Source of the DNA: Geothrix terrae | GTDB lineage: Bacteria > Acidobacteriota > Holophagae > Holophagales > Holophagaceae | DNA length: 64,000 nt | Direction: 5' to 3' | Assembly: GCF_022808775.1 (NCBI RefSeq) | Contig: NZ_JAKZLA010000004.1 | Location: 186,001 to 250,000 of the forward strand | Shown: in pieces, positions 1 to 64,000 of the stretch | Numbering within the stretch: the stretch's first letter is position 1 | Layout of the letters: each line of letters starts with the position of its first letter | Notes under the pieces: generated by a model | Seen by the model: the letters and a program-made list of their open reading frames with translations, nothing else | The model's database searches: none | What the model was told of the DNA's origin: nothing | Program-made: the position numbers and the translations under genes

Positions 1-3000
1 GCCCGAAGCGGTCCTCCAGATCCAGGCGGTAGAGGTCCAGGTCCTTCTCCTCCCGCAACCGCGAGATGCGCTTGTAGGCCACCAGGCGCTCGGCGGCCTG
101 GTCGATCCAGCGGCGGCTGAGCTGGGCGCCCGGCGCCAGGCCGTCCACCTTCACTTCGAACGCGGTGCTGGGCTGGCCCTGCAGTTCCTGGAGCGTCTCC
201 TCCAGCAGCTTCACGTAGAGCTCGAAGCCGATGTCGTGGATGTGGCCGGACTGCTCGCCGCCCAGCAGGTTGCCGGCGCCGCGCAGCTCCAGGTCCATGG
301 CCGCCACGCGGAAGCCCGAGCCCAGCTCGGAGAAGTCTTCGAGCGCCTGGAGGCGCTTGCGGGCGTCCTCGCTGATCTCGTGCTTGGGCGGGATCATCAG
401 GTAGGCGTAGGCCGGCACGTCGCTGCGGCCCACGCGGCCCCGCAACTGGTAGAGCTGACTCAGCCCGAAAGCATCCGCACGGTGGACGATGAGCGTGTTG
501 GCGTTGGGCACGTCCAGGCCGTTCTCCACGATGGTGGTGGCCACCAGCACGTCGATGCGGCCCTCCATGAAGCCCAGCATCACCTGCTCCAGCCCCTCGT
601 CGCTCATCTGGCCGTGGCCCACGGCCACGCGGGCGTCGGGCACCAGCTCGCGCACGCGCGCGGCGATGCTGACGATGGACTCCACGCGGTTGTGCACCAG
701 ATAGACCTGACCACCGCGGCGCAGCTCGAACTGGACGGCCGTCTGCACCAGCTCGTCGCTCCAGGGCGCCACCACGGTCTCGATGGCCAGCCTGTCCTTC
801 GGCGGCGTCTCGATGAGGCTGATCTCGCGGAGGCCCGTGAGGCTCATGTGGAGGGTGCGGGGGATGGGCGTGGCGCTGAGCGCGAGCTGGTCCACGTTGA
901 GGCGCAGCTTCTTCAGCTTCTCCTTGTGGCCCACGCCGAAGCGCTGCTCCTCGTCCACCACCACGAGGCCCAGGTCGGCGAACTTCACACGGGCGCCCAG
1001 CAGCTGGTGAGTGCCGATGACGATCTCCACCTTGCCGTCGGCCACCTCCTGGAGGATGCGCTTCTGCTCCGCGGGATCGACGAAGCGGTTCAGCATCTCG
1101 ATGCGGATGGGGAAGCCCGCAAAGCGCTCCTTGAAGGTGCGGAAGTGCTGGAAGCAGAGCACGGTGGTGGGGCACAGCACGGCCACCTGGCGGCCTTCGA
1201 GGGCCACCTTGGCGGCGGCGCGCATGGCGACTTCCGTCTTACCGAAGCCCACGTCGCCCACCAGCAGTCGGTCCATGGGGCGCGGTGACTCCAGGTCGGC
1301 CTTCACGGCCTCGATGGCTTCGATCTGGTCCGGCGTGGGCGTGAAGGGGAAGCTGGCGTCGAAGGCCGCCATGTCGGGCCCGTCCGGAGGGTAGGCGTGG
1401 CCCTTCTCCAGCTTGCGCTGGGCGTAGAGCTTCAGCAGCTCGTCGGCCATGTCGCGGATGGCCCTCTTGGCTTTGCGCTTGACCTTGGCCCAGGAGGCGC
1501 CGCCCAGCTTGTCCAGGGGCGGCAGGTGGCCCTCGGCGCCGGTGTAGCGCTGGACGAGATCGGCCCGCTCCAGGCTGACGTTGAGCTGGCCGCCGTCGGC
1601 GTAGCGCAGCTGGAGCACCTCCAGTTCCTCGCCGCCCACGGTGAGGGTGGCGAAGCCCACGAACTCGCCGATGCCGTGGTCGAGATGCACCACGCGGTCG
1701 CCGGGCTTGAGGTCCCGCAGGTCCGACAGGAAGGCCGCGCTGCGGGACTTCTTGGGTGCCGCCTGGATGGCCTTGCGGCCGAAGACCTCGCGCTCGGTGA
1801 AGAGGGCGAGGCGGCACTCCTTGATGAGCACGCCGGCGCTGAGGTTCAGGCGGAGGGCCCGGCAGCCCGCCTCGGTGCCATAGGCCTGGGGCAGGTCGTA
1901 GTCCCGCAGGAATTCCGCGAAGCGGTCCCGCATGCCGGGCGTCGAGCCCGCCAGCACCACCCGGAAGCCCGTGAGGGCCAGCTCCTGCACCTGCTCCGCC
2001 AGGTCCGGCAGGCGCCCCTGGAACTCCCGCAGGGGCTGGACGGTGACGGGCACCGTGGCCTCGCTCTGCCACTCGGTGAGGAGGAGCGAGGTCCGGCTGG
2101 GGTCCGAGGGGAGGAAGCGGTCCTCGAAATCGGGACACACCACGCCGCCGCGGCGAAGGGTGGCCAGGCCCTCCTCGATGCGGGCCCGCTCGGCTTCGCG
2201 CAGGGCGTCCTCCCAGGCTGGGTCGAGACGCACCCGCAGGCAGGGCGGCACCCAGTGGGTCAACTGACCCTTGGGCTGGGCCAGCAGGGGGTGGAAGAGC
2301 TCTTCGCCGGGGAAGTGGCCGTGGGTGGCCAGCCGCGCCTTGCGGAAGGCCAGGTCGTCTTCGGGCTCGGCCGTGCGATCCGCCCGGGAGGCCACGGCCG
2401 CCAGCAGGGCCTGGCCGTCGCCGCGCTCGCCCTCGAAGCGGGGGTAGAGCGTCAGCGCGTCCAGGGATTCGCCCGTGCGGCGCTGGGTATCCGGATCGAA
2501 GGGACTGAGGCGCTCCAGCTCATCGCCGAAGGTCTCCAGGCGCAGGGGCTGGTCCAGGTGGTCGGGCCAGAGGTCCACCACCATGCCGCGGGAACTGAAC
2601 TCGCCGGGCGCGGCGGCCATCTCCGTGCGGCGGTAGCCCAGGGCCACCAGGGTCTCCAGCAGCAGCTCCCGGGGCACCTCGGCGCCGATGCGCAGCTCCA
2701 GCTTCTGTTTCTGGAACCAGGTGGGATGGGGCAGCCGCTCGCAGGCCGTGAGGGGCCCCGTGACCAGCACCTGCACCCGACGCTCCAGTAGGCCCACCAA
2801 GGTGGAGAGGCGGTCCCGCAGCACCATGCCCGGCGGGCTGCTCTCGCCTCCGGCGTAGGCCGCGAAACCCGGGAAGTGGGCCACGCCGGCCCCGGGCAGC
2901 AGGGCCTGGAGGTCCTGGGCCAGGGTGCGGGCCTCGGCTTCGCTGGGGGCGTCCACCCACAGGGATTCGATCCGCCCCTCGCGGGTGATCCACCGCGCCA

Positions 3001-3121
3001 GCACCAGGGCCAGGGCCGGCGGTGAGGCCCAGCGCAGGCGCGCCCCGGACGCCGCGAGAACCTCCGCGGGAGCCTCGGCCAAGCGCAACAGATCCTTCAG
3101 GTCAGGGCCGACAGCATTCAT
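1..3121 (-). CDS. mfd: Transcription-repair coupling factor Mfd (3' end outside window)
   Basis: Mfd is a DNA translocase that removes RNA polymerase stalled at lesions and recruits UvrA. About 1040 codons are visible, starting at the ATG at 3121-3119. The family is about 1150 residues, so roughly the last 100 lie beyond the left edge. The N-terminal UvrB-like part is followed by the RecG-like helicase. Walker A GDVGFGKTEVAM is encoded near 1220-1255 and the DEEQRFGV motif near 935-960 on the minus strand. The gene lies downstream of the RND efflux operon on the same strand, 184 bp away, with a strong hairpin between them, so it probably has its own promoter. Identification is secure from the motifs. 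Confidence 0.96.
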   Translation of the reverse strand, partial: MNAVGPDLKDLLRLAEAPAEVLAASGARLRWASPPALALVLARWITREGRIESLWVDAPSEAEARTLAQDLQALLPGAGVAHFPGFAAYAGGESSPPGMVLRDRLSTLVGLLERRVQVLVTGPLTACERLPHPTWFQKQKLELRIGAEVPRELLLETLVALGYRRTEMAAAPGEFSSRGMVVDLWPDHLDQPLRLETFGDELERLSPFDPDTQRRTGESLDALTLYPRFEGERGDGQALLAAVASRADRTAEPEDDLAFRKARLATHGHFPGEELFHPLLAQPKGQLTHWVPPCLRVRLDPAWEDALREAERARIEEGLATLRRGGVVCPDFEDRFLPSDPSRTSLLLTEWQSEATVPVTVQPLREFQGRLPDLAEQVQELALTGFRVVLAGSTPGMRDRFAEFLRDYDLPQAYGTEAGCRALRLNLSAGVLIKECRLALFTEREVFGRKAIQAAPKKSRSAAFLSDLRDLKPGDRVVHLDHGIGEFVGFATLTVGGEELEVLQLRYADGGQLNVSLERADLVQRYTGAEGHLPPLDKLGGASWAKVKRKAKRAIRDMADELLKLYAQRKLEKGHAYPPDGPDMAAFDASFPFTPTPDQIEAIEAVKADLESPRPMDRLLVGDVGFGKTEVAMRAAAKVALEGRQVAVLCPTTVLCFQHFRTFKERFAGFPIRIEMLNRFVDPAEQKRILQEVADGKVEIVIGTHQLLGARVKFADLGLVVVDEEQRFGVGHKEKLKKLRLNVDQLALSATPIPRTLHMSLTGLREISLIETPPKDRLAIETVVAPWSDELVQTAVQFELRRGGQVYLVHNRVESIVSIAARVRELVPDARVAVGHGQMSDEGLEQVMLGFMEGRIDVLVATTIVENGLDVPNANTLIVHRADAFGLSQLYQLRGRVGRSDVPAYAYLMIPPKHEISEDARKRLQALEDFSELGSGFRVAAMDLELRGAGNLLGGEQSGHIHDIGFELYVKLLEETLQELQGQPSTAFEVKVDGLAPGAQLSRRWIDQAAERLVAYKRISRLREEKDLDLYRLDLEDRFG

Positions 3122-3219
3122 AGCGCCCTTCAGAGTGCCTCAATCCGGGCCCGGAGACGAGGCTTCATCCTCGGGCGCGCTTCGCTTCAAGGGAAGATCC
3201 ACCACCGAGGTGCCAGGAA

Positions 3220-3257
3220 GCCAAGAGAGAAAACCCTGGACGGTTCTCCTTCTTGGC
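3220..3257. other. Long imperfect hairpin between acrB-type gene and mfd
   Basis: Two 16-nt arms (3220-3235 and 3242-3257) pair with only two mismatches around a 6-nt loop. The hairpin lies between the stop of the RND permease and the start of mfd, both on the minus strand. No T-tract follows it, so it is not a classical intrinsic terminator. It could protect the 3' end of the efflux mRNA or insulate mfd from read-through. Confidence 0.5.
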
Positions 3258-3305
3258 GCCCTGGACACCTTGACGGGGTGGTTCAGCTTGGGAGGGTGGA
3301 CGCCC

Positions 3306-6300
3306 TCAGGCGTCCGGGGCCTCCACGATGGGGCGTACGGCCTGGGGTTCGGAGCCCAGGGCCCCCACCCGCCGCCGGATCCAGGCCCAGACCTTGGCCA
3401 GGCTGAAGTCTTCGATGATCTCGAAGAACACGGGCACCACGATGAGCGTGAGCAGGGTGGAAGTGATGAGCCCACCCACCACGGCCCGGGCCATGGGGGC
3501 CCGCATCTCGGCCCCAGCGCCCAGCGCCAGGAAGAGCGGCAGCATGCCGCCGATCATGGCGAAGCTGGTCATCAGGATGGGCCGCAGCCGCACGGTGCCC
3601 GCGCGGATGATGGCCTGGCGGCGGGAGATGCCTTCCTCCCGTTCCAGATGCAGGGCGTGATCCACCAGCAGGATGGCGTTCTTGGTCACCAGGCCCATCA
3701 GCAGGATCATGCCGATGCTCGTCATCATGGACATCGAGTCGCCCGTCACCAGCAGCATCAGCACCATGCCCACCATGGAGAGCGGCAGGCTGGCCATGAT
3801 GGCGATGGGCAGCTTGAAGCTCTCGAACTGGCTGGCCAGCACGAAGTAGATGAAGAAGACCGCCAGCAGGAGCGAGGTGCCCATGTAGCCGGCCGTCTCC
3901 TTGCTGTCCCGGGTCTGCCCCAGGAACTCCACGCGGACGCCTTCGGGCAGCTTGCCGCCAGCCTTCAGCTCGGCCACCTTCTTCGCCGCTCCGGCACTGA
4001 CTTCGCCCAAGGTGGAGCCATCGAAGTTGGCGTCCACCTCCACTTCCTCCATCAGGTCGTGGCGCTGGAGCTTGGCTGGGGCGATGCCCTCCTCGAAGCG
4101 CACCACCTGATTGAGGCGGACCAGCGGATGCTTGCCCCCGCCGAGATCCTTGGTGCTCTGCACGGTCATGTTGGCCAGCTGCGCCGTGAAGCGGCGCTCC
4201 TGGTCGGCGAGCCGGACGCGCACATCGCGCTGCTCGCCCTTCTCGTCCTCGTACTTCGCGACTTTCTCGCCGTCCACCAGGGGGCGGACCATCTGGGAGA
4301 CCAGGGCCGGGCTCACACCCAGGTCCGAGGCGGCCTTGCGATCCACCACGAGCCGCAGCTCGGGCTTGCCGCTGTCCAGGCTGGTGGTGACATCCACGGC
4401 GCCGGGCACGCTGCGCAGAGCTTCCTTCACGAGGGGCACGGCCTGGATGACCGCATCCCGGTCCGGGGCCTGCACGGCCACCATGATGGGGAAGGTGGTG
4501 CCCCAGTCGTTGGCGGTGCCGATGGCCGCGTCCACGCCGGGCACCGAGCGGAACGCCTCCCGGATCTGCCGGCGGATCACCACATGGTTCGGCCGGTGGC
4601 CATTCTTCAGCTTCACGTAGATCCCGCCGGAATCCACGGTGCCGTTCAGGCCCGTGCCGATGGTGGTGTAGGCGAAGTCCACGCCGGGCACGGCCTGGAT
4701 GGCCTTCTCCAGGGCCAGGGCCTTCTCGCGGGTGGCCGCGAGGCTGGAGCCGGGTTCCGCCTTGAAGGTGGCCTGGAGGTCGCCGCGGTCGTAGTCGGGC
4801 ATAAAGTTATTGCCCAGAAGGCCCGAGAGCATCATGGCCAGCACGAAGCTGCCGCCCCCCGCGAGCATCACCGTCCAGCGATGGCCCATGGCCCATTCGA
4901 TGGCCGACTTGTAGAGGAGCTCCCACCGGTCCAGCATGCGGCCGAAGGCTTCCACCGCCCGCATGACGGGGTTCCGGCCCTGGTAGTGCACATGCCCGTC
5001 GGCGCTCTTCTCGTGCTCGGGATCCGGCCAGACCGCGCTGAGCATGGGATCCAGCGTGAAGCTCACGAACAGCGACACGGCCACGGCGAAGGCCACGACG
5101 ATGCCGAAGGGGAAGAAGAACTTGCCCACGATGCCGCCCATGAAGGCCACGGGCACGAACACCGCCAGGATGGACATGGTGGTGGCGATGACGGCGGGGC
5201 CGATCTCCGCCGTGCCCTCCCGGGCGGCGGTGACGTGATCCTTGCCCATCTCCGCGTGCCGCGTGATGTTCTCGCGGACCACGATGGCATCGTCGATGAG
5301 GATGCCGATGGCCAGGCTGAGGCCCATGAGCGTCATGGTGTTCAGCGTGAAGTCCAGCGCCCGCATGATGATGAACGTGGAGATCACGGACACGGGCAGG
5401 GTGAGGCTGGTGATGAGCGTGGACCGCCAGCTCTTGAGGAAGAAGAACACGATGATCACCGTGAGCAGGCCGCCCACGTAGATGGAGGTGTTCACGTCGT
5501 CCACGTTGTCGATGATGAAGCGGGCGTTGTCCTTGGCGGTGGCCACCTCGACACCCTGCTGGGCCAGCTCGGGCTTCAGCTCTTCCAGGGCCTTCTCCAC
5601 GGCGGTGACCATGGCCACGGTGTTGCCGCCGGTCTGCCGCTGGATCTCCAGGGCCACCACGTCCTTGCCACCCAGGCGGGCCAGGCTGCGCTTCTCCTTG
5701 ATGCCGTCCACCACCGTGGCCACTTCCCGCAGCTCGATGGGGCGGCCTTCCTTGTTGCCCACGACGACATGGTCGAAGTCAGCCACGGACTTGGCCTTGG
5801 CGTCCACCTTCACGGACATCTCGCGGCTGCCCTGGAGCAGGTTGCCGCTGGGGATGGCCATGGTGTCTCCGCCCAGGGCGTTCTTCACAGCCTGGAGGGA
5901 AAGCCCCTGGGACTCCAGCTTCTGGGGATCCACCTGGATGAGGATCTCGCGGGTGCTGCCGCCCACAGGATCCACCTTGCCCACGCCGGGGATGTTCTCG
6001 ATGCGCCGCTTGAGGAAGTCCTCGGCGATGCGGGTCAGCTCCCGGTCGTTCATGTCCGGATGCTTCGCGTCCGGCTTCACCACCAGGGAGAGCACGGGCA
6101 GCTGTGCCGGGTCGAACTTGGAGATCACGGGCTCCTCAATGTTGCTGGGGAGGTCGCGCCGGATCTGGCCGATCTTGGTGCGCACGTCGTTGAGGGCGTT
6201 GTCCACGTTGCGGCCCAGGTGGAACTGGATCACGAGCGTGCCCAGGCCCTCCTGGCTGGTGGAGCTGATCTCCTTGATCTTCTCGATGGGGTTGACGGCC

Positions 6301-6506
6301 TCCTCGATCTTCCGGACCACGTCCTGCTTGACGGACTCGGGGCTGGCGCCGGGATAGACGACGGAGACGGTGACCGTGGGGATGTCGGTGTTGGGGTACT
6401 GGTCGATGCCCAGGGTCTTCACGGAGAAGAGGCCGAGCACCACCAGCGCCAGCATGATGCAGACCGTGAAGACCGGCCGGCGGATGGAGAAATCGGACAG
6501 GAACAT
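3306..6506 (-). CDS. Efflux RND transporter permease (AcrB/MdtB-like)
   Basis: Inner-membrane, proton-driven pump of a tripartite drug or solvent efflux complex. It has 1066 residues, normal for the hydrophobe/amphiphile efflux RND family. It begins with the typical [13 protein letters not shown] and has the proton-relay Asp pair in [10 protein letters not shown] at about 405-406. Two sets of membrane segments flank two large periplasmic loops (about 40-330 and 570-870). It starts 3 bp after the adaptor gene stops and is the last gene of a four-gene operon (tetR-tolC-adaptor-pump). Substrate cannot be read from the sequence. Family assignment is firm. Confidence 0.96.
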
Positions 6507-6509
6507 GGG

Positions 6510-7655
6510 TCACTTCCCTCCTGCGGCGGAGCCGCCATTCGCGCTGGTTGGGACGGCGCCGCTGATCACCCGCAGGCGGCTGCCTTCGCCCACCAGGTCC
6601 TTGCCGTTGTCCACCACCTGGGCACCGAGGCCCAGGCCGTTCACGGGCCGGTAGCCATCCTGCTCGGGCCCCAGCACCACCTTGTGGCGGCGGGCCACGT
6701 CCTGCTCGGCCACGTAGACCTCGGCATCGCGGTCCTGCGCCTTCACCAGGGTGGCCGGCAGCGCCGGCGCCTTGGTCTCGCCCTCGCCGAGGATGACACC
6801 CTCCACGAAGAGACCGCTCTTCAGCGTCCCGTCCGGATTGGGGACCTCCACGCGGACGCGCAGGGTGCGGCCATCCTGGGAAAGGCTGGGGCTCACCTGG
6901 GCCACGCGGCCCTCCACGAGGCGGTCCACGCCGATGCTGCGGAAGGTGGCCCGCTGGCCCACCTTCACCTGGGCCATGGCCTCGGCGGGCAGGTCCGCGC
7001 GGATCTCCAGCTTGCGGTTGTCCACGATCTCGAAGGCCGTCTGGCCGGGGTTCAGCATCTCACCGGGCTGCACCGCGCGGCGCGCCACCTGGCCGGCGAA
7101 GGGCGCCACGAGGCGGGCCTTCTTGAGGCGCAGGCGGGCCAGGCCCAGGTTGCTGTCGGCGGCCTGGGCGGCGGCCTGGGTGGCGTGGAAGGCGGTCTCC
7201 GCCTGCTGCGCCGCCTGGCGGGTGATGCTGCGCTTCTCCAGCAGGGCCACAGAGCGGTCGTTGTCGCGCTGGGCCTGGAGAGCCTGGGCCTTGGCCTGCG
7301 CGGCCTGGGCCTCGGCGGCCTGGACACCCAGCTGGTAGTCGTCCTCGTCCTGGGCGCCCAGGAGGGCGCCGGCGGCGACGCTGTCGCCCTCCTGCACCAG
7401 CACGCGGGTTACGCGGCCGGTCACTTCAGCCTTCAGCTCGGCGCGGTTCACGGCCAGCAGCGTGCCCGTGAAGGCCACGGCGGGCCGGAAGCTCCGCTCC
7501 TGGACCGGCACCAGGGTGACGGCCACGGAACCTTCGGCCTTCACGGCGGCCTGGTGGTCCAGCTCGGCGTTGCGCTTGCCGCGGTGGAAGGTGGCGGCCC
7601 CGGCGATGATGGCGGCCGCGAGTCCGGTGGTGATGATGAGGGTTTTGCGGTTCAT
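6510..7655 (-). CDS. RND efflux periplasmic adaptor (membrane fusion protein)
   Basis: This 381-residue adaptor links the inner-membrane pump to the TolC-like channel. A membrane anchor at about residues 6-24 is followed by a split biotinyl-lipoyl domain (about 65-100 and 185-220). An Ala/Gln-rich alpha-helical hairpin of about 80 residues interrupts that domain, and beta-barrel and membrane-proximal domains follow. There is no lipobox cysteine, so it is probably anchored by the N-terminal helix. It lies 27 bp after the TolC gene and 3 bp before the pump. The C-terminal tail is Gly/Ala/Ser-rich and probably disordered. Confidence 0.94.
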   Translation of the reverse strand: MNRKTLIITTGLAAAIIAGAATFHRGKRNAELDHQAAVKAEGSVAVTLVPVQERSFRPAVAFTGTLLAVNRAELKAEVTGRVTRVLVQEGDSVAAGALLGAQDEDDYQLGVQAAEAQAAQAKAQALQAQRDNDRSVALLEKRSITRQAAQQAETAFHATQAAAQAADSNLGLARLRLKKARLVAPFAGQVARRAVQPGEMLNPGQTAFEIVDNRKLEIRADLPAEAMAQVKVGQRATFRSIGVDRLVEGRVAQVSPSLSQDGRTLRVRVEVPNPDGTLKSGLFVEGVILGEGETKAPALPATLVKAQDRDAEVYVAEQDVARRHKVVLGPEQDGYRPVNGLGLGAQVVDNGKDLVGEGSRLRVISGAVPTSANGGSAAGGK

Positions 7656-7682
7656 GGTCGACTCCAGGAATCGTCGGGTTCG

Positions 7683-9008
7683 TTACAAAGGAGGGAGGCC
7701 CAGGGCGCGGCGCTGGTCGAAGCGGGCGGACCAGAGGCCCAGTTCCGCGCGGCGGCGCTGGCTCTCGGCCTGGCGCTCGGATCGCTCCGCCTGGAGGAGA
7801 TCGAGCGACGTGATGAGGCCCTGGTCGAAGGACTCGCGGCTCATGCGCAGTGCTTCCACGGTGGCGTCGTGGGCCTTGCGGGCGGCCTCATCCAGGGCCG
7901 TGGCCTTCTCCAGCTCGCGGTCCGCCGTGCTCTGCTCGATGGCGATGGATCGCTCGCGGTCGATGCGCGCCTGCTTCACCTGCTCGAGCTGGGCGGTGTT
8001 CTGGGCGCGCTTGCCGGAGCTGCGCAGCCCGTCGAAGATGGGGAACTTCATGGTGACGCTCACCTTCCAGGTGTCGTACGGCTCCTTGAAGAGGTTGTCG
8101 CTCTTGCCCGCCTGGTAGCCGTAGCTGGCGCTGAGGTCGAACTTGGGGCGCAGGTCCGAGGTGATGATCTTCTCGTTGGCCCGGTACATGGCCTCCTGCT
8201 GCTTCAGCTGGGCCAGCTCGCTGCGCTCGGCGCCCGCGGGCCGGGCCGAGAGCTCCGGTTGGCCCAGGTCCACCAGCGTCAGCGGCGTCTTGGGGTCCAG
8301 GCCCAGCTGCCCGTTCAGCACCTCCAGGGCCCGCTTCACGTTGGCGTCGGCCTGGAGCGCCTCGGGGATCACGGCCAGCAGCTCGCTCTCAGCCCGCAGG
8401 CGGTCCAGCTCGGTGGCGGTCTGGGCCTCCAGTTTGGCCTTCACGTCCGAGACGAACTGCTCGGCGGTCTTGCGGCGGGTTTCCACGACCTCCTGCTCCG
8501 CCTGGGCCTCCAGCACCGCCAGGTAGGCCTTGGCCACGCCGTGGAGGGTGTCCAGCTCGGCGGTGGTGAAGCCGTAGCCGGCCTCCTTCTCGCCCATCTT
8601 GGCGATGTCGATGGCCGTGCCCAGCTTGCCCCAGTAGAAGAGGGGCTGGGTGAGGTTGGCCTGGCTGGTGTAGATGCTGCGGGCGCCCACCAGGGAGCTG
8701 GGGGACAGTCCGAACTGGGCGGCGCTGTCCGCGAAGCCGCTGTTGAGGATGGAGACGTCCCGCGCCCGGGTGAAGTCCCCGATGAGGGTGAGCTGCGGCA
8801 GGGCATCGGCGCGGGTGCTGGTGATGAGGCCGCGGCGCTCATCCACGCGGGCCTTGGCCGCGCGGAGCATGGGGTTCTCATTCCGGGCCCGGGCCAAGGC
8901 GCCGGCCAGGTCCAGGCTCAGCGGGGCCTGGGGGGCGAGTGCCGTGGTCTGAGCCGGAGCCGGCGCCGGAGCCGGCGCCTGGAGGGCGGGAGGGGCGAAC
9001 AAAAGCAT
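7683..9008 (-). CDS. TolC-family outer-membrane efflux channel
   Basis: A 441-residue outer-membrane factor with the internal repeat and long coiled-coil helices of TolC/OprM proteins. The ATG at 9008 is chosen because GAGGAAC lies just upstream and the TetR stop is 2 bp away (TGACCATG). The reading frame stays open further upstream, but that part overlaps the regulator. The N-terminus is hydrophobic, then has an Ala-Pro repeat encoded by a GCCGGA/GCCGGC-type repeat at about 8950-8980, which may be length-variable. It is the outer-membrane exit of the pump encoded by the next two genes. Confidence 0.92.
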   Translation of the reverse strand: MLLFAPPALQAPAPAPAPAQTTALAPQAPLSLDLAGALARARNENPMLRAAKARVDERRGLITSTRADALPQLTLIGDFTRARDVSILNSGFADSAAQFGLSPSSLVGARSIYTSQANLTQPLFYWGKLGTAIDIAKMGEKEAGYGFTTAELDTLHGVAKAYLAVLEAQAEQEVVETRRKTAEQFVSDVKAKLEAQTATELDRLRAESELLAVIPEALQADANVKRALEVLNGQLGLDPKTPLTLVDLGQPELSARPAGAERSELAQLKQQEAMYRANEKIITSDLRPKFDLSASYGYQAGKSDNLFKEPYDTWKVSVTMKFPIFDGLRSSGKRAQNTAQLEQVKQARIDRERSIAIEQSTADRELEKATALDEAARKAHDATVEALRMSRESFDQGLITSLDLLQAERSERQAESQRRRAELGLWSARFDQRRALGLPPL

Positions 9009-9010
9009 GG

Positions 9011-9700
9011 TCAGTTCCTCGGCTGGGGGAAGGCTTCGGGGATGCCGAGCCCACGCAGGCTGAAGTCGGTGAAGTGCCGGATGACCTCCTCGAGATCCTC
9101 CGGGTAGTTCGGGTTCCCGCGGATGAGCCGGGCGATGCCCAGGGAGTTGCGGAAATAGAGGAGCTGGCCCTGGATGCTCATGCCCATGTTCAGGAGGTCG
9201 CCCCAGGAGAGGTCCGGGCGCAGCACCCGGAGGCACTGCATCAGGTGGTCCACGTGGGGCCGGATCTGCTCCATGAGCAGGGCCGAGGAGGCCGCCCGCG
9301 GCGCCTGCATCTCGCGGGCCATGAGCGCCATGGCGGCCTCGCCCAGGGGATCCAGGGGATCCTGGGGGTCGCAGGCCATCAGGTCCTGCATGAAGGCCCG
9401 GATGTGGTCCTTGAGCTGTTGGAGCGCGGCCTCGCGCGCTCCCGGCCCTTCGAGGGCGGGGGCCATGGCCAGCTCGGCCACGCGGCAGGCCTTCCGGGCG
9501 AAGATGTACCGGAGGGCCTCCAGGTACAGCCCCTCCTTGCCGCTGAAGTGGTAGGTCACGAGGGCCGAGTTGGCCTTGGCCCGCAGCGCGATCTCGCGGA
9601 TGCCGGCCCCGTCGAAGCCCTTTTCAGCGAAGGTCAGGATCGCGGCCTCGATCAGGCGCTGCCGCGTATCAAGAGATGCGTCGGTCGGCTGTGCGTTCAT
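9011..9700 (-). CDS. TetR-family repressor of the RND operon (CerR/YbiH-like)
   Basis: A 229-residue TetR regulator. The N-terminal helix-turn-helix spans about residues 10-56 and includes GIREIALRAKANSALVTYHF. The C-terminal ligand domain resembles the CerR/YbiH (DUF1956) group. ATG 9700 is preferred over the in-frame TTG at 9724 because GAGGGG precedes it. It is the first gene of the efflux operon and sits next to two TCAA-N4-TTGA palindromes, so autorepression relieved by a pump substrate is the likely logic. This is inferred from position, not shown. Confidence 0.93.
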   Translation of the reverse strand: MNAQPTDASLDTRQRLIEAAILTFAEKGFDGAGIREIALRAKANSALVTYHFSGKEGLYLEALRYIFARKACRVAELAMAPALEGPGAREAALQQLKDHIRAFMQDLMACDPQDPLDPLGEAAMALMAREMQAPRAASSALLMEQIRPHVDHLMQCLRVLRPDLSWGDLLNMGMSIQGQLLYFRNSLGIARLIRGNPNYPEDLEEVIRHFTDFSLRGLGIPEAFPQPRN

Positions 9701-9724
9701 GACCCCTCGTTTCCAATCAACCAA

Positions 9725-9736
9725 TCAAACGGTTGA
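9725..9736. promoter_or_regulatory. Operator-like palindrome A (TCAA-N4-TTGA)
   Basis: TCAAACGGTTGA lies 25 bp upstream of the ATG of the minus-strand TetR gene. A second site of the same form is centred 33 bp away, about three helical turns. It is probably an operator for the TetR encoded at 9011-9700. Confidence 0.6.
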
Positions 9737-9757
9737 ACAACAGGCTCCAAGAATTAA

Positions 9758-9769
9758 TCAATCGTTTGA
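9758..9769. promoter_or_regulatory. Operator-like palindrome B (TCAA-N4-TTGA)
   Basis: TCAATCGTTTGA has the same TCAA/TTGA half-sites as palindrome A. On the minus strand it lies just downstream of a TTGACT -35-like box (9778-9773). A bound repressor would therefore cover the core promoter of the RND operon. The -10 box is weak, so the exact promoter is uncertain. Confidence 0.58.
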
Positions 9770-9837
9770 ACCAGTCAAGGGGAAAATCGCCCTCTGGGTG
9801 TCTTAATTGATGACTTGACGGTCGTAATTAAAATTCT

Positions 9838-9850
9838 AGATTCGGAATCT
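9838..9850. promoter_or_regulatory. Operator-like palindrome C for the EmrAB-type operon
   Basis: AGATTCGGAATCT is a perfect odd-centred palindrome. It lies 23 bp upstream of the GTG start of the plus-strand TetR gene. It overlaps or directly follows candidate -10 boxes: TAAAAT at 9829-9834, 16 bp after TTGATG, or TAGATT at 9837-9842, 16 bp after TTGACG. It differs from palindromes A and B, which fits recognition by the second TetR protein. Confidence 0.58.
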
Positions 9851-9873
9851 GGAATGCGGATTCGGAGGCTCCG

Positions 9874-10485
9874 GTGCTGGATCGGAAGGGCCTTGAACGG
9901 CAGCAGAGACGGGATCTCCTCCTCGAGGCCGCGGGCCGGGTGTTCGGCCGGAAGCCCTTCGACGAGGCCACGATGCAGGAGATCGCTGCAGAGGCCCAGA
10001 TCGGCATGCAGGGGCTCTACGAGCACTTCGCGTCCAAGCAGGACCTCTACGAGCAGGTGATGATCCACCGGGCCGAGGCCTTCTCCGCCCGGGCCGAGGA
10101 GGTCCTCCGGACCCCGCGGCCACCCCTGGAGCAGCTACGGTGCATGTTCCAGGCCTACGCGGACCACTTCCGGGGCCGGCTCATCTGGCTTCCGATGTTC
10201 ATCCTCGAGCGGGTGCACTACGACTGGGGCTTCGAGTCCCGGTTCCTGCCCCGCCTCCGGGAGATCTACGAGGCCGAGCGGACGCGGCTGAAGGACATCC
10301 TCCACCGGGCCGTGGAGGCCGGGGACCTCCAGGACCTGGATCCCGACTTCCTCATCCAGCTCTGCTTCGGCGTACTGGAGGCCTCCCTGCACCGGAGCCA
10401 CCGGACGGGAAAGGAGGAGGACCCCGGTGCCTGCGTGGCGCGCGCCATGGCCTGCCTGCTGCGCGGCGCGGGAGCCCGGCCATGA
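9874..10485 (+). CDS. TetR-family repressor of the EmrAB-type operon
   Basis: A 203-residue TetR regulator with the N-terminal helix-turn-helix (about 12-55, containing TMQEIAAEAQIGMQGLYEHF) and a divergent ligand-binding half. The start is GTG at 9874 with GGAGG five bases upstream. Its stop overlaps the ATG of the next gene (ATGA), so it is translationally coupled to the efflux genes. It is transcribed away from the other TetR-led operon and has its own palindrome. It probably represses itself and the three pump genes. Confidence 0.93.
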   Translation: MLDRKGLERQQRRDLLLEAAGRVFGRKPFDEATMQEIAAEAQIGMQGLYEHFASKQDLYEQVMIHRAEAFSARAEEVLRTPRPPLEQLRCMFQAYADHFRGRLIWLPMFILERVHYDWGFESRFLPRLREIYEAERTRLKDILHRAVEAGDLQDLDPDFLIQLCFGVLEASLHRSHRTGKEEDPGACVARAMACLLRGAGARP

Positions 10486-11822
10486 GACCGGCGGCCGTTC
10501 TCCTGGCCTGCGCGGCCCTGGCCGGCATCCTGCGAGGCGGCGAACCGCTCAGTCTCGCCCGGGCCCTGCGCCTGGTCGGCGAGCAGTCCCAATCGGCGGA
10601 GGCGGCCCGTTCGGACCTGGCCGGAGCCCGGGAGGAGACCGCCCAGGTGCAGGGCCTCTACTGGCCCGAGGTCCAGATCCAGGGCGGCTACTGGACCACG
10701 GACCACCGTCCGGAGCTGCTGAGCCAGCCCATGCGGATCGGCCCCTTCACGGTGCCGCCCCAGGTCTTCCCCACCTCGGACAGCCAGGCCTGGCGCTACA
10801 AGGCCTCGGTCCAGTACCTGCTGTGGGATTTCGGCCGGCGGAGCGAGGCCTTCTCGGCCTCCCGCGCCCGCGAGTCGGCCGTGGAAAGCTCAGGGCAAGC
10901 CGGTCTTCTGAAGGCCCAGAGCGAGGTGGCCGCCCGCTACTTCACGCTCCTGAACCTGAAGGCCCAGAAGCACGTCCTGGTCCAGCGCCGGGAGGCCCTG
11001 GAGACCCACCTGGGCCACGCCCGGGCCCTCTTCGAGCAGGGGGTCGTGGCGCGCAATGACCTCCTGCGCACGGAGGTGGCGCTGCGGGCGGTGGGGGACG
11101 CGGAGCACGCCCTGGACCAGGCCTACGCCTCGGTCCTGGAGGGCCTGAACGTGGCCATGGGCCTGCCCCCCGGCACCGCCCAGGAGCTGCCGGAGACCCT
11201 CGCCGGCCCGCCCGCCCTGCCCTGGGACGAGGCGGGCTGCCGGACCCGGGCGCGGGAGGCGAACCCGGCCGTACGCGCGGCCCGCGCCAAGACCCAGGCC
11301 CTGTCGGGCCAGGCCACCTTCCGGCGGAGGGACTTCCTGCCCACGCTGGCCGCCGAAGCCAGCCACACCTACGCGCAGAACCCCTTCCTGACCCACGAGC
11401 ACGAGACCAGCCTGTCCATCGGCCTCTCCTGGAAGCTCTTCGACGGGGGCGTCCGCGCCTCGCGGGTGCGCCAGGCGGAGGCGGAGACGGGTCGGGCCCG
11501 CCGGGACCAGCAGGAAGCGGAGCGCCAGGCGGAGACCGCCGCCGCGGCAGCTCTGCGGGCCTTCCGCCAGTCCCTGCGCGAGGTGGACACCGCCCGGCTG
11601 AACGTGGCCTCCGCGGAAGAGAACCTCCGCATGGTGGGCGATCAGTACCAGGAAGGCCTGGTGCGCAACACGGATGTGCTGGACGCGGAATCGGTGCTGG
11701 CGGAGAGCCGCAGCGCCCTGGAGGACCGGCGCTACCGGGCCTATGCCCAGCAGGCCGTCCTGCTCGCGGCGCTGGGCGAGGACCTGCCGGCCTTCTTCGA
11801 GGCGCCTGCGCCCCGGGAGTGA
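10482..11822 (+). CDS. TolC-family outer-membrane channel of the EmrAB-type system
   Basis: A 446-residue outer-membrane efflux protein with a signal peptide (about residues 1-20) and two OEP repeats. Long Ala/Glu/Arg-rich coiled-coil helices lie at about 130-210 and 330-420. The ATG at 10482 overlaps the TetR stop. It is only distantly similar in sequence to the TolC at 7683-9008, so this is not a recent duplication. It should provide the exit duct for the HlyD/MFS pair that follows. Confidence 0.92.
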   Translation: MRPAAVLLACAALAGILRGGEPLSLARALRLVGEQSQSAEAARSDLAGAREETAQVQGLYWPEVQIQGGYWTTDHRPELLSQPMRIGPFTVPPQVFPTSDSQAWRYKASVQYLLWDFGRRSEAFSASRARESAVESSGQAGLLKAQSEVAARYFTLLNLKAQKHVLVQRREALETHLGHARALFEQGVVARNDLLRTEVALRAVGDAEHALDQAYASVLEGLNVAMGLPPGTAQELPETLAGPPALPWDEAGCRTRAREANPAVRAARAKTQALSGQATFRRRDFLPTLAAEASHTYAQNPFLTHEHETSLSIGLSWKLFDGGVRASRVRQAEAETGRARRDQQEAERQAETAAAAALRAFRQSLREVDTARLNVASAEENLRMVGDQYQEGLVRNTDVLDAESVLAESRSALEDRRYRAYAQQAVLLAALGEDLPAFFEAPAPRE

Positions 11823-11826
11823 TGAG

Positions 11827-12825
11827 ATGGATGCGAAGACGAAGAAGTGGGCCTCCCTGGCGATCATCCTCGCCCTGGCCGTCGCGGGCACCGTCTGGGC
11901 CCTGGTGCGCTGGCGCCACGGCCAGGTGTTCGTGGCCACGGACAATGCCTATGTGAAGGGTCATGTGGTGGCGGTGTCGAGCCACATCCCCGGGCCGCTG
12001 CTCCAGGTGGCGGTCCAGGAAAACCAGGCGGTCCGGATGGGACAGACCCTGGCCATTCTGGATCCCCGCGACTACGACGCCGCCATTGCGCGGGCCGAGG
12101 CTTCCCTGGCGGAGGCCCGGAGCGCCCTGGCCCTCAACGGGGCCCAGATCGCCCAGGCCCGGGCCCAGGTCCAGGCCGCCGAGAGCCAGCGGACCCTGGC
12201 GGGCCTCGAGAAGCGGCGCATGGACGCCCTTCTCGCGCGGCAGTCCATCCCCCGCCAGAGGCACGACCAGGCCGCCACCACCGAAGAGGTGGCCACGGCC
12301 CAGGTGGCGGCGGCCCAGAAGCAAGTGGCCGCTGCCCAGGGGCTGCTGGGCGTGAGCCGGAGCAAGGTCCAGGTGGCCCAGGCGGCCCTGGACCAGGCCC
12401 GGCTCCAGCGCTCCTACTGCGCGATCGCCGCCCCCTGCGACGGCACCGTGAGCCGGAAGCTGGCGGAGCCGGGCATGGTGGTGGCGGCGGGCCAGCCCCT
12501 GCTGGCGGTGGTGCCCCTGGGCCAGGAGGACCTCTGGGTGGAGGCGAACTTCAAGGAGACCCAGCTCCGGCGCGTGCGCCCCGGCCAGCGCGTGCGGATG
12601 ACGACGGATCTCGACGGCCGGACGTTCACCGGCACCGTGGAGAGTCTCTCCGCGGGCACCGGCGCCGCCTTCAGCCTGCTGCCGGCGGAGAACGCCACGG
12701 GCAACTGGGTGAAGGTCGTCCAGCGGCTCCCCGTGAAGATCAGCCTCGATCCCGGTGCCGATCCCGAACGCAGGCTGCGCCTGGGGCTGAGCGTGGCGGC
12801 CGAGATCGACACCCGGAGCCGCTGA
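11827..12825 (+). CDS. HlyD/EmrA-family membrane fusion protein
   Basis: A 332-residue adaptor with one N-terminal membrane helix (about 9-26), then the typical ATDNAYVKGHVVAVSS lipoyl half-motif. An Ala/Gln/Arg coiled coil (about 75-190) and a beta-barrel domain follow. Start ATG 11827 lies 4 bp after the TolC stop. The frame is open further upstream only inside the TolC gene. EmrA-type adaptors couple a DHA2 transporter to an outer-membrane channel, matching both neighbours. Confidence 0.93.
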   Translation: MDAKTKKWASLAIILALAVAGTVWALVRWRHGQVFVATDNAYVKGHVVAVSSHIPGPLLQVAVQENQAVRMGQTLAILDPRDYDAAIARAEASLAEARSALALNGAQIAQARAQVQAAESQRTLAGLEKRRMDALLARQSIPRQRHDQAATTEEVATAQVAAAQKQVAAAQGLLGVSRSKVQVAQAALDQARLQRSYCAIAAPCDGTVSRKLAEPGMVVAAGQPLLAVVPLGQEDLWVEANFKETQLRRVRPGQRVRMTTDLDGRTFTGTVESLSAGTGAAFSLLPAENATGNWVKVVQRLPVKISLDPGADPERRLRLGLSVAAEIDTRSR

Positions 12826-12832
12826 GGCCGCC

Positions 12833-14383
12833 ATGGACGCGCCGCGGGGAACCGCCCACAAGTGGATCGTCGCCCTGACGACCATGCTGGGCACCTTCAT
12901 GGAGGTGCTGGACACCTCCGTGGCCAACGTGGCCCTGCCGCACATGAAGGGCACCTTCGCCGCGGGCACGGACGAGATCACCTGGGTCATCACCAGCTAC
13001 CTCGTGGCCAACGCCATCATCCTGCCCATCACCGGCTGGCTGGGCGCAGCGTTCGGCCGCAAGCGCCTCTACCTGCTCTGCCTGGCGATCTTCACGCTGG
13101 CGAGCTTCGGCGCCGGCGCGGCACCCAGCCTGGCGTGGCTGATCCTCATGCGGGTGATCCAGGGGCTGGCCGGGGGCGCCATGGTGCCCATGTCCCAGGC
13201 CATCACGCTGGAGGCCTTCCCGCAGGAAGAGCACGGCATGGCCTCGGCCATCTTCGGCATCGGCGTCATCTTCGGGCCCATCCTCGGCCCGCTGGTGGGC
13301 GGCTGGATCACGGACAACTGGACCTGGCCCTGGATCTTCTGGATCAACATCCCCGTGGGCGTGGTGGCCTACTACCTGGCCTTCACGTTCGTGGAGGACC
13401 CGGAGTACCTCCGGCGGCCCGAAGGCGCGGTGGACTACTGGAGCCTGATCTTCGTGGCCGTGGGCCTGGGCTGCCTGGAGCTCTTCCTCAGCCGCGGCGA
13501 GCGCCTGGACTGGTTCGCCTCCAACGCCATGAAGGCCTGCGCGGGCCTCGCCGCCCTGGGGATCGCCCTCTTCATCTGGCGCTCCCTCACCGCCGAGAAC
13601 CCCTTGGTGGACCTGCGCATGTTCCGGCTGCCGGAGTTCGCGGGCGGCATGGCCATCATCTTCATCATCAGCGTCGGCCTCTACGCGGCGTTCATCCTGG
13701 TGCCGCTGTTCGTCCAGAACCTGCTGGGGTTCACCCCCACCTGGGCGGGGCTCATCCTGAGTCCCGGCGGCGTCGCCTCCGTGGTGGCCATGATCGCGGT
13801 GGGCCTGGCCATGGGGAAGGTGGACGTGCGCCTCATCGTGGCCGCCGGGGCCGCCTCCATGGCCTACTCGGCCTGGCTCCTCACGCACGTGAACCTCCAG
13901 ACGGGCATGGCCTACCTGGTGACCGCCTGGATCTTCCACGGCCTGGGGCTTGGCTTCGTGTTCGTCCCCATCGCCACGGCCGCAGTCCAGCGCATCCCGC
14001 CGGCGCTCGTGGGCACGGCCTCGGGCATGTTCAACCTCATGCGGAACGAGGGCGGCAGCGTCGGGATCGCCCTGGCCAGCACCCTCCTGGCCCAGCGCGC
14101 CCAGTTCCACCATGCGCGGCTCGCCGAGCACATCACCCCGTTCAACGGGGCGCTCCAGACCAGCTACGTGAGCCTCAACCAGGGGCTCTTCCCCCGGGCG
14201 GGCCTGGATCCCGTGTCTGTGCGGGGCCTCAGCCAGGGCCTCATCGGCGCCGAGGTGACGCGCCAGTCCTTCCTCATGAGCTTCGTGGACGTCTTCGGCT
14301 TCCTCGTCGTGGTCTTCCTCCTGGCCCTTCCCTTCGTCCTGACCCTCCGCAATCCCCAAGGAGGCGGCCTCTCCCTGCACTGA
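12833..14383 (+). CDS. DHA2-family MFS multidrug transporter (EmrB/QacA type)
   Basis: A 516-residue, 14-helix drug:proton antiporter. The N-terminal motif LGTFMEVLDTSVANVALP is the DHA2 helix-1 signature (motif D1). RVIQGLAGGAMVPMS resembles motif B, and GPILGPLVGGWI is motif C, typical of antiporters. It starts 7 bp after the emrA-type gene. With the TetR, TolC and adaptor it forms a complete tripartite pump. Substrate is unknown. Confidence 0.95.
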   Translation: MDAPRGTAHKWIVALTTMLGTFMEVLDTSVANVALPHMKGTFAAGTDEITWVITSYLVANAIILPITGWLGAAFGRKRLYLLCLAIFTLASFGAGAAPSLAWLILMRVIQGLAGGAMVPMSQAITLEAFPQEEHGMASAIFGIGVIFGPILGPLVGGWITDNWTWPWIFWINIPVGVVAYYLAFTFVEDPEYLRRPEGAVDYWSLIFVAVGLGCLELFLSRGERLDWFASNAMKACAGLAALGIALFIWRSLTAENPLVDLRMFRLPEFAGGMAIIFIISVGLYAAFILVPLFVQNLLGFTPTWAGLILSPGGVASVVAMIAVGLAMGKVDVRLIVAAGAASMAYSAWLLTHVNLQTGMAYLVTAWIFHGLGLGFVFVPIATAAVQRIPPALVGTASGMFNLMRNEGGSVGIALASTLLAQRAQFHHARLAEHITPFNGALQTSYVSLNQGLFPRAGLDPVSVRGLSQGLIGAEVTRQSFLMSFVDVFGFLVVVFLLALPFVLTLRNPQGGGLSLH

Positions 14384-14420
14384 GGCCGACCCTCCGCTTC
14401 TGACCGAAAGGAGCCCCACC

Positions 14421-14840
14421 ATGACCATCCGGAGCCGGACCGCGCGGCTGGACGACGCCTCGGGAGAACTCGCCCTCTCGCTGGCCAAACTCGAGCTGGA
14501 GGCGGCCCACGGAGCCCCCAACCCCGACGAGCAGATCGATTTCGTGCGGGATCTCTCCCGGGTCGCCGTCGAGAAGCGGATCCGCCCCTGGCGCATGCGC
14601 GCCATCCAGGCCACCCTCCTCGGCCTGGCCTGCCTGGCCGGAACCACCGGACTTCCCACCCTCTGGCCCGGAGCACCGAAGGAGGCCGCCCCCATCCTGC
14701 TGGGTCTGGCGGTCCTCTCCCTGCTTCTGGCCGGGATGGGCCTGACCGTCTACCTGCGGCTCAACCAGCGCGAACACCAGTGGCTGAGCCAGAAGGAGGC
14801 GGCCATCCGGGCCGGCCGGACCATCCTGGACGAAGGCTGA
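14421..14840 (+). CDS. Small two-helix membrane protein, unknown function
   Basis: A 139-residue protein with a strong AAGGAG site 7 bp upstream. A charged N-terminal half (about 1-60) is followed by two hydrophobic segments (about 68-85 and 92-113) and a short charged C-terminus. It follows the MFS gene by 37 bp on the same strand and could be the last gene of the efflux operon. I do not recognise a family. Confidence 0.72.
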   Translation: MTIRSRTARLDDASGELALSLAKLELEAAHGAPNPDEQIDFVRDLSRVAVEKRIRPWRMRAIQATLLGLACLAGTTGLPTLWPGAPKEAAPILLGLAVLSLLLAGMGLTVYLRLNQREHQWLSQKEAAIRAGRTILDEG

Positions 14841-14934
14841 ACGCCATCAGAGCGCCCCCGCAGGTTGTGACCCATGCACCGAATTCCGCCCGGGGGCCGG
14901 GAAATCGTGATAGGAAGAAAGACGAGGTACGCTC

Positions 14935-15276
14935 ATGCTCTTCCTGGTCTTCTATTTCATCCTGTTCGCCATCCTCCTCTTCCAGGGCACCCATGTGGCC
15001 GGCGAGGTGAAGAACCCCCTTGGGACCGTTCCCGAAGAAGTGGGCCAAACCCCCGTCGCCTCCGCCCGGTGGGGCATCCTGCTCATCGGCCTAGGCCTCC
15101 TGGGCACGCTGGTCGGCCTGGCGAGCTTCAGCTGGACCGGCCTGGCGGCCCTCCGCCAGCCCCTGTTCTACCTGGGCCTCGGCGTCCTGGCCCTGTTCGC
15201 CTTCTGGGTGGTCTTCCTGGGCCGCAAGGCCGAGTTCATCGGCAAGCCCACGGTCGACGAGCACGGGCACCACTGA
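14935..15276 (+). CDS. Three-helix membrane protein, unknown function
   Basis: A 113-residue protein with three predicted membrane helices (about 1-19, 47-67 and 76-96) and a His-rich end (DEHGHH). GAGG lies seven bases upstream of the ATG. It is followed by a bidirectional terminator shared with the convergent cold-shock gene. No family recognised. Confidence 0.7.
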   Translation: MLFLVFYFILFAILLFQGTHVAGEVKNPLGTVPEEVGQTPVASARWGILLIGLGLLGTLVGLASFSWTGLAALRQPLFYLGLGVLALFAFWVVFLGRKAEFIGKPTVDEHGHH

Positions 15277-15307
15277 CCCGCAGCGCCGCACGGGAATCTG
15301 AATGAAG

Positions 15308-15332
15308 AAAGGCGGCCCGATGGGCCGCCTTT
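15308..15332. terminator. Bidirectional intrinsic terminator
   Basis: AAAGGCGGCCC, a 3-nt loop, then GGGCCGCCTTT. The 11-bp perfect stem with A/T ends lies between the convergent 113-residue membrane-protein gene (plus) and the cold-shock gene (minus). It can terminate both. Confidence 0.88.
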
Positions 15333-15352
15333 CCTGTTGAACGGTAAAAGGA

Positions 15353-15556
15353 CTAGAGCTTCTGGACGTTGGTCGCCTGGGGGCCCTTCTGGCCCTGGGC
15401 GACTTCGAAGCTCACGCGCTGATTTTCGTCCAGCGTGCGGAAGCCGCCACCCTGGATGGCGGTGTGGTGGACGAAGAGATCAGCGCCGCCCTCATCGGGG
15501 GTGATGAAGCCGAAGCCCTTCTCGGCGTTGAACCACTTGACGGTGCCTTGAGCCAT
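15353..15556 (-). CDS. Cold-shock-domain protein (CspA family)
   Basis: A 67-residue single-stranded nucleic-acid-binding protein. The RNP1-like motif KGFGFITP lies at about 13-20 and RNP2-like LFVHHTAI at about 27-34, in a single five-stranded barrel. AGGAAA precedes the ATG. The 188 bp between it and the outer-membrane gene upstream leaves room for its own promoter and a long 5' UTR, which is common for cold-shock genes. I cannot identify a specific thermosensor structure. Confidence 0.96.
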
Positions 15557-15744
15557 AACTGTTTCCTGCAGAACGTCTGGTGATGATGTAGCGATGACTT
15601 TCCCCAGACAAGGCCGTCATTGCGTTGATGTGAATTCCGCCCCTGGCGGGTCACGCAAAACAGCATGACAGGATTGCCGCCGTCCACCGCTTTTTTCTGC
15701 GGCCGGTCGTTTTCGGGCGCCACCCGGGGGGTGCCCCTCGATGC

Positions 15745-16536
15745 TCAGAAGCGGATCACCAGGCCCAGGCCCGTGATCCGCCGGTCGGCCCGCAGGTCCA
15801 GGTCCCCCTCCACGGACCCGCGGGGAACATGCGCGTGGCCGTCCTCGAAGAACACCCGCAGCCCGAACTTCGGATAGAGGTAGGCCCGGGCGTCCACGCC
15901 GTACCGGAAGGAGGTGGCCCCCCGGTAGGTGACGTACCGGGCGTAGACCCGGGATTCCAGAAGGCCGTCGGCGCCCGACGACCAGCCCGTGAGACCCACC
16001 TGGGGGACGATCCAGCCGGAGCGTTTCGACTGGCTTCGGGGGGGCGAGGTGAGGGTGAGGGCCCTGAGGTCCGCCCGGAAGACCTGGGCGCCGAGGTCGA
16101 ACCCCAGCCAGGCATCCGGTCGCCGCACGAACTTGTAAGTCCAGAGACCCTCCAGGACCTCGACCTTCGCCTGCGTCTGGAGCAGGGTTCCCGCCGAGTA
16201 GGCGGTCCCGTCGAGGAAGATGGACCGCGGCAAGGTCCGCTCCCCCCGGTAGCGGGCAGAATCGTAGGTGAGCTGGAAACCCTGGGCCTCGCCCTGGTGT
16301 TCCAGGAGCGCGCCGAAGGGGGTGCCGTCCCTCCCCAGCCCGAGATCCGAATCCGTATCCACCAGGGACATCTTCCCGTCGCGGACCCCGTCCAGGCTCG
16401 CGGACAGCGAGGGCTGCACCCGCTGGAGCCCCAGGGTCCAGCCCGTCAGTGCTGCGCCGGTCCCGCCATCGGCGCGGCCCAGCTGGGCGAAGACCGGAAC
16501 GCCCAGCAGAAAGAGCAGGATTGGAGTCAGGCGCAT
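15745..16536 (-). CDS. Secreted outer-membrane beta-barrel-like protein
   Basis: A 263-residue protein with a signal peptide (about 1-17, RLTPILLFLLGVPVFAQ). Alternating hydrophobic/aromatic strands continue to the end, which is LGLVIRF, a C-terminal Phe typical of outer-membrane barrels. ATG 16536 is preferred to 16551 because GGAGGG lies just before it. No closer family is recognised. It probably sits in the outer membrane as a small porin-like or structural protein. Confidence 0.75.
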   Translation of the reverse strand: MRLTPILLFLLGVPVFAQLGRADGGTGAALTGWTLGLQRVQPSLSASLDGVRDGKMSLVDTDSDLGLGRDGTPFGALLEHQGEAQGFQLTYDSARYRGERTLPRSIFLDGTAYSAGTLLQTQAKVEVLEGLWTYKFVRRPDAWLGFDLGAQVFRADLRALTLTSPPRSQSKRSGWIVPQVGLTGWSSGADGLLESRVYARYVTYRGATSFRYGVDARAYLYPKFGLRVFFEDGHAHVPRGSVEGDLDLRADRRITGLGLVIRF

Positions 16537-16593
16537 GGACCCTCCGGTCATGGCCCATCCTATCGGTCTATCGCGGAGAATCCCCTCCCCGGT

Positions 16594-18726
16594 TTAGACG
16601 GAGGCGAGCTTTCGGAAGGCTTCGAGGAAATCCTTGGGCTGGGGCAGGATCTCGTCCTCCAGGGACGGGTGGTAGGCCACCCAGGTGTCCTTGGCGGCCA
16701 GGCGGCGAACCGGAGCGTCCAGGTGGAAGAAGAGCTCGTCGGCGATACGGGCGGCGATCTCGGCCCCATATCCCCAACTGAGGGTGTCTTCGTGGGCCAC
16801 GAGGACCCGGTGGGTCTTCTTCACCGTCCGCTCGATGGCTTCCCAGTCATAGGGGTTGAGGGTGCGGAGGTCGATGATCTCGACGGAGAGGCCCTCCTTC
16901 TCCGCCTCCCGGGCCGCCTGGACGGCGCGGTGCACGGTGTTGCCGAAGGTGATGACGGACAGGCTCGTGCCTTCGCGCACAGTCCGGGCCTTGCCGAAGG
17001 GGATCATGAAGTCGGGGCCGGGATCGTTGCCCTTGTTGTGGGTCTGCCGGTAGAGGTGCTTGGGCTCGAGGAAGAGCACGGGATCGTCGCAGCGGATGGC
17101 CGTGCGCAGGAGGCCCGCGGCATCCAGGGCCCGGCTGGGGCACACCACGCGCAGGCCGGGGATGTGCGTGAAGGTACTCTCACCGCACTGGCTGTGGTAC
17201 GTGGCGCCGCCCATGAGGTATCCGGCGATGGGCACGCGCACCACCAGGGGCGCCTTGAAGGCCCCGTTGGAGCGCCAGCGGATGGTGGCCAGCTCGTCCC
17301 GGAGCTGCTGCATGGCGGGCCAGATGTAGTCGAAGAACTGGATCTCCACCACCGGCTTGAAGCCGCGGACGGCCAAGCCGATGGCGCGGCCGATGATGGT
17401 GGCTTCCGCCAGCGGTGAATTGTAGACGCGGTGGCCGCCGAACTGCTTCTGCAAGCCGTGGGTGGCCTTGAACACACCGCCCTTGCCCTTCACCTCGCCG
17501 AGGATCTCCGCCCGGCTGGCGTCCGCCACGTCCTCGCCGAAGACGAGGATGCGCGGATCGCGGGCCATCTCGTGCTTCAGGGTGGCGTTGAGGAGGTCGA
17601 TCATGGTCTTGGCGCCCGTCGCCTGGTCGCCCGCCGCCTGCTCCGTGTCGAAGGCCGCCGAGGTGGGGTCCACCTCCTCGCTGTAGAGGTGCCGGTAGAA
17701 GCTTCCAGGCTCGGGTTTCGGGGCGGCGTCCGCCTCCTCCCAGGCCGCGTCGATCTCCGCCTGGACCTCCTCCTTCAGCATCTGGAGCTGCTCGGGGCTG
17801 AGGTCCCCCCAGGCCACCAGCTGATGGGCGTAGATGGCCACGGGGTCCCGCAGCGCCTCCGCCTCCCGCTGGCTCTTCGACTTGTAGAGCTGCTCGTCGT
17901 CGGACAGGGAGTGGCTGTAGGGCCGGATGACCCGGGCGCGCACCAAGGCGGGGCCCTTGCGGGCGCGCACATGGTCCGCCGCGGCCTTCATGGCCTGGTA
18001 GCTGGCGAGGGGGTCGCAGCCGTCCACGTCGTCCAGGATCAGCAGGCCATGGGGCTCGTAGCCCTTGAGGAGGGCCGCCACGTTGCCGCCGGGGTACTGC
18101 ACCTCGCTGGGCACGCTGATGGCGTAGCCGTTGTCCTCCACCAGGAAGACCACGGGCGCCTTCAGGTTCACGGCGTTGCTGATGCCCTCCCAGAACTCGC
18201 CCTCGCTGCAGGTGCCATCCCCGGTGGTGACCAGGACCAGCTGATCCGGGGACGTGCCCAGCACATCCTGGAGCCCTCCCTGCTCGGCGCGCAGCACCGC
18301 CTCCGCGGCACCCACGGCCTGCAGGAACTGGCTGCCCGTGGGGCTGGAGGTGGTGAAGATGTTGAGCCGCTGGTTCCCCCAGTGGCTGGGCATCTGCCGG
18401 CCCCCGCTGGCGGGGTCCTCCACGGAGCCCACCGAGCCCAGGAACATCTCCTTGGCGGAGTAGCCCAGGCCGTAGGCCAGCGCGCGGTCCCGGTAGTAGA
18501 AGAAGAACCAGTCGTGGCCGGGCCTGAACACCATGGCGGCGGCGGCCTGGATGGCCTCGTGGCCCACGCCGTTGATCTGGAAGAAGACCTTGTTCTGGCG
18601 CTTGCCGGTGATTTCCTTGTCGTCGATGCGGCGCGCCGCATAGATCGTGCGGAAGAGCCGGACACGCTGCTCGCGGGTCAGGGTCGTGGCGGGCGCGGAC
18701 AGGTCGGAACGGGCGGCCAAAGGCAC
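16594..18726 (-). CDS. 2-oxoacid dehydrogenase E1, alpha and beta subunits fused
   Basis: A 710-residue thiamine-diphosphate enzyme. The N-terminal half is E1-alpha, with the TPP motif starting [13 protein letters not shown] at about 170 and ending at N in SNAVN. The C-terminal half (from about 390, [18 protein letters not shown]) is E1-beta with the usual [17 protein letters not shown] segment. Such fusions serve branched-chain 2-oxoacid or pyruvate dehydrogenase complexes. E2 and E3 are not in the window. The GTG at 18726 touches the AGGAG site, so the in-frame TTG at 18720, five bases after AGGAG, may be the true start. Confidence 0.92.
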
Positions 18727-18938
18727 TCCTCACAAGGGGTTCTGAGCCATCTGGGGCCCCTCAATCTAGCACGGAGGCCAGCCGTCTACAGATGACCCGT
18801 CTACGAGGGGGATCAGCGGGCCAATCTGGTGTCATTTGAGGCATCGACACAGACCAGTGCAGATCAATAAGTGATGCATGGGTCGATAAATCGCATCCAC
18901 GAACCTTATGGATAGAATGGGCCCTTTGCGAGTGGCCC

Positions 18939-19889
18939 ATGCCCCTGTCCCCATCCGAGATCCGCGCCATCCACGACCTGCCGGTGCCCGAGCTGCTCTA
19001 CCGGGCGGCCACGGCTCACCGGGCCCACTGGAACGCGGAAGAGATCCAGTTCTGCACCCTGGATTCCATCAAGACCGGGGCCTGCCCGGAGGACTGCGCC
19101 TACTGCCCCCAGAGCGCCCGCTACCAGACGGACCTGAAGGTGGAGCCCCTCAAGGATGTGCAGAAGGTGCTGGCCGGCGCCGCCGAGGCGAAGGCGAACG
19201 GCTCGACGCGCTACTGCATGGGCGCCGCCTGGCGCGAGGTGAAGGATGACGCCAATTTCGACGCCGTGCTGGACATGGTGCAGGGCGTCTCCGGCATGGG
19301 CATGGAGGTCTGCGTCACCCTCGGCATGCTCAACACCGACCAGGCGAAGCGCCTCAAGGCCGCCGGCTGCCAGGTCTACAACCACAACATCGACAGCTCT
19401 AGAGACTTCTACGAGACCATCATCCACACCCGCAAGTTCGATGAGCGCCTGGAGACCATCGCCGCCGTGCGCGCCGCGGGCCTGGAAGTCTGCTCCGGCG
19501 GCATCGTGGGCATGGGCGAGACCATCGACCAGCGCATCCACTTCCTCCAGGAGCTGACGGAGCTGGAGCCGGCGCCCGAGAGCATCCCCATCAACCAGTT
19601 CGTGGCCGTGGACGGCACGCCCCTGGCGAACGTGGACCCTCTGCCCCCGCTGGAGCTGGTGCGCATGATCGCCACGGCCCGCATCCTCTTCCCGAAGAGC
19701 CGCATCCGCCTCAGCGCCGGCCGCACGCAGATGAGCGACGAGCTGCAGGCCCTCTGCTTCTTCGCGGGCGCCAACAGCATCTTCACGGGCGAGAAGCTCC
19801 TCACCACGCCCAACCCCGGCGGCAACCACGACCACTGGCTGTTGAACGCCCTGGGCATGCGGGTGGAGGGCGCCGCCGTTAAGCTGTAG
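18939..19889 (+). CDS. bioB: Biotin synthase
   Basis: Radical SAM enzyme that inserts sulfur into dethiobiotin. It has 316 residues, the usual length. The radical-SAM cysteines are in CPEDCAYC (Cys49, 53, 56), and the conserved YNHNIDSS and SAGRTQMSDE segments, which include cluster and substrate ligands, are present. No other bio genes are in the window. The 212 bp upstream hold a TAGAAT -10-like box near 18913. I found no BirA-type operator. A hemerythrin-domain gene follows after 5 bp. Confidence 0.97.
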   Translation: MPLSPSEIRAIHDLPVPELLYRAATAHRAHWNAEEIQFCTLDSIKTGACPEDCAYCPQSARYQTDLKVEPLKDVQKVLAGAAEAKANGSTRYCMGAAWREVKDDANFDAVLDMVQGVSGMGMEVCVTLGMLNTDQAKRLKAAGCQVYNHNIDSSRDFYETIIHTRKFDERLETIAAVRAAGLEVCSGGIVGMGETIDQRIHFLQELTELEPAPESIPINQFVAVDGTPLANVDPLPPLELVRMIATARILFPKSRIRLSAGRTQMSDELQALCFFAGANSIFTGEKLLTTPNPGGNHDHWLLNALGMRVEGAAVKL

Positions 19890-19894
19890 GCATC

Positions 19895-20554
19895 ATGAAG
19901 CTCATCGACGACCTCCGCGCGGAACACGACCTCATCGACCAGATGCTGGGCTCCCTGCGGACCTTCGTGAAGGCCCGCCTCGAGGGCCGGGGCGATCCGG
20001 CCGACGGCGCGCGCTTCATGGCCTTCTTCCGGCGCTACGCCGGCGACTTCCACCATCACAAGGAGGAGGAGATCCTCTTCCGGGCCCTGGCGGAACGGGC
20101 CGAGCTGCCCGCCCACCGCGGTCCCATCGCGGCGCTCACCGGGGAGCACCGGCGCATGGCCGGCCTGCTGGACGGGCTCGAAGGCCTGCTGGGTTCCGCC
20201 CTGGCCACCGACGAGGATCGCGCCCGGGTGGATTCGCTGGTCGTGGACTACAGCCGCTCCCTGTGGCGGCACATCGACGCCGAGAACTCGGTCCTCTACC
20301 CCCAGGGCGAGGAGCGCCTGCGCCGCTTCCATGTGCGGGACCTGCCCTCCCGTCCCATGACGGAGGCCGAAGCCGCGGCGCGGGAGGGAGCCCTGGCCTT
20401 GCTCACGGCCTACCCGCCCCTGCACGATGCCGAGGTCCACCGTGGCGACGGCTGCGTCGCCTGCCCATCCTTCGGCGTCACCTGCGAGGGCCTCGAGTAC
20501 GAGTGGTGGACCGAACTGGAGTGGGAGGAGGCGGAGGAGCGCCGGGACGATTGA
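19895..20554 (+). CDS. Hemerythrin-domain protein with C-terminal Cys cluster
   Basis: A 219-residue protein with a hemerythrin-like four-helix fold. Metal-ligand candidates are H11, the FHHHKEEEILF segment, H in GEHRRM, and HIDAENSVLYP. This is the general pattern of diiron O2/NO-binding domains. Residues after about 180 are not part of the domain and contain CVACPSFGVTC, a possible additional metal or redox site. It begins 5 bp after bioB and may be translationally coupled. Oxygen sensing or iron handling for the Fe-S neighbours is plausible but inferred. Confidence 0.85.
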   Translation: MKLIDDLRAEHDLIDQMLGSLRTFVKARLEGRGDPADGARFMAFFRRYAGDFHHHKEEEILFRALAERAELPAHRGPIAALTGEHRRMAGLLDGLEGLLGSALATDEDRARVDSLVVDYSRSLWRHIDAENSVLYPQGEERLRRFHVRDLPSRPMTEAEAAAREGALALLTAYPPLHDAEVHRGDGCVACPSFGVTCEGLEYEWWTELEWEEAEERRDD

Positions 20555-20619
20555 GGGTTTCCTGGACGACGGGACTATAGTGGTCTTCCATCCACAGGCA
20601 CCCCGACAGGAGGCACGCC

Positions 20620-20865
20620 ATGACGGATCCCACGCCCCACATCGCCCAGAAGGGCCCGTACCAGGTGGAGGTCGAAGCGGGCAAGACCTACCACTGGTGC
20701 GCCTGCGGCAACAGCAAGAAGCAGCCGTTCTGCGACGGCTCCCACAAGGGCGGTCCGTTCGTGCCCCTGGCCTACACCGCCGACATCACCGGCACGAAGT
20801 GGTTCTGCGGCTGCAAGCACAGCGGCACCAAGCCCATGTGCGACGGCACCCACAAGAAGCTCTGA
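20620..20865 (+). CDS. Dual CDGSH iron-sulfur domain protein
   Basis: An 81-residue protein with two CDGSH-type [2Fe-2S] motifs. The first is C-A-C...CDGSH (about 27-42) and the second is C-G-C...CDGTH (about 63-78). Each cluster is held by three cysteines and one histidine. It has no membrane anchor, unlike mitoNEET. AGGAGG lies six bases upstream of the ATG. It follows the hemerythrin gene by 65 bp on the same strand, and the trio bioB-hemerythrin-CDGSH suggests iron-sulfur metabolism. Confidence 0.95.
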   Translation: MTDPTPHIAQKGPYQVEVEAGKTYHWCACGNSKKQPFCDGSHKGGPFVPLAYTADITGTKWFCGCKHSGTKPMCDGTHKKL

Positions 20866-20901
20866 TCCAATCGGAAACCAGACGGCAGCCTCCCGGGGAT
20901 C

Positions 20902-21630
20902 TCAGGATCCCTCGGGGATGATCACCTGCGCCTTGAGGCCGGCGCGGAACCGGCCTTCGGGGTTCGGCACCACCACCTTCACGCGGACCTTGCCCTCCGC
21001 ATCCGCGCAGGGGTCCACCAGGATCACCTCCCCCTCGGCGCTCGCCGCGCCGCCGGGCTCGGGGAGGACCACCCGCACCTTCCGCCCCGGCGCGAACGCC
21101 GCGAGGGCCGCCGGCCCCACGGCGCACTGGACCACCACGCGGCTCAGGTCCATGAGCCGGAACATGGGCTGGGCTCCGGAGACCGCCTCGCCCTCGTCGC
21201 GGTACCGCTCGACCACGATGCCATCCATGGGGGCCACGATGGTGCGGAGCCGCACCTGCTCGGCCGCGGTCTCGTACTGGAGCCGCGCCAGCTCCAGGTC
21301 GATGCGTGACTCCAGGGCGCGGGCCTCGGGGATGATCTTGCTGTCGTAGAGGCGCTTGGCGCCCTTGGCCTCGAATTCCCGCCGCTCCAGCAGCGCCTTG
21401 GCCCGCTGCATCTCGAGCTCCTCCAGCTTCCCGTAGAGCTGGGCCAGGGGCTGGCCGGCCTTCACGGCCTCTCCCTCCTTCACGCGCATGCCCACGATCC
21501 GGCTCGAGACCGGGGCGCTGACCTCGACCTGGCGGTAGGGGAGCACCCGGCCCTCCAGGGCCAGTCCTCCGGCAGAAAGCGCCACCTGGCCGGACAGGAG
21601 CAGAGACAGGAAGCGAAGGCTCGGACCCAT
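20902..21630 (-). CDS. Orphan efflux periplasmic adaptor (HlyD/RND MFP family)
   Basis: A 242-residue membrane-fusion protein with a signal peptide (about 1-20). A lipoyl domain (VEVSAPVSSRIVGM and IVAPMDGIVVERY) is split by a short coiled coil (about 70-130) and followed by a beta-barrel. It is short for the family, about 240 rather than 350-400, because the helical hairpin and C-terminal domain are reduced. No pump gene is adjacent, so its partner is elsewhere. Confidence 0.85.
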   Translation of the reverse strand: MGPSLRFLSLLLSGQVALSAGGLALEGRVLPYRQVEVSAPVSSRIVGMRVKEGEAVKAGQPLAQLYGKLEELEMQRAKALLERREFEAKGAKRLYDSKIIPEARALESRIDLELARLQYETAAEQVRLRTIVAPMDGIVVERYRDEGEAVSGAQPMFRLMDLSRVVVQCAVGPAALAAFAPGRKVRVVLPEPGGAASAEGEVILVDPCADAEGKVRVKVVVPNPEGRFRAGLKAQVIIPEGS

Positions 21631-21666
21631 GTCCCTAGGGTACCGGCAACCGCGGGCCCGGGGAGC

Positions 21667-22026
21667 TCACTTGATGTTGAAGGTGAACTTCCCTTCGTGG
21701 CACTCCAGGCACTTCACCACGGGCGGCCTGTGCTGACGGTGGCAGTCCGTGCAGGGATAGGGTTCGTGGGGCGAGGCCTGGGGAGGGGCATGGGGGTTGG
21801 GCTTGGCGTCCTTCGTCAGGGCCTTCATGGCCGGGTAGTCCCCGTGGCAGACCATGCAGGCCTCGTCCGGCACCGCCGCGGTGGTGGGTTTCTCCTTCTG
21901 GTGGCAGTCGTGGCAGATGAGCTTGGCCTTCACGTGGGGCGCCGGCAGGGGCCGCTCCTGGGCCAGGCCGATCCCGGCCGCCAGCAGTCCCGACAGCCCC
22001 AGGATCCCCATCCGAAGAAGACGCAT
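21667..22026 (-). CDS. Small periplasmic tetrahaem c-type cytochrome (STC-like)
   Basis: A 119-residue protein with a signal peptide (about 1-22) and four CxxCH haem sites at about 38-42, 57-61, 92-96 and 106-110. Spacing and extra histidines (HxPH-like region near 79-87, CTDCHRQH) match the small tetrahaem cytochrome/flavocytochrome c3 haem domain of Shewanella. A role as periplasmic electron shuttle in anaerobic or extracellular respiration is likely. No reductase gene is adjacent. GAGGGGG precedes the ATG. Confidence 0.93.
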   Translation of the reverse strand: MRLLRMGILGLSGLLAAGIGLAQERPLPAPHVKAKLICHDCHQKEKPTTAAVPDEACMVCHGDYPAMKALTKDAKPNPHAPPQASPHEPYPCTDCHRQHRPPVVKCLECHEGKFTFNIK

Positions 22027-22180
22027 GTAGCCCCCTCATCCATGCCGCGATGCAAATGATGACCATGATATCGCATTACATTCAAGGGCCTTCCCCCTCG
22101 GTCCCCCGCCTGGAAGGCCAGTGTCCCCATGGGTAAACTGATCCATTGGGCTGGCCGCTCCGAATGCAGTCGTTCATATC

Positions 22181-22209
22181 GATCCACATCGGCAAGGCCG
22201 ATTTGGATC
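22181..22209 (+). promoter_or_regulatory. Leader hairpin 20 bp before valS
   Basis: Arms 22181-22193 and 22197-22209 pair over 13 positions with one mismatch around an AAG loop. The hairpin ends 19 bp before the valS ATG, so it is in the mRNA leader. No T-tract follows. It may affect translation or mRNA stability. I see no T-box specifier or antiterminator elements. Confidence 0.5.
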
Positions 22210-22228
22210 CGGGAAAGGCAAGGCAAAG

Positions 22229-24847
22229 ATGGCAATGCGAGAGATGGACAAGGCATTCGATTTCAGGACGGCGCAGACACGCTGGTACGAGGTGTGGGAG
22301 GAGTCCCGCGCCTTCGAGGCGGCGCCGGAGAGCGGCAAGGAACCCTGGTCCATCGTCATCCCGCCGCCCAACATCACGGGCAACCTGCACATGGGCCATG
22401 CCCTGGTGAACACGCTCCACGACGTGCTCACCCGCTTCAAGCGGGCCCAGGGCTACGACGCGCTGTGGGTTCCCGGCACCGATCACGCGGGCATCGCCAC
22501 CCAGATGATGGTGGAGCGGCAGCTCAAGGCCGAGGGCACGGACCGCCACAAGCTGGGCCGCGATGCCTTCGAGCAGCGCATCTGGGAGTGGAAGGAGAAG
22601 AACCAGGGCGCCATCGAGCACCAGCTCAAGCGCCTGGGCTGCTCCGTGGACTGGACCCGCAACCGCTTCACGCTGGATCCGGCCCTCAACAAGGCCGTGC
22701 GCAAGGTCTTCGTGGAGAGCTACAAGGCTGGCCGCATCTACCGCGGTCCCCGCATGATCCAGTGGGATCCCGCCCTCCAGACGGCGCTGAGCGACCTGGA
22801 AGTGAAGTACGAGGAGCGCAAGGGCAAGCTCTGGTACCTGCGTTACCCCCTGGCGGACGGCAACGGCGAGGTGGTGGTCGCCACCACGCGCCCCGAGACC
22901 ATGCTGGGCGACACGGCCGTGGCGGTCCATCCAGACGACGAGCGCTACCAGGGCATGATCGGCAAGCTCATGAACCACCCGCTCACAGGCCGCCAGATCC
23001 CCGTGGTGGCCGACAGCTTCGTGGATCCCGCCTTCGGCACCGGCTGCGTGAAGGTGACCCCCGCCCACGACCCCAACGACTTCGCCGCCGGCCAGCGCCT
23101 GAAGCTGGACTCCATCACCATCATCGGCTTCGACGCGAAGATGACCGCCGCCGCCGGGATCTACGCGGGGCTGGACCGGTTCGAGGCCCGCAAGCGCGTG
23201 GTGGCGGACCTCGAGGAGCAGGGCTTCCTCGTGAAGGTGGAGGACTACGTCCACAAGATCAGCCTCAGCGATCGCAGCGGCGCCGTGCTGGAACCGCTGG
23301 TGAGCGAGCAGTGGTTCATGGATGTGAAGGAGGCCGCCGCCCAGGCCCTGGAGGCCGTCCGCGACGGCCGCATCCAGTTCACGCCCTCGCACCACGCCGC
23401 CGTCTGGGAGCACTGGCTCACCAACATCCAGGACTGGTGCATCAGCCGCCAGCTCGTCTGGGGCCACCGCATCCCGGCCTGGACCTGCGCCAAGTGCGGG
23501 GAGCTCCATGTGGAGATGGAGCAGCCCTCCGCATGTGGGGCGTGCGGATCGGAGGACCTGGTCCAGGATCCGGATACGCTGGATACGTGGTTCTCTTCGG
23601 CGCTCTGGCCCTTCAGCGTCTTTGGGTGGCCGGAGCAGACCGCGGAGTTGAAGCGCTACTACCCCACCAGCGTGCTCATCACGGGCTACGACATCCTGTT
23701 CTTCTGGGTGGCGCGCATGGCCATGGCAGGGCTCACCTGGATGGGCGACGTGCCCTTCCGGAAGGTCTACTTCAACAGCCTGGTCCGCGACGCCAGCGGC
23801 CAGAAGATGTCGAAAACCAAGGGCAACGTCATCGATCCGTTGGAAGTCATGGAGGAATACGGCACCGACGCCCTCCGCTTCGCGCTCGCCATCATGGCGG
23901 CGCCGGGCACGGACATCGCCATGAGCCCCGCGCGGCTGGAGGCCTCCAGGAACTTCTGCAACAAGCTCTGGAACGCCTCCCGCTTCGTCCAGATGAATCT
24001 CGACGAATCCATTTCGCTGTCCACGAAGCCAGCATTCGGCGAAGCCGAATTCTGGCTCATCGGAAGGCTGCGGGAAGAGATCGCCGCCATCACCGACGCC
24101 ATCGAGGCCTTCCGCTTCCATGACGCGGCGGAGCGGCTCTACCACCTGGTCTACGACGAATTCTGCGCCACCTACATCGAGCTGGCCAAGGTGCAGCTCC
24201 AGAGCGGCACGACGGCCCAGAAGGCGGCCATCCTCCACTTCCTCGACATCCTCCTGCGGGCCCTGCACCCCTTCGTGCCCTTCCTGACCGAAGAGATCCA
24301 CGAAGCGGTCATCGCCCCCCGATTGCCGGGCTCAGAGCCGGCTCTGCTGGCCCTGAGAAGCTGGCCTCTCGACGAAGCGATTCTCCAGACGAAGGGCGGC
24401 GATGGCACGCTCATCCCCCGGTTCCAGGAGGTGCTCACGGCCTTCCTGCGCCTCAAGGCCGAGCAGGGCGTGGATCCCGCCAAGCGTGTGGCGGCGTTCT
24501 GTTCGATCGTCGAGCTGGCGCCCTTCACCGAGGCCTTGAAATCCATCGCCCGGCTGGAGTCCGTCACCTTCACCCAGGGCGACCTCGCCTCATCCACCCG
24601 GGCCGTGGCCGTGGTGGCCGGCGGCGCCGTGGCCCTGGAGCTGGTGGGCCTCAAGGATCCCGCGGCCGAGAGGGTCAAGCTGGAGAAGGAGCTGGCCAAG
24701 CTGGAGAAGGAGCTGGAGCCCCTGCGGGCGCGCCTCGCCGACGAGAGTTTCGTCACCAAGGCCCCCGAAGTCGCCGTGGCCAAGCTGCGGGGCCAGGCCG
24801 AAGAGAGGGAGCAGCGCCTCGCCCAGGTGAAGGCGCTGCTGGCCTGA
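22229..24847 (+). CDS. valS: Valine--tRNA ligase
   Basis: Class I aminoacyl-tRNA synthetase, 872 residues. The HIGH motif is HMGH in PPNITGNLHMGHAL (about 54-57). The CP1 editing domain (about 190-330) carries TTRPETMLGDTAVAVHP, and the tRNA anticodon-binding domain precedes a C-terminal coiled coil (about 805-870). The KMSKS loop reads KMSKT (526-530), a Ser-to-Thr change in the last position. Alternative in-frame ATGs lie at codons 3 and 6, so the exact start is uncertain. The polysaccharide deacetylase gene starts 1 bp after the stop. Confidence 0.97.
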   Translation: MAMREMDKAFDFRTAQTRWYEVWEESRAFEAAPESGKEPWSIVIPPPNITGNLHMGHALVNTLHDVLTRFKRAQGYDALWVPGTDHAGIATQMMVERQLKAEGTDRHKLGRDAFEQRIWEWKEKNQGAIEHQLKRLGCSVDWTRNRFTLDPALNKAVRKVFVESYKAGRIYRGPRMIQWDPALQTALSDLEVKYEERKGKLWYLRYPLADGNGEVVVATTRPETMLGDTAVAVHPDDERYQGMIGKLMNHPLTGRQIPVVADSFVDPAFGTGCVKVTPAHDPNDFAAGQRLKLDSITIIGFDAKMTAAAGIYAGLDRFEARKRVVADLEEQGFLVKVEDYVHKISLSDRSGAVLEPLVSEQWFMDVKEAAAQALEAVRDGRIQFTPSHHAAVWEHWLTNIQDWCISRQLVWGHRIPAWTCAKCGELHVEMEQPSACGACGSEDLVQDPDTLDTWFSSALWPFSVFGWPEQTAELKRYYPTSVLITGYDILFFWVARMAMAGLTWMGDVPFRKVYFNSLVRDASGQKMSKTKGNVIDPLEVMEEYGTDALRFALAIMAAPGTDIAMSPARLEASRNFCNKLWNASRFVQMNLDESISLSTKPAFGEAEFWLIGRLREEIAAITDAIEAFRFHDAAERLYHLVYDEFCATYIELAKVQLQSGTTAQKAAILHFLDILLRALHPFVPFLTEEIHEAVIAPRLPGSEPALLALRSWPLDEAILQTKGGDGTLIPRFQEVLTAFLRLKAEQGVDPAKRVAAFCSIVELAPFTEALKSIARLESVTFTQGDLASSTRAVAVVAGGAVALELVGLKDPAAERVKLEKELAKLEKELEPLRARLADESFVTKAPEVAVAKLRGQAEEREQRLAQVKALLA

Positions 24848-24848
24848 C

Positions 24849-26216
24849 ATGATCCGGAAGACCCTGCCCCTGCTCCTCCTGGCCCTGGCGGTCGGAGGGG
24901 TATGGGTCATCCAGCGGCAGCAGGCCCGGCCCGCGGCCCCGCCGCCCCTGCTCGCCGCGGCCGCCCTGGCGGAGGCCGCCACGCATCCGGAGCCCCCAGG
25001 GACCGCGCCCCTGCTGGAGGCCCTGCGGGCCGACCTGCAGGTGCACCGCCAGCTCATCGTGATCTTCGCCGACGAAGCCCGTCTCAAGGGGCCCGACCTC
25101 GAGCGGGCCCTGGCCGTGGGCCACCGCCTGCACCACGAGCGCCGGGATCTGGTGCACCAACTGAACGGGGCCCTGACTCGGCTTGCGGCGCAGCCTCCAG
25201 CTCTGCGGGACCCCGTGGCTTCGGCGCTGCTGGACTGGATGGAGGCCGATCCCGAAGTGCTCGAGCTCGACCGCCTCGCCTTCCGGGATTCCCTGCGGGT
25301 GCTCCAGAAACCGCTTCGTCGCGACACCACGCCCGAGGGTGTGCTGCTCAACCGGCGTCTTTCCCGGGACCTCGCCGAAGCGGATCGCGTAGAGGCCCTG
25401 GTCGAGACCGAGTACCAGCGGGTCTTCGGAGGCCCGGGGCATCCGGCCCAGGGCGGGCAGCGGGATCGCTGGAACACCTATGTGGCCGAACTCCAGCGGC
25501 GCATCCCCCTGGACCCGCTGCTCAAGGGCGCCACCATTCCCAGCCCGGCCTCGGGGCTTCAGGGCAGCGGCGAGATCAATGGCACTGAGCTGCCCGAGAA
25601 GGTACTCATCCTCAGCTTCGATGATGGCCCTCATCGCATCTACACCGAAGAAATCAAGGCGATCCTCGAGAAGGAGCATGTGCCCGCGCTGTTCTTCGAG
25701 GTGGGCCGGAACCTGGGCTCCCAGGACGCCGCGGGTCAGGTCAAGCTGGGCCCCCTGGCGGCCTACACGGAGGATCTGGTGAAGGGCGGCTTCGTGGTGG
25801 GCAACCACAGCTACACCCACGCCCAGCTCAGCAAGGAGACCGGGGTGCCGCTGGACCTGGAGATCCGCGAGACCGACCAGCTCCTGCGGGCCATCCCCGG
25901 AGCGCACAGCCAGCTCTTCCGCTTCCCCTACGGCGCGCGGACGCCGCTCCAGTTGCAAGCCCTGGCGGCCTACCACCTGCGCTCGGTGCTCTGGAACATC
26001 GACAGCCTGGACTGGGCCGACCCCGTGCCCAGCTCCGTGGCCGACCGCGTCCTGAAGGCCATCGCCCACGAGCAGCGGGGCATCCTCCTCTTCCACGACA
26101 TCCATGACCGGGCCGGGAAGGTGCTGCCCGTGCTCATCCCGAAGCTCAGGGCCGATGGCTACACCTTCGCCGGACTGGACGGGGAGGGGAGGCTCCGGCT
26201 GGTGGACAGGCCCTGA
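24849..26216 (+). CDS. Polysaccharide deacetylase-family protein (NodB domain)
   Basis: A 455-residue envelope protein with an N-terminal membrane anchor/signal (about 1-21). A helical, uncharacterised middle (about 35-230) precedes a C-terminal CE4 deacetylase domain. NodB motifs are visible: SFDDGPH (about 256-262), GNHSYTH (about 318-325), RFPYGAR and LLFHDIH. These supply the metal-binding Asp-His-His triad and catalytic residues. The substrate, peptidoglycan or another N-acetylated glycan, cannot be told. It starts 1 bp after valS. Confidence 0.9.
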   Translation: MIRKTLPLLLLALAVGGVWVIQRQQARPAAPPPLLAAAALAEAATHPEPPGTAPLLEALRADLQVHRQLIVIFADEARLKGPDLERALAVGHRLHHERRDLVHQLNGALTRLAAQPPALRDPVASALLDWMEADPEVLELDRLAFRDSLRVLQKPLRRDTTPEGVLLNRRLSRDLAEADRVEALVETEYQRVFGGPGHPAQGGQRDRWNTYVAELQRRIPLDPLLKGATIPSPASGLQGSGEINGTELPEKVLILSFDDGPHRIYTEEIKAILEKEHVPALFFEVGRNLGSQDAAGQVKLGPLAAYTEDLVKGGFVVGNHSYTHAQLSKETGVPLDLEIRETDQLLRAIPGAHSQLFRFPYGARTPLQLQALAAYHLRSVLWNIDSLDWADPVPSSVADRVLKAIAHEQRGILLFHDIHDRAGKVLPVLIPKLRADGYTFAGLDGEGRLRLVDRP

Positions 26217-26267
26217 ATCCGGCACGTCACCCCTCACCCTGGGAAATGCGGATGCTAACCTGAAGGC

Positions 26268-26690
26268 ATGACGAAGACCTACTACGCTGGCCAGGATGTG
26301 GATGCGCCCTGCGGGCGCTGTGGCGGCGAGACGCGCCACCAGGTCCTGACCGTGACCAACGGCGTGCCCGACAAGCTCATCTGCGGGAACTGCCGGTCCG
26401 TGCACAAGTTCCGCGCGGCCAAGCCGGAGCCCCTGCCCCGCGCCCCCCGGATCCCCACGGCCGCCAAGGCCGGTGGGCCCCGGCCCGGCTCGCTGGTGGC
26501 CCAGTTCCAGGAGGCCGTGGCCCGCGAACAGGGCGGCGCCCAGGCCCGGCCCTACTCGGTGGCCGAACGCTGGGAGGAGGGCGCCTGGATGGACCATCCC
26601 GCCTTCGGCCTGGGGCGCGTCCAGCGGCGCATGGGCCGCAAGGTGGACGTGCTCTTCAAGGACGGCCTGAAGACCCTGGTCAGCGCATGA
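26268..26690 (+). CDS. Zinc-ribbon protein with UvrD-tail-like C-terminal domain
   Basis: A 140-residue protein. Two CxxC pairs, CGRC (15-18) and CGNC (39-42), form a zinc ribbon. A Pro/Ala-rich linker follows (about 50-75). The C-terminus (about 108-140) has HPAFGLGRVQRRMGRKVDVL and resembles the H-x-x-FG-x-G-x-V tudor-like tail of UvrD/PcrA, which contacts RNA polymerase. That similarity is my reading by eye. Its stop overlaps the ATG of the exonuclease gene (ATGA), suggesting a joint role in DNA transactions. Confidence 0.72.
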   Translation: MTKTYYAGQDVDAPCGRCGGETRHQVLTVTNGVPDKLICGNCRSVHKFRAAKPEPLPRAPRIPTAAKAGGPRPGSLVAQFQEAVAREQGGAQARPYSVAERWEEGAWMDHPAFGLGRVQRRMGRKVDVLFKDGLKTLVSA

Positions 26691-27325
26691 CCCAGGACGC
26701 CCTCCTCGAGACCAGCTCGCCCGCGCTGCGGGAGCTGCGCTTCGCGGTGCTGGACCTGGAGACCACGGGCGGAAGCCCCAAGGCCCGCTGGGGCAAGGAC
26801 GGGCGGTTCATCCAGCCCTCGGAGATCACCGAGGTGGGCATGGTGCGCCTCTCGGGCCCGGTGGTGGAGGACCGCTTCTCCAGCCTGGCCGCCATCCAGG
26901 GCTTCCTGCCGGAGGAGATCCAGCGCCTCACGGGCATCAGCCTGCCCATGCTGGCGGGCGCCCCCCCCTGGGAGCAGGTGGCCCTGAAGCTGGCGCCAAG
27001 GCTGGAAGGCCGCGTCTGGGTGGCCCACCACGCCCCCTACGACGGCAGCTTCCTCAAGGCCTGGCTGCCCGAGGGCATCTGGCGGCGCCACCGCCTCGTC
27101 TGCACACGCCTGCTGGCCAAGAAGCTCATCCCCGAGCTGCCCCGGCGGAGCCTGGCGGAGCTCTGCGCCTTCCTCGGCATCACGAACACCCGGGCCCACC
27201 GGGCCTTGCAGGACGCCGAGGCCACCGCCGAAGTCCTCCAGCACCTGCTGCAGCGCGCGGAAGACCGGGACATGGACGGGGAGGCCTTCCTCGCCGCCGG
27301 CGAGGTGGCCTGGAACAAGGTCTGA
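26687..27325 (+). CDS. DnaQ-like 3'-5' exonuclease (DEDDh)
   Basis: A 212-residue exonuclease of the DNA polymerase III epsilon/RNase T superfamily. Exo I is VLDLETTGG with D23 and E25. Exo II is in HHAPYDGSFL, and Exo III is HRALQDAEATAEVL with the His and Asp of the DEDDh type. It is too short to carry the polymerase III clamp domains and is probably a proofreading or repair exonuclease. It overlaps the zinc-ribbon gene by 4 bp. Confidence 0.9.
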   Translation: MTQDALLETSSPALRELRFAVLDLETTGGSPKARWGKDGRFIQPSEITEVGMVRLSGPVVEDRFSSLAAIQGFLPEEIQRLTGISLPMLAGAPPWEQVALKLAPRLEGRVWVAHHAPYDGSFLKAWLPEGIWRRHRLVCTRLLAKKLIPELPRRSLAELCAFLGITNTRAHRALQDAEATAEVLQHLLQRAEDRDMDGEAFLAAGEVAWNKV

Positions 27326-27329
27326 CGCG

Positions 27330-27503
27330 CTACGGGATCATCTTCTTCGCCTTCTCGGCGGAAGCCTTGGCGTAGTAGGCGCAAACCCTCTTCCTGGCGT
27401 CGGGCTCGATGCCGGCGGCCTTGAAGGCCTCCTTGAGCTTCTTCTCGGGCACGCCCAGGTCCTTGGCCCAGGCCGATGCCGTCTTCATGCCTTCAGCCGC
27501 CAT
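27330..27503 (-). CDS. Small basic helical protein, unknown function
   Basis: A 57-residue Lys/Ala-rich protein starting at the ATG at 27503, with GGAGG upstream. ATG 27515 is the alternative. The sequence MKTASAWAKDLGVPEKKLKEA suggests a short helical DNA-binding or helix-turn-helix-like fold, but I do not recognise a family. It is convergent with the exonuclease gene, 4 bp apart. Confidence 0.65.
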   Translation of the reverse strand: MAAEGMKTASAWAKDLGVPEKKLKEAFKAAGIEPDARKRVCAYYAKASAEKAKKMIP

Positions 27504-27750
27504 GGCGCCCTCCATTGGGACTAGCCTACACCCCGATTCGACGACGCGCGCTTCGGCAGACTCTGCTGCGAGCCAAGGGCAAGCTCGCGCACCATGGTCC
27601 GGTGCAACCGCAACCTACCAAGCGGCTCGTCGTCAGATCGCCGGGCCGGTATCGAAGGTGCGGTTGCGGTGGAGCCAGCGCTTCCGGAAGCGGATTCAGG
27701 ATCGCACAGACTTAATGTCAGCGCGCATCTAGATAGCCCTGAGCGCCTAC

Positions 27751-27764
27751 CATCCGATCGGATG
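27751..27764. promoter_or_regulatory. 14-bp perfect palindrome
   Basis: CATCCGATCGGATG is fully self-complementary and lies 160 bp upstream of the acquired membrane-sensor gene. It is operator-like. The binding protein is unknown. Confidence 0.4.
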
Positions 27765-27883
27765 GCGACCATCGGCCGCGGGGACAAATGACAACGCACG
27801 GACGACATGCGGTGTTGTTTGATCCTCTATGCCCCTATCTAAGCCCTGCTGGTTGAATTAGTTCGAATGTTAACCTGTTTATC

Positions 27884-27897
27884 GATGTCAAGACATC
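27884..27897. promoter_or_regulatory. 14-bp palindrome GATGTC-AA-GACATC
   Basis: Six-base perfect arms around AA, in the AT-rich leader of the gene at 27926. It lies where a promoter or operator is expected, about 30 bp upstream of the start codon. Confidence 0.4.
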
Positions 27898-27910
27898 AAT
27901 GCCGAGATAT

Positions 27911-27924
27911 CAATGAGGTCATTG
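27911..27924 (+). promoter_or_regulatory. Palindrome overlapping the ribosome-binding site
   Basis: CAATGAGGTCATTG has six-base arms. Its centre contains the GAGG ribosome-binding site for the ATG at 27926. Folding or protein binding here would affect translation start of the sensor gene. Confidence 0.4.
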
Positions 27925-27925
27925 C

Positions 27926-29239
27926 ATGCAGCCCTATTCGAATGCCTCGACGGCGGCCTCGATCAACGCAACCCAACGCAAATTGATGCTTGGCGTCGCC
28001 ATTGCGACGCTGCTGGCATTTGCCATCGTGATCGCCGACCTGGCGAGCGGCGGCCGCCTTGATCCGCCGGAGCTGCGCGCCGCGGCGACCCTGCTCGACG
28101 GCTCCTGGCGATTCCATACCGGCGATGACCCCCGCTGGGCGGAGGCCACCACGGACGATAGCGGTTGGGAGGCGGTCGACATGACCGCCGCGCCGGGGAG
28201 CCACGATGGCGACGTCGGTCTGCCCGATTACGTCGGCGGATGGATGGCGCACGGTCATCCCGGCTATCACGGCTACGCCTGGTACCGGCGCGCGGTGACG
28301 GTGCCGGCCGGACCCGCGTCGTGGGACATCCTCGGACCGACCCTCGTCGAGAATGGCTACGAGCTCTATTGGAACGGTCTACTGTTAGGCGGGTCGGGCA
28401 GGCTCGGTGCGGCCCCGCGGGTCGTCGGCACGCGGCCGCTGCAGTTCGCCCTGCCTGCCGGTGTGGCGGGCACCCGTGGCGTGCTCGCCGTCCGCGCGTA
28501 CATGCCTCCCGTTTCCGGTGTCAGCGCAGACGGCGGCGGCATGCACAGCGTTCCCATACTGGCTCCGCGGCCGACGAGCGATGCGCTCCACCGCGTGCAA
28601 TGGCAGCGAACGATCGCCGGTTACATCGTCGACGTGATCGAGCCGTTAACGATGCTTGCACTCATTGGCCTGGCACTCTGGTGCCGGCCTCGAAGCAGCC
28701 ACGGGCGTTTCTTGATCTTCGCCTGCATCGCGCTCGCGCTCATGGCGGCCAGGCGCCTCAACAACGCGATCGTCGCGTGGACCGATCTGATGGACCTGGC
28801 TACCTATGCCTGGCTGGCGTCAGTGATGTGGGTGCCCACGGTGGCCGCCTGGACGTTTGCCTGGAATCGCTGGTGCCTTCCTCCGTGGCGGAGCTTCGAT
28901 GTGTCCGCCGCGCTGCTGGCGGTCGCCGCGATTGTCGGCGCCGTGATCCATTCGGCAAGTGTGACGAGGGGCAGCCGGCTCGCGTCCATCGCGCTGTTTG
29001 TTGTGATAGGCGCGCGCATCGTCCGCAGCGGGTCCATGCGGATCCTGGCGCTCGTCACGTTGGCCTCCGTCATGGCCGCGCTATTCGGCGGCGAACTGCT
29101 CGATGCGATCGGCGTACCGGGCATCTGGTTTCCGTTCGGCATCGGCGTGTCGCGGACGCAGTACGTTTACGCGTTCGCGATTCCGCTCCTCGCATTCTTG
29201 AGCGTGCGGACCTTGTTTCCAAAGAGAGCGGATCGATAG
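27926..29239 (+). CDS. Membrane sensor-like protein: jelly-roll domain plus seven-helix region
   Basis: A 437-residue protein with an N-terminal helix (about 20-40). A beta-rich region (about 50-205: LDGSWRFHTGDDP, GYHGYAWYRR, YELYWNG) resembles the sugar-binding domain of glycoside hydrolase family 2. Seven or so hydrophobic helices follow (about 212-430). The architecture recalls 7TMR-DISM receptors but has no signalling output domain. Codon use differs from neighbours (more ATC/GCG/CGC with weaker third-position bias), and the gene sits in a compositionally distinct patch, so I infer transfer, possibly from a gammaproteobacterium. Function unknown. Confidence 0.72.
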   Translation: MQPYSNASTAASINATQRKLMLGVAIATLLAFAIVIADLASGGRLDPPELRAAATLLDGSWRFHTGDDPRWAEATTDDSGWEAVDMTAAPGSHDGDVGLPDYVGGWMAHGHPGYHGYAWYRRAVTVPAGPASWDILGPTLVENGYELYWNGLLLGGSGRLGAAPRVVGTRPLQFALPAGVAGTRGVLAVRAYMPPVSGVSADGGGMHSVPILAPRPTSDALHRVQWQRTIAGYIVDVIEPLTMLALIGLALWCRPRSSHGRFLIFACIALALMAARRLNNAIVAWTDLMDLATYAWLASVMWVPTVAAWTFAWNRWCLPPWRSFDVSAALLAVAAIVGAVIHSASVTRGSRLASIALFVVIGARIVRSGSMRILALVTLASVMAALFGGELLDAIGVPGIWFPFGIGVSRTQYVYAFAIPLLAFLSVRTLFPKRADR

Positions 29240-29340
29240 GCGATACGGCGAGGTGGTACCGCGGCCTTCAGATCCTCTGCCAAGACAGCCTCCCTCTGAC
29301 CCCTTGCCGGACCTTGGAGGGATAGCGGTACACTCCCCGC

Positions 29341-29910
29341 ATGGATCTCACCCGCTTTCTCGATCTCGTCCGCACCCAGGGCTGGCAGGGCTGGTCCCTG
29401 TGGGCCGTGCTGCTGGCCCAGGCCCTGCTCTGGGTCGGGCTGGTGCGCCTGCACCTGTCCCTCCATCGGGAGGAGGCGCCCTGGGATGAGTGCATCGGGA
29501 AGATCCGCAGCGCCTTTCTCCGCAAGCTGAACGGCGAGGAGGAGATCCAGGAGCTGAAGGTCCACCGCTACGCGCCCCTGGTGGACCAGCTCCTGGCCCT
29601 GCATTTCGCCGAGGAGAAGAGCGACCGCTTCGACCGCTGGCTGCTCCTGCGCTGGAAGGTGAAGGAGGGGCTGCGTCCCTTCTGGATCCGCTGGGGGCAC
29701 CTCATCATCGCCTTCGGGGCCGTCACCTGGTTCCTCCAGGGCCTGCGCCTGGACCTGGGCACGGAGGTGCTCAAGCGCACGCCCGTGGACCCCCGCATCC
29801 TCTGGGTCTGGCTGGGCTACGCCATGATCCTCGCCTGGAAGATCGTGCGCCTCCACGGCAACCTCGAGCGCGTCCAGCGCAGCCTCCTGCTGCCCCGGCG
29901 GGACGAGTAG
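29341..29910 (+). CDS. Three-helix membrane protein, unknown function
   Basis: A 189-residue protein. One hydrophobic segment lies near the N-terminus (about 18-37) and two near the C-terminus (about 117-136 and 150-167). A charged cytoplasmic-looking middle lies between them. The layout loosely recalls ExbB/MotA-type proteins, but no signature is visible. No clear ribosome-binding site precedes the ATG. It marks the return to the local base composition after the acquired patch and is followed by the acetyltransferase gene after 4 bp. Confidence 0.72.
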   Translation: MDLTRFLDLVRTQGWQGWSLWAVLLAQALLWVGLVRLHLSLHREEAPWDECIGKIRSAFLRKLNGEEEIQELKVHRYAPLVDQLLALHFAEEKSDRFDRWLLLRWKVKEGLRPFWIRWGHLIIAFGAVTWFLQGLRLDLGTEVLKRTPVDPRILWVWLGYAMILAWKIVRLHGNLERVQRSLLLPRRDE

Positions 29911-29914
29911 CACC

Positions 29915-30406
29915 ATGTCCTTCCTGATCCAGCCCTTCCAGCTGGGCCTCGAGGACCAGGTGCTCGACCTGATCCTCCCCATCCAGCAGATCGAGTTCGG
30001 CGTGCCCATCACCGCCCGGGACCAGCCGGATCTGGCACGGATCTCCGAGGTCTACCAAGCGGGTCGGGGCGGATTCTGGGTGGGCCTCGCAGAGGGTCGC
30101 GTGGTGGGGGCGCTCGGCCTCATCGATTTCGGAAGCGGAGGCGCCCTGCGGAAGATGTTCCTCCGCAGGGACCATCGCGGCAGCGGGTTGGCCCAGGCCC
30201 TCCTCGGCACCCTGCTCGACCACGCCAGGAATCACACCCTCCCGGGCCTCTGGCTGGGCACCCTCCCCCACATGGGCGCCGCCCACCGTTTCTACGAGCG
30301 CAACGGATTCCGGCGCGTGGAACCGGAGGAACTGCCCCTGGACTTTCCTCGCATGGCCGTGGATACCGTGTTCTACACGTTGGACCTCCCCCGTGCGTCG
30401 CGGTGA
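29915..30406 (+). CDS. GNAT-family N-acetyltransferase
   Basis: A 163-residue acetyltransferase. The acetyl-CoA-binding motif A is RRDHRGSGLAQALL (R-x-x-G-x-G/A form, about 83-96). Motif B lies near AHRFYERNGFRRV, the usual C-terminal signature. The substrate is unknown. Its last 14 bp overlap the yraN-like gene, so the two are co-translated. Confidence 0.88.
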   Translation: MSFLIQPFQLGLEDQVLDLILPIQQIEFGVPITARDQPDLARISEVYQAGRGGFWVGLAEGRVVGALGLIDFGSGGALRKMFLRRDHRGSGLAQALLGTLLDHARNHTLPGLWLGTLPHMGAAHRFYERNGFRRVEPEELPLDFPRMAVDTVFYTLDLPRASR

Positions 30407-30764
30407 GGCGGCCCGCCGCCTGGGCCTGCGAGCCGAACGGCTGACGCTCTGGCTGCTCTGGGCCCGGGGCTGGGACCTGGTGGCCTGGCGGCAGAAGCTG
30501 GGCCGCTACGAGCTGGACCTGCTCCTGAGCCGCGGGCCGGAGCTGCGCCTGCTGGAGGTGAAGGCCCGGCGACCCGGCGCCTGGGTGGGCGCCGACACGG
30601 CCCTGGAGCCCGAGCAGCGCCTCCGTCTCCAGCGGGCCTTCCGCGCCTGGCTCGACCGGGTGCCCTGGCCCGGGCAGGTCACCTTCCAGCGGGTGAGCTG
30701 GGCCGGGCTGAGGTGCCGCTTCCATCCGCCGGAGCGCTGGGACGCCCTCAAGCTCCGCCCCTGA
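30393..30764 (+). CDS. YraN/UPF0102-family putative endonuclease
   Basis: A 123-residue protein of the YraN family. The conserved core GRYELDLLLSR...LRLLEVKARR carries the Asp-(x)n-Glu-x-Lys pattern of the restriction-endonuclease-like fold. The start is GTG at 30393, inside the end of the acetyltransferase gene. YraN proteins are common next to ribosome or RNase HII genes, and their exact role is unsettled. Confidence 0.88.
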   Translation: MRRGEAARRLGLRAERLTLWLLWARGWDLVAWRQKLGRYELDLLLSRGPELRLLEVKARRPGAWVGADTALEPEQRLRLQRAFRAWLDRVPWPGQVTFQRVSWAGLRCRFHPPERWDALKLRP

Positions 30765-30816
30765 GACCACCCGGAACCATCGCTCCCGGCCGGTCCGTCC
30801 CGGAGCCGGCTCCGCG

Positions 30817-30831
30817 TGGCACAACCCTCGC
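30817..30831 (+). promoter_or_regulatory. Candidate sigma-54 promoter upstream of flhG-fliA
   Basis: TGGCAC, five bases, then TCGC. This fits TGGCAC-N5-TTGC with one mismatch and keeps the invariant GG-N10-GC spacing. It lies 127 bp upstream of flhG on the same strand. Flagellar genes are often sigma-54 dependent, so the position makes sense, but GC-rich DNA gives chance matches. Confidence 0.4.
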
Positions 30832-30957
30832 CCCACACCCACCGGGTGTCGGTATGTTGACCTTCCAGAACTGTCTGCTTCCATCACGGGCCCACCGGGC
30901 CCGTCGGCCGGGTTTGGCTGCCTTCGGCCTCCGGCCGGGGCGGACCGGGGCATCCGC

Positions 30958-31827
30958 ATGAGCGACCACCCGGTTCCCCGCCTCCGCAGCCTTCCCCTGG
31001 GCCAGGGGAATGAGGCGCCCATGTTCGCGGCCCGGGTCGTGGCCATCACCTCTGGCAAGGGCGGGGTGGGAAAAAGCAATGTCACCGCCGGCTTGGCCAT
31101 GACCTTGGCCCGGCAGGGCCAGCGGGTGGTGGTCATGGATGCCAATTTCGGCCTCTCCAACCTCGATATCCTCCTGGGTCTTTCGCCTAAATACACGCTG
31201 GAGCACGTATTGCGCGGCGAGAAGGTGCTGGAGGAGATCCTCGTCGAGGGACCGATGGGTGTACAGATCCTGCCCACAGGCAGCGGACTCCAGGAGCTGA
31301 CCCGCCTCGACACCCTGAGCGAGCTGCGCCTGGTCCAGGGCCTCCAGCGGGTGGCGGAGACGGTGGATTGGCTGTTGATCGACACGGCCGCGGGCATCCA
31401 CGAATCGGTCCTCAAGCTGCTCCTGGCGGCGCAAGAGGTCATCCTCGTGGCCACACCCGAACCCACCAGCCTGGTGGACGCCTACGCCATGGTGAAGGTG
31501 CTGCACCTGCGCGAGCCTTCGAAACCACTGTGGCTGCTGGTGAACAACGGCCACAGCGCGGACGAGGCCCGGGAGACCATCGATCAGCTCCAGGAGGCCA
31601 CGGAGCGGTTCCTGGGCAAGCGGCTCCAAGTGCTGGGCATGGTCCCCCACGATCCCCACATCCTCCAGGCGGTGCGCCAGCAGCGAGGCGTGGTGGAGCT
31701 CTTCCCGGACTGTCCCGCCGCCCGGGCCTTCGGCCTCATCGTCCGGCAACTGCTGAGTCAAACGTCCTTGCAGGTCGATGACTTTGCGGCATTCTGGAAG
31801 CTGCCCGCGCCCGGTGACGCGCCCTAG
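30958..31827 (+). CDS. flhG: FlhG/FleN-type MinD-like ATPase, flagellar number regulator
   Basis: A 289-residue ParA/MinD-family ATPase. The deviant Walker A is SGKGGVGKS (about 32-40), followed by VVVMDANFGLSNLDILLG, typical of FlhG/YlxH, and a Walker B-like LLIDTAAGI. FlhG limits flagellum number and placement together with FlhF. The next gene is fliA, the usual order, but flhF is absent upstream, where the gene is yraN-like. An N-terminal stretch of about 22 residues precedes the ATPase core and may be the activating helix. Confidence 0.9.
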   Translation: MSDHPVPRLRSLPLGQGNEAPMFAARVVAITSGKGGVGKSNVTAGLAMTLARQGQRVVVMDANFGLSNLDILLGLSPKYTLEHVLRGEKVLEEILVEGPMGVQILPTGSGLQELTRLDTLSELRLVQGLQRVAETVDWLLIDTAAGIHESVLKLLLAAQEVILVATPEPTSLVDAYAMVKVLHLREPSKPLWLLVNNGHSADEARETIDQLQEATERFLGKRLQVLGMVPHDPHILQAVRQQRGVVELFPDCPAARAFGLIVRQLLSQTSLQVDDFAAFWKLPAPGDAP

Positions 31828-31835
31828 GAACCTGG

Positions 31836-32729
31836 ATGGTCGTGAGTCCTGACCATGAGCCCTTCGATTCCGGTCCATCGACTGGGGATGAGCTGGCGCG
31901 TGCCGTGGCGGCGGCTCCGGCCGCCCTCCGTCCCTGGGCGGCCCTGCTGGCGGCCAGCGAGCGGGCGAAGGAATCCGAAGCCGCCCCCGCCGAGGACGAC
32001 GACGAGCCCGAACCCTTCGACCGGAACAACCGCGAGCAGATCATCAAGGACTACGTGCCCCTGGTGAAGTTCGTGGCCCACCGCATCGCCTCGCGGCTGC
32101 CCTCCCACGTGGAGCTGGACGACCTCATCAACAGCGGCATCCTGGGCCTGATGGACGCCATCGAGAAGTTCGAGCCCACCCGCAACATCAAGTTCAAGAC
32201 CTACGCCGAGCTGCGGATCAAGGGCGCCATCCTAGACGGCCTGCGGGACCTGGACTGGGTGCCCCGCAGCCTCCGGCGGAAGAAGAAGGACATCGAGACC
32301 GCCTACCGGCTCATCGAGCAGCAGAAGGGCCGGGCGGCCTCGGACGAGGAGGTGGCGCGCCATCTGGGCATCGCCCTCGACGAGCTGCATAAGAACCTGG
32401 ATGAGCTCAAGGGCGTCACCCTCGGCACTTTCGTGGACGCGGGGGAGGACGGCGAAGGCGAGAGCCTCATCAGCTTCGTGCCGGATCCAGACGCGGAGGA
32501 CCCCCATCAGGTCTTCCAGACCGCGGAGATCAAGGACATCCTCCAGTCGGCCATCGAGGGACGTCCCAAGAAGGAGAAGTTCGTGGTCCAGCTCTACTAC
32601 TTCGACGAGCTGACCATGAAGGAGATCGGGATCCTACTGAACATCACGGAATCCCGGGTCTCCCAGCTGCACACCAAGGCCATGCTGCAGCTCCGCAGCA
32701 AGCTGCTGGAGAAGCAGATCCGGGGCTGA
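31836..32729 (+). CDS. fliA: RNA polymerase sigma factor FliA (sigma-28)
   Basis: A 297-residue FliA-type sigma factor. Region 2 contains DDLINSGILGLMDAIEKF and region 4 contains LTMKEIGILLNITESRVSQL. Between them lies a region 3 of the sigma-28 group (VPRSLRRKKKDIETAY). The first 65 residues are an Ala/Pro/Glu/Asp-rich extension absent from enterobacterial FliA. AGGA precedes the ATG. It starts 8 bp after flhG. It would direct late flagellar and chemotaxis genes, none of which are in this window. Confidence 0.93.
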   Translation: MVVSPDHEPFDSGPSTGDELARAVAAAPAALRPWAALLAASERAKESEAAPAEDDDEPEPFDRNNREQIIKDYVPLVKFVAHRIASRLPSHVELDDLINSGILGLMDAIEKFEPTRNIKFKTYAELRIKGAILDGLRDLDWVPRSLRRKKKDIETAYRLIEQQKGRAASDEEVARHLGIALDELHKNLDELKGVTLGTFVDAGEDGEGESLISFVPDPDAEDPHQVFQTAEIKDILQSAIEGRPKKEKFVVQLYYFDELTMKEIGILLNITESRVSQLHTKAMLQLRSKLLEKQIRG

Positions 32730-32786
32730 TCGGATCGCCGCCCCGGCCCAGGACCCTTCGAGGACGCCTTCACTTATCCTGGGAGC

Positions 32787-33548
32787 ATGTCGCTTCGCCT
32801 GCTCCTGATCGGTCTTCTCGTCGGCTTCATGGGTGGGCTCTTCGGCAAGGGGGGGAGCGCCGTCGCCACCCCGCTGCTGCAGCTGGCCGGGGTGCCGGCC
32901 TTCTTCGCCGTGGCCTCCCCCCTTCCCGCCACCATCCCCGGGACCCTGGTGGCCAGCCTGGCCTACCTCAAGGAGGGGCTCTACGACCGGAAAGTGGTGT
33001 TCTGGAGCATCCTGGCGGGCGTGCCGGCCACGGTGGCCGGCGCCTGGGCCAGCCACTGGGTGGGCGGCACCGGCCTCCTCCTCCTCAGCAACCTGGTGAT
33101 CTCCGGCCTGGGCCTGTCCTTCCTGATGCACCCCACCACGGCGCATGCCGCGCCCGACCTGGCCCCTGCCGCCAAGACCTGGCTGGCGGCCGCCGTGGGA
33201 TTGGTGGTGGGCTTCCTGTCGGGCCTGCTCGCCAACGCCGGCGGCTTCCTGCTGGCGCCGCTCTATGCCAGGGTGCTCCGCCTCCCCCTGAAAACGGCCT
33301 TCGCCTGCTCCCTGGTGGCCTCCGCCGCCCTCGCCATCCCGGGCACCGTTGTCCATGTGGCCTTGGGCCATGTGTCCTGGCCCATCGTGCTGATCTTCGG
33401 CCTGGGCTCCATTCCCCTGTCCTACCTGGGCGCCCGCACCGCGGTCCGCATGAACACCCGAACGCTGGAGCCCATCTTCGGCTGCGTGCTGCTGATCATC
33501 GGGGCCCTGGGCGTGGCCGACAGCCTCGGATGGCGGCTGCACCTCTGA
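32787..33548 (+). CDS. TauE/SafE-family membrane exporter
   Basis: A 253-residue membrane protein with about eight hydrophobic helices in two repeats. The repeats carry the family-typical GFMGGLFGKGGSAVATPLL (about 12-30) and VGFLSGLLANAGGFLLAPL. Members export sulfite, sulfoacetate or other organic anions. It stands alone between fliA and glmS, so the substrate is unknown. Confidence 0.9.
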   Translation: MSLRLLLIGLLVGFMGGLFGKGGSAVATPLLQLAGVPAFFAVASPLPATIPGTLVASLAYLKEGLYDRKVVFWSILAGVPATVAGAWASHWVGGTGLLLLSNLVISGLGLSFLMHPTTAHAAPDLAPAAKTWLAAAVGLVVGFLSGLLANAGGFLLAPLYARVLRLPLKTAFACSLVASAALAIPGTVVHVALGHVSWPIVLIFGLGSIPLSYLGARTAVRMNTRTLEPIFGCVLLIIGALGVADSLGWRLHL

Positions 33549-33696
33549 CCGGGGCCCCGCAGCCACCGCGCGGCCGCCTCGTGGCGGGGACGCCACATCT
33601 GTGGTCCTGGTCCCACCGCAAGCCGTGGCCCTCCCACCACATTGGTCCCGCTGGCCGTGCGCGCTAAGGTGAACGCGGACAGGAACGGAGGTCGAC

Positions 33697-35529
<1,833 letters not shown>

Positions 35530-35622
35530 CCCGGTCACCAGAATTTCCAGGAAAGTCACGGCCGCCCCGCCGGTTCGGCCCCACCTTCAAGGTGGACGGG
35601 TGTCCCCCGGATGGAGGCTGCC

Positions 35623-35745
35623 ATGGCCGCCCACTTCCTCCGCCGCCACGACTTCGCGCACGACCCCTCGATCGATTGGCTGCTGATCCTGATCGGGGCC
35701 CTGTTCGCCTGGCTCTTCTGGCCGGCCACCCACGTTCACCATTGA
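35623..35745 (+). CDS. Tiny single-helix membrane protein with His-rich ends (40 aa)
   Basis: A 40-residue protein. A short N-terminus rich in His and Arg (AAHFLRRHDFAHD) is followed by one membrane helix (about 19-33, WLLILIGALFAWLFW). The C-terminus is THVHH. GGAGG lies exactly five bases before the ATG, supporting real translation. It lies 93 bp after glmS and is followed by a second small His-rich membrane protein. Function unknown. Histidines could bind Ni, Zn, Cu or haem. Confidence 0.62.
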   Translation: MAAHFLRRHDFAHDPSIDWLLILIGALFAWLFWPATHVHH

Positions 35746-35830
35746 CCCTTTCCGGAGGGTTTGGATGGCGCTGGGCAAGTTCGCGACCGATGTTGGGTAT
35801 GGACCGTGGTCCTCAGGATCGGAGGTTCCC

Positions 35831-35989
35831 ATGACCACCCACGCCCACCCCCATCCTCATGGTCATCCCCACTTTCATCCCCAGGTGCCCCTCGCCCGGT
35901 TCACCCTGGATCATCCCTACGCCGCCGAATGGACCCTGGTGATCCTCGGCACCCTGGCCGCCCTGCTGCTCTGGTACTGGAACAGCTGA
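35831..35989 (+). CDS. Tiny His-rich single-helix membrane protein (52 aa)
   Basis: A 52-residue protein. The N-terminus MTTHAHPHPHGHPHFHP has seven histidines alternating with other residues, a metal-binding look. A single helix follows (about 34-50, WTLVILGTLAALLLWYW). GGAGG lies five bases before ATG 35831. An in-frame ATG at 35765, also with GGAGGG five bases upstream, would add 22 residues, so two start forms are possible. It forms a pair with the 40-residue protein just upstream. Confidence 0.65.
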   Translation: MTTHAHPHPHGHPHFHPQVPLARFTLDHPYAAEWTLVILGTLAALLLWYWNS

Positions 35990-36049
35990 CCCCCGCCCCG
36001 CCTGGAGGCTCGACAGCCGCCCCCGTTCCGCTAAGATAGAGCTTCGCGC

Positions 36050-36127
<78 letters not shown>

Positions 36128-36128
<1 letters not shown>

Positions 36129-36150
36129 AAGGCCGCATTTGCGGCCTTTT
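36128..36150 (+). terminator. Intrinsic terminator after tRNA-Val
   Basis: GGCCGC, loop ATTT, GCGGCC, flanked by AAA before and TTTT after. It directly follows the tRNA CCA end. Confidence 0.88.
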
Positions 36151-36163
36151 CTGTATCTCCAAT

Positions 36164-36176
36164 CGGGCGGTCTCGA
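36164..36176 (-). repeat. Inverted copy of tRNA-Val T-arm segment
   Basis: CGGGCGGTCTCGA is the exact reverse complement of 36103-36115 in the tRNA. Together with the two direct copies it suggests repeated recombination at this site. Confidence 0.6.
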
Positions 36177-36363
36177 GCCGCCGAGAAAGTCCGGCGGGCA
36201 GGTAGGGGCCCGCTGGAGGCCCTCCAGTGGAGGGCCGGAGGCGATCAGGCCCCGTGCCCAGCCGGACGCATGCTGACTCGGGGCTCCGCCCCTCGCCCTT
36301 CGGGCGGCAATCCGCTCCGCGGATTCCGTCCTATCCTCCCTCCGCTCCGCTTCGGTCGAATGG

Positions 36364-36389
36364 TCGAGACCGCCCGCGCCAACCAGCCA
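36364..36389 (+). repeat. Direct repeat copy 2 of tRNA-Val 3' end (att-like)
   Basis: 26 nt identical to 36103-36128, exactly 261 bp downstream. The rest of the tRNA is missing here, so this is a fragment, not a gene. It fits an attachment-site remnant left by an integrated element. Confidence 0.8.
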
Positions 36390-36444
36390 GGAAAAGCTCG
36401 AACCCCCTAGGCCGGACTGTTGGTTTCCAAAAGCCACATGGGCC

Positions 36445-36471
36445 TGTAACCTTTCGGCGCCCGGATGCGTG
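36445..36471 (+). promoter_or_regulatory. Candidate ECF41-type promoter of the decarboxylase gene
   Basis: TGTAACC, exactly 16 bases, then CGTG. The known ECF41 promoter is TGTCACA-N16-CGTC. The match is partial, but the position, 130 bp before the decarboxylase gene and next to an ECF41 sigma gene, is right. Tentative. Confidence 0.35.
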
Positions 36472-36602
36472 TCGTCTGTTGAAGGGGCAGCCGAGCAGGA
36501 TCCCCATCCCAAGGACGGGCGGGACCCTGAATGACGCGCCAAACCCACAACAAGCATCCTTCGCGGCTTCTTGCCATGGATGCCAGCAAACAAGGAGAAG
36601 CA

Positions 36603-37082
36603 ATGCAACCTCGACTGGATTACACCAAGGCTTCATCGGGTGCCTTCAAGGCGATGCTGGGCTTGGAAATACACGTGAGCAAATCGGGGCTGGAGCCGTC
36701 GCTGGTCGAGCTCGTCAAGCTGAGGGTCTCCCAGATCAACGGCTGCGCCTTCTGCCTCGACATGCACACCAAGGAACTGAGGGCTTCGGGTGAAACCGAA
36801 CAGCGGCTCTACCTTCTGAGCAGCTGGCGGGAGGCCGCCCTGTACTCCGAACGGGAACGGGCCGGGCTGGCCTGGGCGGAGGTCCTCACGCGCCTCCCGG
36901 AGGGGGGTGTGCCGGATGAGACTTTCGAGCTGGTCCGGAACCATTTCAGCGAGACCCAGTTGGTCGACCTGACTCTGGCCATCGTCTCCATCAATGGTTG
37001 GAACCGGCTGAACATCGGTTTCCGGACTCCGGCCGGGGGCTATGTCGCCCGGTCGGCGGCGGCGCTGCTTGCGGGTGACTAG
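36603..37082 (+). CDS. Carboxymuconolactone decarboxylase/AhpD-family protein
   Basis: A 159-residue protein of the CMD/AhpD fold. The redox motif is CAFCLDMH (two Cys plus downstream His) after a conserved Glu, as in alkylhydroperoxidase-like members. ATG 36603 has GGAG just upstream. The frame is open 24 codons further, but without support. CMD genes are the characteristic partners of ECF41 sigma factors, and the next gene encodes one. A role in peroxide or oxidative stress is likely. Confidence 0.9.
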   Translation: MQPRLDYTKASSGAFKAMLGLEIHVSKSGLEPSLVELVKLRVSQINGCAFCLDMHTKELRASGETEQRLYLLSSWREAALYSERERAGLAWAEVLTRLPEGGVPDETFELVRNHFSETQLVDLTLAIVSINGWNRLNIGFRTPAGGYVARSAAALLAGD

Positions 37083-37299
37083 GCCCGGTTCCTCTGGCTG
37101 ATCGTAGGCGCATCTGGGATGCAATAGCCGGATGGCCAGGTCCTTTGATCTTAGGGATGCCCCCTCCTGAACCAGTGGCCCGGGGGGGGGCAAAGGGCAG
37201 GAAATCACCATGCAAGCCAGATCGCAGACCCAAACCCGGAGTACGGAGGGGCTCCGACGTCGGCGCGTGCGATCCTTTCCCTTCCATGCCGAGGGGACC

Positions 37300-38214
37300 A
37301 TGGACTCCACCGCCCTGGCCGAAGCCTTCGAAGCCCACCGGAAGCTGCTGTGGGGGCTCAGCTACCGCATGACGGGATCCCCCGCCGATGCCGATGACGT
37401 CGTGCAGGAGACCTTCCTTCGCGCGCTCAAGCGTCCACCCGCGGACCAGGAATCTCCCCTTCGCCCCTGGCTGGCGGCCATTGCCGTCAACCTGTCCAAG
37501 GATCTGCTGCGGCGCAGGAAATCGCGGCCCTATCCGGGAGTCTGGCTCCCGGGCCCCGTCGAATGGGAGGCCTCCGACTGCGTGGTCGAGGCGCCCCAGG
37601 AGCATTTCGACCTGTTGGAGACCGGATCCTACTCCTTCCTGGTGGCCCTGGAGGACCTCAGCCCCCAGCAGCGGGCGGTGTTCCTTCTCCGGGAGGTGTT
37701 CGATCATTCCGTGGATGAAACAGCGCAACTCCTGGGCATCTCAGAATCCAACGTGAAGGTGACCCTGCACCGGGCGCGGAAAGTGCTCAAGCGGCCGAGC
37801 TACCCGACAAGCAGGAAGCGGGAGCTCACGGGTCGGGCCCTCCGGCGGTTCCAGGAGGCCTTGGCCGCTCAGGACCTGGAGGCCCTGGAGTCCCTGTTCA
37901 CCCCGGATGCCAAGGCCTGCGGGGATGGGGGCGGGATCTACGCATCTGCCGAGATCCCCATTCTGAGGGCGCGTGCCATCGCCCAGTTCTTCCTGCTCAT
38001 CGCGCGGCAGGATCCCTCCATGCGGCTGCAACTCCGGGAGGTCAACGGATTGCCTGCCCAGGTCGGAGAGAGGGACGTCCCGGAGACCGGGCCGCGGGCC
38101 CCTCGCTGGGTCCTGCTGGTCGAGGTGGACGAAGCAGGGCGCATCTCCTGGGTTCGCTCCGTACTTGCCCCCCAGAAGCTCACACGGATCTCCTGGAAAA
38201 CCTCCAAGGGGTGA
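37300..38214 (+). CDS. ECF41/SigJ-type sigma factor with SnoaL-like C-terminal domain
   Basis: A 304-residue sigma factor. Region 2 contains LSYRMTGSPADADDVVQETFLRA (in part) and region 4 has ETAQLLGISESNVKVTLHRA. A C-terminal SnoaL-like extension (from about 185) contains DGGGIY, matching the DGGGK motif with which ECF41 proteins control themselves without an anti-sigma factor. ATG 37300 follows GAGGGG. It is paired with the decarboxylase upstream, as expected for the group. The 217 bp between them hold no gene. Confidence 0.9.
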   Translation: MDSTALAEAFEAHRKLLWGLSYRMTGSPADADDVVQETFLRALKRPPADQESPLRPWLAAIAVNLSKDLLRRRKSRPYPGVWLPGPVEWEASDCVVEAPQEHFDLLETGSYSFLVALEDLSPQQRAVFLLREVFDHSVDETAQLLGISESNVKVTLHRARKVLKRPSYPTSRKRELTGRALRRFQEALAAQDLEALESLFTPDAKACGDGGGIYASAEIPILRARAIAQFFLLIARQDPSMRLQLREVNGLPAQVGERDVPETGPRAPRWVLLVEVDEAGRISWVRSVLAPQKLTRISWKTSKG

Positions 38215-38291
38215 AGCCGCTCCCACCAGGGCCCTCCTTCACCGGACCGACCAGCCTTTCCAACCGGGGAACCATCCAGAGGAGACCAGCC

Positions 38292-39245
38292 GTGGATCAG
38301 CCATCTCAACTAAGGGAGCGTCTGCTGCTCGGGGAATGCTTCCTGACCGAGGCGGCCGTGGTCGAACGCATGCGCCGGGAGTTCCTGATTCCCGCGGATG
38401 ACCATCTTGTCTATGGGGGATCCATCTACGATGCCCATGCCCGCACGGCTCTGGCCAGCATCTATCGGAGCTATCTCCAGATCGCCCGCAGCGCCTCCTT
38501 GCCGATCCTGATCACGACCTCAACCCGGCGATCGAATCCAGACAGGATCAGCGTCTCCCGTTTCGCGAACCGGAACATCCATCAGGATTGGGTGGCCTTC
38601 CTCCGTGAGATCGCCGCCGATTTCGGGGATTCCACCTACATCGGCTGCCTTCTCGGTACCAAGGGAAACGCCTATCAACCTCAAGAAGCGCTTCCGGAAG
38701 AGGAGGCCTTGTCCTTCCATCGCACCCAATGCCAGGCCTGCCTGGAAGGGGGCGCGGAATTCCTCATGGCTGGCGTGATCCCGTCGCTTAGCGAGGCGAA
38801 AGGGTTGGCCAGGGCCATGGGGGAGACAGGGCTGCCTTTCATCATCAGCTTCATCGTCACGCGGAGGGGCTGTCTCCTCGACGGGACGCCCATCCACGAG
38901 GCCATTGACGCCATCGACGATGCCAGCACGCCACTCTGTTTCATGGTGAACTGCGTCCATCCGGACCATGTCCGCGCCGGCCTATCGGCTGGGGTCAACC
39001 GCAACCGACCCTCGATGAGGCGCCTGATCGGCATCCAGGCGAACGCCTCGACACTGGACCCTGATGAGCTGGATGGCCGTGCAGAGCTTCATTGCGATGG
39101 TTCTGCTTCCCTGAGCGAATCGATGCTGACCCTCCGCCGCGATCATGGATTCCAGATCTTCGGCGGGTGCTGCGGTACCGATGCCACCCTTTTGGAGGAC
39201 CTCGCCGCTCGTCTACACGAGCCCCACCCGCCCTCGAGACCCTGA
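38292..39245 (+). CDS. Homocysteine S-methyltransferase-family protein
   Basis: A 317-residue protein of the betaine/homocysteine methyltransferase fold. Zinc-ligand signatures are NCVHP (single Cys) and GGCCGTD (paired Cys) near the C-terminus. The N-terminal GECFLTEAAVVERMRREF part replaces the usual DGAMGT start, so the substrate may differ. Start GTG 38292 has GAGGAG seven bases upstream. It lies in the same acquired-looking segment as the ECF41 pair. Methionine salvage or another thiol methylation are options. Confidence 0.82.
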   Translation: MDQPSQLRERLLLGECFLTEAAVVERMRREFLIPADDHLVYGGSIYDAHARTALASIYRSYLQIARSASLPILITTSTRRSNPDRISVSRFANRNIHQDWVAFLREIAADFGDSTYIGCLLGTKGNAYQPQEALPEEEALSFHRTQCQACLEGGAEFLMAGVIPSLSEAKGLARAMGETGLPFIISFIVTRRGCLLDGTPIHEAIDAIDDASTPLCFMVNCVHPDHVRAGLSAGVNRNRPSMRRLIGIQANASTLDPDELDGRAELHCDGSASLSESMLTLRRDHGFQIFGGCCGTDATLLEDLAARLHEPHPPSRP

Positions 39246-39412
39246 CGGTCCGGCCCCAGTCGTGGCAGCCCCGAGTCCCGGCCCAATCCATGACCAGCCG
39301 ATCAACCACACGCATGCATATTTCAACACACCGCTCCACCCTCATGCTGAAGTCGGTTTCTGGCGGAGCTGCTTCATCCCTTCTTTCATGCCATCTCTCA
39401 TTGGAGCCTTCC

Positions 39413-39757
39413 ATGCACCCGGTCTCGATCCAGAATGCTGATCACTATGTGTGGGGCGATCAGTGCGATGGTTGGCATCTTCTGAAGGGCGACGATCTCC
39501 ACGTCATCCAGGAGAGGGTCCCGCCGGGAAAGTCCGAGAGGCGGCATGTCCACGCCACCGCACAGCAGTTCTTCTTCATCCTCGCAGGCCAAGCTGTCAT
39601 GGAATTGAATGGTGAGGACCACCAGCTCTCGGCGGGCGAGGGCATCCACATCCCGCGTGGCATGCCCCATCAGTTCAAGAATCCCTTCCGCGATCCCGTC
39701 GAGTTCCTGGTCATCTCCCATCCGACGACCCGCGGGGACCGCACCGATCTGGCCTGA
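39413..39757 (+). CDS. Cupin-domain protein
   Basis: A 114-residue single-domain cupin. Motif 1 includes the His pair in ERRHVHATAQQFFFILAG, and motif 2 includes GEGIHIPRGMPHQFKN. These provide the usual metal-binding histidines and glutamate/glutamine. ATG 39413 has TTGGAG upstream. The frame is open further 5' but without a start signal. Small cupins of this type bind metals or act as sugar or amino-acid modifying enzymes. The role is unknown. Confidence 0.88.
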   Translation: MHPVSIQNADHYVWGDQCDGWHLLKGDDLHVIQERVPPGKSERRHVHATAQQFFFILAGQAVMELNGEDHQLSAGEGIHIPRGMPHQFKNPFRDPVEFLVISHPTTRGDRTDLA

Positions 39758-39851
39758 CCGATCGTTCGCCCCTTCTGCGACATCCGCGAAACACCCCAGT
39801 CCATCTCCAGCAGTACGGGGTAATCCCTGCATTCAGGTCCCGCCGCTCGCC

Positions 39852-39900
39852 TTGACAGGCCTGTCCAAGCCGAGTGAACCTGAAGGAACCGGGTGTTTTC
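39852..39900 (+). promoter_or_regulatory. Promoter region for the trp leader/trpS unit
   Basis: A perfect TTGACA -35 box is at 39852-39857. The sequence 16-18 bp downstream (around TGAACC, 39875) is a poor -10, so the exact start is uncertain. AAGGAA precedes the leader-peptide ATG at 39901. It is the only clear candidate between the cupin gene and the leader. Confidence 0.5.
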
Positions 39901-39972
39901 ATGCATTCCAACCTCTCCCATCGTGCTGACTGGTGGTGGCGCCACCGATGGGCAAGGCGCGTGAACCCCTAG
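39901..39972 (+). CDS. Tryptophan-rich leader peptide of trpS attenuator (23 aa)
   Basis: A 23-codon frame, ATG to TAG, whose peptide includes HRADWWWRHRW. Codons 11, 12, 13 and 17 are TGG. Four Trp codons in 23 are far above chance, and they lie precisely between attenuator segments 1 and 2. The leader peptide is a sensor. Ribosome stalling at the Trp codons when charged tRNA-Trp is scarce changes downstream RNA folding. The product itself probably has no other function. Confidence 0.85.
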   Translation: MHSNLSHRADWWWRHRWARRVNP

Positions 39973-40024
39973 CAATCTGCTAACCGCTCCTCAGGCCCGT
40001 CGGATCGTTCCGGCGGGCTTTTTT
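39917..40024 (+). promoter_or_regulatory. Ribosome-mediated transcription attenuator controlling trpS
   Basis: Four segments are visible. Segment 1 is CCCATCG (39917-39923), segment 2 CCGATGGGC (39945-39953), segment 3 GCCCGTCGG (39995-40003) and segment 4 CCGGCGGGC (40010-40018). Segments 1:2 pair over 7 bp, 2:3 over 9 bp with one G-U, and 3:4 over 9 bp with one G-U, followed by six T. Stalling at the Trp codons covers segment 1 and frees 2 to pair with 3, preventing the 3:4 terminator. This is the classical trp-operon logic, placed here before a tRNA synthetase gene. Confidence 0.88.
39995..40024 (+). terminator. Attenuator terminator (segments 3:4)
   Basis: A 9-bp GC-rich stem with a 6-nt loop, followed by TTTTTT at 40019-40024. 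It ends 22 bp before the trpS ATG, so it can only act on transcripts heading into trpS. Confidence 0.9.
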
Positions 40025-40046
40025 GATTTGGACAAGAGACCATCCC

Positions 40047-41123
40047 ATGACCGCACCCACCACGACCCCTCAAGACACCTTCGAAGCGGCTCGCCTCCGC
40101 AGCGAGGAGCTGGAAAAGAAGGTGCTGGACCACCCGGATCAATTCCGCGTCCTCACTGGAGACCGGCCCACGGGAAGGCTCCATGTCGGGCACCTCTTCG
40201 GCACACTCCAGAATCGGGTTCGGCTGCAGCGGTTGGGTGTCGCCTCCTTCATCGTGATCGCGGACTACCAGGTGCTGACGGATCGGGAGGCTTGCGAAGG
40301 CATCGCCAAGAACGTTCGAGAGCTCACCCTCGATTACCTGGCCGCAGGCTTGGACCCCCACTGCGCCCACACCTTCATCTTCCCCCACAGCCATGTGCCC
40401 GAGCTGAACCAGCTCCTGGTGGTCTTCCTGACGCTCGTCACCAATGCGGAGCTGGATCGGAACCCCACGGTGAAGGAGGAGATCCAGGCCACAGGGGCGA
40501 AGCAGATCAATGCCGGCATGTACACCTATCCCGTGCATCAAGCGGCGGACATCCTCTTCTGCAAGGCCAACCTGGTTCCCGTGGGCAAGGATCAGCTGCC
40601 CCACCTCGAGATGACCCGTACCATCGCCCGGCGCTTCAATGCCCGCTATGGCCCGGTCTTCCCTGAACCACAGGCCTTGTTGAGCGCAGCTCCCCAGATC
40701 AAGGGTCTGGATGGTTCCCTGAAAATGAGCAAGAGCCGGAACAATGCGATCGCCCTGAGCGCCTCCGAGGATGAGACGGCCGCCCTCATCCGGTCCGCCA
40801 CGACCGATGGGAACCGCATCATCACCTACGAACCGGAGACGCGCCCCGAGGTGGCCAATCTGCTCTTGCTGGCGTCCCTCGCCAGCGGGGAAGCCCCCGA
40901 ATCCATCGCGGCCCGCATCGGCGATGGGGGCGCAGGCATGCTCAAACGGATCCTCACAGAGGCCCTCAACGAGCATCTGCGTCCCATGCGGCAGCGAAGA
41001 AAGCTCCTGGAACAGAACCCGGACCACATCCGGAACGTCCTCATGTCAGGGATCGGCCACGCGCGGGAGATGGCCGAGAAGACGCTTTGCGAAGTCCGGA
41101 AGATCATGGACATGGAGCTGTAG
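40047..41123 (+). CDS. trpS: Tryptophan--tRNA ligase, probably an auxiliary copy
   Basis: A 358-residue class I synthetase. The HIGH motif is HVGH (46-49, in RPTGRLHVGHLFG) and KMSKS is intact at 226-230. ATG 40047 is chosen. An in-frame TTG upstream lies inside the terminator T-run. The DRPTG-x-LHVGH form with the following NRVRLQ resembles the auxiliary, often indolmycin-tolerant TrpRS group rather than typical housekeeping TrpRS. Expression is controlled by the Trp-codon attenuator just upstream. It lies in a segment that looks acquired. Confidence 0.93.
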   Translation: MTAPTTTPQDTFEAARLRSEELEKKVLDHPDQFRVLTGDRPTGRLHVGHLFGTLQNRVRLQRLGVASFIVIADYQVLTDREACEGIAKNVRELTLDYLAAGLDPHCAHTFIFPHSHVPELNQLLVVFLTLVTNAELDRNPTVKEEIQATGAKQINAGMYTYPVHQAADILFCKANLVPVGKDQLPHLEMTRTIARRFNARYGPVFPEPQALLSAAPQIKGLDGSLKMSKSRNNAIALSASEDETAALIRSATTDGNRIITYEPETRPEVANLLLLASLASGEAPESIAARIGDGGAGMLKRILTEALNEHLRPMRQRRKLLEQNPDHIRNVLMSGIGHAREMAEKTLCEVRKIMDMEL

Positions 41124-41181
41124 GGGATGAACGCGGTACCACCCCATGGCGCCGGTCGGGAGGGCTCCCAGGCTCCTCTCC

Positions 41182-41208
41182 TTCCGGGCGATCTCGGATC
41201 GCCCGGAA
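41182..41208. terminator. Strong hairpin between convergent trpS and a small gene
   Basis: TTCCGGGCGAT, 5-nt loop, ATCGCCCGGAA. The 11-bp perfect stem lies 58 bp after trpS and 24 bp from the end of the convergent 74-residue gene. There is no long T-run, but the AA/TT ends and position suggest a shared terminator. Confidence 0.65.
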
Positions 41209-41232
41209 GTGCACAGCGGACGCCTGGAGAGG

Positions 41233-41457
41233 TCAGGCCCGGGTCACGACCTGGCCGTTCTTTGCGATGACCTTGTCGGCGGCGGCCTGGATCTGGCCAC
41301 GGAGTTCCGCGTCATGGAGGCCGGTGGCCAGGTCGCGGAGCGCCAGTGCGATGAGGATCTGGGTGGTGGGGCGCTTCCCCCACTCGGGATCCTCCCAGTG
41401 GCCATGGAACCAGTCCGTCAGGCGAAGCAGGAAATCCAGGGCGGCTTTGGACAGCAT
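41233..41457 (-). CDS. Small helical protein, unknown function (74 aa)
   Basis: A 74-residue, mostly alpha-helical protein (LSKAALDFLLRLTDWFHGHW...). AGGAGG lies five bases before the ATG at 41457, so it is very likely translated. No signal peptide and no recognised family. It is convergent with trpS across the hairpin. The 280 bp upstream (41458-41737) contain no gene. Confidence 0.7.
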   Translation of the reverse strand: MLSKAALDFLLRLTDWFHGHWEDPEWGKRPTTQILIALALRDLATGLHDAELRGQIQAAADKVIAKNGQVVTRA

Positions 41458-41737
41458 GGGGTCCTCCTGAAACCGGGTTGCTCGTGGGACGCCGCCATGG
41501 CCGCAACCCGTTCGCGACAGCGGTGATTGGAGTGCCAGGTCACCCAAATCCATGCGAATGGCCATGGAAGAACCCGGAACGAAGGGCGTCAATATGGGCT
41601 CCCGCTTATCTTCAGGAAGAAAAAACAGGCGAACGGTCGTTTTTGGGCCCCCAGCGGTAGACGTCCGCCCCTTCCGATCGGAACCACGTCCTGGAGCAGC
41701 CCGCCCCCTCTTCAGGCGGCGGGGGACCGGACCCAGC

Positions 41738-44700
41738 TCAGAACTGGAATCCGGCCGAGATGAGCAGGCTCTTGAGCTGGGTGTCGCGTTCGTCCTGGGT
41801 GCGGGGGCGCCCCATGATGCGCTTCCAGTCGGCGGCGTATTCGAGCTTGAGGGGGATGCCCAGCTTCAGGATCAGGCCCACCCCGAGGGTGGTGCGGAGG
41901 GGCGGGAAGGAGGGTGGAATCCGCTGGAGGGTGACGGGATCGGTTTCGGCGGTCAGGCTCCGGTAGACCTGGCCACTGTCCAGGAAGACCTCGGCCCAGA
42001 CGCTCTGCATGCCGAACAGCGGAAAGCGGTACTCGAGGTTCACGACCGCCAGCCCCTGGCCGCCGAGCGGAATGGGCTGGGGCAGCAGGTTTCCCAAAGA
42101 ATCCGTGCGCTGGACGTCACCCAGCATGTCCGGTTCCACGCCTCGCACCGTGAAGGATCCCCCGCCGAAGAACCGCTCGGACAGCGGCAGGTCCTTGGCC
42201 GATTGCGCGGTGGGACGGGCCAGGCCCAGCCGGACGCTGGCCATGACCACACCGTTCTCCGCATGGAAGCCCATGGGCCAGTTCCATTGCTGGCGCAGAT
42301 CCAGCTTCACGAAGCTGCTGTTGATGGAGGTGCCGAAGACCTGGTTCGCCAATTCCAGCCGGCCGAAGAAGAAGGTCCCCTGGGTGGGATCGAAGGGCTT
42401 GTCCCGGCGGTCCACGACCACCTGCAGGTAGGGGGCTGAGATGATGCTCCGGGCCGGCGTGCGCGCGAGGAGGAAGAGATCCTGGTCCGCGAGCAGGGGT
42501 ACGCCGTTGCTGTCCGTGTTGGAGGCCACCTCCACGCGCTCGAAGCGGTAGCCGAGCTGCACGGATTGCACGGGGCTGATCTTCCACTCCAGGCTCGGCG
42601 TGAAGCGCCGCCGGCGGGCGAAGAAAGCCGCCTGGGCCTCCTCGATGTAGGCGCCCTCCACCCGGAAGCGCGTGCGGGGCGCCAGCAGCGTGTCCAGGGA
42701 GCCCGGCAGGAACCAGGGATCGGTGTAGCCGATGCTGTAGCTGTCCACAGACCGCTTGATATCGCCCGTGGGGAAGGCCTTCCGCAGGAAGGGGCTGTCC
42801 AGGGTCTGGTCCCCGGCCCGCAGGCCGAAGTCCAGGGTCCGGCCCATGCCGCCCACATTGAGGCGCTGGGCATTCAGGCCGAAGTGGTAGCCCTGGGTCT
42901 TGTCGTAGCCGAAGGACTCGGTGAACACCCAGGGGCTGCGTTCCTGAAGGCGCAGGGCCAGGTCTCCGCGCTCCCAGGGCTGGTTCTCCTGGCCCGGAAG
43001 GTCCTTCATGGTGAGAAGGTCCACCCGCTGGAAGGCCCCGAGGCCGCCGAGCTGGACCTGGCCCTCGTCCAGCTTCGCCGGATTCAGGGGGATGCCCGAG
43101 GCGAGGCCCGATTCGCGCAGCACCGCCTCGGCGCGGGTCCGGTCGCTGCCCTGCACGACCAGGCGGCGCGTGCGATCGAGCGGCTGGGCGGGCACCTGGA
43201 TGCGCACCACGGGATGGGTCTCATCGTCCTCGAAGGAGATCTTGACCTGCGGGTTGGCCGATCCCACCGAGGAGAGCCGCTGGCGGAGGTCGGAGACCAC
43301 CAGGGCCAAGTCGTTGCGCACCAGGGGGAGCGGCGGCTTGAAGCTCAGCCGCGCCCCCTCCGGCGTAGGCTCGAGGGTGCCCTCGAACCCCTGGAGGTGC
43401 CTCCGGTCCGACCGGTAGCGCTGGGTGCCCCGCACGGACACGGGATGGTCCGCCAGCGAGAGCAGCAGGCTCCGGGCCAGCCGGTCCCTGGGAAAGGCGG
43501 GATCGGACGGGAGCTCCAGCACGAGGGCGTCCAGGAACCGCCTCGACCCTTCGCGGATGATGAGGCGCACGTCCACCGCGCCGCTCTTCCCGACTTCGAC
43601 ACGGCGGCGGACCTGCACCTCGGGGAATCCGCGCTGGAGATAGTGGGCCGTGAGGCGGTCCTCCAGGGCCTTCATGGCCTCGGATTTCGCGTGCGGCGAC
43701 AGGAAGAGGAACCGCTTGGGGAGGCTCACCGCCCGCGCCAGTTCCGCGTCGGACAGCTCGCGGTTCCCCTCGAAGCGCACGGTGCCCAGGACGCGCCGGG
43801 GACCAGTCTCCACGGTGTAGGTGATGGTCACGGCCTCGGGCCGCTCGGCAGTGCCCGCCGCCACGACGCGCTCGTGGGACACCTTGACCTCGGGATAGCC
43901 CTGGTCCCGGTAGTAGGCGGCGATCCGGCCGTCGCCCTCATCCAGCACGCTCGGCGAGTAGCGCTCGGCCCGGGCCAGAGGCACGAACTCCAGCAGCCGG
44001 GGGCGTCCCCAGAGCACCGGGCCGAGCAGGTCCATGCCCTTGGCCTTCAGGGTGACCTCCGGCCCCGGCTTGACCTCCAGCACGAGGACGCCGCCCTCTC
44101 CGTCCGCGGGGGCGAGGCGGATGGAGCCCTCCATGCGGCGGTCCTTCACCAGCCGCTGGCGCAGGCGGCGCTGGGCCTCCCGCTGGACGATCGGGGTCCA
44201 GTGCGTGCGGCCGGGCGTGATGCCCGCGACTTTCAGCAGGTATTCCCGCGTGTACGGCGCCGGATCCCCCTCCAGGCGAACCTCCTGGATGAGCCGCGGG
44301 GCTCCGAGGCTGAGCACCAGGTGAAGCTGCCGGCCCCCCTCGTCCACCACGGCCTTCACATCGGCCTGGCGGTACCCGGCCTCCCTCAGGCGCTGCTCGG
44401 CGCTGCGTTCCAGCAGCGCCAGGCGCTGGGTCCCCAGCCGCTGCCCCTTCCGCACTTCCGGCAGGAGGGTCTTGCGCAGGTCGGCGGGCAGGGGATCCCC
44501 TTCCCAGCGCCAGGTCTCCAGGGGCAGCAACGGGTCCAGGCGCAGGAGGATCTCGCCGCTTCCACCGAAGGTCCCTTCCACCGTGCGGTAGCGGTCCACC
44601 AGGCGCACGGCGGTCAGGGCCTGCTGGAAGGCCGCCGGATCCACCATCTGCCCGGGCTTCAGCCCCAGGGCGGCCTGCGCGAAACGCCGGTCATCGACGC

Positions 44701-44809
44701 TTCCCCCCTCGATCCGGATCGCCGTCACCACACGGGCGGACGCAACCTCCTGACCCACGAGGGGAGCCAGGGCCAGGAGGCTGCACCCGAGGGCGGCGCG
44801 AGAACGCAC
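41738..44809 (-). CDS. Omp85-family outer-membrane protein (BamA/TamA-like)
   Basis: A 1023-residue protein with a signal peptide (about 1-25). Several POTRA-like repeats follow (about 26-560; for example VRFEGNRELSDAELARAVSL), then a C-terminal 16-strand barrel (from about 640). The lid-loop motif reads GGGSFTVRGVEPD (VRG), and the protein ends in AGFQF with terminal Phe. It is longer than E. coli BamA (810) because of extra POTRA sequence. It either inserts outer-membrane proteins or exports substrates. I cannot separate BamA from a TamA-like role. GTG start, 4 bp after the STAS gene. Confidence 0.9.
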   Translation of the reverse strand: MRSRAALGCSLLALAPLVGQEVASARVVTAIRIEGGSVDDRRFAQAALGLKPGQMVDPAAFQQALTAVRLVDRYRTVEGTFGGSGEILLRLDPLLPLETWRWEGDPLPADLRKTLLPEVRKGQRLGTQRLALLERSAEQRLREAGYRQADVKAVVDEGGRQLHLVLSLGAPRLIQEVRLEGDPAPYTREYLLKVAGITPGRTHWTPIVQREAQRRLRQRLVKDRRMEGSIRLAPADGEGGVLVLEVKPGPEVTLKAKGMDLLGPVLWGRPRLLEFVPLARAERYSPSVLDEGDGRIAAYYRDQGYPEVKVSHERVVAAGTAERPEAVTITYTVETGPRRVLGTVRFEGNRELSDAELARAVSLPKRFLFLSPHAKSEAMKALEDRLTAHYLQRGFPEVQVRRRVEVGKSGAVDVRLIIREGSRRFLDALVLELPSDPAFPRDRLARSLLLSLADHPVSVRGTQRYRSDRRHLQGFEGTLEPTPEGARLSFKPPLPLVRNDLALVVSDLRQRLSSVGSANPQVKISFEDDETHPVVRIQVPAQPLDRTRRLVVQGSDRTRAEAVLRESGLASGIPLNPAKLDEGQVQLGGLGAFQRVDLLTMKDLPGQENQPWERGDLALRLQERSPWVFTESFGYDKTQGYHFGLNAQRLNVGGMGRTLDFGLRAGDQTLDSPFLRKAFPTGDIKRSVDSYSIGYTDPWFLPGSLDTLLAPRTRFRVEGAYIEEAQAAFFARRRRFTPSLEWKISPVQSVQLGYRFERVEVASNTDSNGVPLLADQDLFLLARTPARSIISAPYLQVVVDRRDKPFDPTQGTFFFGRLELANQVFGTSINSSFVKLDLRQQWNWPMGFHAENGVVMASVRLGLARPTAQSAKDLPLSERFFGGGSFTVRGVEPDMLGDVQRTDSLGNLLPQPIPLGGQGLAVVNLEYRFPLFGMQSVWAEVFLDSGQVYRSLTAETDPVTLQRIPPSFPPLRTTLGVGLILKLGIPLKLEYAADWKRIMGRPRTQDERDTQLKSLLISAGFQF

Positions 44810-44813
44810 CGCC

Positions 44814-45149
44814 TCAGAATCCGGCGAGGGCCTCTTCCTCGGTGTCCTTCACTTCGAAGACCGAGTGCAGGCTGGTCATCTTGATGAGGCTGAAGATCTT
44901 GCCGCTCATGCCGCAGATGCGCAGCTCTCCGCCCTTGCCCTTGATGGAGGTGTAGCAGCCCACCAGCTCGCCCACGCCTGAGGAATCCAGGTAGCTCACC
45001 TTGCTGAAGTTGATCACGATCTTGCGGGCGCCGTTGGTGAGCGAGGTGCGGACCGCTTCGCCCAGTTCCTGGTCGCCATCGCCCAGGGTGATCTTTCCCT
45101 CGGGGTATAGGATCAGCACGTCGTTGTGATTGCGTGAGTTCATGATCAT
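44814..45149 (-). CDS. STAS-domain anti-anti-sigma factor-like protein
   Basis: A 111-residue single STAS domain. The phosphorylation loop is VSYLDSSGVGELVG, with the serine that partner kinases modify in the SpoIIAA/RsbV group. ATG 45149 has GAGG five bases upstream. A second ATG is two codons later. No anti-sigma kinase is adjacent, so the partner is elsewhere. It is the first gene before the Omp85 gene, with a 4-bp gap. Confidence 0.9.
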   Translation of the reverse strand: MIMNSRNHNDVLILYPEGKITLGDGDQELGEAVRTSLTNGARKIVINFSKVSYLDSSGVGELVGCYTSIKGKGGELRICGMSGKIFSLIKMTSLHSVFEVKDTEEEALAGF

Positions 45150-45356
45150 GGGGGCCTCGGGGTGAGGGGCCAGTGTAGCAAGGCTTCCAAGGCTCAGCGC
45201 AAGCCCACGGCCGCATGGAATCCTCCGGCATGGGGTGGCCCCGGGCCTCCAGGGCCGTCTGGGCCGAGGCCCAGCGAGCGACCCGGTCGACGGCCCGGCG
45301 GGCGGTCCGGCGGACGACATAGGTGGGTACACTGAAATCTTTGATGTCGAGGTCCC

Positions 45357-46463
45357 ATGTCCGACCAGGAACTCCAGCCCCTCGCCCCCCGCCGGAAGAC
45401 CCGCCAGATCCTGGTGGGCAAGGTGCCGGTGGGCGGGGACGCCCCCATCACCGTCCAGAGCATGACGAAGACGGACACCCGGGACGTGGAGGCCACGGTC
45501 CAGCAGATCTACAACTACGCCAATGCCGGCTGCGAGATCGTGCGGGTGAGCGTGCCCACCAAGAAGGCCGGCGAGGTCTTCCACGAGATCTGCGACCGCA
45601 GCCCCATCCCCGTGGTGGCCGACATCCACTTCGACTACCGGCTGGCCCTGGTGGCCGCGGACGGCGGCGCCGCCTGCCTGCGCATCAACCCCGGCAACAT
45701 CGGCGGCCAGGACCGGGTGAAGGCCGTGGTGGACAAGGCCGGGGCCAAGGGGATTCCCATCCGCATCGGCGTCAACGGCGGCAGCCTGGAGAAGGACCTG
45801 CTCGAGAAGTTCGGCACGGCCACCCCCGAGGCCATGGTGGAGAGCGCCCTGCGCCACATCGAGGTGCTGGAGCGCGAGGGCTTCCGCGACATCAAGATCA
45901 GCCTCAAGGCCAGCGACGTCATCCGCACCGTGCAGGCCTACCGGCTGCTGGCCAAGCAGGTGGACTACCCCTTCCACCTCGGCATCACCGAGGCCGGCAC
46001 GCCCTTCGGCGGCACCATCCGCTCCAGCGCGGGCATGGGCATCCTCCTGGCCGAGGGCCTGGGTGACACCATCCGTGTCTCGCTGACGGGCGACGGGGAG
46101 GACGAGTGCCGCGTGGGCCACGAGCTGCTGCGGTCCCTCGCCCTGCGCAGCGGCGGCTTCCGCATGGTGAGCTGCCCCAGCTGCGGCCGGGTGCAGATCG
46201 ACCTCAACCGCGTGGCCCACGAGATCGAGGAGGGCCTCAAGGCCATCAACCACGAGAACATCACCTACGCCGTCATGGGCTGCGTGGTGAACGGGCCCGG
46301 CGAAGCCAAGGATGCCGACCTGGGCGTGGCCGGCGGCGCGGGCGAGGGCCTCATCTACCGCAAGGGCGAGCTCATCCGGAAGGTGAAGGAGGAGGACCTG
46401 GTCCCCGCCTTCCTGGAAGAAGCGCGCAAGGTCAAGGCCGAAGCGGATGCGGCGAAGGCCTAG
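45357..46463 (+). CDS. ispG: 4-hydroxy-3-methylbut-2-en-1-yl diphosphate synthase
   Basis: IspG (GcpE) catalyses the penultimate step of the MEP isoprenoid pathway using a [4Fe-4S] cluster. It has 368 residues, normal for the two-domain bacterial form. Cluster cysteines lie in SCPSCGR and GCVVNGPGEAKDAD. The N-terminal TIM-barrel part starts GGDAPITVQSMTKTDTRD. GAGG lies upstream of the ATG and a TACACT -10-like box at about 45327. It overlaps yidD by 17 bp. Confidence 0.97.
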   Translation: MSDQELQPLAPRRKTRQILVGKVPVGGDAPITVQSMTKTDTRDVEATVQQIYNYANAGCEIVRVSVPTKKAGEVFHEICDRSPIPVVADIHFDYRLALVAADGGAACLRINPGNIGGQDRVKAVVDKAGAKGIPIRIGVNGGSLEKDLLEKFGTATPEAMVESALRHIEVLEREGFRDIKISLKASDVIRTVQAYRLLAKQVDYPFHLGITEAGTPFGGTIRSSAGMGILLAEGLGDTIRVSLTGDGEDECRVGHELLRSLALRSGGFRMVSCPSCGRVQIDLNRVAHEIEEGLKAINHENITYAVMGCVVNGPGEAKDADLGVAGGAGEGLIYRKGELIRKVKEEDLVPAFLEEARKVKAEADAAKA

Positions 46464-46761
46464 GGCATTGGACTGGCTGGCGGCCCACCCCCTGGCGGCC
46501 ATGGGGCTCTACCTGGTGGTGGAGGCCTTCCTGCCCGTGCGCTTCCAGCCCTCCGCCTGGATCTGCCGGGGCGCCATCCGCGCCTACCAGGCCACCCTCT
46601 CCAGCCACCTGCCCACCCAGTGCAAGTACACCCCCACCTGCAGCCACTACGGCCTGGGCTGCATCCAGAAGTACGGCACCCTCCGGGGCGGCCTGCTCAC
46701 CACCTGGCGCCTCATCCGCTGCTCGCCGTTGACGAGCGGCGGCATCGATCCGGTTCCCTAA
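46447..46761 (+). CDS. yidD: Membrane protein insertion efficiency factor YidD
   Basis: A 104-residue YidD-family protein. The core has the typical pattern of YQATLSSHLPTQCKYTPTCS followed by Y...G...GL and RCSPLTSGGIDPVP at the end. It helps YidC insert membrane proteins, and is usually found with rnpA and yidC. Here it is instead joined to ispG, overlapping it by 17 bp. The N-terminal 35 residues before the core are a hydrophobic extension, longer than in the usual 70-90-residue proteins. Confidence 0.93.
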   Translation: MRRRPRALDWLAAHPLAAMGLYLVVEAFLPVRFQPSAWICRGAIRAYQATLSSHLPTQCKYTPTCSHYGLGCIQKYGTLRGGLLTTWRLIRCSPLTSGGIDPVP

Positions 46762-46801
46762 CCGGCGATTCCGTCCGAGGATGAGGGCTGGAGGTCCCAC
46801 C

Positions 46802-49258
46802 GTGTGCGGAATCGTTTCGCTCTGCTATGCGTCTGAAGTCGCCGCCATGGGCCATGAGGCCGGGGAGCTGCTGAAGCGGCTGGAATACCGCGGCTACGAC
46901 TCCACGGGCGCCTCCTTCATCGGCGCGGACGGTGTCATCACGCTCCTCAAGAAGGTGGGCGCCCCCAGCCGCGTGGTGCCGGAGCTGGGCATCGATCAAC
47001 AGCGGGGCCAGCGCTTCATCGGCCAGGTGCGCTGGGCCACCTACGGCGCCGTGACCGACGTGAACAGCCAGCCCCACCATGTGCGCTGCAAGGTAGAGCT
47101 GGTGGGCGCCCACAACGGCAACATCTCCAACACGGACGCGCTCAAGCCCGCCCTCACAACCCAGGGCCACGCGGTGAAGTCCGACAACGACGGGGAGATG
47201 ATCACCCACCTCACCGAGGACGCCTACGCCGCCAACCTGGCCGAGCCCGGACCGGCCCTGGCCGCCTGCCGAGCCGCCTACGGGGCTTCCGGCCTGGAGG
47301 GCGCGGTTCCCGAGGGCGCCTTCCTGCTCATCGATGCAGCCCGGAAAGCGGATGCCCGGGCCGAAGGCTCGTACGCCGCGGCCTTCGCCGATCCCAAGGT
47401 GCCCGGGGTCGTGGCCGTGAAGTCGGGCTCGTCCCTCTACGCGGGCCTCGGCAGCGACACCCACGGTGAGTTCGTGGTGGTCTCCAGCGACCTCACCTCC
47501 GTGCTCTCCAAGACCCGCATGCTCATCCCCCTCTCCGAGGGCGAGGGCATCTGGTTCACGGAGCGCGAGTACCTGGTGTTCACCCTGGGGAAGGAGCTGG
47601 CCTTCTCCGTGCCCCGGCCCAAGCGCTCCAAGCTGAACGTGCGCGACACGGGGCTGCGCCCGCCCTACCGCTACTTCATGGAGCAGGAGATCGCCTCGGC
47701 CCCGGACAACCTGGACGAGGTGCTGCGCTACTACTTCCGCGATGCGGGGACCGAGGGCCTCTTCGCCGCCTTCGAGGACCGCCAGGACCTCTGCAAGGCC
47801 CTGGTGGCCAAGGTCCTGGCTCTTTACGAGGCTCCAGAGGAAACGGCCCTGCGGAAGGCCTTCGGGGCCCTGCTGGCGGAACCCATCCACCGGGAGCTGG
47901 CCGCCCGGGTGGAGCCCCACGCGGACGTGCTGCGCGCCCATGGCCAGCCGGTCTCGGACGAGCGCCAGCTGCTGGCGGACCTGGGCCGCCTCGATCCCTC
48001 GGCCCAGGAGGCCCTGGCCCTCTTCGACCTGCTCTTCGTGTGGAAGAAGCGCCGCAGGGTCACCCGTCACCTCCAGGAGCTGGTGCAGGCCATCCGAGAG
48101 TCCCAGAAGGAGGGTGGCCGCGTCTTCCTGGTGGCCTCGGGCACCTCGTACCACGCGGCCCTGGTGGCGGCCACCTTCTTCAACAACCTGGCGGGCGTGG
48201 CTGTCTTCCCCTGCAACCCGGGCCAGTTCCGGTCCATGTACCTGAACGCGGTCCAGCCGCATGACCTGCTCATCGGCATCACCCAGTCCGGCGAGACGAA
48301 GGACCTGGTGGACATCTTCCAGGACGTGCGGGCCCGCGTGCCCGCCCTGCGCCGCATCGCGCTGGTGAACAACGAGAACAGCCGCATCCCGCAGGAGCTG
48401 TCGGAGTTCTACCTGCCCATCCTCTGCGGCCCCGAGATCGCCGTGGCGGCCACCAAGAGCTTCCTCAACCAGGTGGCCATCCTCTACGTGCTGGCCGCCT
48501 CCTTCTCGCTCACGGAGCGCAAGATCGCGGCGAACCTGGAGCGGGCCAAGGACCTCATCGCCGAGACCCTGCGCCGCTGCGAGACCGATGTGGAGGCGGC
48601 CGCCAGGCGCCTCTACCTGGAGCCCTCGCTCCACATCCTGGGCACGGGGCTCATCGGCCTGGCCCGGGAGGGCGCGCTCAAGATCCGCGAGGTGGTGCTC
48701 AACCATGCGGAGGGCTACGACGCCGCCGAGTTCAAGCACGGCCCCAACACCATCCTCGGGAAGAACACCCTGTTCTCCATCCAGGACCTGGCGGGGCTGC
48801 TGGAGGTCTACGAGCAGCACCGGGACGGCCGCCCCTTCGCCGGTGGCATCGAGGCCCTCCAGGCCTGGCCCGAGCTGGTGGAGACGCGCTTCTCCAACTA
48901 CCCGCTGCTCTTCGTGTGCCCGGCCGAGGAGCGGGACGTGCGCATCACCATCAGCCAGATCCACACCCACAAGATCCGCGGCGCGGACATCCTCCTCATC
49001 GCCGAGAGGAACCCCGAACTGGCCCTGGCGGTGGCGGGGAAGCCCATGGGCCAGGACCGCTACTGGTCCAAGTACATCGAGGTGCCCCCCGTCGGCGATG
49101 CCAACCTCTTCGTCTTCGCCGCCACCGTGGCCCTGCAGCGCCTGGCCTTCCGCATGTCCGTGCTGAAGATGGAGTACCTGGACCGCCTGACCGTGGCCGA
49201 CCACGGCGTCCACCCCGACGCCCCCAAGAACGTGTCGAAGTCCATCACAGTAGATTAA
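46802..49258 (+). CDS. Long GlmS-like glutamine amidotransferase with SIS domains
   Basis: An 818-residue paralogue of GlmS. Cys2 (GTG TGC start, MCGIVSLCY) is the glutaminase nucleophile, and VRWATYG and GAHNGNISN follow. The first SIS domain starts at about 443 (VASGTSYHAALV) and the C-terminus NVSKSITVD keeps the GlmS lysine. Compared with the 610-residue GlmS at 33697 there are about 140 extra residues before SIS1 and about 60 in SIS2. It may aminate a different sugar phosphate or be a regulated form. GTG 46802 is fixed by Cys2 and by GGAGG upstream. Confidence 0.88.
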   Translation: MCGIVSLCYASEVAAMGHEAGELLKRLEYRGYDSTGASFIGADGVITLLKKVGAPSRVVPELGIDQQRGQRFIGQVRWATYGAVTDVNSQPHHVRCKVELVGAHNGNISNTDALKPALTTQGHAVKSDNDGEMITHLTEDAYAANLAEPGPALAACRAAYGASGLEGAVPEGAFLLIDAARKADARAEGSYAAAFADPKVPGVVAVKSGSSLYAGLGSDTHGEFVVVSSDLTSVLSKTRMLIPLSEGEGIWFTEREYLVFTLGKELAFSVPRPKRSKLNVRDTGLRPPYRYFMEQEIASAPDNLDEVLRYYFRDAGTEGLFAAFEDRQDLCKALVAKVLALYEAPEETALRKAFGALLAEPIHRELAARVEPHADVLRAHGQPVSDERQLLADLGRLDPSAQEALALFDLLFVWKKRRRVTRHLQELVQAIRESQKEGGRVFLVASGTSYHAALVAATFFNNLAGVAVFPCNPGQFRSMYLNAVQPHDLLIGITQSGETKDLVDIFQDVRARVPALRRIALVNNENSRIPQELSEFYLPILCGPEIAVAATKSFLNQVAILYVLAASFSLTERKIAANLERAKDLIAETLRRCETDVEAAARRLYLEPSLHILGTGLIGLAREGALKIREVVLNHAEGYDAAEFKHGPNTILGKNTLFSIQDLAGLLEVYEQHRDGRPFAGGIEALQAWPELVETRFSNYPLLFVCPAEERDVRITISQIHTHKIRGADILLIAERNPELALAVAGKPMGQDRYWSKYIEVPPVGDANLFVFAATVALQRLAFRMSVLKMEYLDRLTVADHGVHPDAPKNVSKSITVD

Positions 49259-49266
49259 AAACACTG

Positions 49267-49284
49267 TATTCAATAGTTTGAATA
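49267..49284. promoter_or_regulatory. 18-bp palindrome upstream of the RIC gene
   Basis: TATTCAA-TAGT-TTGAATA has seven-base perfect arms. It lies in an AT-rich 140-bp gap, 115 bp before the RIC gene. Fnr-, Dnr- and NsrR-type regulators often control such genes, but this sequence does not match their consensus exactly. An unknown repressor or nitrosative-stress regulator is likely. Confidence 0.5.
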
Positions 49285-49398
49285 TGATGTTCGAGTTATT
49301 TAAGAAAATATGACCTTTTTAGTCAAGATGTGACTTCCCTCACGGCCCGGAGGCCCCATCTTGGGTGCCAGGGGGTGATCCCCATCGATGGAGCCGTC

Positions 49399-50115
49399 AT
49401 GAACGTGGAACTGGACACCAAGGTGGGCGAGCTGGTGATGGCGCGTCCCGAGACCATGCGCTACTTCGAGCGCCTCGGCATCGACTACTGCTGCGGGGGC
49501 CACCGCAGCCTCGGGGAGGCCTGCGGCCTCGCCAAGCAGGATGCCGACAAGGTCCTGGCGGACCTGGCCACCCTGGAACCGCCCGCGGCCGGCGTGCCCT
49601 CGCTGAAGGACTGGACCACGGCTTCCCTGGCCGACCTCATCCAGCACATCGTGCCCACGCACCACGACTACCTCCGCGAGGAGATGCCCCGCCTGGAGCT
49701 GCTGCTCGCGAAGGTGCTCCGGGCCCACGGCGAGCGGCACCCCGAGCTGGCTCGCGTGGGCGAGCTCTACCGGGCCATGGTGGCCGACCTCACGCCGCAC
49801 CTGATGAAGGAAGAGCAGATCCTCTTCCCCTACATCACCCAGATGGAGCGGGGCCAGTCAGGCTCCTCCTGCTTCGGGAGCGTCCAGAGCCCCATCCGCG
49901 TCATGGAGATGGAGCATGAGGCCGTGGGGGCGCTGCTGGCGGAGCTGCGGGAGCTCACGGACAGCTACACCGTGCCCGCCGACGGCTGCAACACCTTCCG
50001 CGCCTTCTACGACGGCCTGGAGACCATGGAGCGGGACCTGCACCTGCACATCTACCTGGAGAACCAGATCCTCCATCCCCGCGCCCTGGCGATGGAAGGC
50101 GCCGTCAAGGTCTGA
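49399..50115 (+). CDS. Iron-sulfur cluster repair di-iron protein (RIC/ScdA/YtfE)
   Basis: A 238-residue protein. The N-terminal ScdA domain contains LGIDYCCGGHRSL (paired Cys, about 28-40). The C-terminal hemerythrin-like domain has ligands in THHDYLREEMPRL, HLMKEEQILFPY, MEHEAVGALL and HIYLENQILHPR. RIC proteins repair clusters damaged by NO or oxidants. ATG 49399 follows GGAG. The AT-rich leader with a palindrome suggests stress control. Confidence 0.95.
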   Translation: MNVELDTKVGELVMARPETMRYFERLGIDYCCGGHRSLGEACGLAKQDADKVLADLATLEPPAAGVPSLKDWTTASLADLIQHIVPTHHDYLREEMPRLELLLAKVLRAHGERHPELARVGELYRAMVADLTPHLMKEEQILFPYITQMERGQSGSSCFGSVQSPIRVMEMEHEAVGALLAELRELTDSYTVPADGCNTFRAFYDGLETMERDLHLHIYLENQILHPRALAMEGAVKV

Positions 50116-50142
50116 TCCGGACCACCCCCGGACCATCGCGGA

Positions 50143-50178
50143 GAAGCGGCCCGAGGCCCCGAGGCGTCGGGCCGCTTC
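50143..50178. terminator. Hairpin between convergent RIC and 72-aa genes
   Basis: GAAGCGGCCCGA, 12-nt loop, TCGGGCCGCTTC. The 12-bp perfect stem sits between the two convergent gene ends. No T-run follows. It is probably a shared terminator or mRNA-end stabiliser. Confidence 0.6.
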
Positions 50179-50191
50179 GCGTCTGGCGGCC

Positions 50192-50410
50192 TCAGTGCGC
50201 GTCTTCGAGGCTCCACCGGTCCGTGCAGCCGTGGCTTTCGACCACCTGCCGGGCCTTCCGCAGGCGCAGGGTGTGCTGGACGTTCTGCATGACGGTGAAG
50301 AGCCGGTCGTGGATGCCCAGGCGCGCCAGGTCTTCCGCGGTGAACCAGGTGACGCCGTCGTGGCCCTTCCGCGTGGCGTGATCAGCCAGGATCTGCTCGG
50401 TGATGCCCAC
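50192..50410 (-). CDS. Small soluble protein, unknown function (72 aa)
   Basis: A 72-residue acidic/mixed protein starting at GTG 50410, with GGAGG six bases upstream. It contains TWFTAEDLARLGIHDRLFTV, possibly a helix-turn-helix-like segment. It ends near a 12-bp hairpin and is divergent from plsC. No family recognised. Confidence 0.72.
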   Translation of the reverse strand: MGITEQILADHATRKGHDGVTWFTAEDLARLGIHDRLFTVMQNVQHTLRLRKARQVVESHGCTDRWSLEDAH

Positions 50411-50455
50411 GGGAAACCTCCGGAACTGATAGGTTGAATATCACGGAGGGGCATT

Positions 50456-51202
50456 GTGGCCAACTGGCGAAACACCGGATGGGGCGCAGTTGTGATGGCG
50501 GTCTGGGGCATGGTCCTGGTACCGGTCGTCGTGCTCGGCATCCTGCTGGCCGTTCCCTTCCTCGGGCGCCGCCGCGCCTTTTTCGGCATCGGGCCGCTGT
50601 ACGCCCGGGGGCTGGGCTGGTTCTGCCGGATCCCGCTGGCCCTGACGGGCTGGGAGCGGCTGCCGGAGGCCGTCCGGGAGGGACGCCAGCCCGTGATCTT
50701 CATGTCGAACCATGAGAGCCAGCTGGATCCTCCAGTCCTCATCGGGATCCTGCCGGTGCCGGCGGTCTACATCGCCAAGAAGGAGGTGAAGTACCTCCCC
50801 TTCGTGGGCTGGGCGGCCTGGGTCGCGGGCGTGATCTTCATCGATCGCCGCGACCGGGAGCGGGCCATCCGGAGCATCCGCGAGGCCACCGACGAGATCC
50901 GGGGCGGCAAGAACGTGGTGATCTTCCCGGAAGGCACCCGCAGCCGCACCGGCGAGATGCTGCCCTTCAAGAAGGGCGGCTTCGCCCTAGCCCTCGACGC
51001 CGGCGTGCCCATCGTCCCCATGGCCACCGTGGGCGGCCGGGAAGTGCTGCCACCGGGAAGCCTCCGCCTCCGCCCGGGCAGGTACGTGGTGGCGGTGGGC
51101 GAGCCGGTGGATCCTGCGGCGCTCGCCGATCGGGAGGCCCTCATGACCGAGGTCCGCGGCCGCATCGAAGCGCTCGTGACCGAGGCCAGGAAGGCGCTCT
51201 GA
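50456..51202 (+). CDS. plsC: 1-acyl-sn-glycerol-3-phosphate acyltransferase
   Basis: A 248-residue phospholipid-synthesis enzyme at the inner membrane. There is one N-terminal hydrophobic segment (about 13-35). Catalytic motif I is NHESQLD (H-x4-D), motif III is FPEGTRSR, and IDRRDR is motif II. It starts at GTG 50456 with GGAGGGG four bases upstream. It is convergent with the kinase gene, 4 bp apart. Confidence 0.94.
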   Translation: MANWRNTGWGAVVMAVWGMVLVPVVVLGILLAVPFLGRRRAFFGIGPLYARGLGWFCRIPLALTGWERLPEAVREGRQPVIFMSNHESQLDPPVLIGILPVPAVYIAKKEVKYLPFVGWAAWVAGVIFIDRRDRERAIRSIREATDEIRGGKNVVIFPEGTRSRTGEMLPFKKGGFALALDAGVPIVPMATVGGREVLPPGSLRLRPGRYVVAVGEPVDPAALADREALMTEVRGRIEALVTEARKAL

Positions 51203-51206
51203 CCGC

Positions 51207-53738
51207 TCAGCGGAAGGCGGGGTCCTGCTGGGCGACCCGGCGCTTGCCGGGGTGCAGGCGGTCCGCCAGCTCCAGCAGGCTCCGGGCCTCGACCGCATTC
51301 CCCAGCTTCGCGGCCATGCGGGCCATGAAATAGAGGTTCACCGAGAGCACCCGCCGCTCGTTGTGCTTCTTGGCCGCCAGATCCGAGGCGAGGACCTTCT
51401 GCCGGTGGGCTTCGAACAGGGCCAGGGCCCCGGCAGAGTCCCCCGCGAGGGCCTTCTTCAGCCCCGCCAGCAGGACGGTGTTGGAGTGGTCCGGAGGCCA
51501 GGCCCCTTCCAGCTCCCGCAGGTAGCCTTCGGCGGTGCCGGTGTCCTGCAGGTCCCAGGCCGCATAGACCATGAGGCTGCGCAGCACGTTGGAGCCCGGC
51601 ACCTCCCGGAGTCCCGCCCGCAGCCGGAGCTCGGCCTCCGCCGACCGGCCCATCCACAGCAGGGCGTCGGCGGCGGTGACATAGGCGTACTCGGCCGCGG
51701 GACGCAGGGCGATGGCGCGATCCGCGTGCTGGAGCGCCGCCGCCAGGTCGCCTTCGTTCTGCAGCAGCACCCCGTAGCGGTGGTGGGCCTGCCAGCCCTC
51801 CGGGAAGAGCTCCAGGGACTTCTCGAAGTAGCGGCGGGCGGCCGCATGGTTGTCCGACCCCTCCAGCCCTGCGAAGACGTCCGCCAGCACGTCATAGGCC
51901 CGGTGGTCGGCCGGGTCGAGGCGCACGGCCTGGAGGGCCGACCGGCTGGCACCCTCCAGATCCCCCAGGCGCAGGAGGATGGAGCCCAGGGCCCGGTAGG
52001 CCTGCGAGGCGCCGGGATCCAAGGCGATGGCGGTCTCGGCGGCCGCCTTCCCCTGGCGCAGCAGGGCCTGCCCCTCTGCGAAGCGCCCCTGGCTGAGGGC
52101 GCGCGTGGCGCCCAGTTCCGCCAGGGTCCAGGCATACTCGGCGCGCGCTGGCGCGTAATCCGGTTCGATCTCGATGGCGGATTGCAGGAGCGAGTTGGCC
52201 AGCTGGACCGAATCCTGGTTGCCCTCGGTGAGCACCTGCTGCGCCTTGGTGTAGAGCTCCCGGGTGCGGGGGTTCCGGGCCTGGATCCTGGGCGCGCCGG
52301 CCTCGCCGGCCAGGCCCATTTCCTGCGGGAGGCGCTGCTGCAGCTCGTCCTCGATCTTCAAGAGGTCCCCCACGGGACGGTCCAGCTGGAACTGGTGCGT
52401 GGTGGCCCCGTGGGCGGCGTCCACCACCCGGACGCCCATGCGGATCTGCCCGCCCACCACCTGGAAGCTGCCCAGCACCAGCAGCTCGGCCTTGAGCTGG
52501 CGCCCCAGCTCGCCCAGGGCCTTCGGGGCCCTCCCCGGCGTGTCGCCCAGCTGGTTCATGGCCTCCACCACCCGCAGGCGGTCCACCACCAGCATGTCCT
52601 CCCGCCGGACGAGCCCGTAGGCCATGGCGTCGGCAAAGCTGTTGCTGAGCCAGGCATGTTCCGCATCCGGCTGCAGCTGCTCCAGGGGCAGGATGGCCAC
52701 CACGCGCCGGCCCTTGGTGAAGTCCACCCGGGAGGCCCGCCGCGCCTCGCCCAGCCCGGTGCCCAGGGCCCGCCGCACCAGCAGGGCGCCGACGCCCCCT
52801 CCCGCCACCAGCACCAGCGCCGCCGACACCAGCAGCCACCGGCGCCGGGTCCGCTGGATCCGCACCGCCGACAGGCTGAGGTGCGGGATGGTGGCCGTGG
52901 GGTTGTCCTCGGCCAGTCCGGCCGCCAGGGCCTGGAGGTTGGGGAAGCGGTCCCTCGCGGACTTGGCCATCAGGCGGTGGATGGCGTCCTGGAGGGTGCG
53001 GGGAAGGTCCGGCCGCAGCTCCGACAGGGCCCGGGGCTCGTCCCGCGTCACCGCGTAGAGCGTATCCACCAGGCTGGCGCGCCGGAACGGGTGGGTCGCC
53101 GTGGCCAGTTCGTAGAGCACCACGCCCAGGCTGAACTGGTCGGACTGGCCCGTGAGCGGCTGGCCGTTGGCCTGCTCGGGGCTCATGTAGGCCGGCGTCC
53201 CCTGGCTGTAGCCCGGCGCCGTGCTTTCCACCAGGGTCATGTGGTGGGAGGTCTGGCCCATGGGGAGATCCTCGACCCCTCGGCGCGCGATGCCGAAATC
53301 CAGGATCTTGAGCTGGCCATCGTCCGTGAGCAGCATGTTCTCGGGCTTGATGTCCCGGTGGACGATGCCCTTCTGGTGGGCATGGAAGAGGGCCGAGGCC
53401 GCCTGGCGCGCCAGGTCCTGGAGAGCGTTCCCATCCAGGGGATGGCCCACCAGGGTGCGGAGGGTCTGCCCCTCCACCAGCTCCATGGCGATGTAGGGGA
53501 TGCCGTCCACCTCCCCGGCGTCGTAGATGTGGGCGATGTTGGGATGATTGAGCTGGCAGGCCAGCTTGGCCTCGCCGATGAGCGCCTTGCGGCGCAGGTC
53601 ATCGGCATCCTTGAGGATCTTGAGGGCCACTTCCCGCTCGAGGCGCAGGTCCAGGGCCTTCCAGACCTCGCCCATGGCGCCTTCGCCCAGCCGGGCAAGC
53701 AGACGGTAGGAACCGAAATGAGTGGCGTCAGGGGTCAA
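51207..53738 (-). CDS. Membrane Ser/Thr protein kinase with TolB-like and TPR regions
   Basis: An 843-residue PknB-type kinase. The cytoplasmic kinase domain (about 10-270) has LARLGEGAMGEVWKA, the catalytic HRDIKPENMLL, and DFG. A membrane helix (about 313-335) follows. The outer part has a TolB-N-like or FlgO-like domain (RRVVAILPLEQL..., about 355-480) and TPR repeats (about 510-820). Start TTG 53738 is preferred to 53795 because AAGGA sits five bases before it. It is transcribed divergently from a GAF-AAA regulator, a common pairing in Acidobacteria-like genomes. Confidence 0.92.
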   Translation of the reverse strand: MTPDATHFGSYRLLARLGEGAMGEVWKALDLRLEREVALKILKDADDLRRKALIGEAKLACQLNHPNIAHIYDAGEVDGIPYIAMELVEGQTLRTLVGHPLDGNALQDLARQAASALFHAHQKGIVHRDIKPENMLLTDDGQLKILDFGIARRGVEDLPMGQTSHHMTLVESTAPGYSQGTPAYMSPEQANGQPLTGQSDQFSLGVVLYELATATHPFRRASLVDTLYAVTRDEPRALSELRPDLPRTLQDAIHRLMAKSARDRFPNLQALAAGLAEDNPTATIPHLSLSAVRIQRTRRRWLLVSAALVLVAGGGVGALLVRRALGTGLGEARRASRVDFTKGRRVVAILPLEQLQPDAEHAWLSNSFADAMAYGLVRREDMLVVDRLRVVEAMNQLGDTPGRAPKALGELGRQLKAELLVLGSFQVVGGQIRMGVRVVDAAHGATTHQFQLDRPVGDLLKIEDELQQRLPQEMGLAGEAGAPRIQARNPRTRELYTKAQQVLTEGNQDSVQLANSLLQSAIEIEPDYAPARAEYAWTLAELGATRALSQGRFAEGQALLRQGKAAAETAIALDPGASQAYRALGSILLRLGDLEGASRSALQAVRLDPADHRAYDVLADVFAGLEGSDNHAAARRYFEKSLELFPEGWQAHHRYGVLLQNEGDLAAALQHADRAIALRPAAEYAYVTAADALLWMGRSAEAELRLRAGLREVPGSNVLRSLMVYAAWDLQDTGTAEGYLRELEGAWPPDHSNTVLLAGLKKALAGDSAGALALFEAHRQKVLASDLAAKKHNERRVLSVNLYFMARMAAKLGNAVEARSLLELADRLHPGKRRVAQQDPAFR

Positions 53739-53744
53739 GCGTGT

Positions 53745-53760
53745 CCTTACGGAGGTAAGG
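53745..53760 (-). promoter_or_regulatory. Hairpin containing the kinase ribosome-binding site
   Basis: CCTTAC-GGAG-GTAAGG. On the minus strand the 3' arm includes AAGGA, the likely ribosome-binding site of the TTG start at 53738. Folding would hide it, suggesting translational control. A TATACT -10-like box lies just upstream (53767-53762). Confidence 0.5.
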
Positions 53761-53807
53761 CAGTATACCGATCGGACTAGGCGGGGGATTAGCACCCGAT
53801 TGGCGGC

Positions 53808-53835
53808 TTGACTGGACTCTCGAAATATCGAGAAT
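53808..53835 (+). promoter_or_regulatory. Promoter and embedded palindrome of the GAF-AAA regulator
   Basis: TTGACT (53808-53813), 16 bp, GAGAAT (53830-53835). The palindrome TCTCGA-AATA-TCGAGA (53818-53833) fills the spacer and overlaps the -10, the classic position for repression. Autoregulation or control by another regulator is inferred. Confidence 0.55.
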
Positions 53836-53851
53836 CAAACAGGAGGTGCCC

Positions 53852-55390
53852 GTGGCCGCGCTGGATCTCGAGACCGCCCTCACGGGAGCCCGGCTGGTGG
53901 AGGAGGCAGGCGTCCTCCTCACCCTCGGCGAGGAGCCGGAGCGCATGGTGGCCCATGCCTTCGAGCGCCTGGGCCAGCTGGTGCCCTACGACCTGGCCAC
54001 CGTCCTGCTCCGGGAGGGGGAGGCCCTCCGGGTGGCCTATGCCGTGGGCCCCCTGGCCACGCCCCAACTCGCGAAGGCCCTCATCCCCGTCCGGGGGAAC
54101 CTCCGCCTGCTGAACGCCCTCAAGGCCCGATCCAAACCCGCCACCTTCGAAGAGGAGGATCCCGGCGAGGACACCTTCCACGGCCTCCTCGACATGCCAC
54201 GCGGCCACAGCTGCCTGGTGGCCCCCCTGCGCAGCCAGGGTGAGACCTTCGGCCTCATGACCCTGGATGCCATGGTGTGCCGCCAATATCCCGAGAGCGT
54301 GCTGCACCATGTGGGTGTCTTCGCCTCGCTGCTGGCGCTGGGCATCAAGCAGGCCGAACACCTGGGCCGCCTGGCCGAACGAGAGCGGAGCCTGGCGGAG
54401 GAGGTCAGCTACTTCCGGGAGGTCCAGCGCCGGGATGTCCTGCAGGAGCCGCTCCGGGCTGAGAGCCCCGCCATGCGCGCCATTCTGGATCAGCTGAGGC
54501 AGGTGGCCCCCACGGTGACGACGGTGCTCGTCACCGGCGAGACCGGCACGGGCAAAGAGAAGGTGGCCCAGACGCTGCACCATCTCTCGCCCCGCCGCGA
54601 GCGGCCCTTCATCAAGGTGAACTGCAGCGCCCTGCCCGCGACGCTCATCGAGTCCGAGCTGTTCGGCCACGTGAAGGGGGCCTTCAGCGGCGCCGCGTCG
54701 GCGCGGAAGGGGAGGTTCGAGCTGGCGGACGGCGGCACCCTCTTCCTGGACGAGATCGGCGATCTGCCCCTGGACCTCCAGCCCAAGCTGCTGCGGGCCA
54801 TCCAGGAGAAGGAGATCGACCCGCTGGGCGCCGAGAAGCCCCGGAAGGTGGACGTGCGCCTCGTGGCAGCCACCCATGCGGACCTGCGCAAGGCCGTGGC
54901 CGAGGGGCGGTTCCGGGAGGATCTCTTCTATCGCCTCAGCGTGTTCCCCATCCACCTTCCGCCCCTGCGCGAGCGGCCCGGCGACATCGCCGCCCTGGCG
55001 GAGAGCTTCCTCGACAAGTTCGCCCGGGAGAACCGCCGCGCGGCCATCCACCTGCCGGCCCCGGTCCTGGAGCAGCTGGAGGCCTACCCTTGGCCCGGCA
55101 ACGTGCGGGAGCTGAACAACGTGCTCGAGCGGGCCGCCATCCTCTCGACGGGCCGTGAGCTCCGGCTGCCTCCGGGCGCCCTGGCCGCGCGCGGAGGCGT
55201 GGAGAGATCGGGACGCCCCCACACCTGGGAGGCCCAGGAGCGGGCCTACCTGGAGCGGCTGCTCCACCACACCCGCGGCAAGATCGCCGGTGCCGACGGC
55301 GCGGCGGCGGTCGCCGGCCTGGCCCCCTCCACCCTGCTCTCGCGCCTGGAGAAGCTGGGCCTCAGGCCCAGGGACTTCAAGGAATCGTGA
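53852..55390 (+). CDS. Sigma-54-dependent regulator with GAF sensor domain (NorR-like)
   Basis: A 512-residue enhancer-binding protein. The GAF domain (about 15-170) is followed by an AAA+ domain with Walker A GETGTGKE. The sigma-54 contact loop is GAFSGA (GAFTGA variant), and Walker B is GGTLFLDEIGDLP. A Fis-like helix-turn-helix at the end has SRLEKLGLRPRDF. GTG 53852 is preferred because AGGAGG lies five bases upstream, whereas GTG 53846 overlaps it. Ligand and targets are unknown. The GAF layout resembles NorR, but the NO-binding residues were not verified. Confidence 0.92.
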   Translation: MAALDLETALTGARLVEEAGVLLTLGEEPERMVAHAFERLGQLVPYDLATVLLREGEALRVAYAVGPLATPQLAKALIPVRGNLRLLNALKARSKPATFEEEDPGEDTFHGLLDMPRGHSCLVAPLRSQGETFGLMTLDAMVCRQYPESVLHHVGVFASLLALGIKQAEHLGRLAERERSLAEEVSYFREVQRRDVLQEPLRAESPAMRAILDQLRQVAPTVTTVLVTGETGTGKEKVAQTLHHLSPRRERPFIKVNCSALPATLIESELFGHVKGAFSGAASARKGRFELADGGTLFLDEIGDLPLDLQPKLLRAIQEKEIDPLGAEKPRKVDVRLVAATHADLRKAVAEGRFREDLFYRLSVFPIHLPPLRERPGDIAALAESFLDKFARENRRAAIHLPAPVLEQLEAYPWPGNVRELNNVLERAAILSTGRELRLPPGALAARGGVERSGRPHTWEAQERAYLERLLHHTRGKIAGADGAAAVAGLAPSTLLSRLEKLGLRPRDFKES

Positions 55391-55420
55391 TAGGTTAGGC
55401 ACTTCCTTCCGGAGCGACGG

Positions 55421-56167
55421 ATGAGCGACATCCCAGGCCCGATCGATCCCCTGCCACCGGCCACGCCGCTGGACGCGCCGCCTTCCCCTGACCCTGCCCC
55501 AACTCAGACTCCGGCCCCCCTCCGCCCCATCCCCTTCGAGGACCTCGAAGCCCTCCCCGGCTTCTGGGCCCGGGTGGGAGCCATGTTCCGCCTGGTCTTC
55601 AGCAACCCCATGGAGCTCTTCGACCGAGTCCCCACCACCGGCGGCCTCGGCGCACCGTGGCGATTCCTCCTCCTGATGTCCGTCCCCGTCTTCCTCGTCA
55701 CGGCCCTGCTGTTCTTCCTCCTCGGCATGGGCATCATGGTCGCGGCCCTGGAAGAGGCCGGCAAACCCGAAGGCCGGGTCATCGCCGCCGCCATGCCCCT
55801 CGTCTTCGGCGCCCTGCTGCTGCTCATGCCCCTCTTCACCTTCCTGGGCATGGTGGTCTTCGGCGCCCTGAGCCACGCCTTCCTCTGGATGTGGGGCGGT
55901 CTCAAGCCCGGGGTGGGCGTAGGCCAGAGCATCCGCGCCTACGGCTACGCCTCGGCCTTCATCCAGCTCGGCGCCTGGATTCCCACCCTCGGCTTCCTGA
56001 TCCAGATCGCCGGCCTGGTCGTGATCGGAATGGGCCTGGCACGGATGCACAAGACGGAGGCCTGGCGCGGGATCTGCGCCGTGCTGACGCCGCTCGTGCT
56101 CATCTGCTGCTGCGGCTTCATGCTCATCATGGCCGTCCCTGCGATCCTCGCGGCGGTGGGACGGTAG
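55421..56167 (+). CDS. YIP1-family membrane protein
   Basis: A 248-residue integral membrane protein. A Pro-rich cytoplasmic N-terminus (about 1-40) is followed by five or so helices. FRLVFSNPMELFDRVPTTGG is the Yip1-domain start. It begins 30 bp after the AAA regulator on the same strand, GGAG upstream. Its 3' end overlaps that of the convergent enoyl-CoA hydratase gene by 41 bp. Bacterial role unknown. Confidence 0.86.
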   Translation: MSDIPGPIDPLPPATPLDAPPSPDPAPTQTPAPLRPIPFEDLEALPGFWARVGAMFRLVFSNPMELFDRVPTTGGLGAPWRFLLLMSVPVFLVTALLFFLLGMGIMVAALEEAGKPEGRVIAAAMPLVFGALLLLMPLFTFLGMVVFGALSHAFLWMWGGLKPGVGVGQSIRAYGYASAFIQLGAWIPTLGFLIQIAGLVVIGMGLARMHKTEAWRGICAVLTPLVLICCCGFMLIMAVPAILAAVGR

Positions 56168-56816
56168 CCTCGAGCCAGGCCCGCACGGCCGGTCCCGCCG
56201 AGTCCGCCTCCAGCACCCGGTGGACCGCGCCCGCGGCCAGCGCCTCGGCCGCGCCCCAGGTCTCGAAATGCCGGAACAACCGGTCCGCGCCGTCGCGGCC
56301 CAGGATCTCCGGAAGGCGGACGGTGCCACCGAAGCCCGTGAGGATGCCGTGCTTCGCCGCCGGATGGGCCAGGCGGAGACCGCCCTTGCCCGTGACGGGA
56401 TCGGCCGCCACGGCCCAGCGTTCCTGGCCATGCAGGGCCAGGTCGCAGCCGCCGCCCATAGCCACGCCGGAGATCAGCGTGAGGGTGCGCCAGCCGGGCC
56501 AGAGCAGGTGGTTCATCACGCGCTGGCCCCGGCGCGAGAAGGGCTCCGCCGACCTGGGGTCGAGGGCCCCCACCTCGTGCAGGTCCGCGCCCGCTGTGAA
56601 GTGGTGGCCCCGGCCCGTCATCCAGGCGGAGCCGCTGAGGGCCACCCGGCGCGCGCCGCCTCCCCGCAGCTCGATGAAGAGACGGTCCAGGGCCACCAGC
56701 AGATCGCTGTGGAGGCGGTTGAGGCCATCGCCGGAGCGCAGCCCGACCCAGGCCCAGTCCGCGCCGCGCAGCAGGTCCAGGGAGGTGCGCCCCTCGTGCC
56801 AGGCGGTCGGCCTCAT
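56127..56816 (-). CDS. Enoyl-CoA hydratase/isomerase-family protein
   Basis: A 229-residue crotonase-fold protein. Oxyanion-hole segments are HHFTAGADLHEV and SGVAMGGGCDLALH. KHGILTGFGGTVRLPEILG is the usual third block. The catalytic glutamates of classical hydratases are not obvious, so the reaction is uncertain. ATG 56816 overlaps the miaA stop (ATGA), so it is translationally coupled to miaA. It is short for the family, about 230 rather than 260. Confidence 0.88.
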   Translation of the reverse strand: MRPTAWHEGRTSLDLLRGADWAWVGLRSGDGLNRLHSDLLVALDRLFIELRGGGARRVALSGSAWMTGRGHHFTAGADLHEVGALDPRSAEPFSRRGQRVMNHLLWPGWRTLTLISGVAMGGGCDLALHGQERWAVAADPVTGKGGLRLAHPAAKHGILTGFGGTVRLPEILGRDGADRLFRHFETWGAAEALAAGAVHRVLEADSAGPAVRAWLEATVPPPRGSQGRP

Positions 56817-57694
56817 GCCAGCCTCAGCCGGGCGAAGGCCGCCTCCAGGGGCTCGGCATCGGGATCCCACGCGGGCGCTCCGGGCAGCTGGTTGCGGAAC
56901 CAGGTGGCCTGCCGCTTGGCGTAGGCCTGGGTCTCTTGCACCACGGCGGCCTGCAGGGCCGCGGGATCGCCCCCGGCCATCCAGGCCGCATAGCCCAAGG
57001 GCCTCAGGGCCTCGAGGTCGCCCCCATGGCCCCCGGCCACCAGGTCCGCCACCTCCCGCGGCCAGCCCGCGGCCACCTGGGCGGCCACCCGCGCGGCGAT
57101 GCGCTCCCGCTGACGCTCGCGGCCAGGCGCGACCACCAGCACCCGCCAGCCTGCGGGAATGCCCCTGTCCGGGGCGGACAGGAAGCTCGAGGGAGCCCGG
57201 CCGGAAGCGAGATGGAGGGCCAGGGCGCGCTGGACACGGGCGCTGTCGTTGGGATGGAGGGCCGCGGCCCGGGCCGGGTCCACCGCCGCCAGGAAGCGGT
57301 GCAGCGCGGGCGTGCCGAGGGTCGCGCCCCAGCGCCGCACGCGATCCACCAGGACGGCCGGCACGTCCGGCAGGGCGCTGAGCTGGTCCCAGATGCCCCG
57401 CAGGTACAGACCGGAACCCGTCACCAGCACCGGCTCGCGGCAGGCCGAGAGCCGTCCCCGCACCCAGGCGCCGAAGGCCGTGGGGTTGGGACGGGTCGAG
57501 AGGGGCAGCTCCCCGTAGCCCAGGTGGGGCACTCCGGCCCGCTCCGCCTCATCCGGCTGCCCGGTGCCGATGGCGAGGCCGGCGATGGCCTGGTACGGGT
57601 CCCCGTTCACCACGGTGCCGCCGGTGCGCCGGGCCACGGCCACGGCCACGGCGGACTTGCCGGAGGCCGTGGGTCCGAGGATCGCGATGGGCAT
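56813..57694 (-). CDS. miaA: tRNA dimethylallyltransferase
   Basis: MiaA isopentenylates A37 of tRNAs reading UNN codons, using DMAPP from the MEP pathway (ispG is in this window). It has 293 residues. The P-loop is GPTASGKS (7-14). The substrate motif reads NGDPYQAIAGLAIGTGQP, whereas most homologues have DS-x-Q, so Ser is replaced by Pro. The C-terminal KRQATWFRNQ is conserved. The region before the ATG has a heptamer tandem repeat. Confidence 0.95.
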   Translation of the reverse strand: MPIAILGPTASGKSAVAVAVARRTGGTVVNGDPYQAIAGLAIGTGQPDEAERAGVPHLGYGELPLSTRPNPTAFGAWVRGRLSACREPVLVTGSGLYLRGIWDQLSALPDVPAVLVDRVRRWGATLGTPALHRFLAAVDPARAAALHPNDSARVQRALALHLASGRAPSSFLSAPDRGIPAGWRVLVVAPGRERQRERIAARVAAQVAAGWPREVADLVAGGHGGDLEALRPLGYAAWMAGGDPAALQAAVVQETQAYAKRQATWFRNQLPGAPAWDPDAEPLEAAFARLRLA

Positions 57695-57701
57695 GGGTTG
57701 A

Positions 57702-57729
57702 AGCTATCAGCTATCAGCTGTCAGCTGCC
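57702..57729. repeat. Four tandem heptamers (AGCTATC-type)
   Basis: AGCTATC, AGCTATC, AGCTGTC, AGCTGCC in direct succession, starting 7 bp upstream of the miaA start codon. This is a short degenerate tandem repeat, which could vary in copy number and affect miaA translation. Confidence 0.75.
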
Positions 57730-57771
57730 AACCCCTGGGAACCTTCGGAGCCCACGGCTCACACCAAGGCC

Positions 57772-58167
57772 ATGCGCCACCTGGTCTGCCTCTGCCTCGC
57801 CTCCAGCCTCCTGGCCGGGGGGAAGCCTGCCTCTGAGGTGCCCGAGCCCGGAAAGAACCGGGCCTTCCTGTCGCGGATCACGGGTGACAGCGAGGGCGGG
57901 GCCCGGCCCTGGCATACCTACAAGGCCCCTCCGGAATCGGCCTCCGCCGTGGTGGAGGTCATCGGCGAGCTCACCCGGGAGGAGCTCCGCCAGGTCGCCT
58001 TCCAGGAGTTCATCGTCTGGTTCCGGGAGGACCTCCGCCGCTTCCTGAAAGCCCACGGCGGCGTCCTGCCCGAGCCCACCAGCCTGGCCTCCGCCACCCT
58101 GCCCGTGGACCGGTTCGGCGGCAACCCCGTGCCCCGGAACGTGCCTTTGGGGCGTGTGGGCTTCTGA
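57772..58167 (+). CDS. Small secreted protein, unknown function
   Basis: A 131-residue protein with a short signal-like N-terminus (about 1-16, HLVCLCLASSLLAG). The remainder is charged and helical (REELRQVAFQEFIVWFREDL) with a Pro-rich tail. AAGG lies two bases before the ATG. No family recognised. The 77 bp upstream carry the heptamer repeats. Confidence 0.65.
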   Translation: MRHLVCLCLASSLLAGGKPASEVPEPGKNRAFLSRITGDSEGGARPWHTYKAPPESASAVVEVIGELTREELRQVAFQEFIVWFREDLRRFLKAHGGVLPEPTSLASATLPVDRFGGNPVPRNVPLGRVGF

Positions 58168-58221
58168 TCGCCCGTCCCTCCAAAAGCGGAACGCGAAGCG
58201 CGCGAAGCCGCCTACGGCAGA

Positions 58222-58283
58222 GCGAAGGGCTTCCCCATTCACATCTCTATTCGCGCCCTTCGCCTCATTTGGCGCCCTTCGCC
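58222..58283. repeat. Intergenic GCGCCCTTCGCC repeat with inverted copy
   Basis: GCGCCCTTCGCC occurs twice in direct orientation (58253-58264 and 58272-58283). GCGAAGGGC, complementary to part of it, lies at 58222-58230. The 139-bp gap between two convergent genes is full of CGAAG/CTTCG elements. It looks like a mobile or REP-like intergenic repeat. Confidence 0.55.
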
Positions 58284-58306
58284 TTCTTCATTTCTGTTCG
58301 GGCTGC

Positions 58307-58642
58307 CTACTCCATCAGCCGCGGCAGCAGCAGGGCGGCCTGGTCGCGAGCCAGGCGGGCGGCCTCCAGGGCGTTGCGGGCCGCGTCTTCGGGGGACTGG
58401 TGGGGCGTGAGCAGGGCCTCGAGCTGGCCCCGGAGACGGGCGGTCTCCCCATCCGGATCGGGGAGGTGTCGCTGGGCCGCCGTCTCGAAGACCGCCAGGA
58501 AGCACTGGATGGCATCGCAGGCCGCCGAGACGATGGCCCCGCTGTGCCGGCGGTCGATGTCCAGGGCAAGGGCCGCGGCCAGGAAGCGCAGGCCGTCCTC
58601 GAAGCGGTCCTGGGAGGGGTTCGAGGGCCCAGATCCGCTCAT
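58307..58642 (-). CDS. Small helical protein, unknown function
   Basis: A 111-residue Ala/Leu/Arg-rich helical protein. ATG 58642 overlaps the stop of the TANGO2-like gene (ATGA), so it is the second gene of that pair. It contains DIDRRHSGAIVSAACDAIQC. No family recognised. Confidence 0.7.
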   Translation of the reverse strand: MSGSGPSNPSQDRFEDGLRFLAAALALDIDRRHSGAIVSAACDAIQCFLAVFETAAQRHLPDPDGETARLRGQLEALLTPHQSPEDAARNALEAARLARDQAALLLPRLME

Positions 58643-59424
58643 GCCGGGCCGCCTGCGGGGGGCATGGCCCAGCGGGTATCCGTGCGCCCGGCAAGCTGGC
58701 CTGCGGGATCGAAGCGCCATTCCGTGAACCGCACCGCGCCATCCCTTCCCAGGGTGGTGATCGTCGTGCAGCGGGTTCCATAGGCCGGATCGACGATGAA
58801 GGCCGGCGACAGCCGGCGCTCCAGCTCCAGGCCCACGCCCGTGTCCGGCAGGTCGGCGTCGGCGGCGAGCGCCCGGTCCGCCAGCGCGGCCAGGAGGGGC
58901 GTCTCGTCGCCATCCCCGGAGGCCACCCAGGCCCCCATGGCCCGCCGGAGCTTCTCGGTCTTGGGCCAGGGCGTGTCCAGATCCGCGTTGGAGACCACAT
59001 GCACCCCCGGCGGCACCTCCCGGGAGAGGAACCGCGGATGGTTGTTCAGGTAGCGCAGGTCCCTCCCGTCCCAGAGCAGCAGGTTGAACCCCGCGAAGGC
59101 CATGGCCCGCTCCCGGAGTTCGTCGGCGAACACCCGGGCCGGTTGCCGGCCGCGCACGAACGAGGCCACCAGACCGCCCCGGGATGGGGCGGACGGGTCC
59201 GGGACGACCCGGCGCCGCACGTTGGTGACGCAGGCCAGGCGGCCCTCCCTCGACAGGGCCAGCCAGCTGCCGCCCTGGGACAGGTCGCGGCCCCCGAACA
59301 CCTCGGGGGCGTCCTCCCAGGCCGCGGCGGGCGCCGTGGGGCGCGCATGGTACTCGTCGCGGTTGGCGGCGATGACGAGTTCGAAGTCCGGGTGGGCGCG
59401 GTAGGCGAGCGCGATGAGGCACAT
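58639..59424 (-). CDS. NRDE/TANGO2-family protein
   Basis: A 261-residue NRDE-domain protein. It starts MCLIALAYRAHPDFELVIAA followed by NRDE and YHARPT, the family signature with the N-terminal Cys of an Ntn-like fold. NVRRR and GFNLLLWDG also match. TANGO2 homologues are linked to haem trafficking or lipid metabolism, and bacterial function is unsettled. It is translationally coupled to the small gene at 58307. Confidence 0.88.
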   Translation of the reverse strand: MCLIALAYRAHPDFELVIAANRDEYHARPTAPAAAWEDAPEVFGGRDLSQGGSWLALSREGRLACVTNVRRRVVPDPSAPSRGGLVASFVRGRQPARVFADELRERAMAFAGFNLLLWDGRDLRYLNNHPRFLSREVPPGVHVVSNADLDTPWPKTEKLRRAMGAWVASGDGDETPLLAALADRALAADADLPDTGVGLELERRLSPAFIVDPAYGTRCTTITTLGRDGAVRFTEWRFDPAGQLAGRTDTRWAMPPAGGPA

Positions 59425-59515
59425 GGCTCCCCATCATAGGCCCCATGCCCCCGGCTCAGCCCATGGCTCAACCCGGGGGGGAGTTCCCCGTAGTCCTCCC
59501 ATCCGAGGTGACCCC

Positions 59516-60232
59516 ATGCGTCCTGGCCTGCCCCTGCCCATGGCCCTGGCCTTGCTGCTCTGCGGCGCCCTGCTCCGAGCCGACGGTCTCTCGGACCTGA
59601 AGGCCGCGCTCAAGGGCCTGCCGGCTCCGTCGAAGGTCAAGGTGAAGGTGGAGGCGGAGAGCCTCGAGCGGGAGTCCGGGAAGGACAGCACGGAGCGCCG
59701 GACCACCGTGGTGGAGGATGGATCGGAGGGGATGCGGATCCTGGAGGACAGTCGCGCCGCGGCCGCCCCGGCGAAGGCGAAGGGGAGCACCCGGGCCCCG
59801 GGGGCGGCGAAGAAGGGCTCCGGCGAGTTCCACGACGAGCTGCGCCCTGCCGAGGGCCTGCTGGAGCAGCTGGAGAAGGCCCGGCTGCTGGAGGAGAAGG
59901 CCGAGGCCTACGAGGGCCGGCCCGCCCGCCGACTGCGGCTGGCCATGGACATGGACCTGGATGCCGAGGCCCGCAGCCACATGAAGAAGGCCGACTACGA
60001 GGCCACGGTCTGGATCGGGCCCGACGGCCTGCCCCTGGCCATGGATCACCGCATCGAGGTCCGGGCGCGGGTGCTGCTCCTCGCCAGCGTCTGGACGAAG
60101 ATCGACATCCGGCGCCGCTTCCAGCGCGCCCAGAACCGGCTGCTGGTGCTCGACGAGCACGCGGACGTCCAGGGCTCGGCCCTGGGGAAGTCCTTCAGCG
60201 CGAAGGAGACGACCCGCTGCACCGTGCTGTGA
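59516..60232 (+). CDS. Secreted protein with Lys/Glu-rich middle, unknown function
   Basis: A 238-residue protein with a signal peptide (about 1-22, PMALALLLCGALLRADG). A low-complexity Lys/Ala/Gly stretch (about 80-105) precedes a folded C-terminal part (MDMDLDAEARSHMKKADYEA...WIGPDGLPLAMDH). The latter resembles the lipoprotein-localisation-type beta folds that bind lipids. ATG 59516 is chosen because GAGGTG lies just upstream. Function unknown. Confidence 0.7.
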   Translation: MRPGLPLPMALALLLCGALLRADGLSDLKAALKGLPAPSKVKVKVEAESLERESGKDSTERRTTVVEDGSEGMRILEDSRAAAAPAKAKGSTRAPGAAKKGSGEFHDELRPAEGLLEQLEKARLLEEKAEAYEGRPARRLRLAMDMDLDAEARSHMKKADYEATVWIGPDGLPLAMDHRIEVRARVLLLASVWTKIDIRRRFQRAQNRLLVLDEHADVQGSALGKSFSAKETTRCTVL

Positions 60233-60238
60233 GCGAGG

Positions 60239-61609
60239 TTACGGCTTGGCTTCCGGGACCACCGGATAGTCACCCGTGAAGCAGGCGTAGCAGTACCCGT
60301 GGCCGTCATCGCCCATGCAGGATTCCAGGTCCTTCAGGTCCAGGTAGCCGAGGCTGTCGGCTTCCACGAAGCCCTCGATCTCCTTCAGCGACATGTACGA
60401 CGCGATGAGGTGCTGCCGCTTGGGCGTGTCGATGCCGTAGAAGCAGGAGTGCGTCGTGGGCGGGCAGGCGATGCGCATGTGCACTTCCTTGGCGCCGGCC
60501 TCGCGGACCATCTGCACGATCTTCTTGCTGGTGGTGCCGCGCACGATGCTGTCGTCCACCAGCACCACCCGCTTGCCCGCCAGCAGGTGCCGGACGGGGT
60601 TCAGCTTCACCTTCACCCCGAAGCTGCGGATGGTCTGCTTGGGCTCGATGAAGGTGCGGCCCACGTAGTGGTTGCGGATGATGCCGAAGTCGAAGGGGAT
60701 GCCGGACTGCTCGGAGTAGCCCAGGGCCGCGCTCACGCCGCTGTCGGGCACGGGCACGATGAGATCCGCCTCCACGGGATGGCGCAGGGCCAGGAGCCGC
60801 CCCATCTCGCGGCGGGCCACCATGACGCTCTTCCCGTACACCAGGGAATCGGGCCGGGCGAAGTAGATGTGCTCGAAGACGCAGGGCTTCGGCTGGACCT
60901 TGGGCAGGGGGAAGACGGAGCGGAGCGTGCTGCCGTCCCGGGGCACCACCACCATCTCGCCGGGGGCCACGTCGCGGATGTAGGCCGCGCCCACCAGGTC
61001 GAAGGCGCAGGTCTCCGAGCTGAACACGGTGGTGCCGTTCATGTGGCCCATGGCCAGGGGCCGGAATCCATGCGGATCCCGGGCCGCGATGAGGGTGTGG
61101 TCCGTGAGGATGAGCAGGGAGTACGCCCCCTCGGCCTGCCGGAGGGCCGAGACCACGGCGTCCTCGAGGGTGTCCGCCTGGGCCCGGTTGATGAGGGCCA
61201 GCAGCACCTCGGAATCCGAGGGGCTGGTGAAGGTGTGGCCGTCCGCGATCAGGGCGGCGCGCAGGGTCTCGGTGTTGGTCAGGTTCCCGTTGTGGCAGAG
61301 GGCCACCTGGCCGAAGCGGCCGTGGATGAGGAAGGGATGGGCCGCGGAGGCCACGTTGCCGCCGGTGGTGGAGTAGCGCGTGTGGCCGATGGCCGCGTCG
61401 CCGGGCAGGGCATCCAGGACCGCTTCGGAGAACACGTCCGCCACGTAGCCCAGGGCCTTGTGCAGGTGCAGCCCTTCGGCGTCGCCGGAGCAGATGCCGG
61501 CCGCCTCCTGGCCCCGGTGCTGCAGGGCGTAGAGGCCCAGATAGGTCTGCCGCGAGGCTTCCGTCTGGGGACAGATCCCGAATACCCCGCACTCGTCCCT
61601 GAACGGCAT
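60239..61609 (-). CDS. purF: Amidophosphoribosyltransferase
   Basis: First committed enzyme of purine synthesis. It has 456 residues. After a six-residue propeptide (MPFRDE) comes the catalytic Cys (CGVFGICPQ), typical of class II glutaminases. The PRPP-binding loop is VVLVDDSIVRGTT, with GKSVMVARR nearby. GGAGGGG precedes the ATG. It is convergent with the secreted-protein gene, 6 bp apart, with no other pur genes nearby. Confidence 0.97.
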   Translation of the reverse strand: MPFRDECGVFGICPQTEASRQTYLGLYALQHRGQEAAGICSGDAEGLHLHKALGYVADVFSEAVLDALPGDAAIGHTRYSTTGGNVASAAHPFLIHGRFGQVALCHNGNLTNTETLRAALIADGHTFTSPSDSEVLLALINRAQADTLEDAVVSALRQAEGAYSLLILTDHTLIAARDPHGFRPLAMGHMNGTTVFSSETCAFDLVGAAYIRDVAPGEMVVVPRDGSTLRSVFPLPKVQPKPCVFEHIYFARPDSLVYGKSVMVARREMGRLLALRHPVEADLIVPVPDSGVSAALGYSEQSGIPFDFGIIRNHYVGRTFIEPKQTIRSFGVKVKLNPVRHLLAGKRVVLVDDSIVRGTTSKKIVQMVREAGAKEVHMRIACPPTTHSCFYGIDTPKRQHLIASYMSLKEIEGFVEADSLGYLDLKDLESCMGDDGHGYCYACFTGDYPVVPEAKP

Positions 61610-61704
61610 GACCCCTCCGAGCCTTCCAGATTAAACCCTGGGGGCCCGAACACCCAGATCGGATGCCGAAGACCACGGTCCTCAGAGGGATGCGTCCACC
61701 CCGG

Positions 61705-62319
61705 TCAGCGGACCGTGCTGCCGTCCTCGGGGTCCTGGCGGGCCTCCTGGGCCCAGCTCCTCAGGGTGCTGAGCAGCACGGTCCCGGCCTCGGCGGGGGC
61801 CAGGGAACCGGAGCCGTCCAGGCTCTCCAGGTGCAGCTCGATCCGGGCCAGGTCGCCCTGCTCGAAGCGGGCGCTGAGGTCGCAGAGGGCCAGCAGGCCC
61901 GGCGCCACCTCCACCAGGACCGTGGAGGCATGCAGCCCCTTGGGCATCTCCAGGCTCCAGACCGGCACGCTCCGGGGACCGAACCGCAGGGCGATGGGCT
62001 CCGCGTGGGTCTGCGGCGAGGGGCCCGCGAGATAGAGCAGGCGCTCGGCGCGCCCCAGCAGGAGGGCCTGGGAGTACGGCGTGCCCTGGCCGCGGTCCGC
62101 CTCCAGGCGCCAGCCCCCCATGCGGGGCTTCTTCACGCGGTTGTGGCTGGTGGTGCCCTCGGTGGCCACGAGGCGGAACCGCGTCTCCAGCGGCGCGGTC
62201 TCGCCGCGCAGCCACATCTGCATGCGGTACCGGAGGCCTTCCTGTGCCGTCGCGGGAAGGGAGAGAGCCAGAAGGAGCGCCAATCGGATCAAGGAACCAC
62301 CATCCTCACCTTCGAGCAT
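61705..62319 (-). CDS. Secreted protein, unknown function
   Basis: A 204-residue protein. The likely signal peptide starts around LIRLALLLALSLPATAQ. The ATG at 62319 is the longest start, while TTG 62292 would give a better-placed signal peptide. A beta-rich body (LRYRMQMWLRGETAPLETRF) follows. No family recognised. It is divergent from the HAD gene, with starts only 8 bp apart. Confidence 0.65.
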   Translation of the reverse strand: MLEGEDGGSLIRLALLLALSLPATAQEGLRYRMQMWLRGETAPLETRFRLVATEGTTSHNRVKKPRMGGWRLEADRGQGTPYSQALLLGRAERLLYLAGPSPQTHAEPIALRFGPRSVPVWSLEMPKGLHASTVLVEVAPGLLALCDLSARFEQGDLARIELHLESLDGSGSLAPAEAGTVLLSTLRSWAQEARQDPEDGSTVR

Positions 62320-62327
62320 GCCATCTC

Positions 62328-62978
62328 ATGCGATCCTGGGCCATGCCGCTCTGCTTCGACCTCGACGGAACCCTGGGCCACTTCAGTTCCGGATTCGTGC
62401 TGCTGAGGGAGGCCCTGGGCGATCTCTGGGGCGCGCCGCCCACCGCGGAGGACCTGGGCCGCTGCTCGGGCTCCACGGACTGGGAGATCGTGGACGAGCT
62501 GCACCGGATGCGCTTCGGCCGGGGACTGGACGAAGCCGGATACGAGGCCTACCAGGCCGCCTGCGTGGGCCGCTTCCGGGCGGCCTTCGCACCCGGCGGA
62601 CGGGAGGCCGTGGCCTATGGCGGCATCCTCGCCGCTTTGCACCGCCTGGCGGAGCGCCACTCCGTCTGGGTGGTCTCTGGGAACGCCCCGGATCTGCTGG
62701 CCTTCAAGGCTGACACCCTGGGCATCGACCCGGCCATCCCCCGCCTGGGCTCCCTGCCCCGCCACGACCGCACGGACCTGCTGCGGCGGGCCCTCCAGGG
62801 CTGCCCCGGCCCCCACCTCTACGTGGGGGACCGTCCCCACGACCTGGCGGCCGCCCAAGCCGCGGGTTTGCCCTTCCTGGGCGTGGGGCCCGCCGTTCCC
62901 GGGGACCACGTCAGCCTTTCTCCGGATGCCGCGCTCGAGCAGGTCATCGCGTCCGTGACCGGGCAGATGAGGACCTGA
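62328..62978 (+). CDS. HAD-superfamily phosphatase (phosphoglycolate phosphatase-like)
   Basis: A 216-residue HAD hydrolase. Motif I is FDLDGTLG, motif II is in VWVVSGNAP, and motif IV is YVGDRPHDLAAAQAAG. The helical cap between motifs I and II is of the C1 type. The start could be ATG 62343 (five codons later). Neither has a clear ribosome-binding site. Substrate unknown. Confidence 0.85.
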   Translation: MRSWAMPLCFDLDGTLGHFSSGFVLLREALGDLWGAPPTAEDLGRCSGSTDWEIVDELHRMRFGRGLDEAGYEAYQAACVGRFRAAFAPGGREAVAYGGILAALHRLAERHSVWVVSGNAPDLLAFKADTLGIDPAIPRLGSLPRHDRTDLLRRALQGCPGPHLYVGDRPHDLAAAQAAGLPFLGVGPAVPGDHVSLSPDAALEQVIASVTGQMRT

Positions 62979-63052
62979 AGCCCGAGGCCTCACCGGGCGC
63001 GGGCCGGGCATGGACCGGGCGCGACACTTCCTCGGCTCAGCGGGCCGCCACG

Positions 63053-63598
63053 TCAGTGGCCCTGCAGGGCCTCGTCCAGCGCCCGCTTTGCCATGCCTTC
63101 GCCGTAGCCCACCCAGCGCTTCACCACCCGGCCCTCACGGTCGATGAGGAAGGTGGTCGGAATGCCGCGAATCTCGCCCAGGGGTTCCAGCCCCCCCTTC
63201 CCGTCGGGCACGTAGGCCTTGAGCCCCAGCTGGGGATTCTTCGCGAGGAAGGGCGTCACGTCGGCCCAGCCGCGCCGGTCCACCGAGATGGGCAGGACCA
63301 CGTAGCGGTCGCCGCCGGCCTTCTGGAGTTCCGCCACCTCCGGCAGGGACTTGCGGCAGGGCGGGCACCAGGTGGCCCACACGTCCACCAGCACCACCTT
63401 GCCCTTGTACTCGGCCACGGTGTGTCGCACTCCATCGGCGTCGAGGAAGGCCACCCGGCTCACGTCCGTGCCCGCGGGCGCCCCCTCCCCGCGGAGGGTC
63501 CGGAAGCCCATCACCCCCGCCAGCAGCAGGCCGCCACCCACCAGGGCCACCGCGGCGGCCGTGCGCCAGCGCGATTCGGGGACGTAGGCATCGGACAT
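63053..63598 (-). CDS. TlpA/ResA-like membrane-anchored thioredoxin
   Basis: A 181-residue protein. One N-terminal membrane helix (about 13-34) holds a periplasmic thioredoxin domain. The active site is WATWCPPC in the canonical WCxxC position, and GIPTTFLID has the cis-Pro. ATG 63598 (MSDAY) follows GGGAG. Two ATGs further upstream are possible. Such proteins reduce apocytochrome c cysteines or protect periplasmic thiols, fitting the cytochrome gene at 21667. Confidence 0.9.
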   Translation of the reverse strand: MSDAYVPESRWRTAAAVALVGGGLLLAGVMGFRTLRGEGAPAGTDVSRVAFLDADGVRHTVAEYKGKVVLVDVWATWCPPCRKSLPEVAELQKAGGDRYVVLPISVDRRGWADVTPFLAKNPQLGLKAYVPDGKGGLEPLGEIRGIPTTFLIDREGRVVKRWVGYGEGMAKRALDEALQGH

Positions 63599-63659
63599 GG
63601 GAGCTCCCGCCATCAAGTCTTCAGGGTACTGTCCCGCCCCGGGACTTCATACTGGTTCG

Positions 63660-64000
63660 ATGCCGCTGATCTCCGCTTCCGACCTCCGCGACCGCTTCGC
63701 TTCGATCCGCCTCCTGGACGCCCGCCAGGATCCCGCCGGCTACGCGGCCGGCCATCTGCCTGGAGCCTTCCACGCGGACCTGAACCGCCACCTCAGCGCG
63801 GCCTGCGACCCGGGCCACGACCCGGCCCGGGGCGGGCGCCATCCCCTGCCGCCTCTGGCACGCTTCGCCGCCCAGCTCGGGGCCTGGGGCATCGGACCGG
63901 ACACCGAGGTAGTGGCCTACGACGCCGCGGGCGGAAGCAACGCCGCGGCGAGGCTCTGGTGGATGCTGCGGGCGCTGGGCCATGAGCGGGTCGCCGTCCT
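63660..64000 (+). CDS. Rhodanese-family sulfurtransferase (3' end outside window)
   Basis: The first 113 codons of a rhodanese. RLLDARQDPAGYAAGHLPGA is the typical N-terminal domain start, followed by a conserved GIGPDTEVVAYD. The gene continues beyond the right edge. Two-domain SseA-like enzymes are about 280 residues, so more than half is missing. The catalytic Cys would be in the unseen part. It is divergent from the TlpA gene, 61 bp apart. Confidence 0.85.
   Translation, partial: MPLISASDLRDRFASIRLLDARQDPAGYAAGHLPGAFHADLNRHLSAACDPGHDPARGGRHPLPPLARFAAQLGAWGIGPDTEVVAYDAAGGSNAAARLWWMLRALGHERVAV

Follow-up and report, generated by a model that had tools for sequence, protein, structure and literature searches.

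A tryptophanyl-tRNA synthetase gene (trpS) in the window, by which we mean the whole 64-kb stretch of DNA that was analysed, is very likely controlled by a ribosome-mediated transcription attenuator. The attenuator would keep this auxiliary enzyme (TrpRS) off while tRNA-Trp is charged and turn it on when charging fails; the gene, judged from its setting, is a horizontally acquired second copy, and the most likely purpose of the switch is rescue in case the housekeeping TrpRS has been inhibited or overwhelmed. The trpS gene (40047–41123) lies on the forward strand, as do all elements of the leader described below, and encodes a TrpRS II-type enzyme of 358 residues, identified by its profile match (TIGR00233, 243 bits against a curated cut-off of 176.75), its place as second genomic copy and its solved relatives. 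A search of the genome for another trpS, which had been proposed together with the original prediction, returned one of the housekeeping type, 41% identical, with GIQPSG, the usual form of the first motif, and His43; the window gene is auxiliary because this housekeeping-type copy is present.

The leader ORF runs from the ATG at 39901 to the TAG at 39972 and encodes MHSNLSHRADWWWRHRWARRVNP in 23 codons. Four of these are TGG (39931–39933, 39934–39936, 39937–39939 and 39949–39951), and the first three are consecutive (39931–39939), the run of regulating-amino-acid codons in a short leader ORF that marks an attenuator. An AAGGA about 13 nt before the ATG is a weakly placed Shine–Dalgarno sequence. 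TTGACA at 39852–39857 is a candidate −35 box, whose flanking sequence CGCCTTGACA is shared in alignment with the homologous leader of another genome, G738; since a consensus scan found no good −10 box, the leader promoter at 39852 is only likely. Segment 1 (CCCATCG, 39917–39923) pairs over 7 bp with CGATGGG (39946–39952) in segment 2. Segment 2 (CCGATGGGC, 39945–39953) can instead pair with segment 3 (GCCCGTCGG, 39995–40003) over 9 bp with one G–U pair, and segment 3 with segment 4 (CCGGCGGGC, 40010–40018), again over 9 bp with one G–U pair. Segment 4 is followed directly by six T residues (40019–40024), so that 40010–40024 makes up the 3′ arm and T-tract of an intrinsic terminator, with a stem of 12 bp when extended, eight of them G–C. 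The T-tract ends 22 nt before the trpS ATG. As segment 3 pairs with either segment 2 or segment 4, antiterminator and terminator are mutually exclusive. The leader ORF with its four TGG codons, the three pairings in their exclusive order and the six T residues lie where the original prediction had placed them. Its statement that the Trp codons sit between segments 1 and 2 holds for three of them, but the fourth is inside segment 2. The arrangement shares with the trpL-type trp attenuator of E. coli the Trp-rich leader, the exclusive 1:2, 2:3 and 3:4 pairings and the T-tract. It differs in the controlled gene, which is a synthetase gene here and biosynthetic in the trpL type, and in the placing of the Trp codons, three between segments 1 and 2 and one within segment 2. 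It also differs in the leader stop codon, which lies between segments 1 and 2 in E. coli trpL and downstream of segment 2 in the window leader.

From these elements we infer how leader translation, stalling and induction would proceed. With charged tRNA-Trp, the ribosome would read the leader to its stop codon, and either 1:2 would form or segment 2 would be masked; segment 3 would then be free for segment 4, and RNA polymerase would halt before trpS. With uncharged tRNA-Trp, the ribosome would stall at the first Trp codon (39931) and cover segment 1, leaving segment 2 free, so that 2:3 would form ahead of the synthesis of segment 4 and trpS would be transcribed. Fold computations are consistent with this scheme. 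In our stall model, in which the first Trp codon occupies the A site and an assumed footprint covers about 14 nt downstream, the RNA is free from 39946, and with segment 4 not yet made it folds into 2:3 plus inner helices at −23.9 kcal/mol; stalls at the second and third Trp codons give weaker folds (−16.5 and −10.5). With the ribosome at the leader stop codon, the free RNA folds as the terminator (−22.9), and 1:2 forms without a ribosome while segment 3 is not yet made. The original prediction of a trp-type attenuator on a second trpS therefore stands: the housekeeping copy is present, the layout is kept in G738, likewise a genome with two trpS genes, and the segments are spaced so that the switch can work. 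Equilibrium folding favours the terminator even when segment 1 is masked, and therefore the switch must act during transcription. Dependence on folding during transcription is also seen in other known attenuators. The minimum free energy of the leader alone is only mildly unusual (z = −2.1).

The active site of the window enzyme bears on what the switch is for. Relative to Geobacillus TrpRS, whose reference sequence was checked against the PDB, both indolmycin-linked residues are altered (Gln9 to Arg and His43 to Gln), whereas Asp132 and Gln147 are kept; the housekeeping TrpRS of the same genome retains Gln9 and His43. Lys9 in S. coelicolor TrpRS1 was reportedly described by Kitabatake et al. 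in 2002; the window enzyme has Arg at position 9. The changes fit tolerance to a TrpRS inhibitor, and since two residues of indolmycin sensitivity are lost, the switch would most likely serve rescue under TrpRS inhibition or overload. By analogy with Streptomyces, the auxiliary TrpRS is probably inhibitor-tolerant. H43N confers indolmycin resistance (PMC4899734); Arg9 and Gln43 were not found among the resistance substitutions described in the literature examined. Both are common to the whole TrpRS clade, sole copies included (e.g. Treponema and Clostridia), and for that reason they predict tolerance of the window enzyme without showing that tolerance was selected for here.

A possible though somewhat improbable reading accepts the attenuator but gives the enzyme another task, either as a general back-up in starvation or in a special-purpose role like that of Deinococcus TrpRS II. 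The presence of Arg9 and Gln43 in the sole copies of Treponema and Clostridia, where they need not reflect selection for tolerance, agrees with such a task. So do the closest solved structures, which are chains of Deinococcus TrpRS II, an enzyme linked to stress and reviewed for its part in Trp nitration with nitric oxide synthase (PMC9437257). Like the window enzyme, the D. radiodurans enzyme (PDB 1yi8 and 2a4m) has a first motif with GDRPTG and carries Gln in place of His43. However, Deinococcus TrpRS of this type is distant (~42% identical for a Deinococcus plasmid copy), and the clade that holds the window enzyme is tighter; a charging sensor placed on a second copy is easier to reconcile with rescue of charging than with nitration.

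The gene lies in an inserted segment of ~4.8 kb (36390–41231), delimited by comparison of its flanks. The nearest congener (G006) lacks the insert at the same site, with flanks 94–95% identical. The insert stands beside a forward-strand tRNA-Val(gac) gene (36050–36124), an insertion hot spot: 26 bp spanning the 3′ end of the tRNA (36103–36128) are repeated 261 bp downstream, at 36364–36389. Besides the attenuated trpS, the insert carries genes for a carboxymuconolactone decarboxylase (CMD) family protein, an ECF-type sigma factor, a homocysteine S-methyltransferase and a cupin; no integrase was recognised among them. Within 36531–38214, the CMD family gene is followed by the sigma factor gene, whose product has a weak C-terminal SnoaL-like match. 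Other congeners carry different material at the tRNA-Val site, from ~12 kb between copies of the tRNA end in G007 (L195) to almost none in G006 (L193).

The distribution of the gene is patchy. Among the 77 genomes of the family that were searched, window-type trpS occurs in the genome itself, in five of genus g16 and in G738, and it is missing from every other member of its own genus that was sampled; viral contigs held no relative of it. The closest proteins (70–76%) come from G738, Clostridia, a Myxococcales MAG and another genome of the same phylum, followed by those of Treponema and actinobacteria. The original prediction had taken relatives that keep the protein but lack the Trp codons as evidence against it. 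Such relatives exist, literally, in Treponema, Clostridia and some members of the same phylum, but trpS is their only copy, so they say nothing against the control of an auxiliary one. In three loci of genus g16 (L115, L116 and L158) the sole trpS found is of the auxiliary type and lies directly behind a membrane-peptidase-like ORF; here the auxiliary type seems to have taken the place of the housekeeping-type TrpRS.

Across the TrpRS clade, the leader goes with copy number. Counting clade genomes with enough upstream sequence, among which incomplete assemblies may hide second copies, a Trp–Trp leader ORF was found in 36 of 37 second-copy genomes and in 2 of 32 sole-copy genomes (Fisher p = 4.6e-16). 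The exceptions are L134, L112 and L143, and a weak leader call in L129, where the Trp codons open a long ORF, was set aside by hand. Random stretches of the same loci yield Trp–Trp ORFs at a background rate of 7% (two-copy) and 2% (one-copy), and none of 35 housekeeping trpS genes has such a leader. We reject the Fisher value as statistical proof of a copy-number link, since it reduces to some three to five independent contrasts and loses its significance when relatedness is allowed for. The tree holds only four leader changes and five copy changes, and in the three supported independent pairs (five when all branches are taken) the two traits never conflict: they either agree or show no difference (sign test p of 0.5 or more).

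The protein tree places the window enzyme among leaderless sole copies from Clostridia, Spirochaetes and the same phylum, apart from the leader-bearing actinobacteria (starred branch 99). Therefore, the leader was probably gained separately, and the attenuator probably arose independently of its known bacterial counterparts. A fuller account, for which we see the case as evenly balanced, is that the same TrpRS clade, on becoming a spare copy, gained attenuation independently outside actinobacteria: a sole-copy, unattenuated lineage would have entered, by way of the insert, a genome that has a housekeeping TrpRS and would then have gained its own charging sensor, leader and terminator following paralogue status and not ancestry. 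The attenuator might instead have arrived together with its gene from actinobacteria, whose enzymes of the same clade have Trp leaders; in favour of this, almost every second copy in the actinobacteria sampled bears one. Nevertheless, we consider this route unlikely, given the position of the window enzyme in the tree and the similarity of its leader DNA to the actinobacterial leaders, which is mostly background, with one of the 37 scoring 201 where the window background goes no higher than 165.

Attenuation of this kind has a second instance in the genome. Its trpE gene (G000:C1; L187, 1230–1378) has a complete Trp attenuator, with TTGACAGG upstream, a WWW leader MTLSFPTLRQGFLQGAWWWRAGSDGSLCEA, terminator arms CCGAGCCCGACC/GGTCGGGCTTTTT and an antiterminator of at least 8 bp that overlaps the terminator and reaches −33.0 kcal/mol when the ribosome is modelled as stalled. 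Since native trpE has this WWW attenuator, the organism appears to use ribosome-mediated Trp attenuation natively. The trpE and trpS systems are alike in their WWW leader and overlapping antiterminator and terminator, but they differ in gene and leader. Descent of the trpS leader from the trpE leader is unproven: their alignment scores 182 against at most 170 in shuffles, but unrelated actinobacterial Trp leaders reach 201, and the likeness of the two leaders outside their shared working parts does not exceed this baseline.

G738, from another genus of the family, has two trpS genes, one of them housekeeping, and its second copy repeats the layout of the window leader: CGCCTTGACA, a GTG-started leader VNFRLVYCLLGWWCHQGARCARG, and a terminator GCCCGTCG...CGACGGGC with a T-tract. 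Local alignment of the window and G738 leaders scores 262; the highest score in 500 shuffles was 161. The alignment of leaders that the original prediction called for thus bore out its conserved Trp codons in part, the second and third standing at the same positions in G738, but not its compensatory changes: segment 1 is shifted in G738, and we claim no column-wise compensation. What is conserved is layout and not columns. The G738 leader folds into exclusive 1:2 and 2:3 helices, although the contiguous 2:3 helix has only 4 bp, accompanied by further short helices. Leader and switch are thus conserved where the gene keeps its role, in one imperfect replicate whose trpS is split over two contigs of an assembly that is 71% complete, and are missing where trpS is the sole copy.

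We scanned both strands of the 64-kb window for short ORFs with TGG-TGG and a terminator whose 5′ arm pairs with a stretch after the Trp codons that in turn pairs with a stretch before them. Sixteen short TGG-TGG ORFs occur in the window, and only the leader at 39901 has a terminator in range together with the 2:3 and 1:2 pairings. Thirty simulated 64-kb sequences (first-order Markov, 1.9 Mb) held about eight TGG-TGG ORFs each, none with a terminator in range. The scan also recovers the trpE leader of the same genome and misses the leader of G738, whose helices are interrupted. With one full match in 64 kb and none in simulated sequence, a chance origin of the attenuator is rejected. Intrinsic terminators are common after upstream genes and the leader promoter has a weak −10 box, yet it is highly improbable that the hairpin merely ends the upstream cupin operon behind a chance Trp-rich ORF, with trpS expressed from its own promoter or by read-through, since the stem begins ~235 nt past the cupin stop codon and ends ~25 nt before the trpS start codon, G738 again shows Trp codons, alternative pairings and a terminator, and simulated sequence lacks the combination. 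Covariance models detected no Rfam family or T-box in the trpS leader at the gathering score, the best weak match being an unrelated sRNA (E = 0.21).

Comparable systems are known from actinobacteria. Attenuators upstream of trpS have been predicted in Streptomyces (Seliverstov et al., 2005; PMC1262725), and ribosome-mediated attenuation is reported to regulate the gene of an auxiliary, indolmycin-resistant TrpRS in Streptomyces (Vecchione and Sello, 2010, J Bacteriol 192:3565). An indolmycin producer owes its self-resistance to a second TrpRS, as reviewed in PMC6804068. The window system resembles the Streptomyces one in having a second trpS preceded by a small leader ORF that contains Trp codons, in its alternative terminator and antiterminator folds, and in presumably being induced when charging falls. 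It differs in lineage, in the length and sequence of the leader peptide and in the position of the enzyme, which the tree puts in another part of the clade than the leader-bearing actinobacteria. Our literature search found no report of trpS attenuation for the lineage of the window. It is well supported that this is a known kind of switch in a new lineage, with an attenuator origin that is probably independent.

The finding would extend attenuation of auxiliary aminoacyl-tRNA synthetases beyond actinobacteria and, if the DNA is acidobacterial, to a phylum in which, by 2010, hardly any predicted attenuator had been given a function (PMC2965389). It also suggests a simple rule that can be tested: in this TrpRS clade, second copies have the charging sensor and sole copies lack it. 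The Trp–Trp leader might thereby serve as a genome-scale marker of spare, possibly inhibitor-tolerant synthetases, and hence of habitats with natural TrpRS inhibitors.

T-box leaders occur on the minus strand of two Clostridia MAG contigs (L033, 2490–2704; L034, 2004–2218); T-box control of the sole-copy trpS there was rejected, as both lie on the opposite strand and face away from the gene. Actinobacterial loci, L144–L157 among them, have near-identical leaders VKSLVLVWWLPS with no strong intrinsic terminator by the criterion applied, and these leaders may control translation or rely on a weaker terminator.
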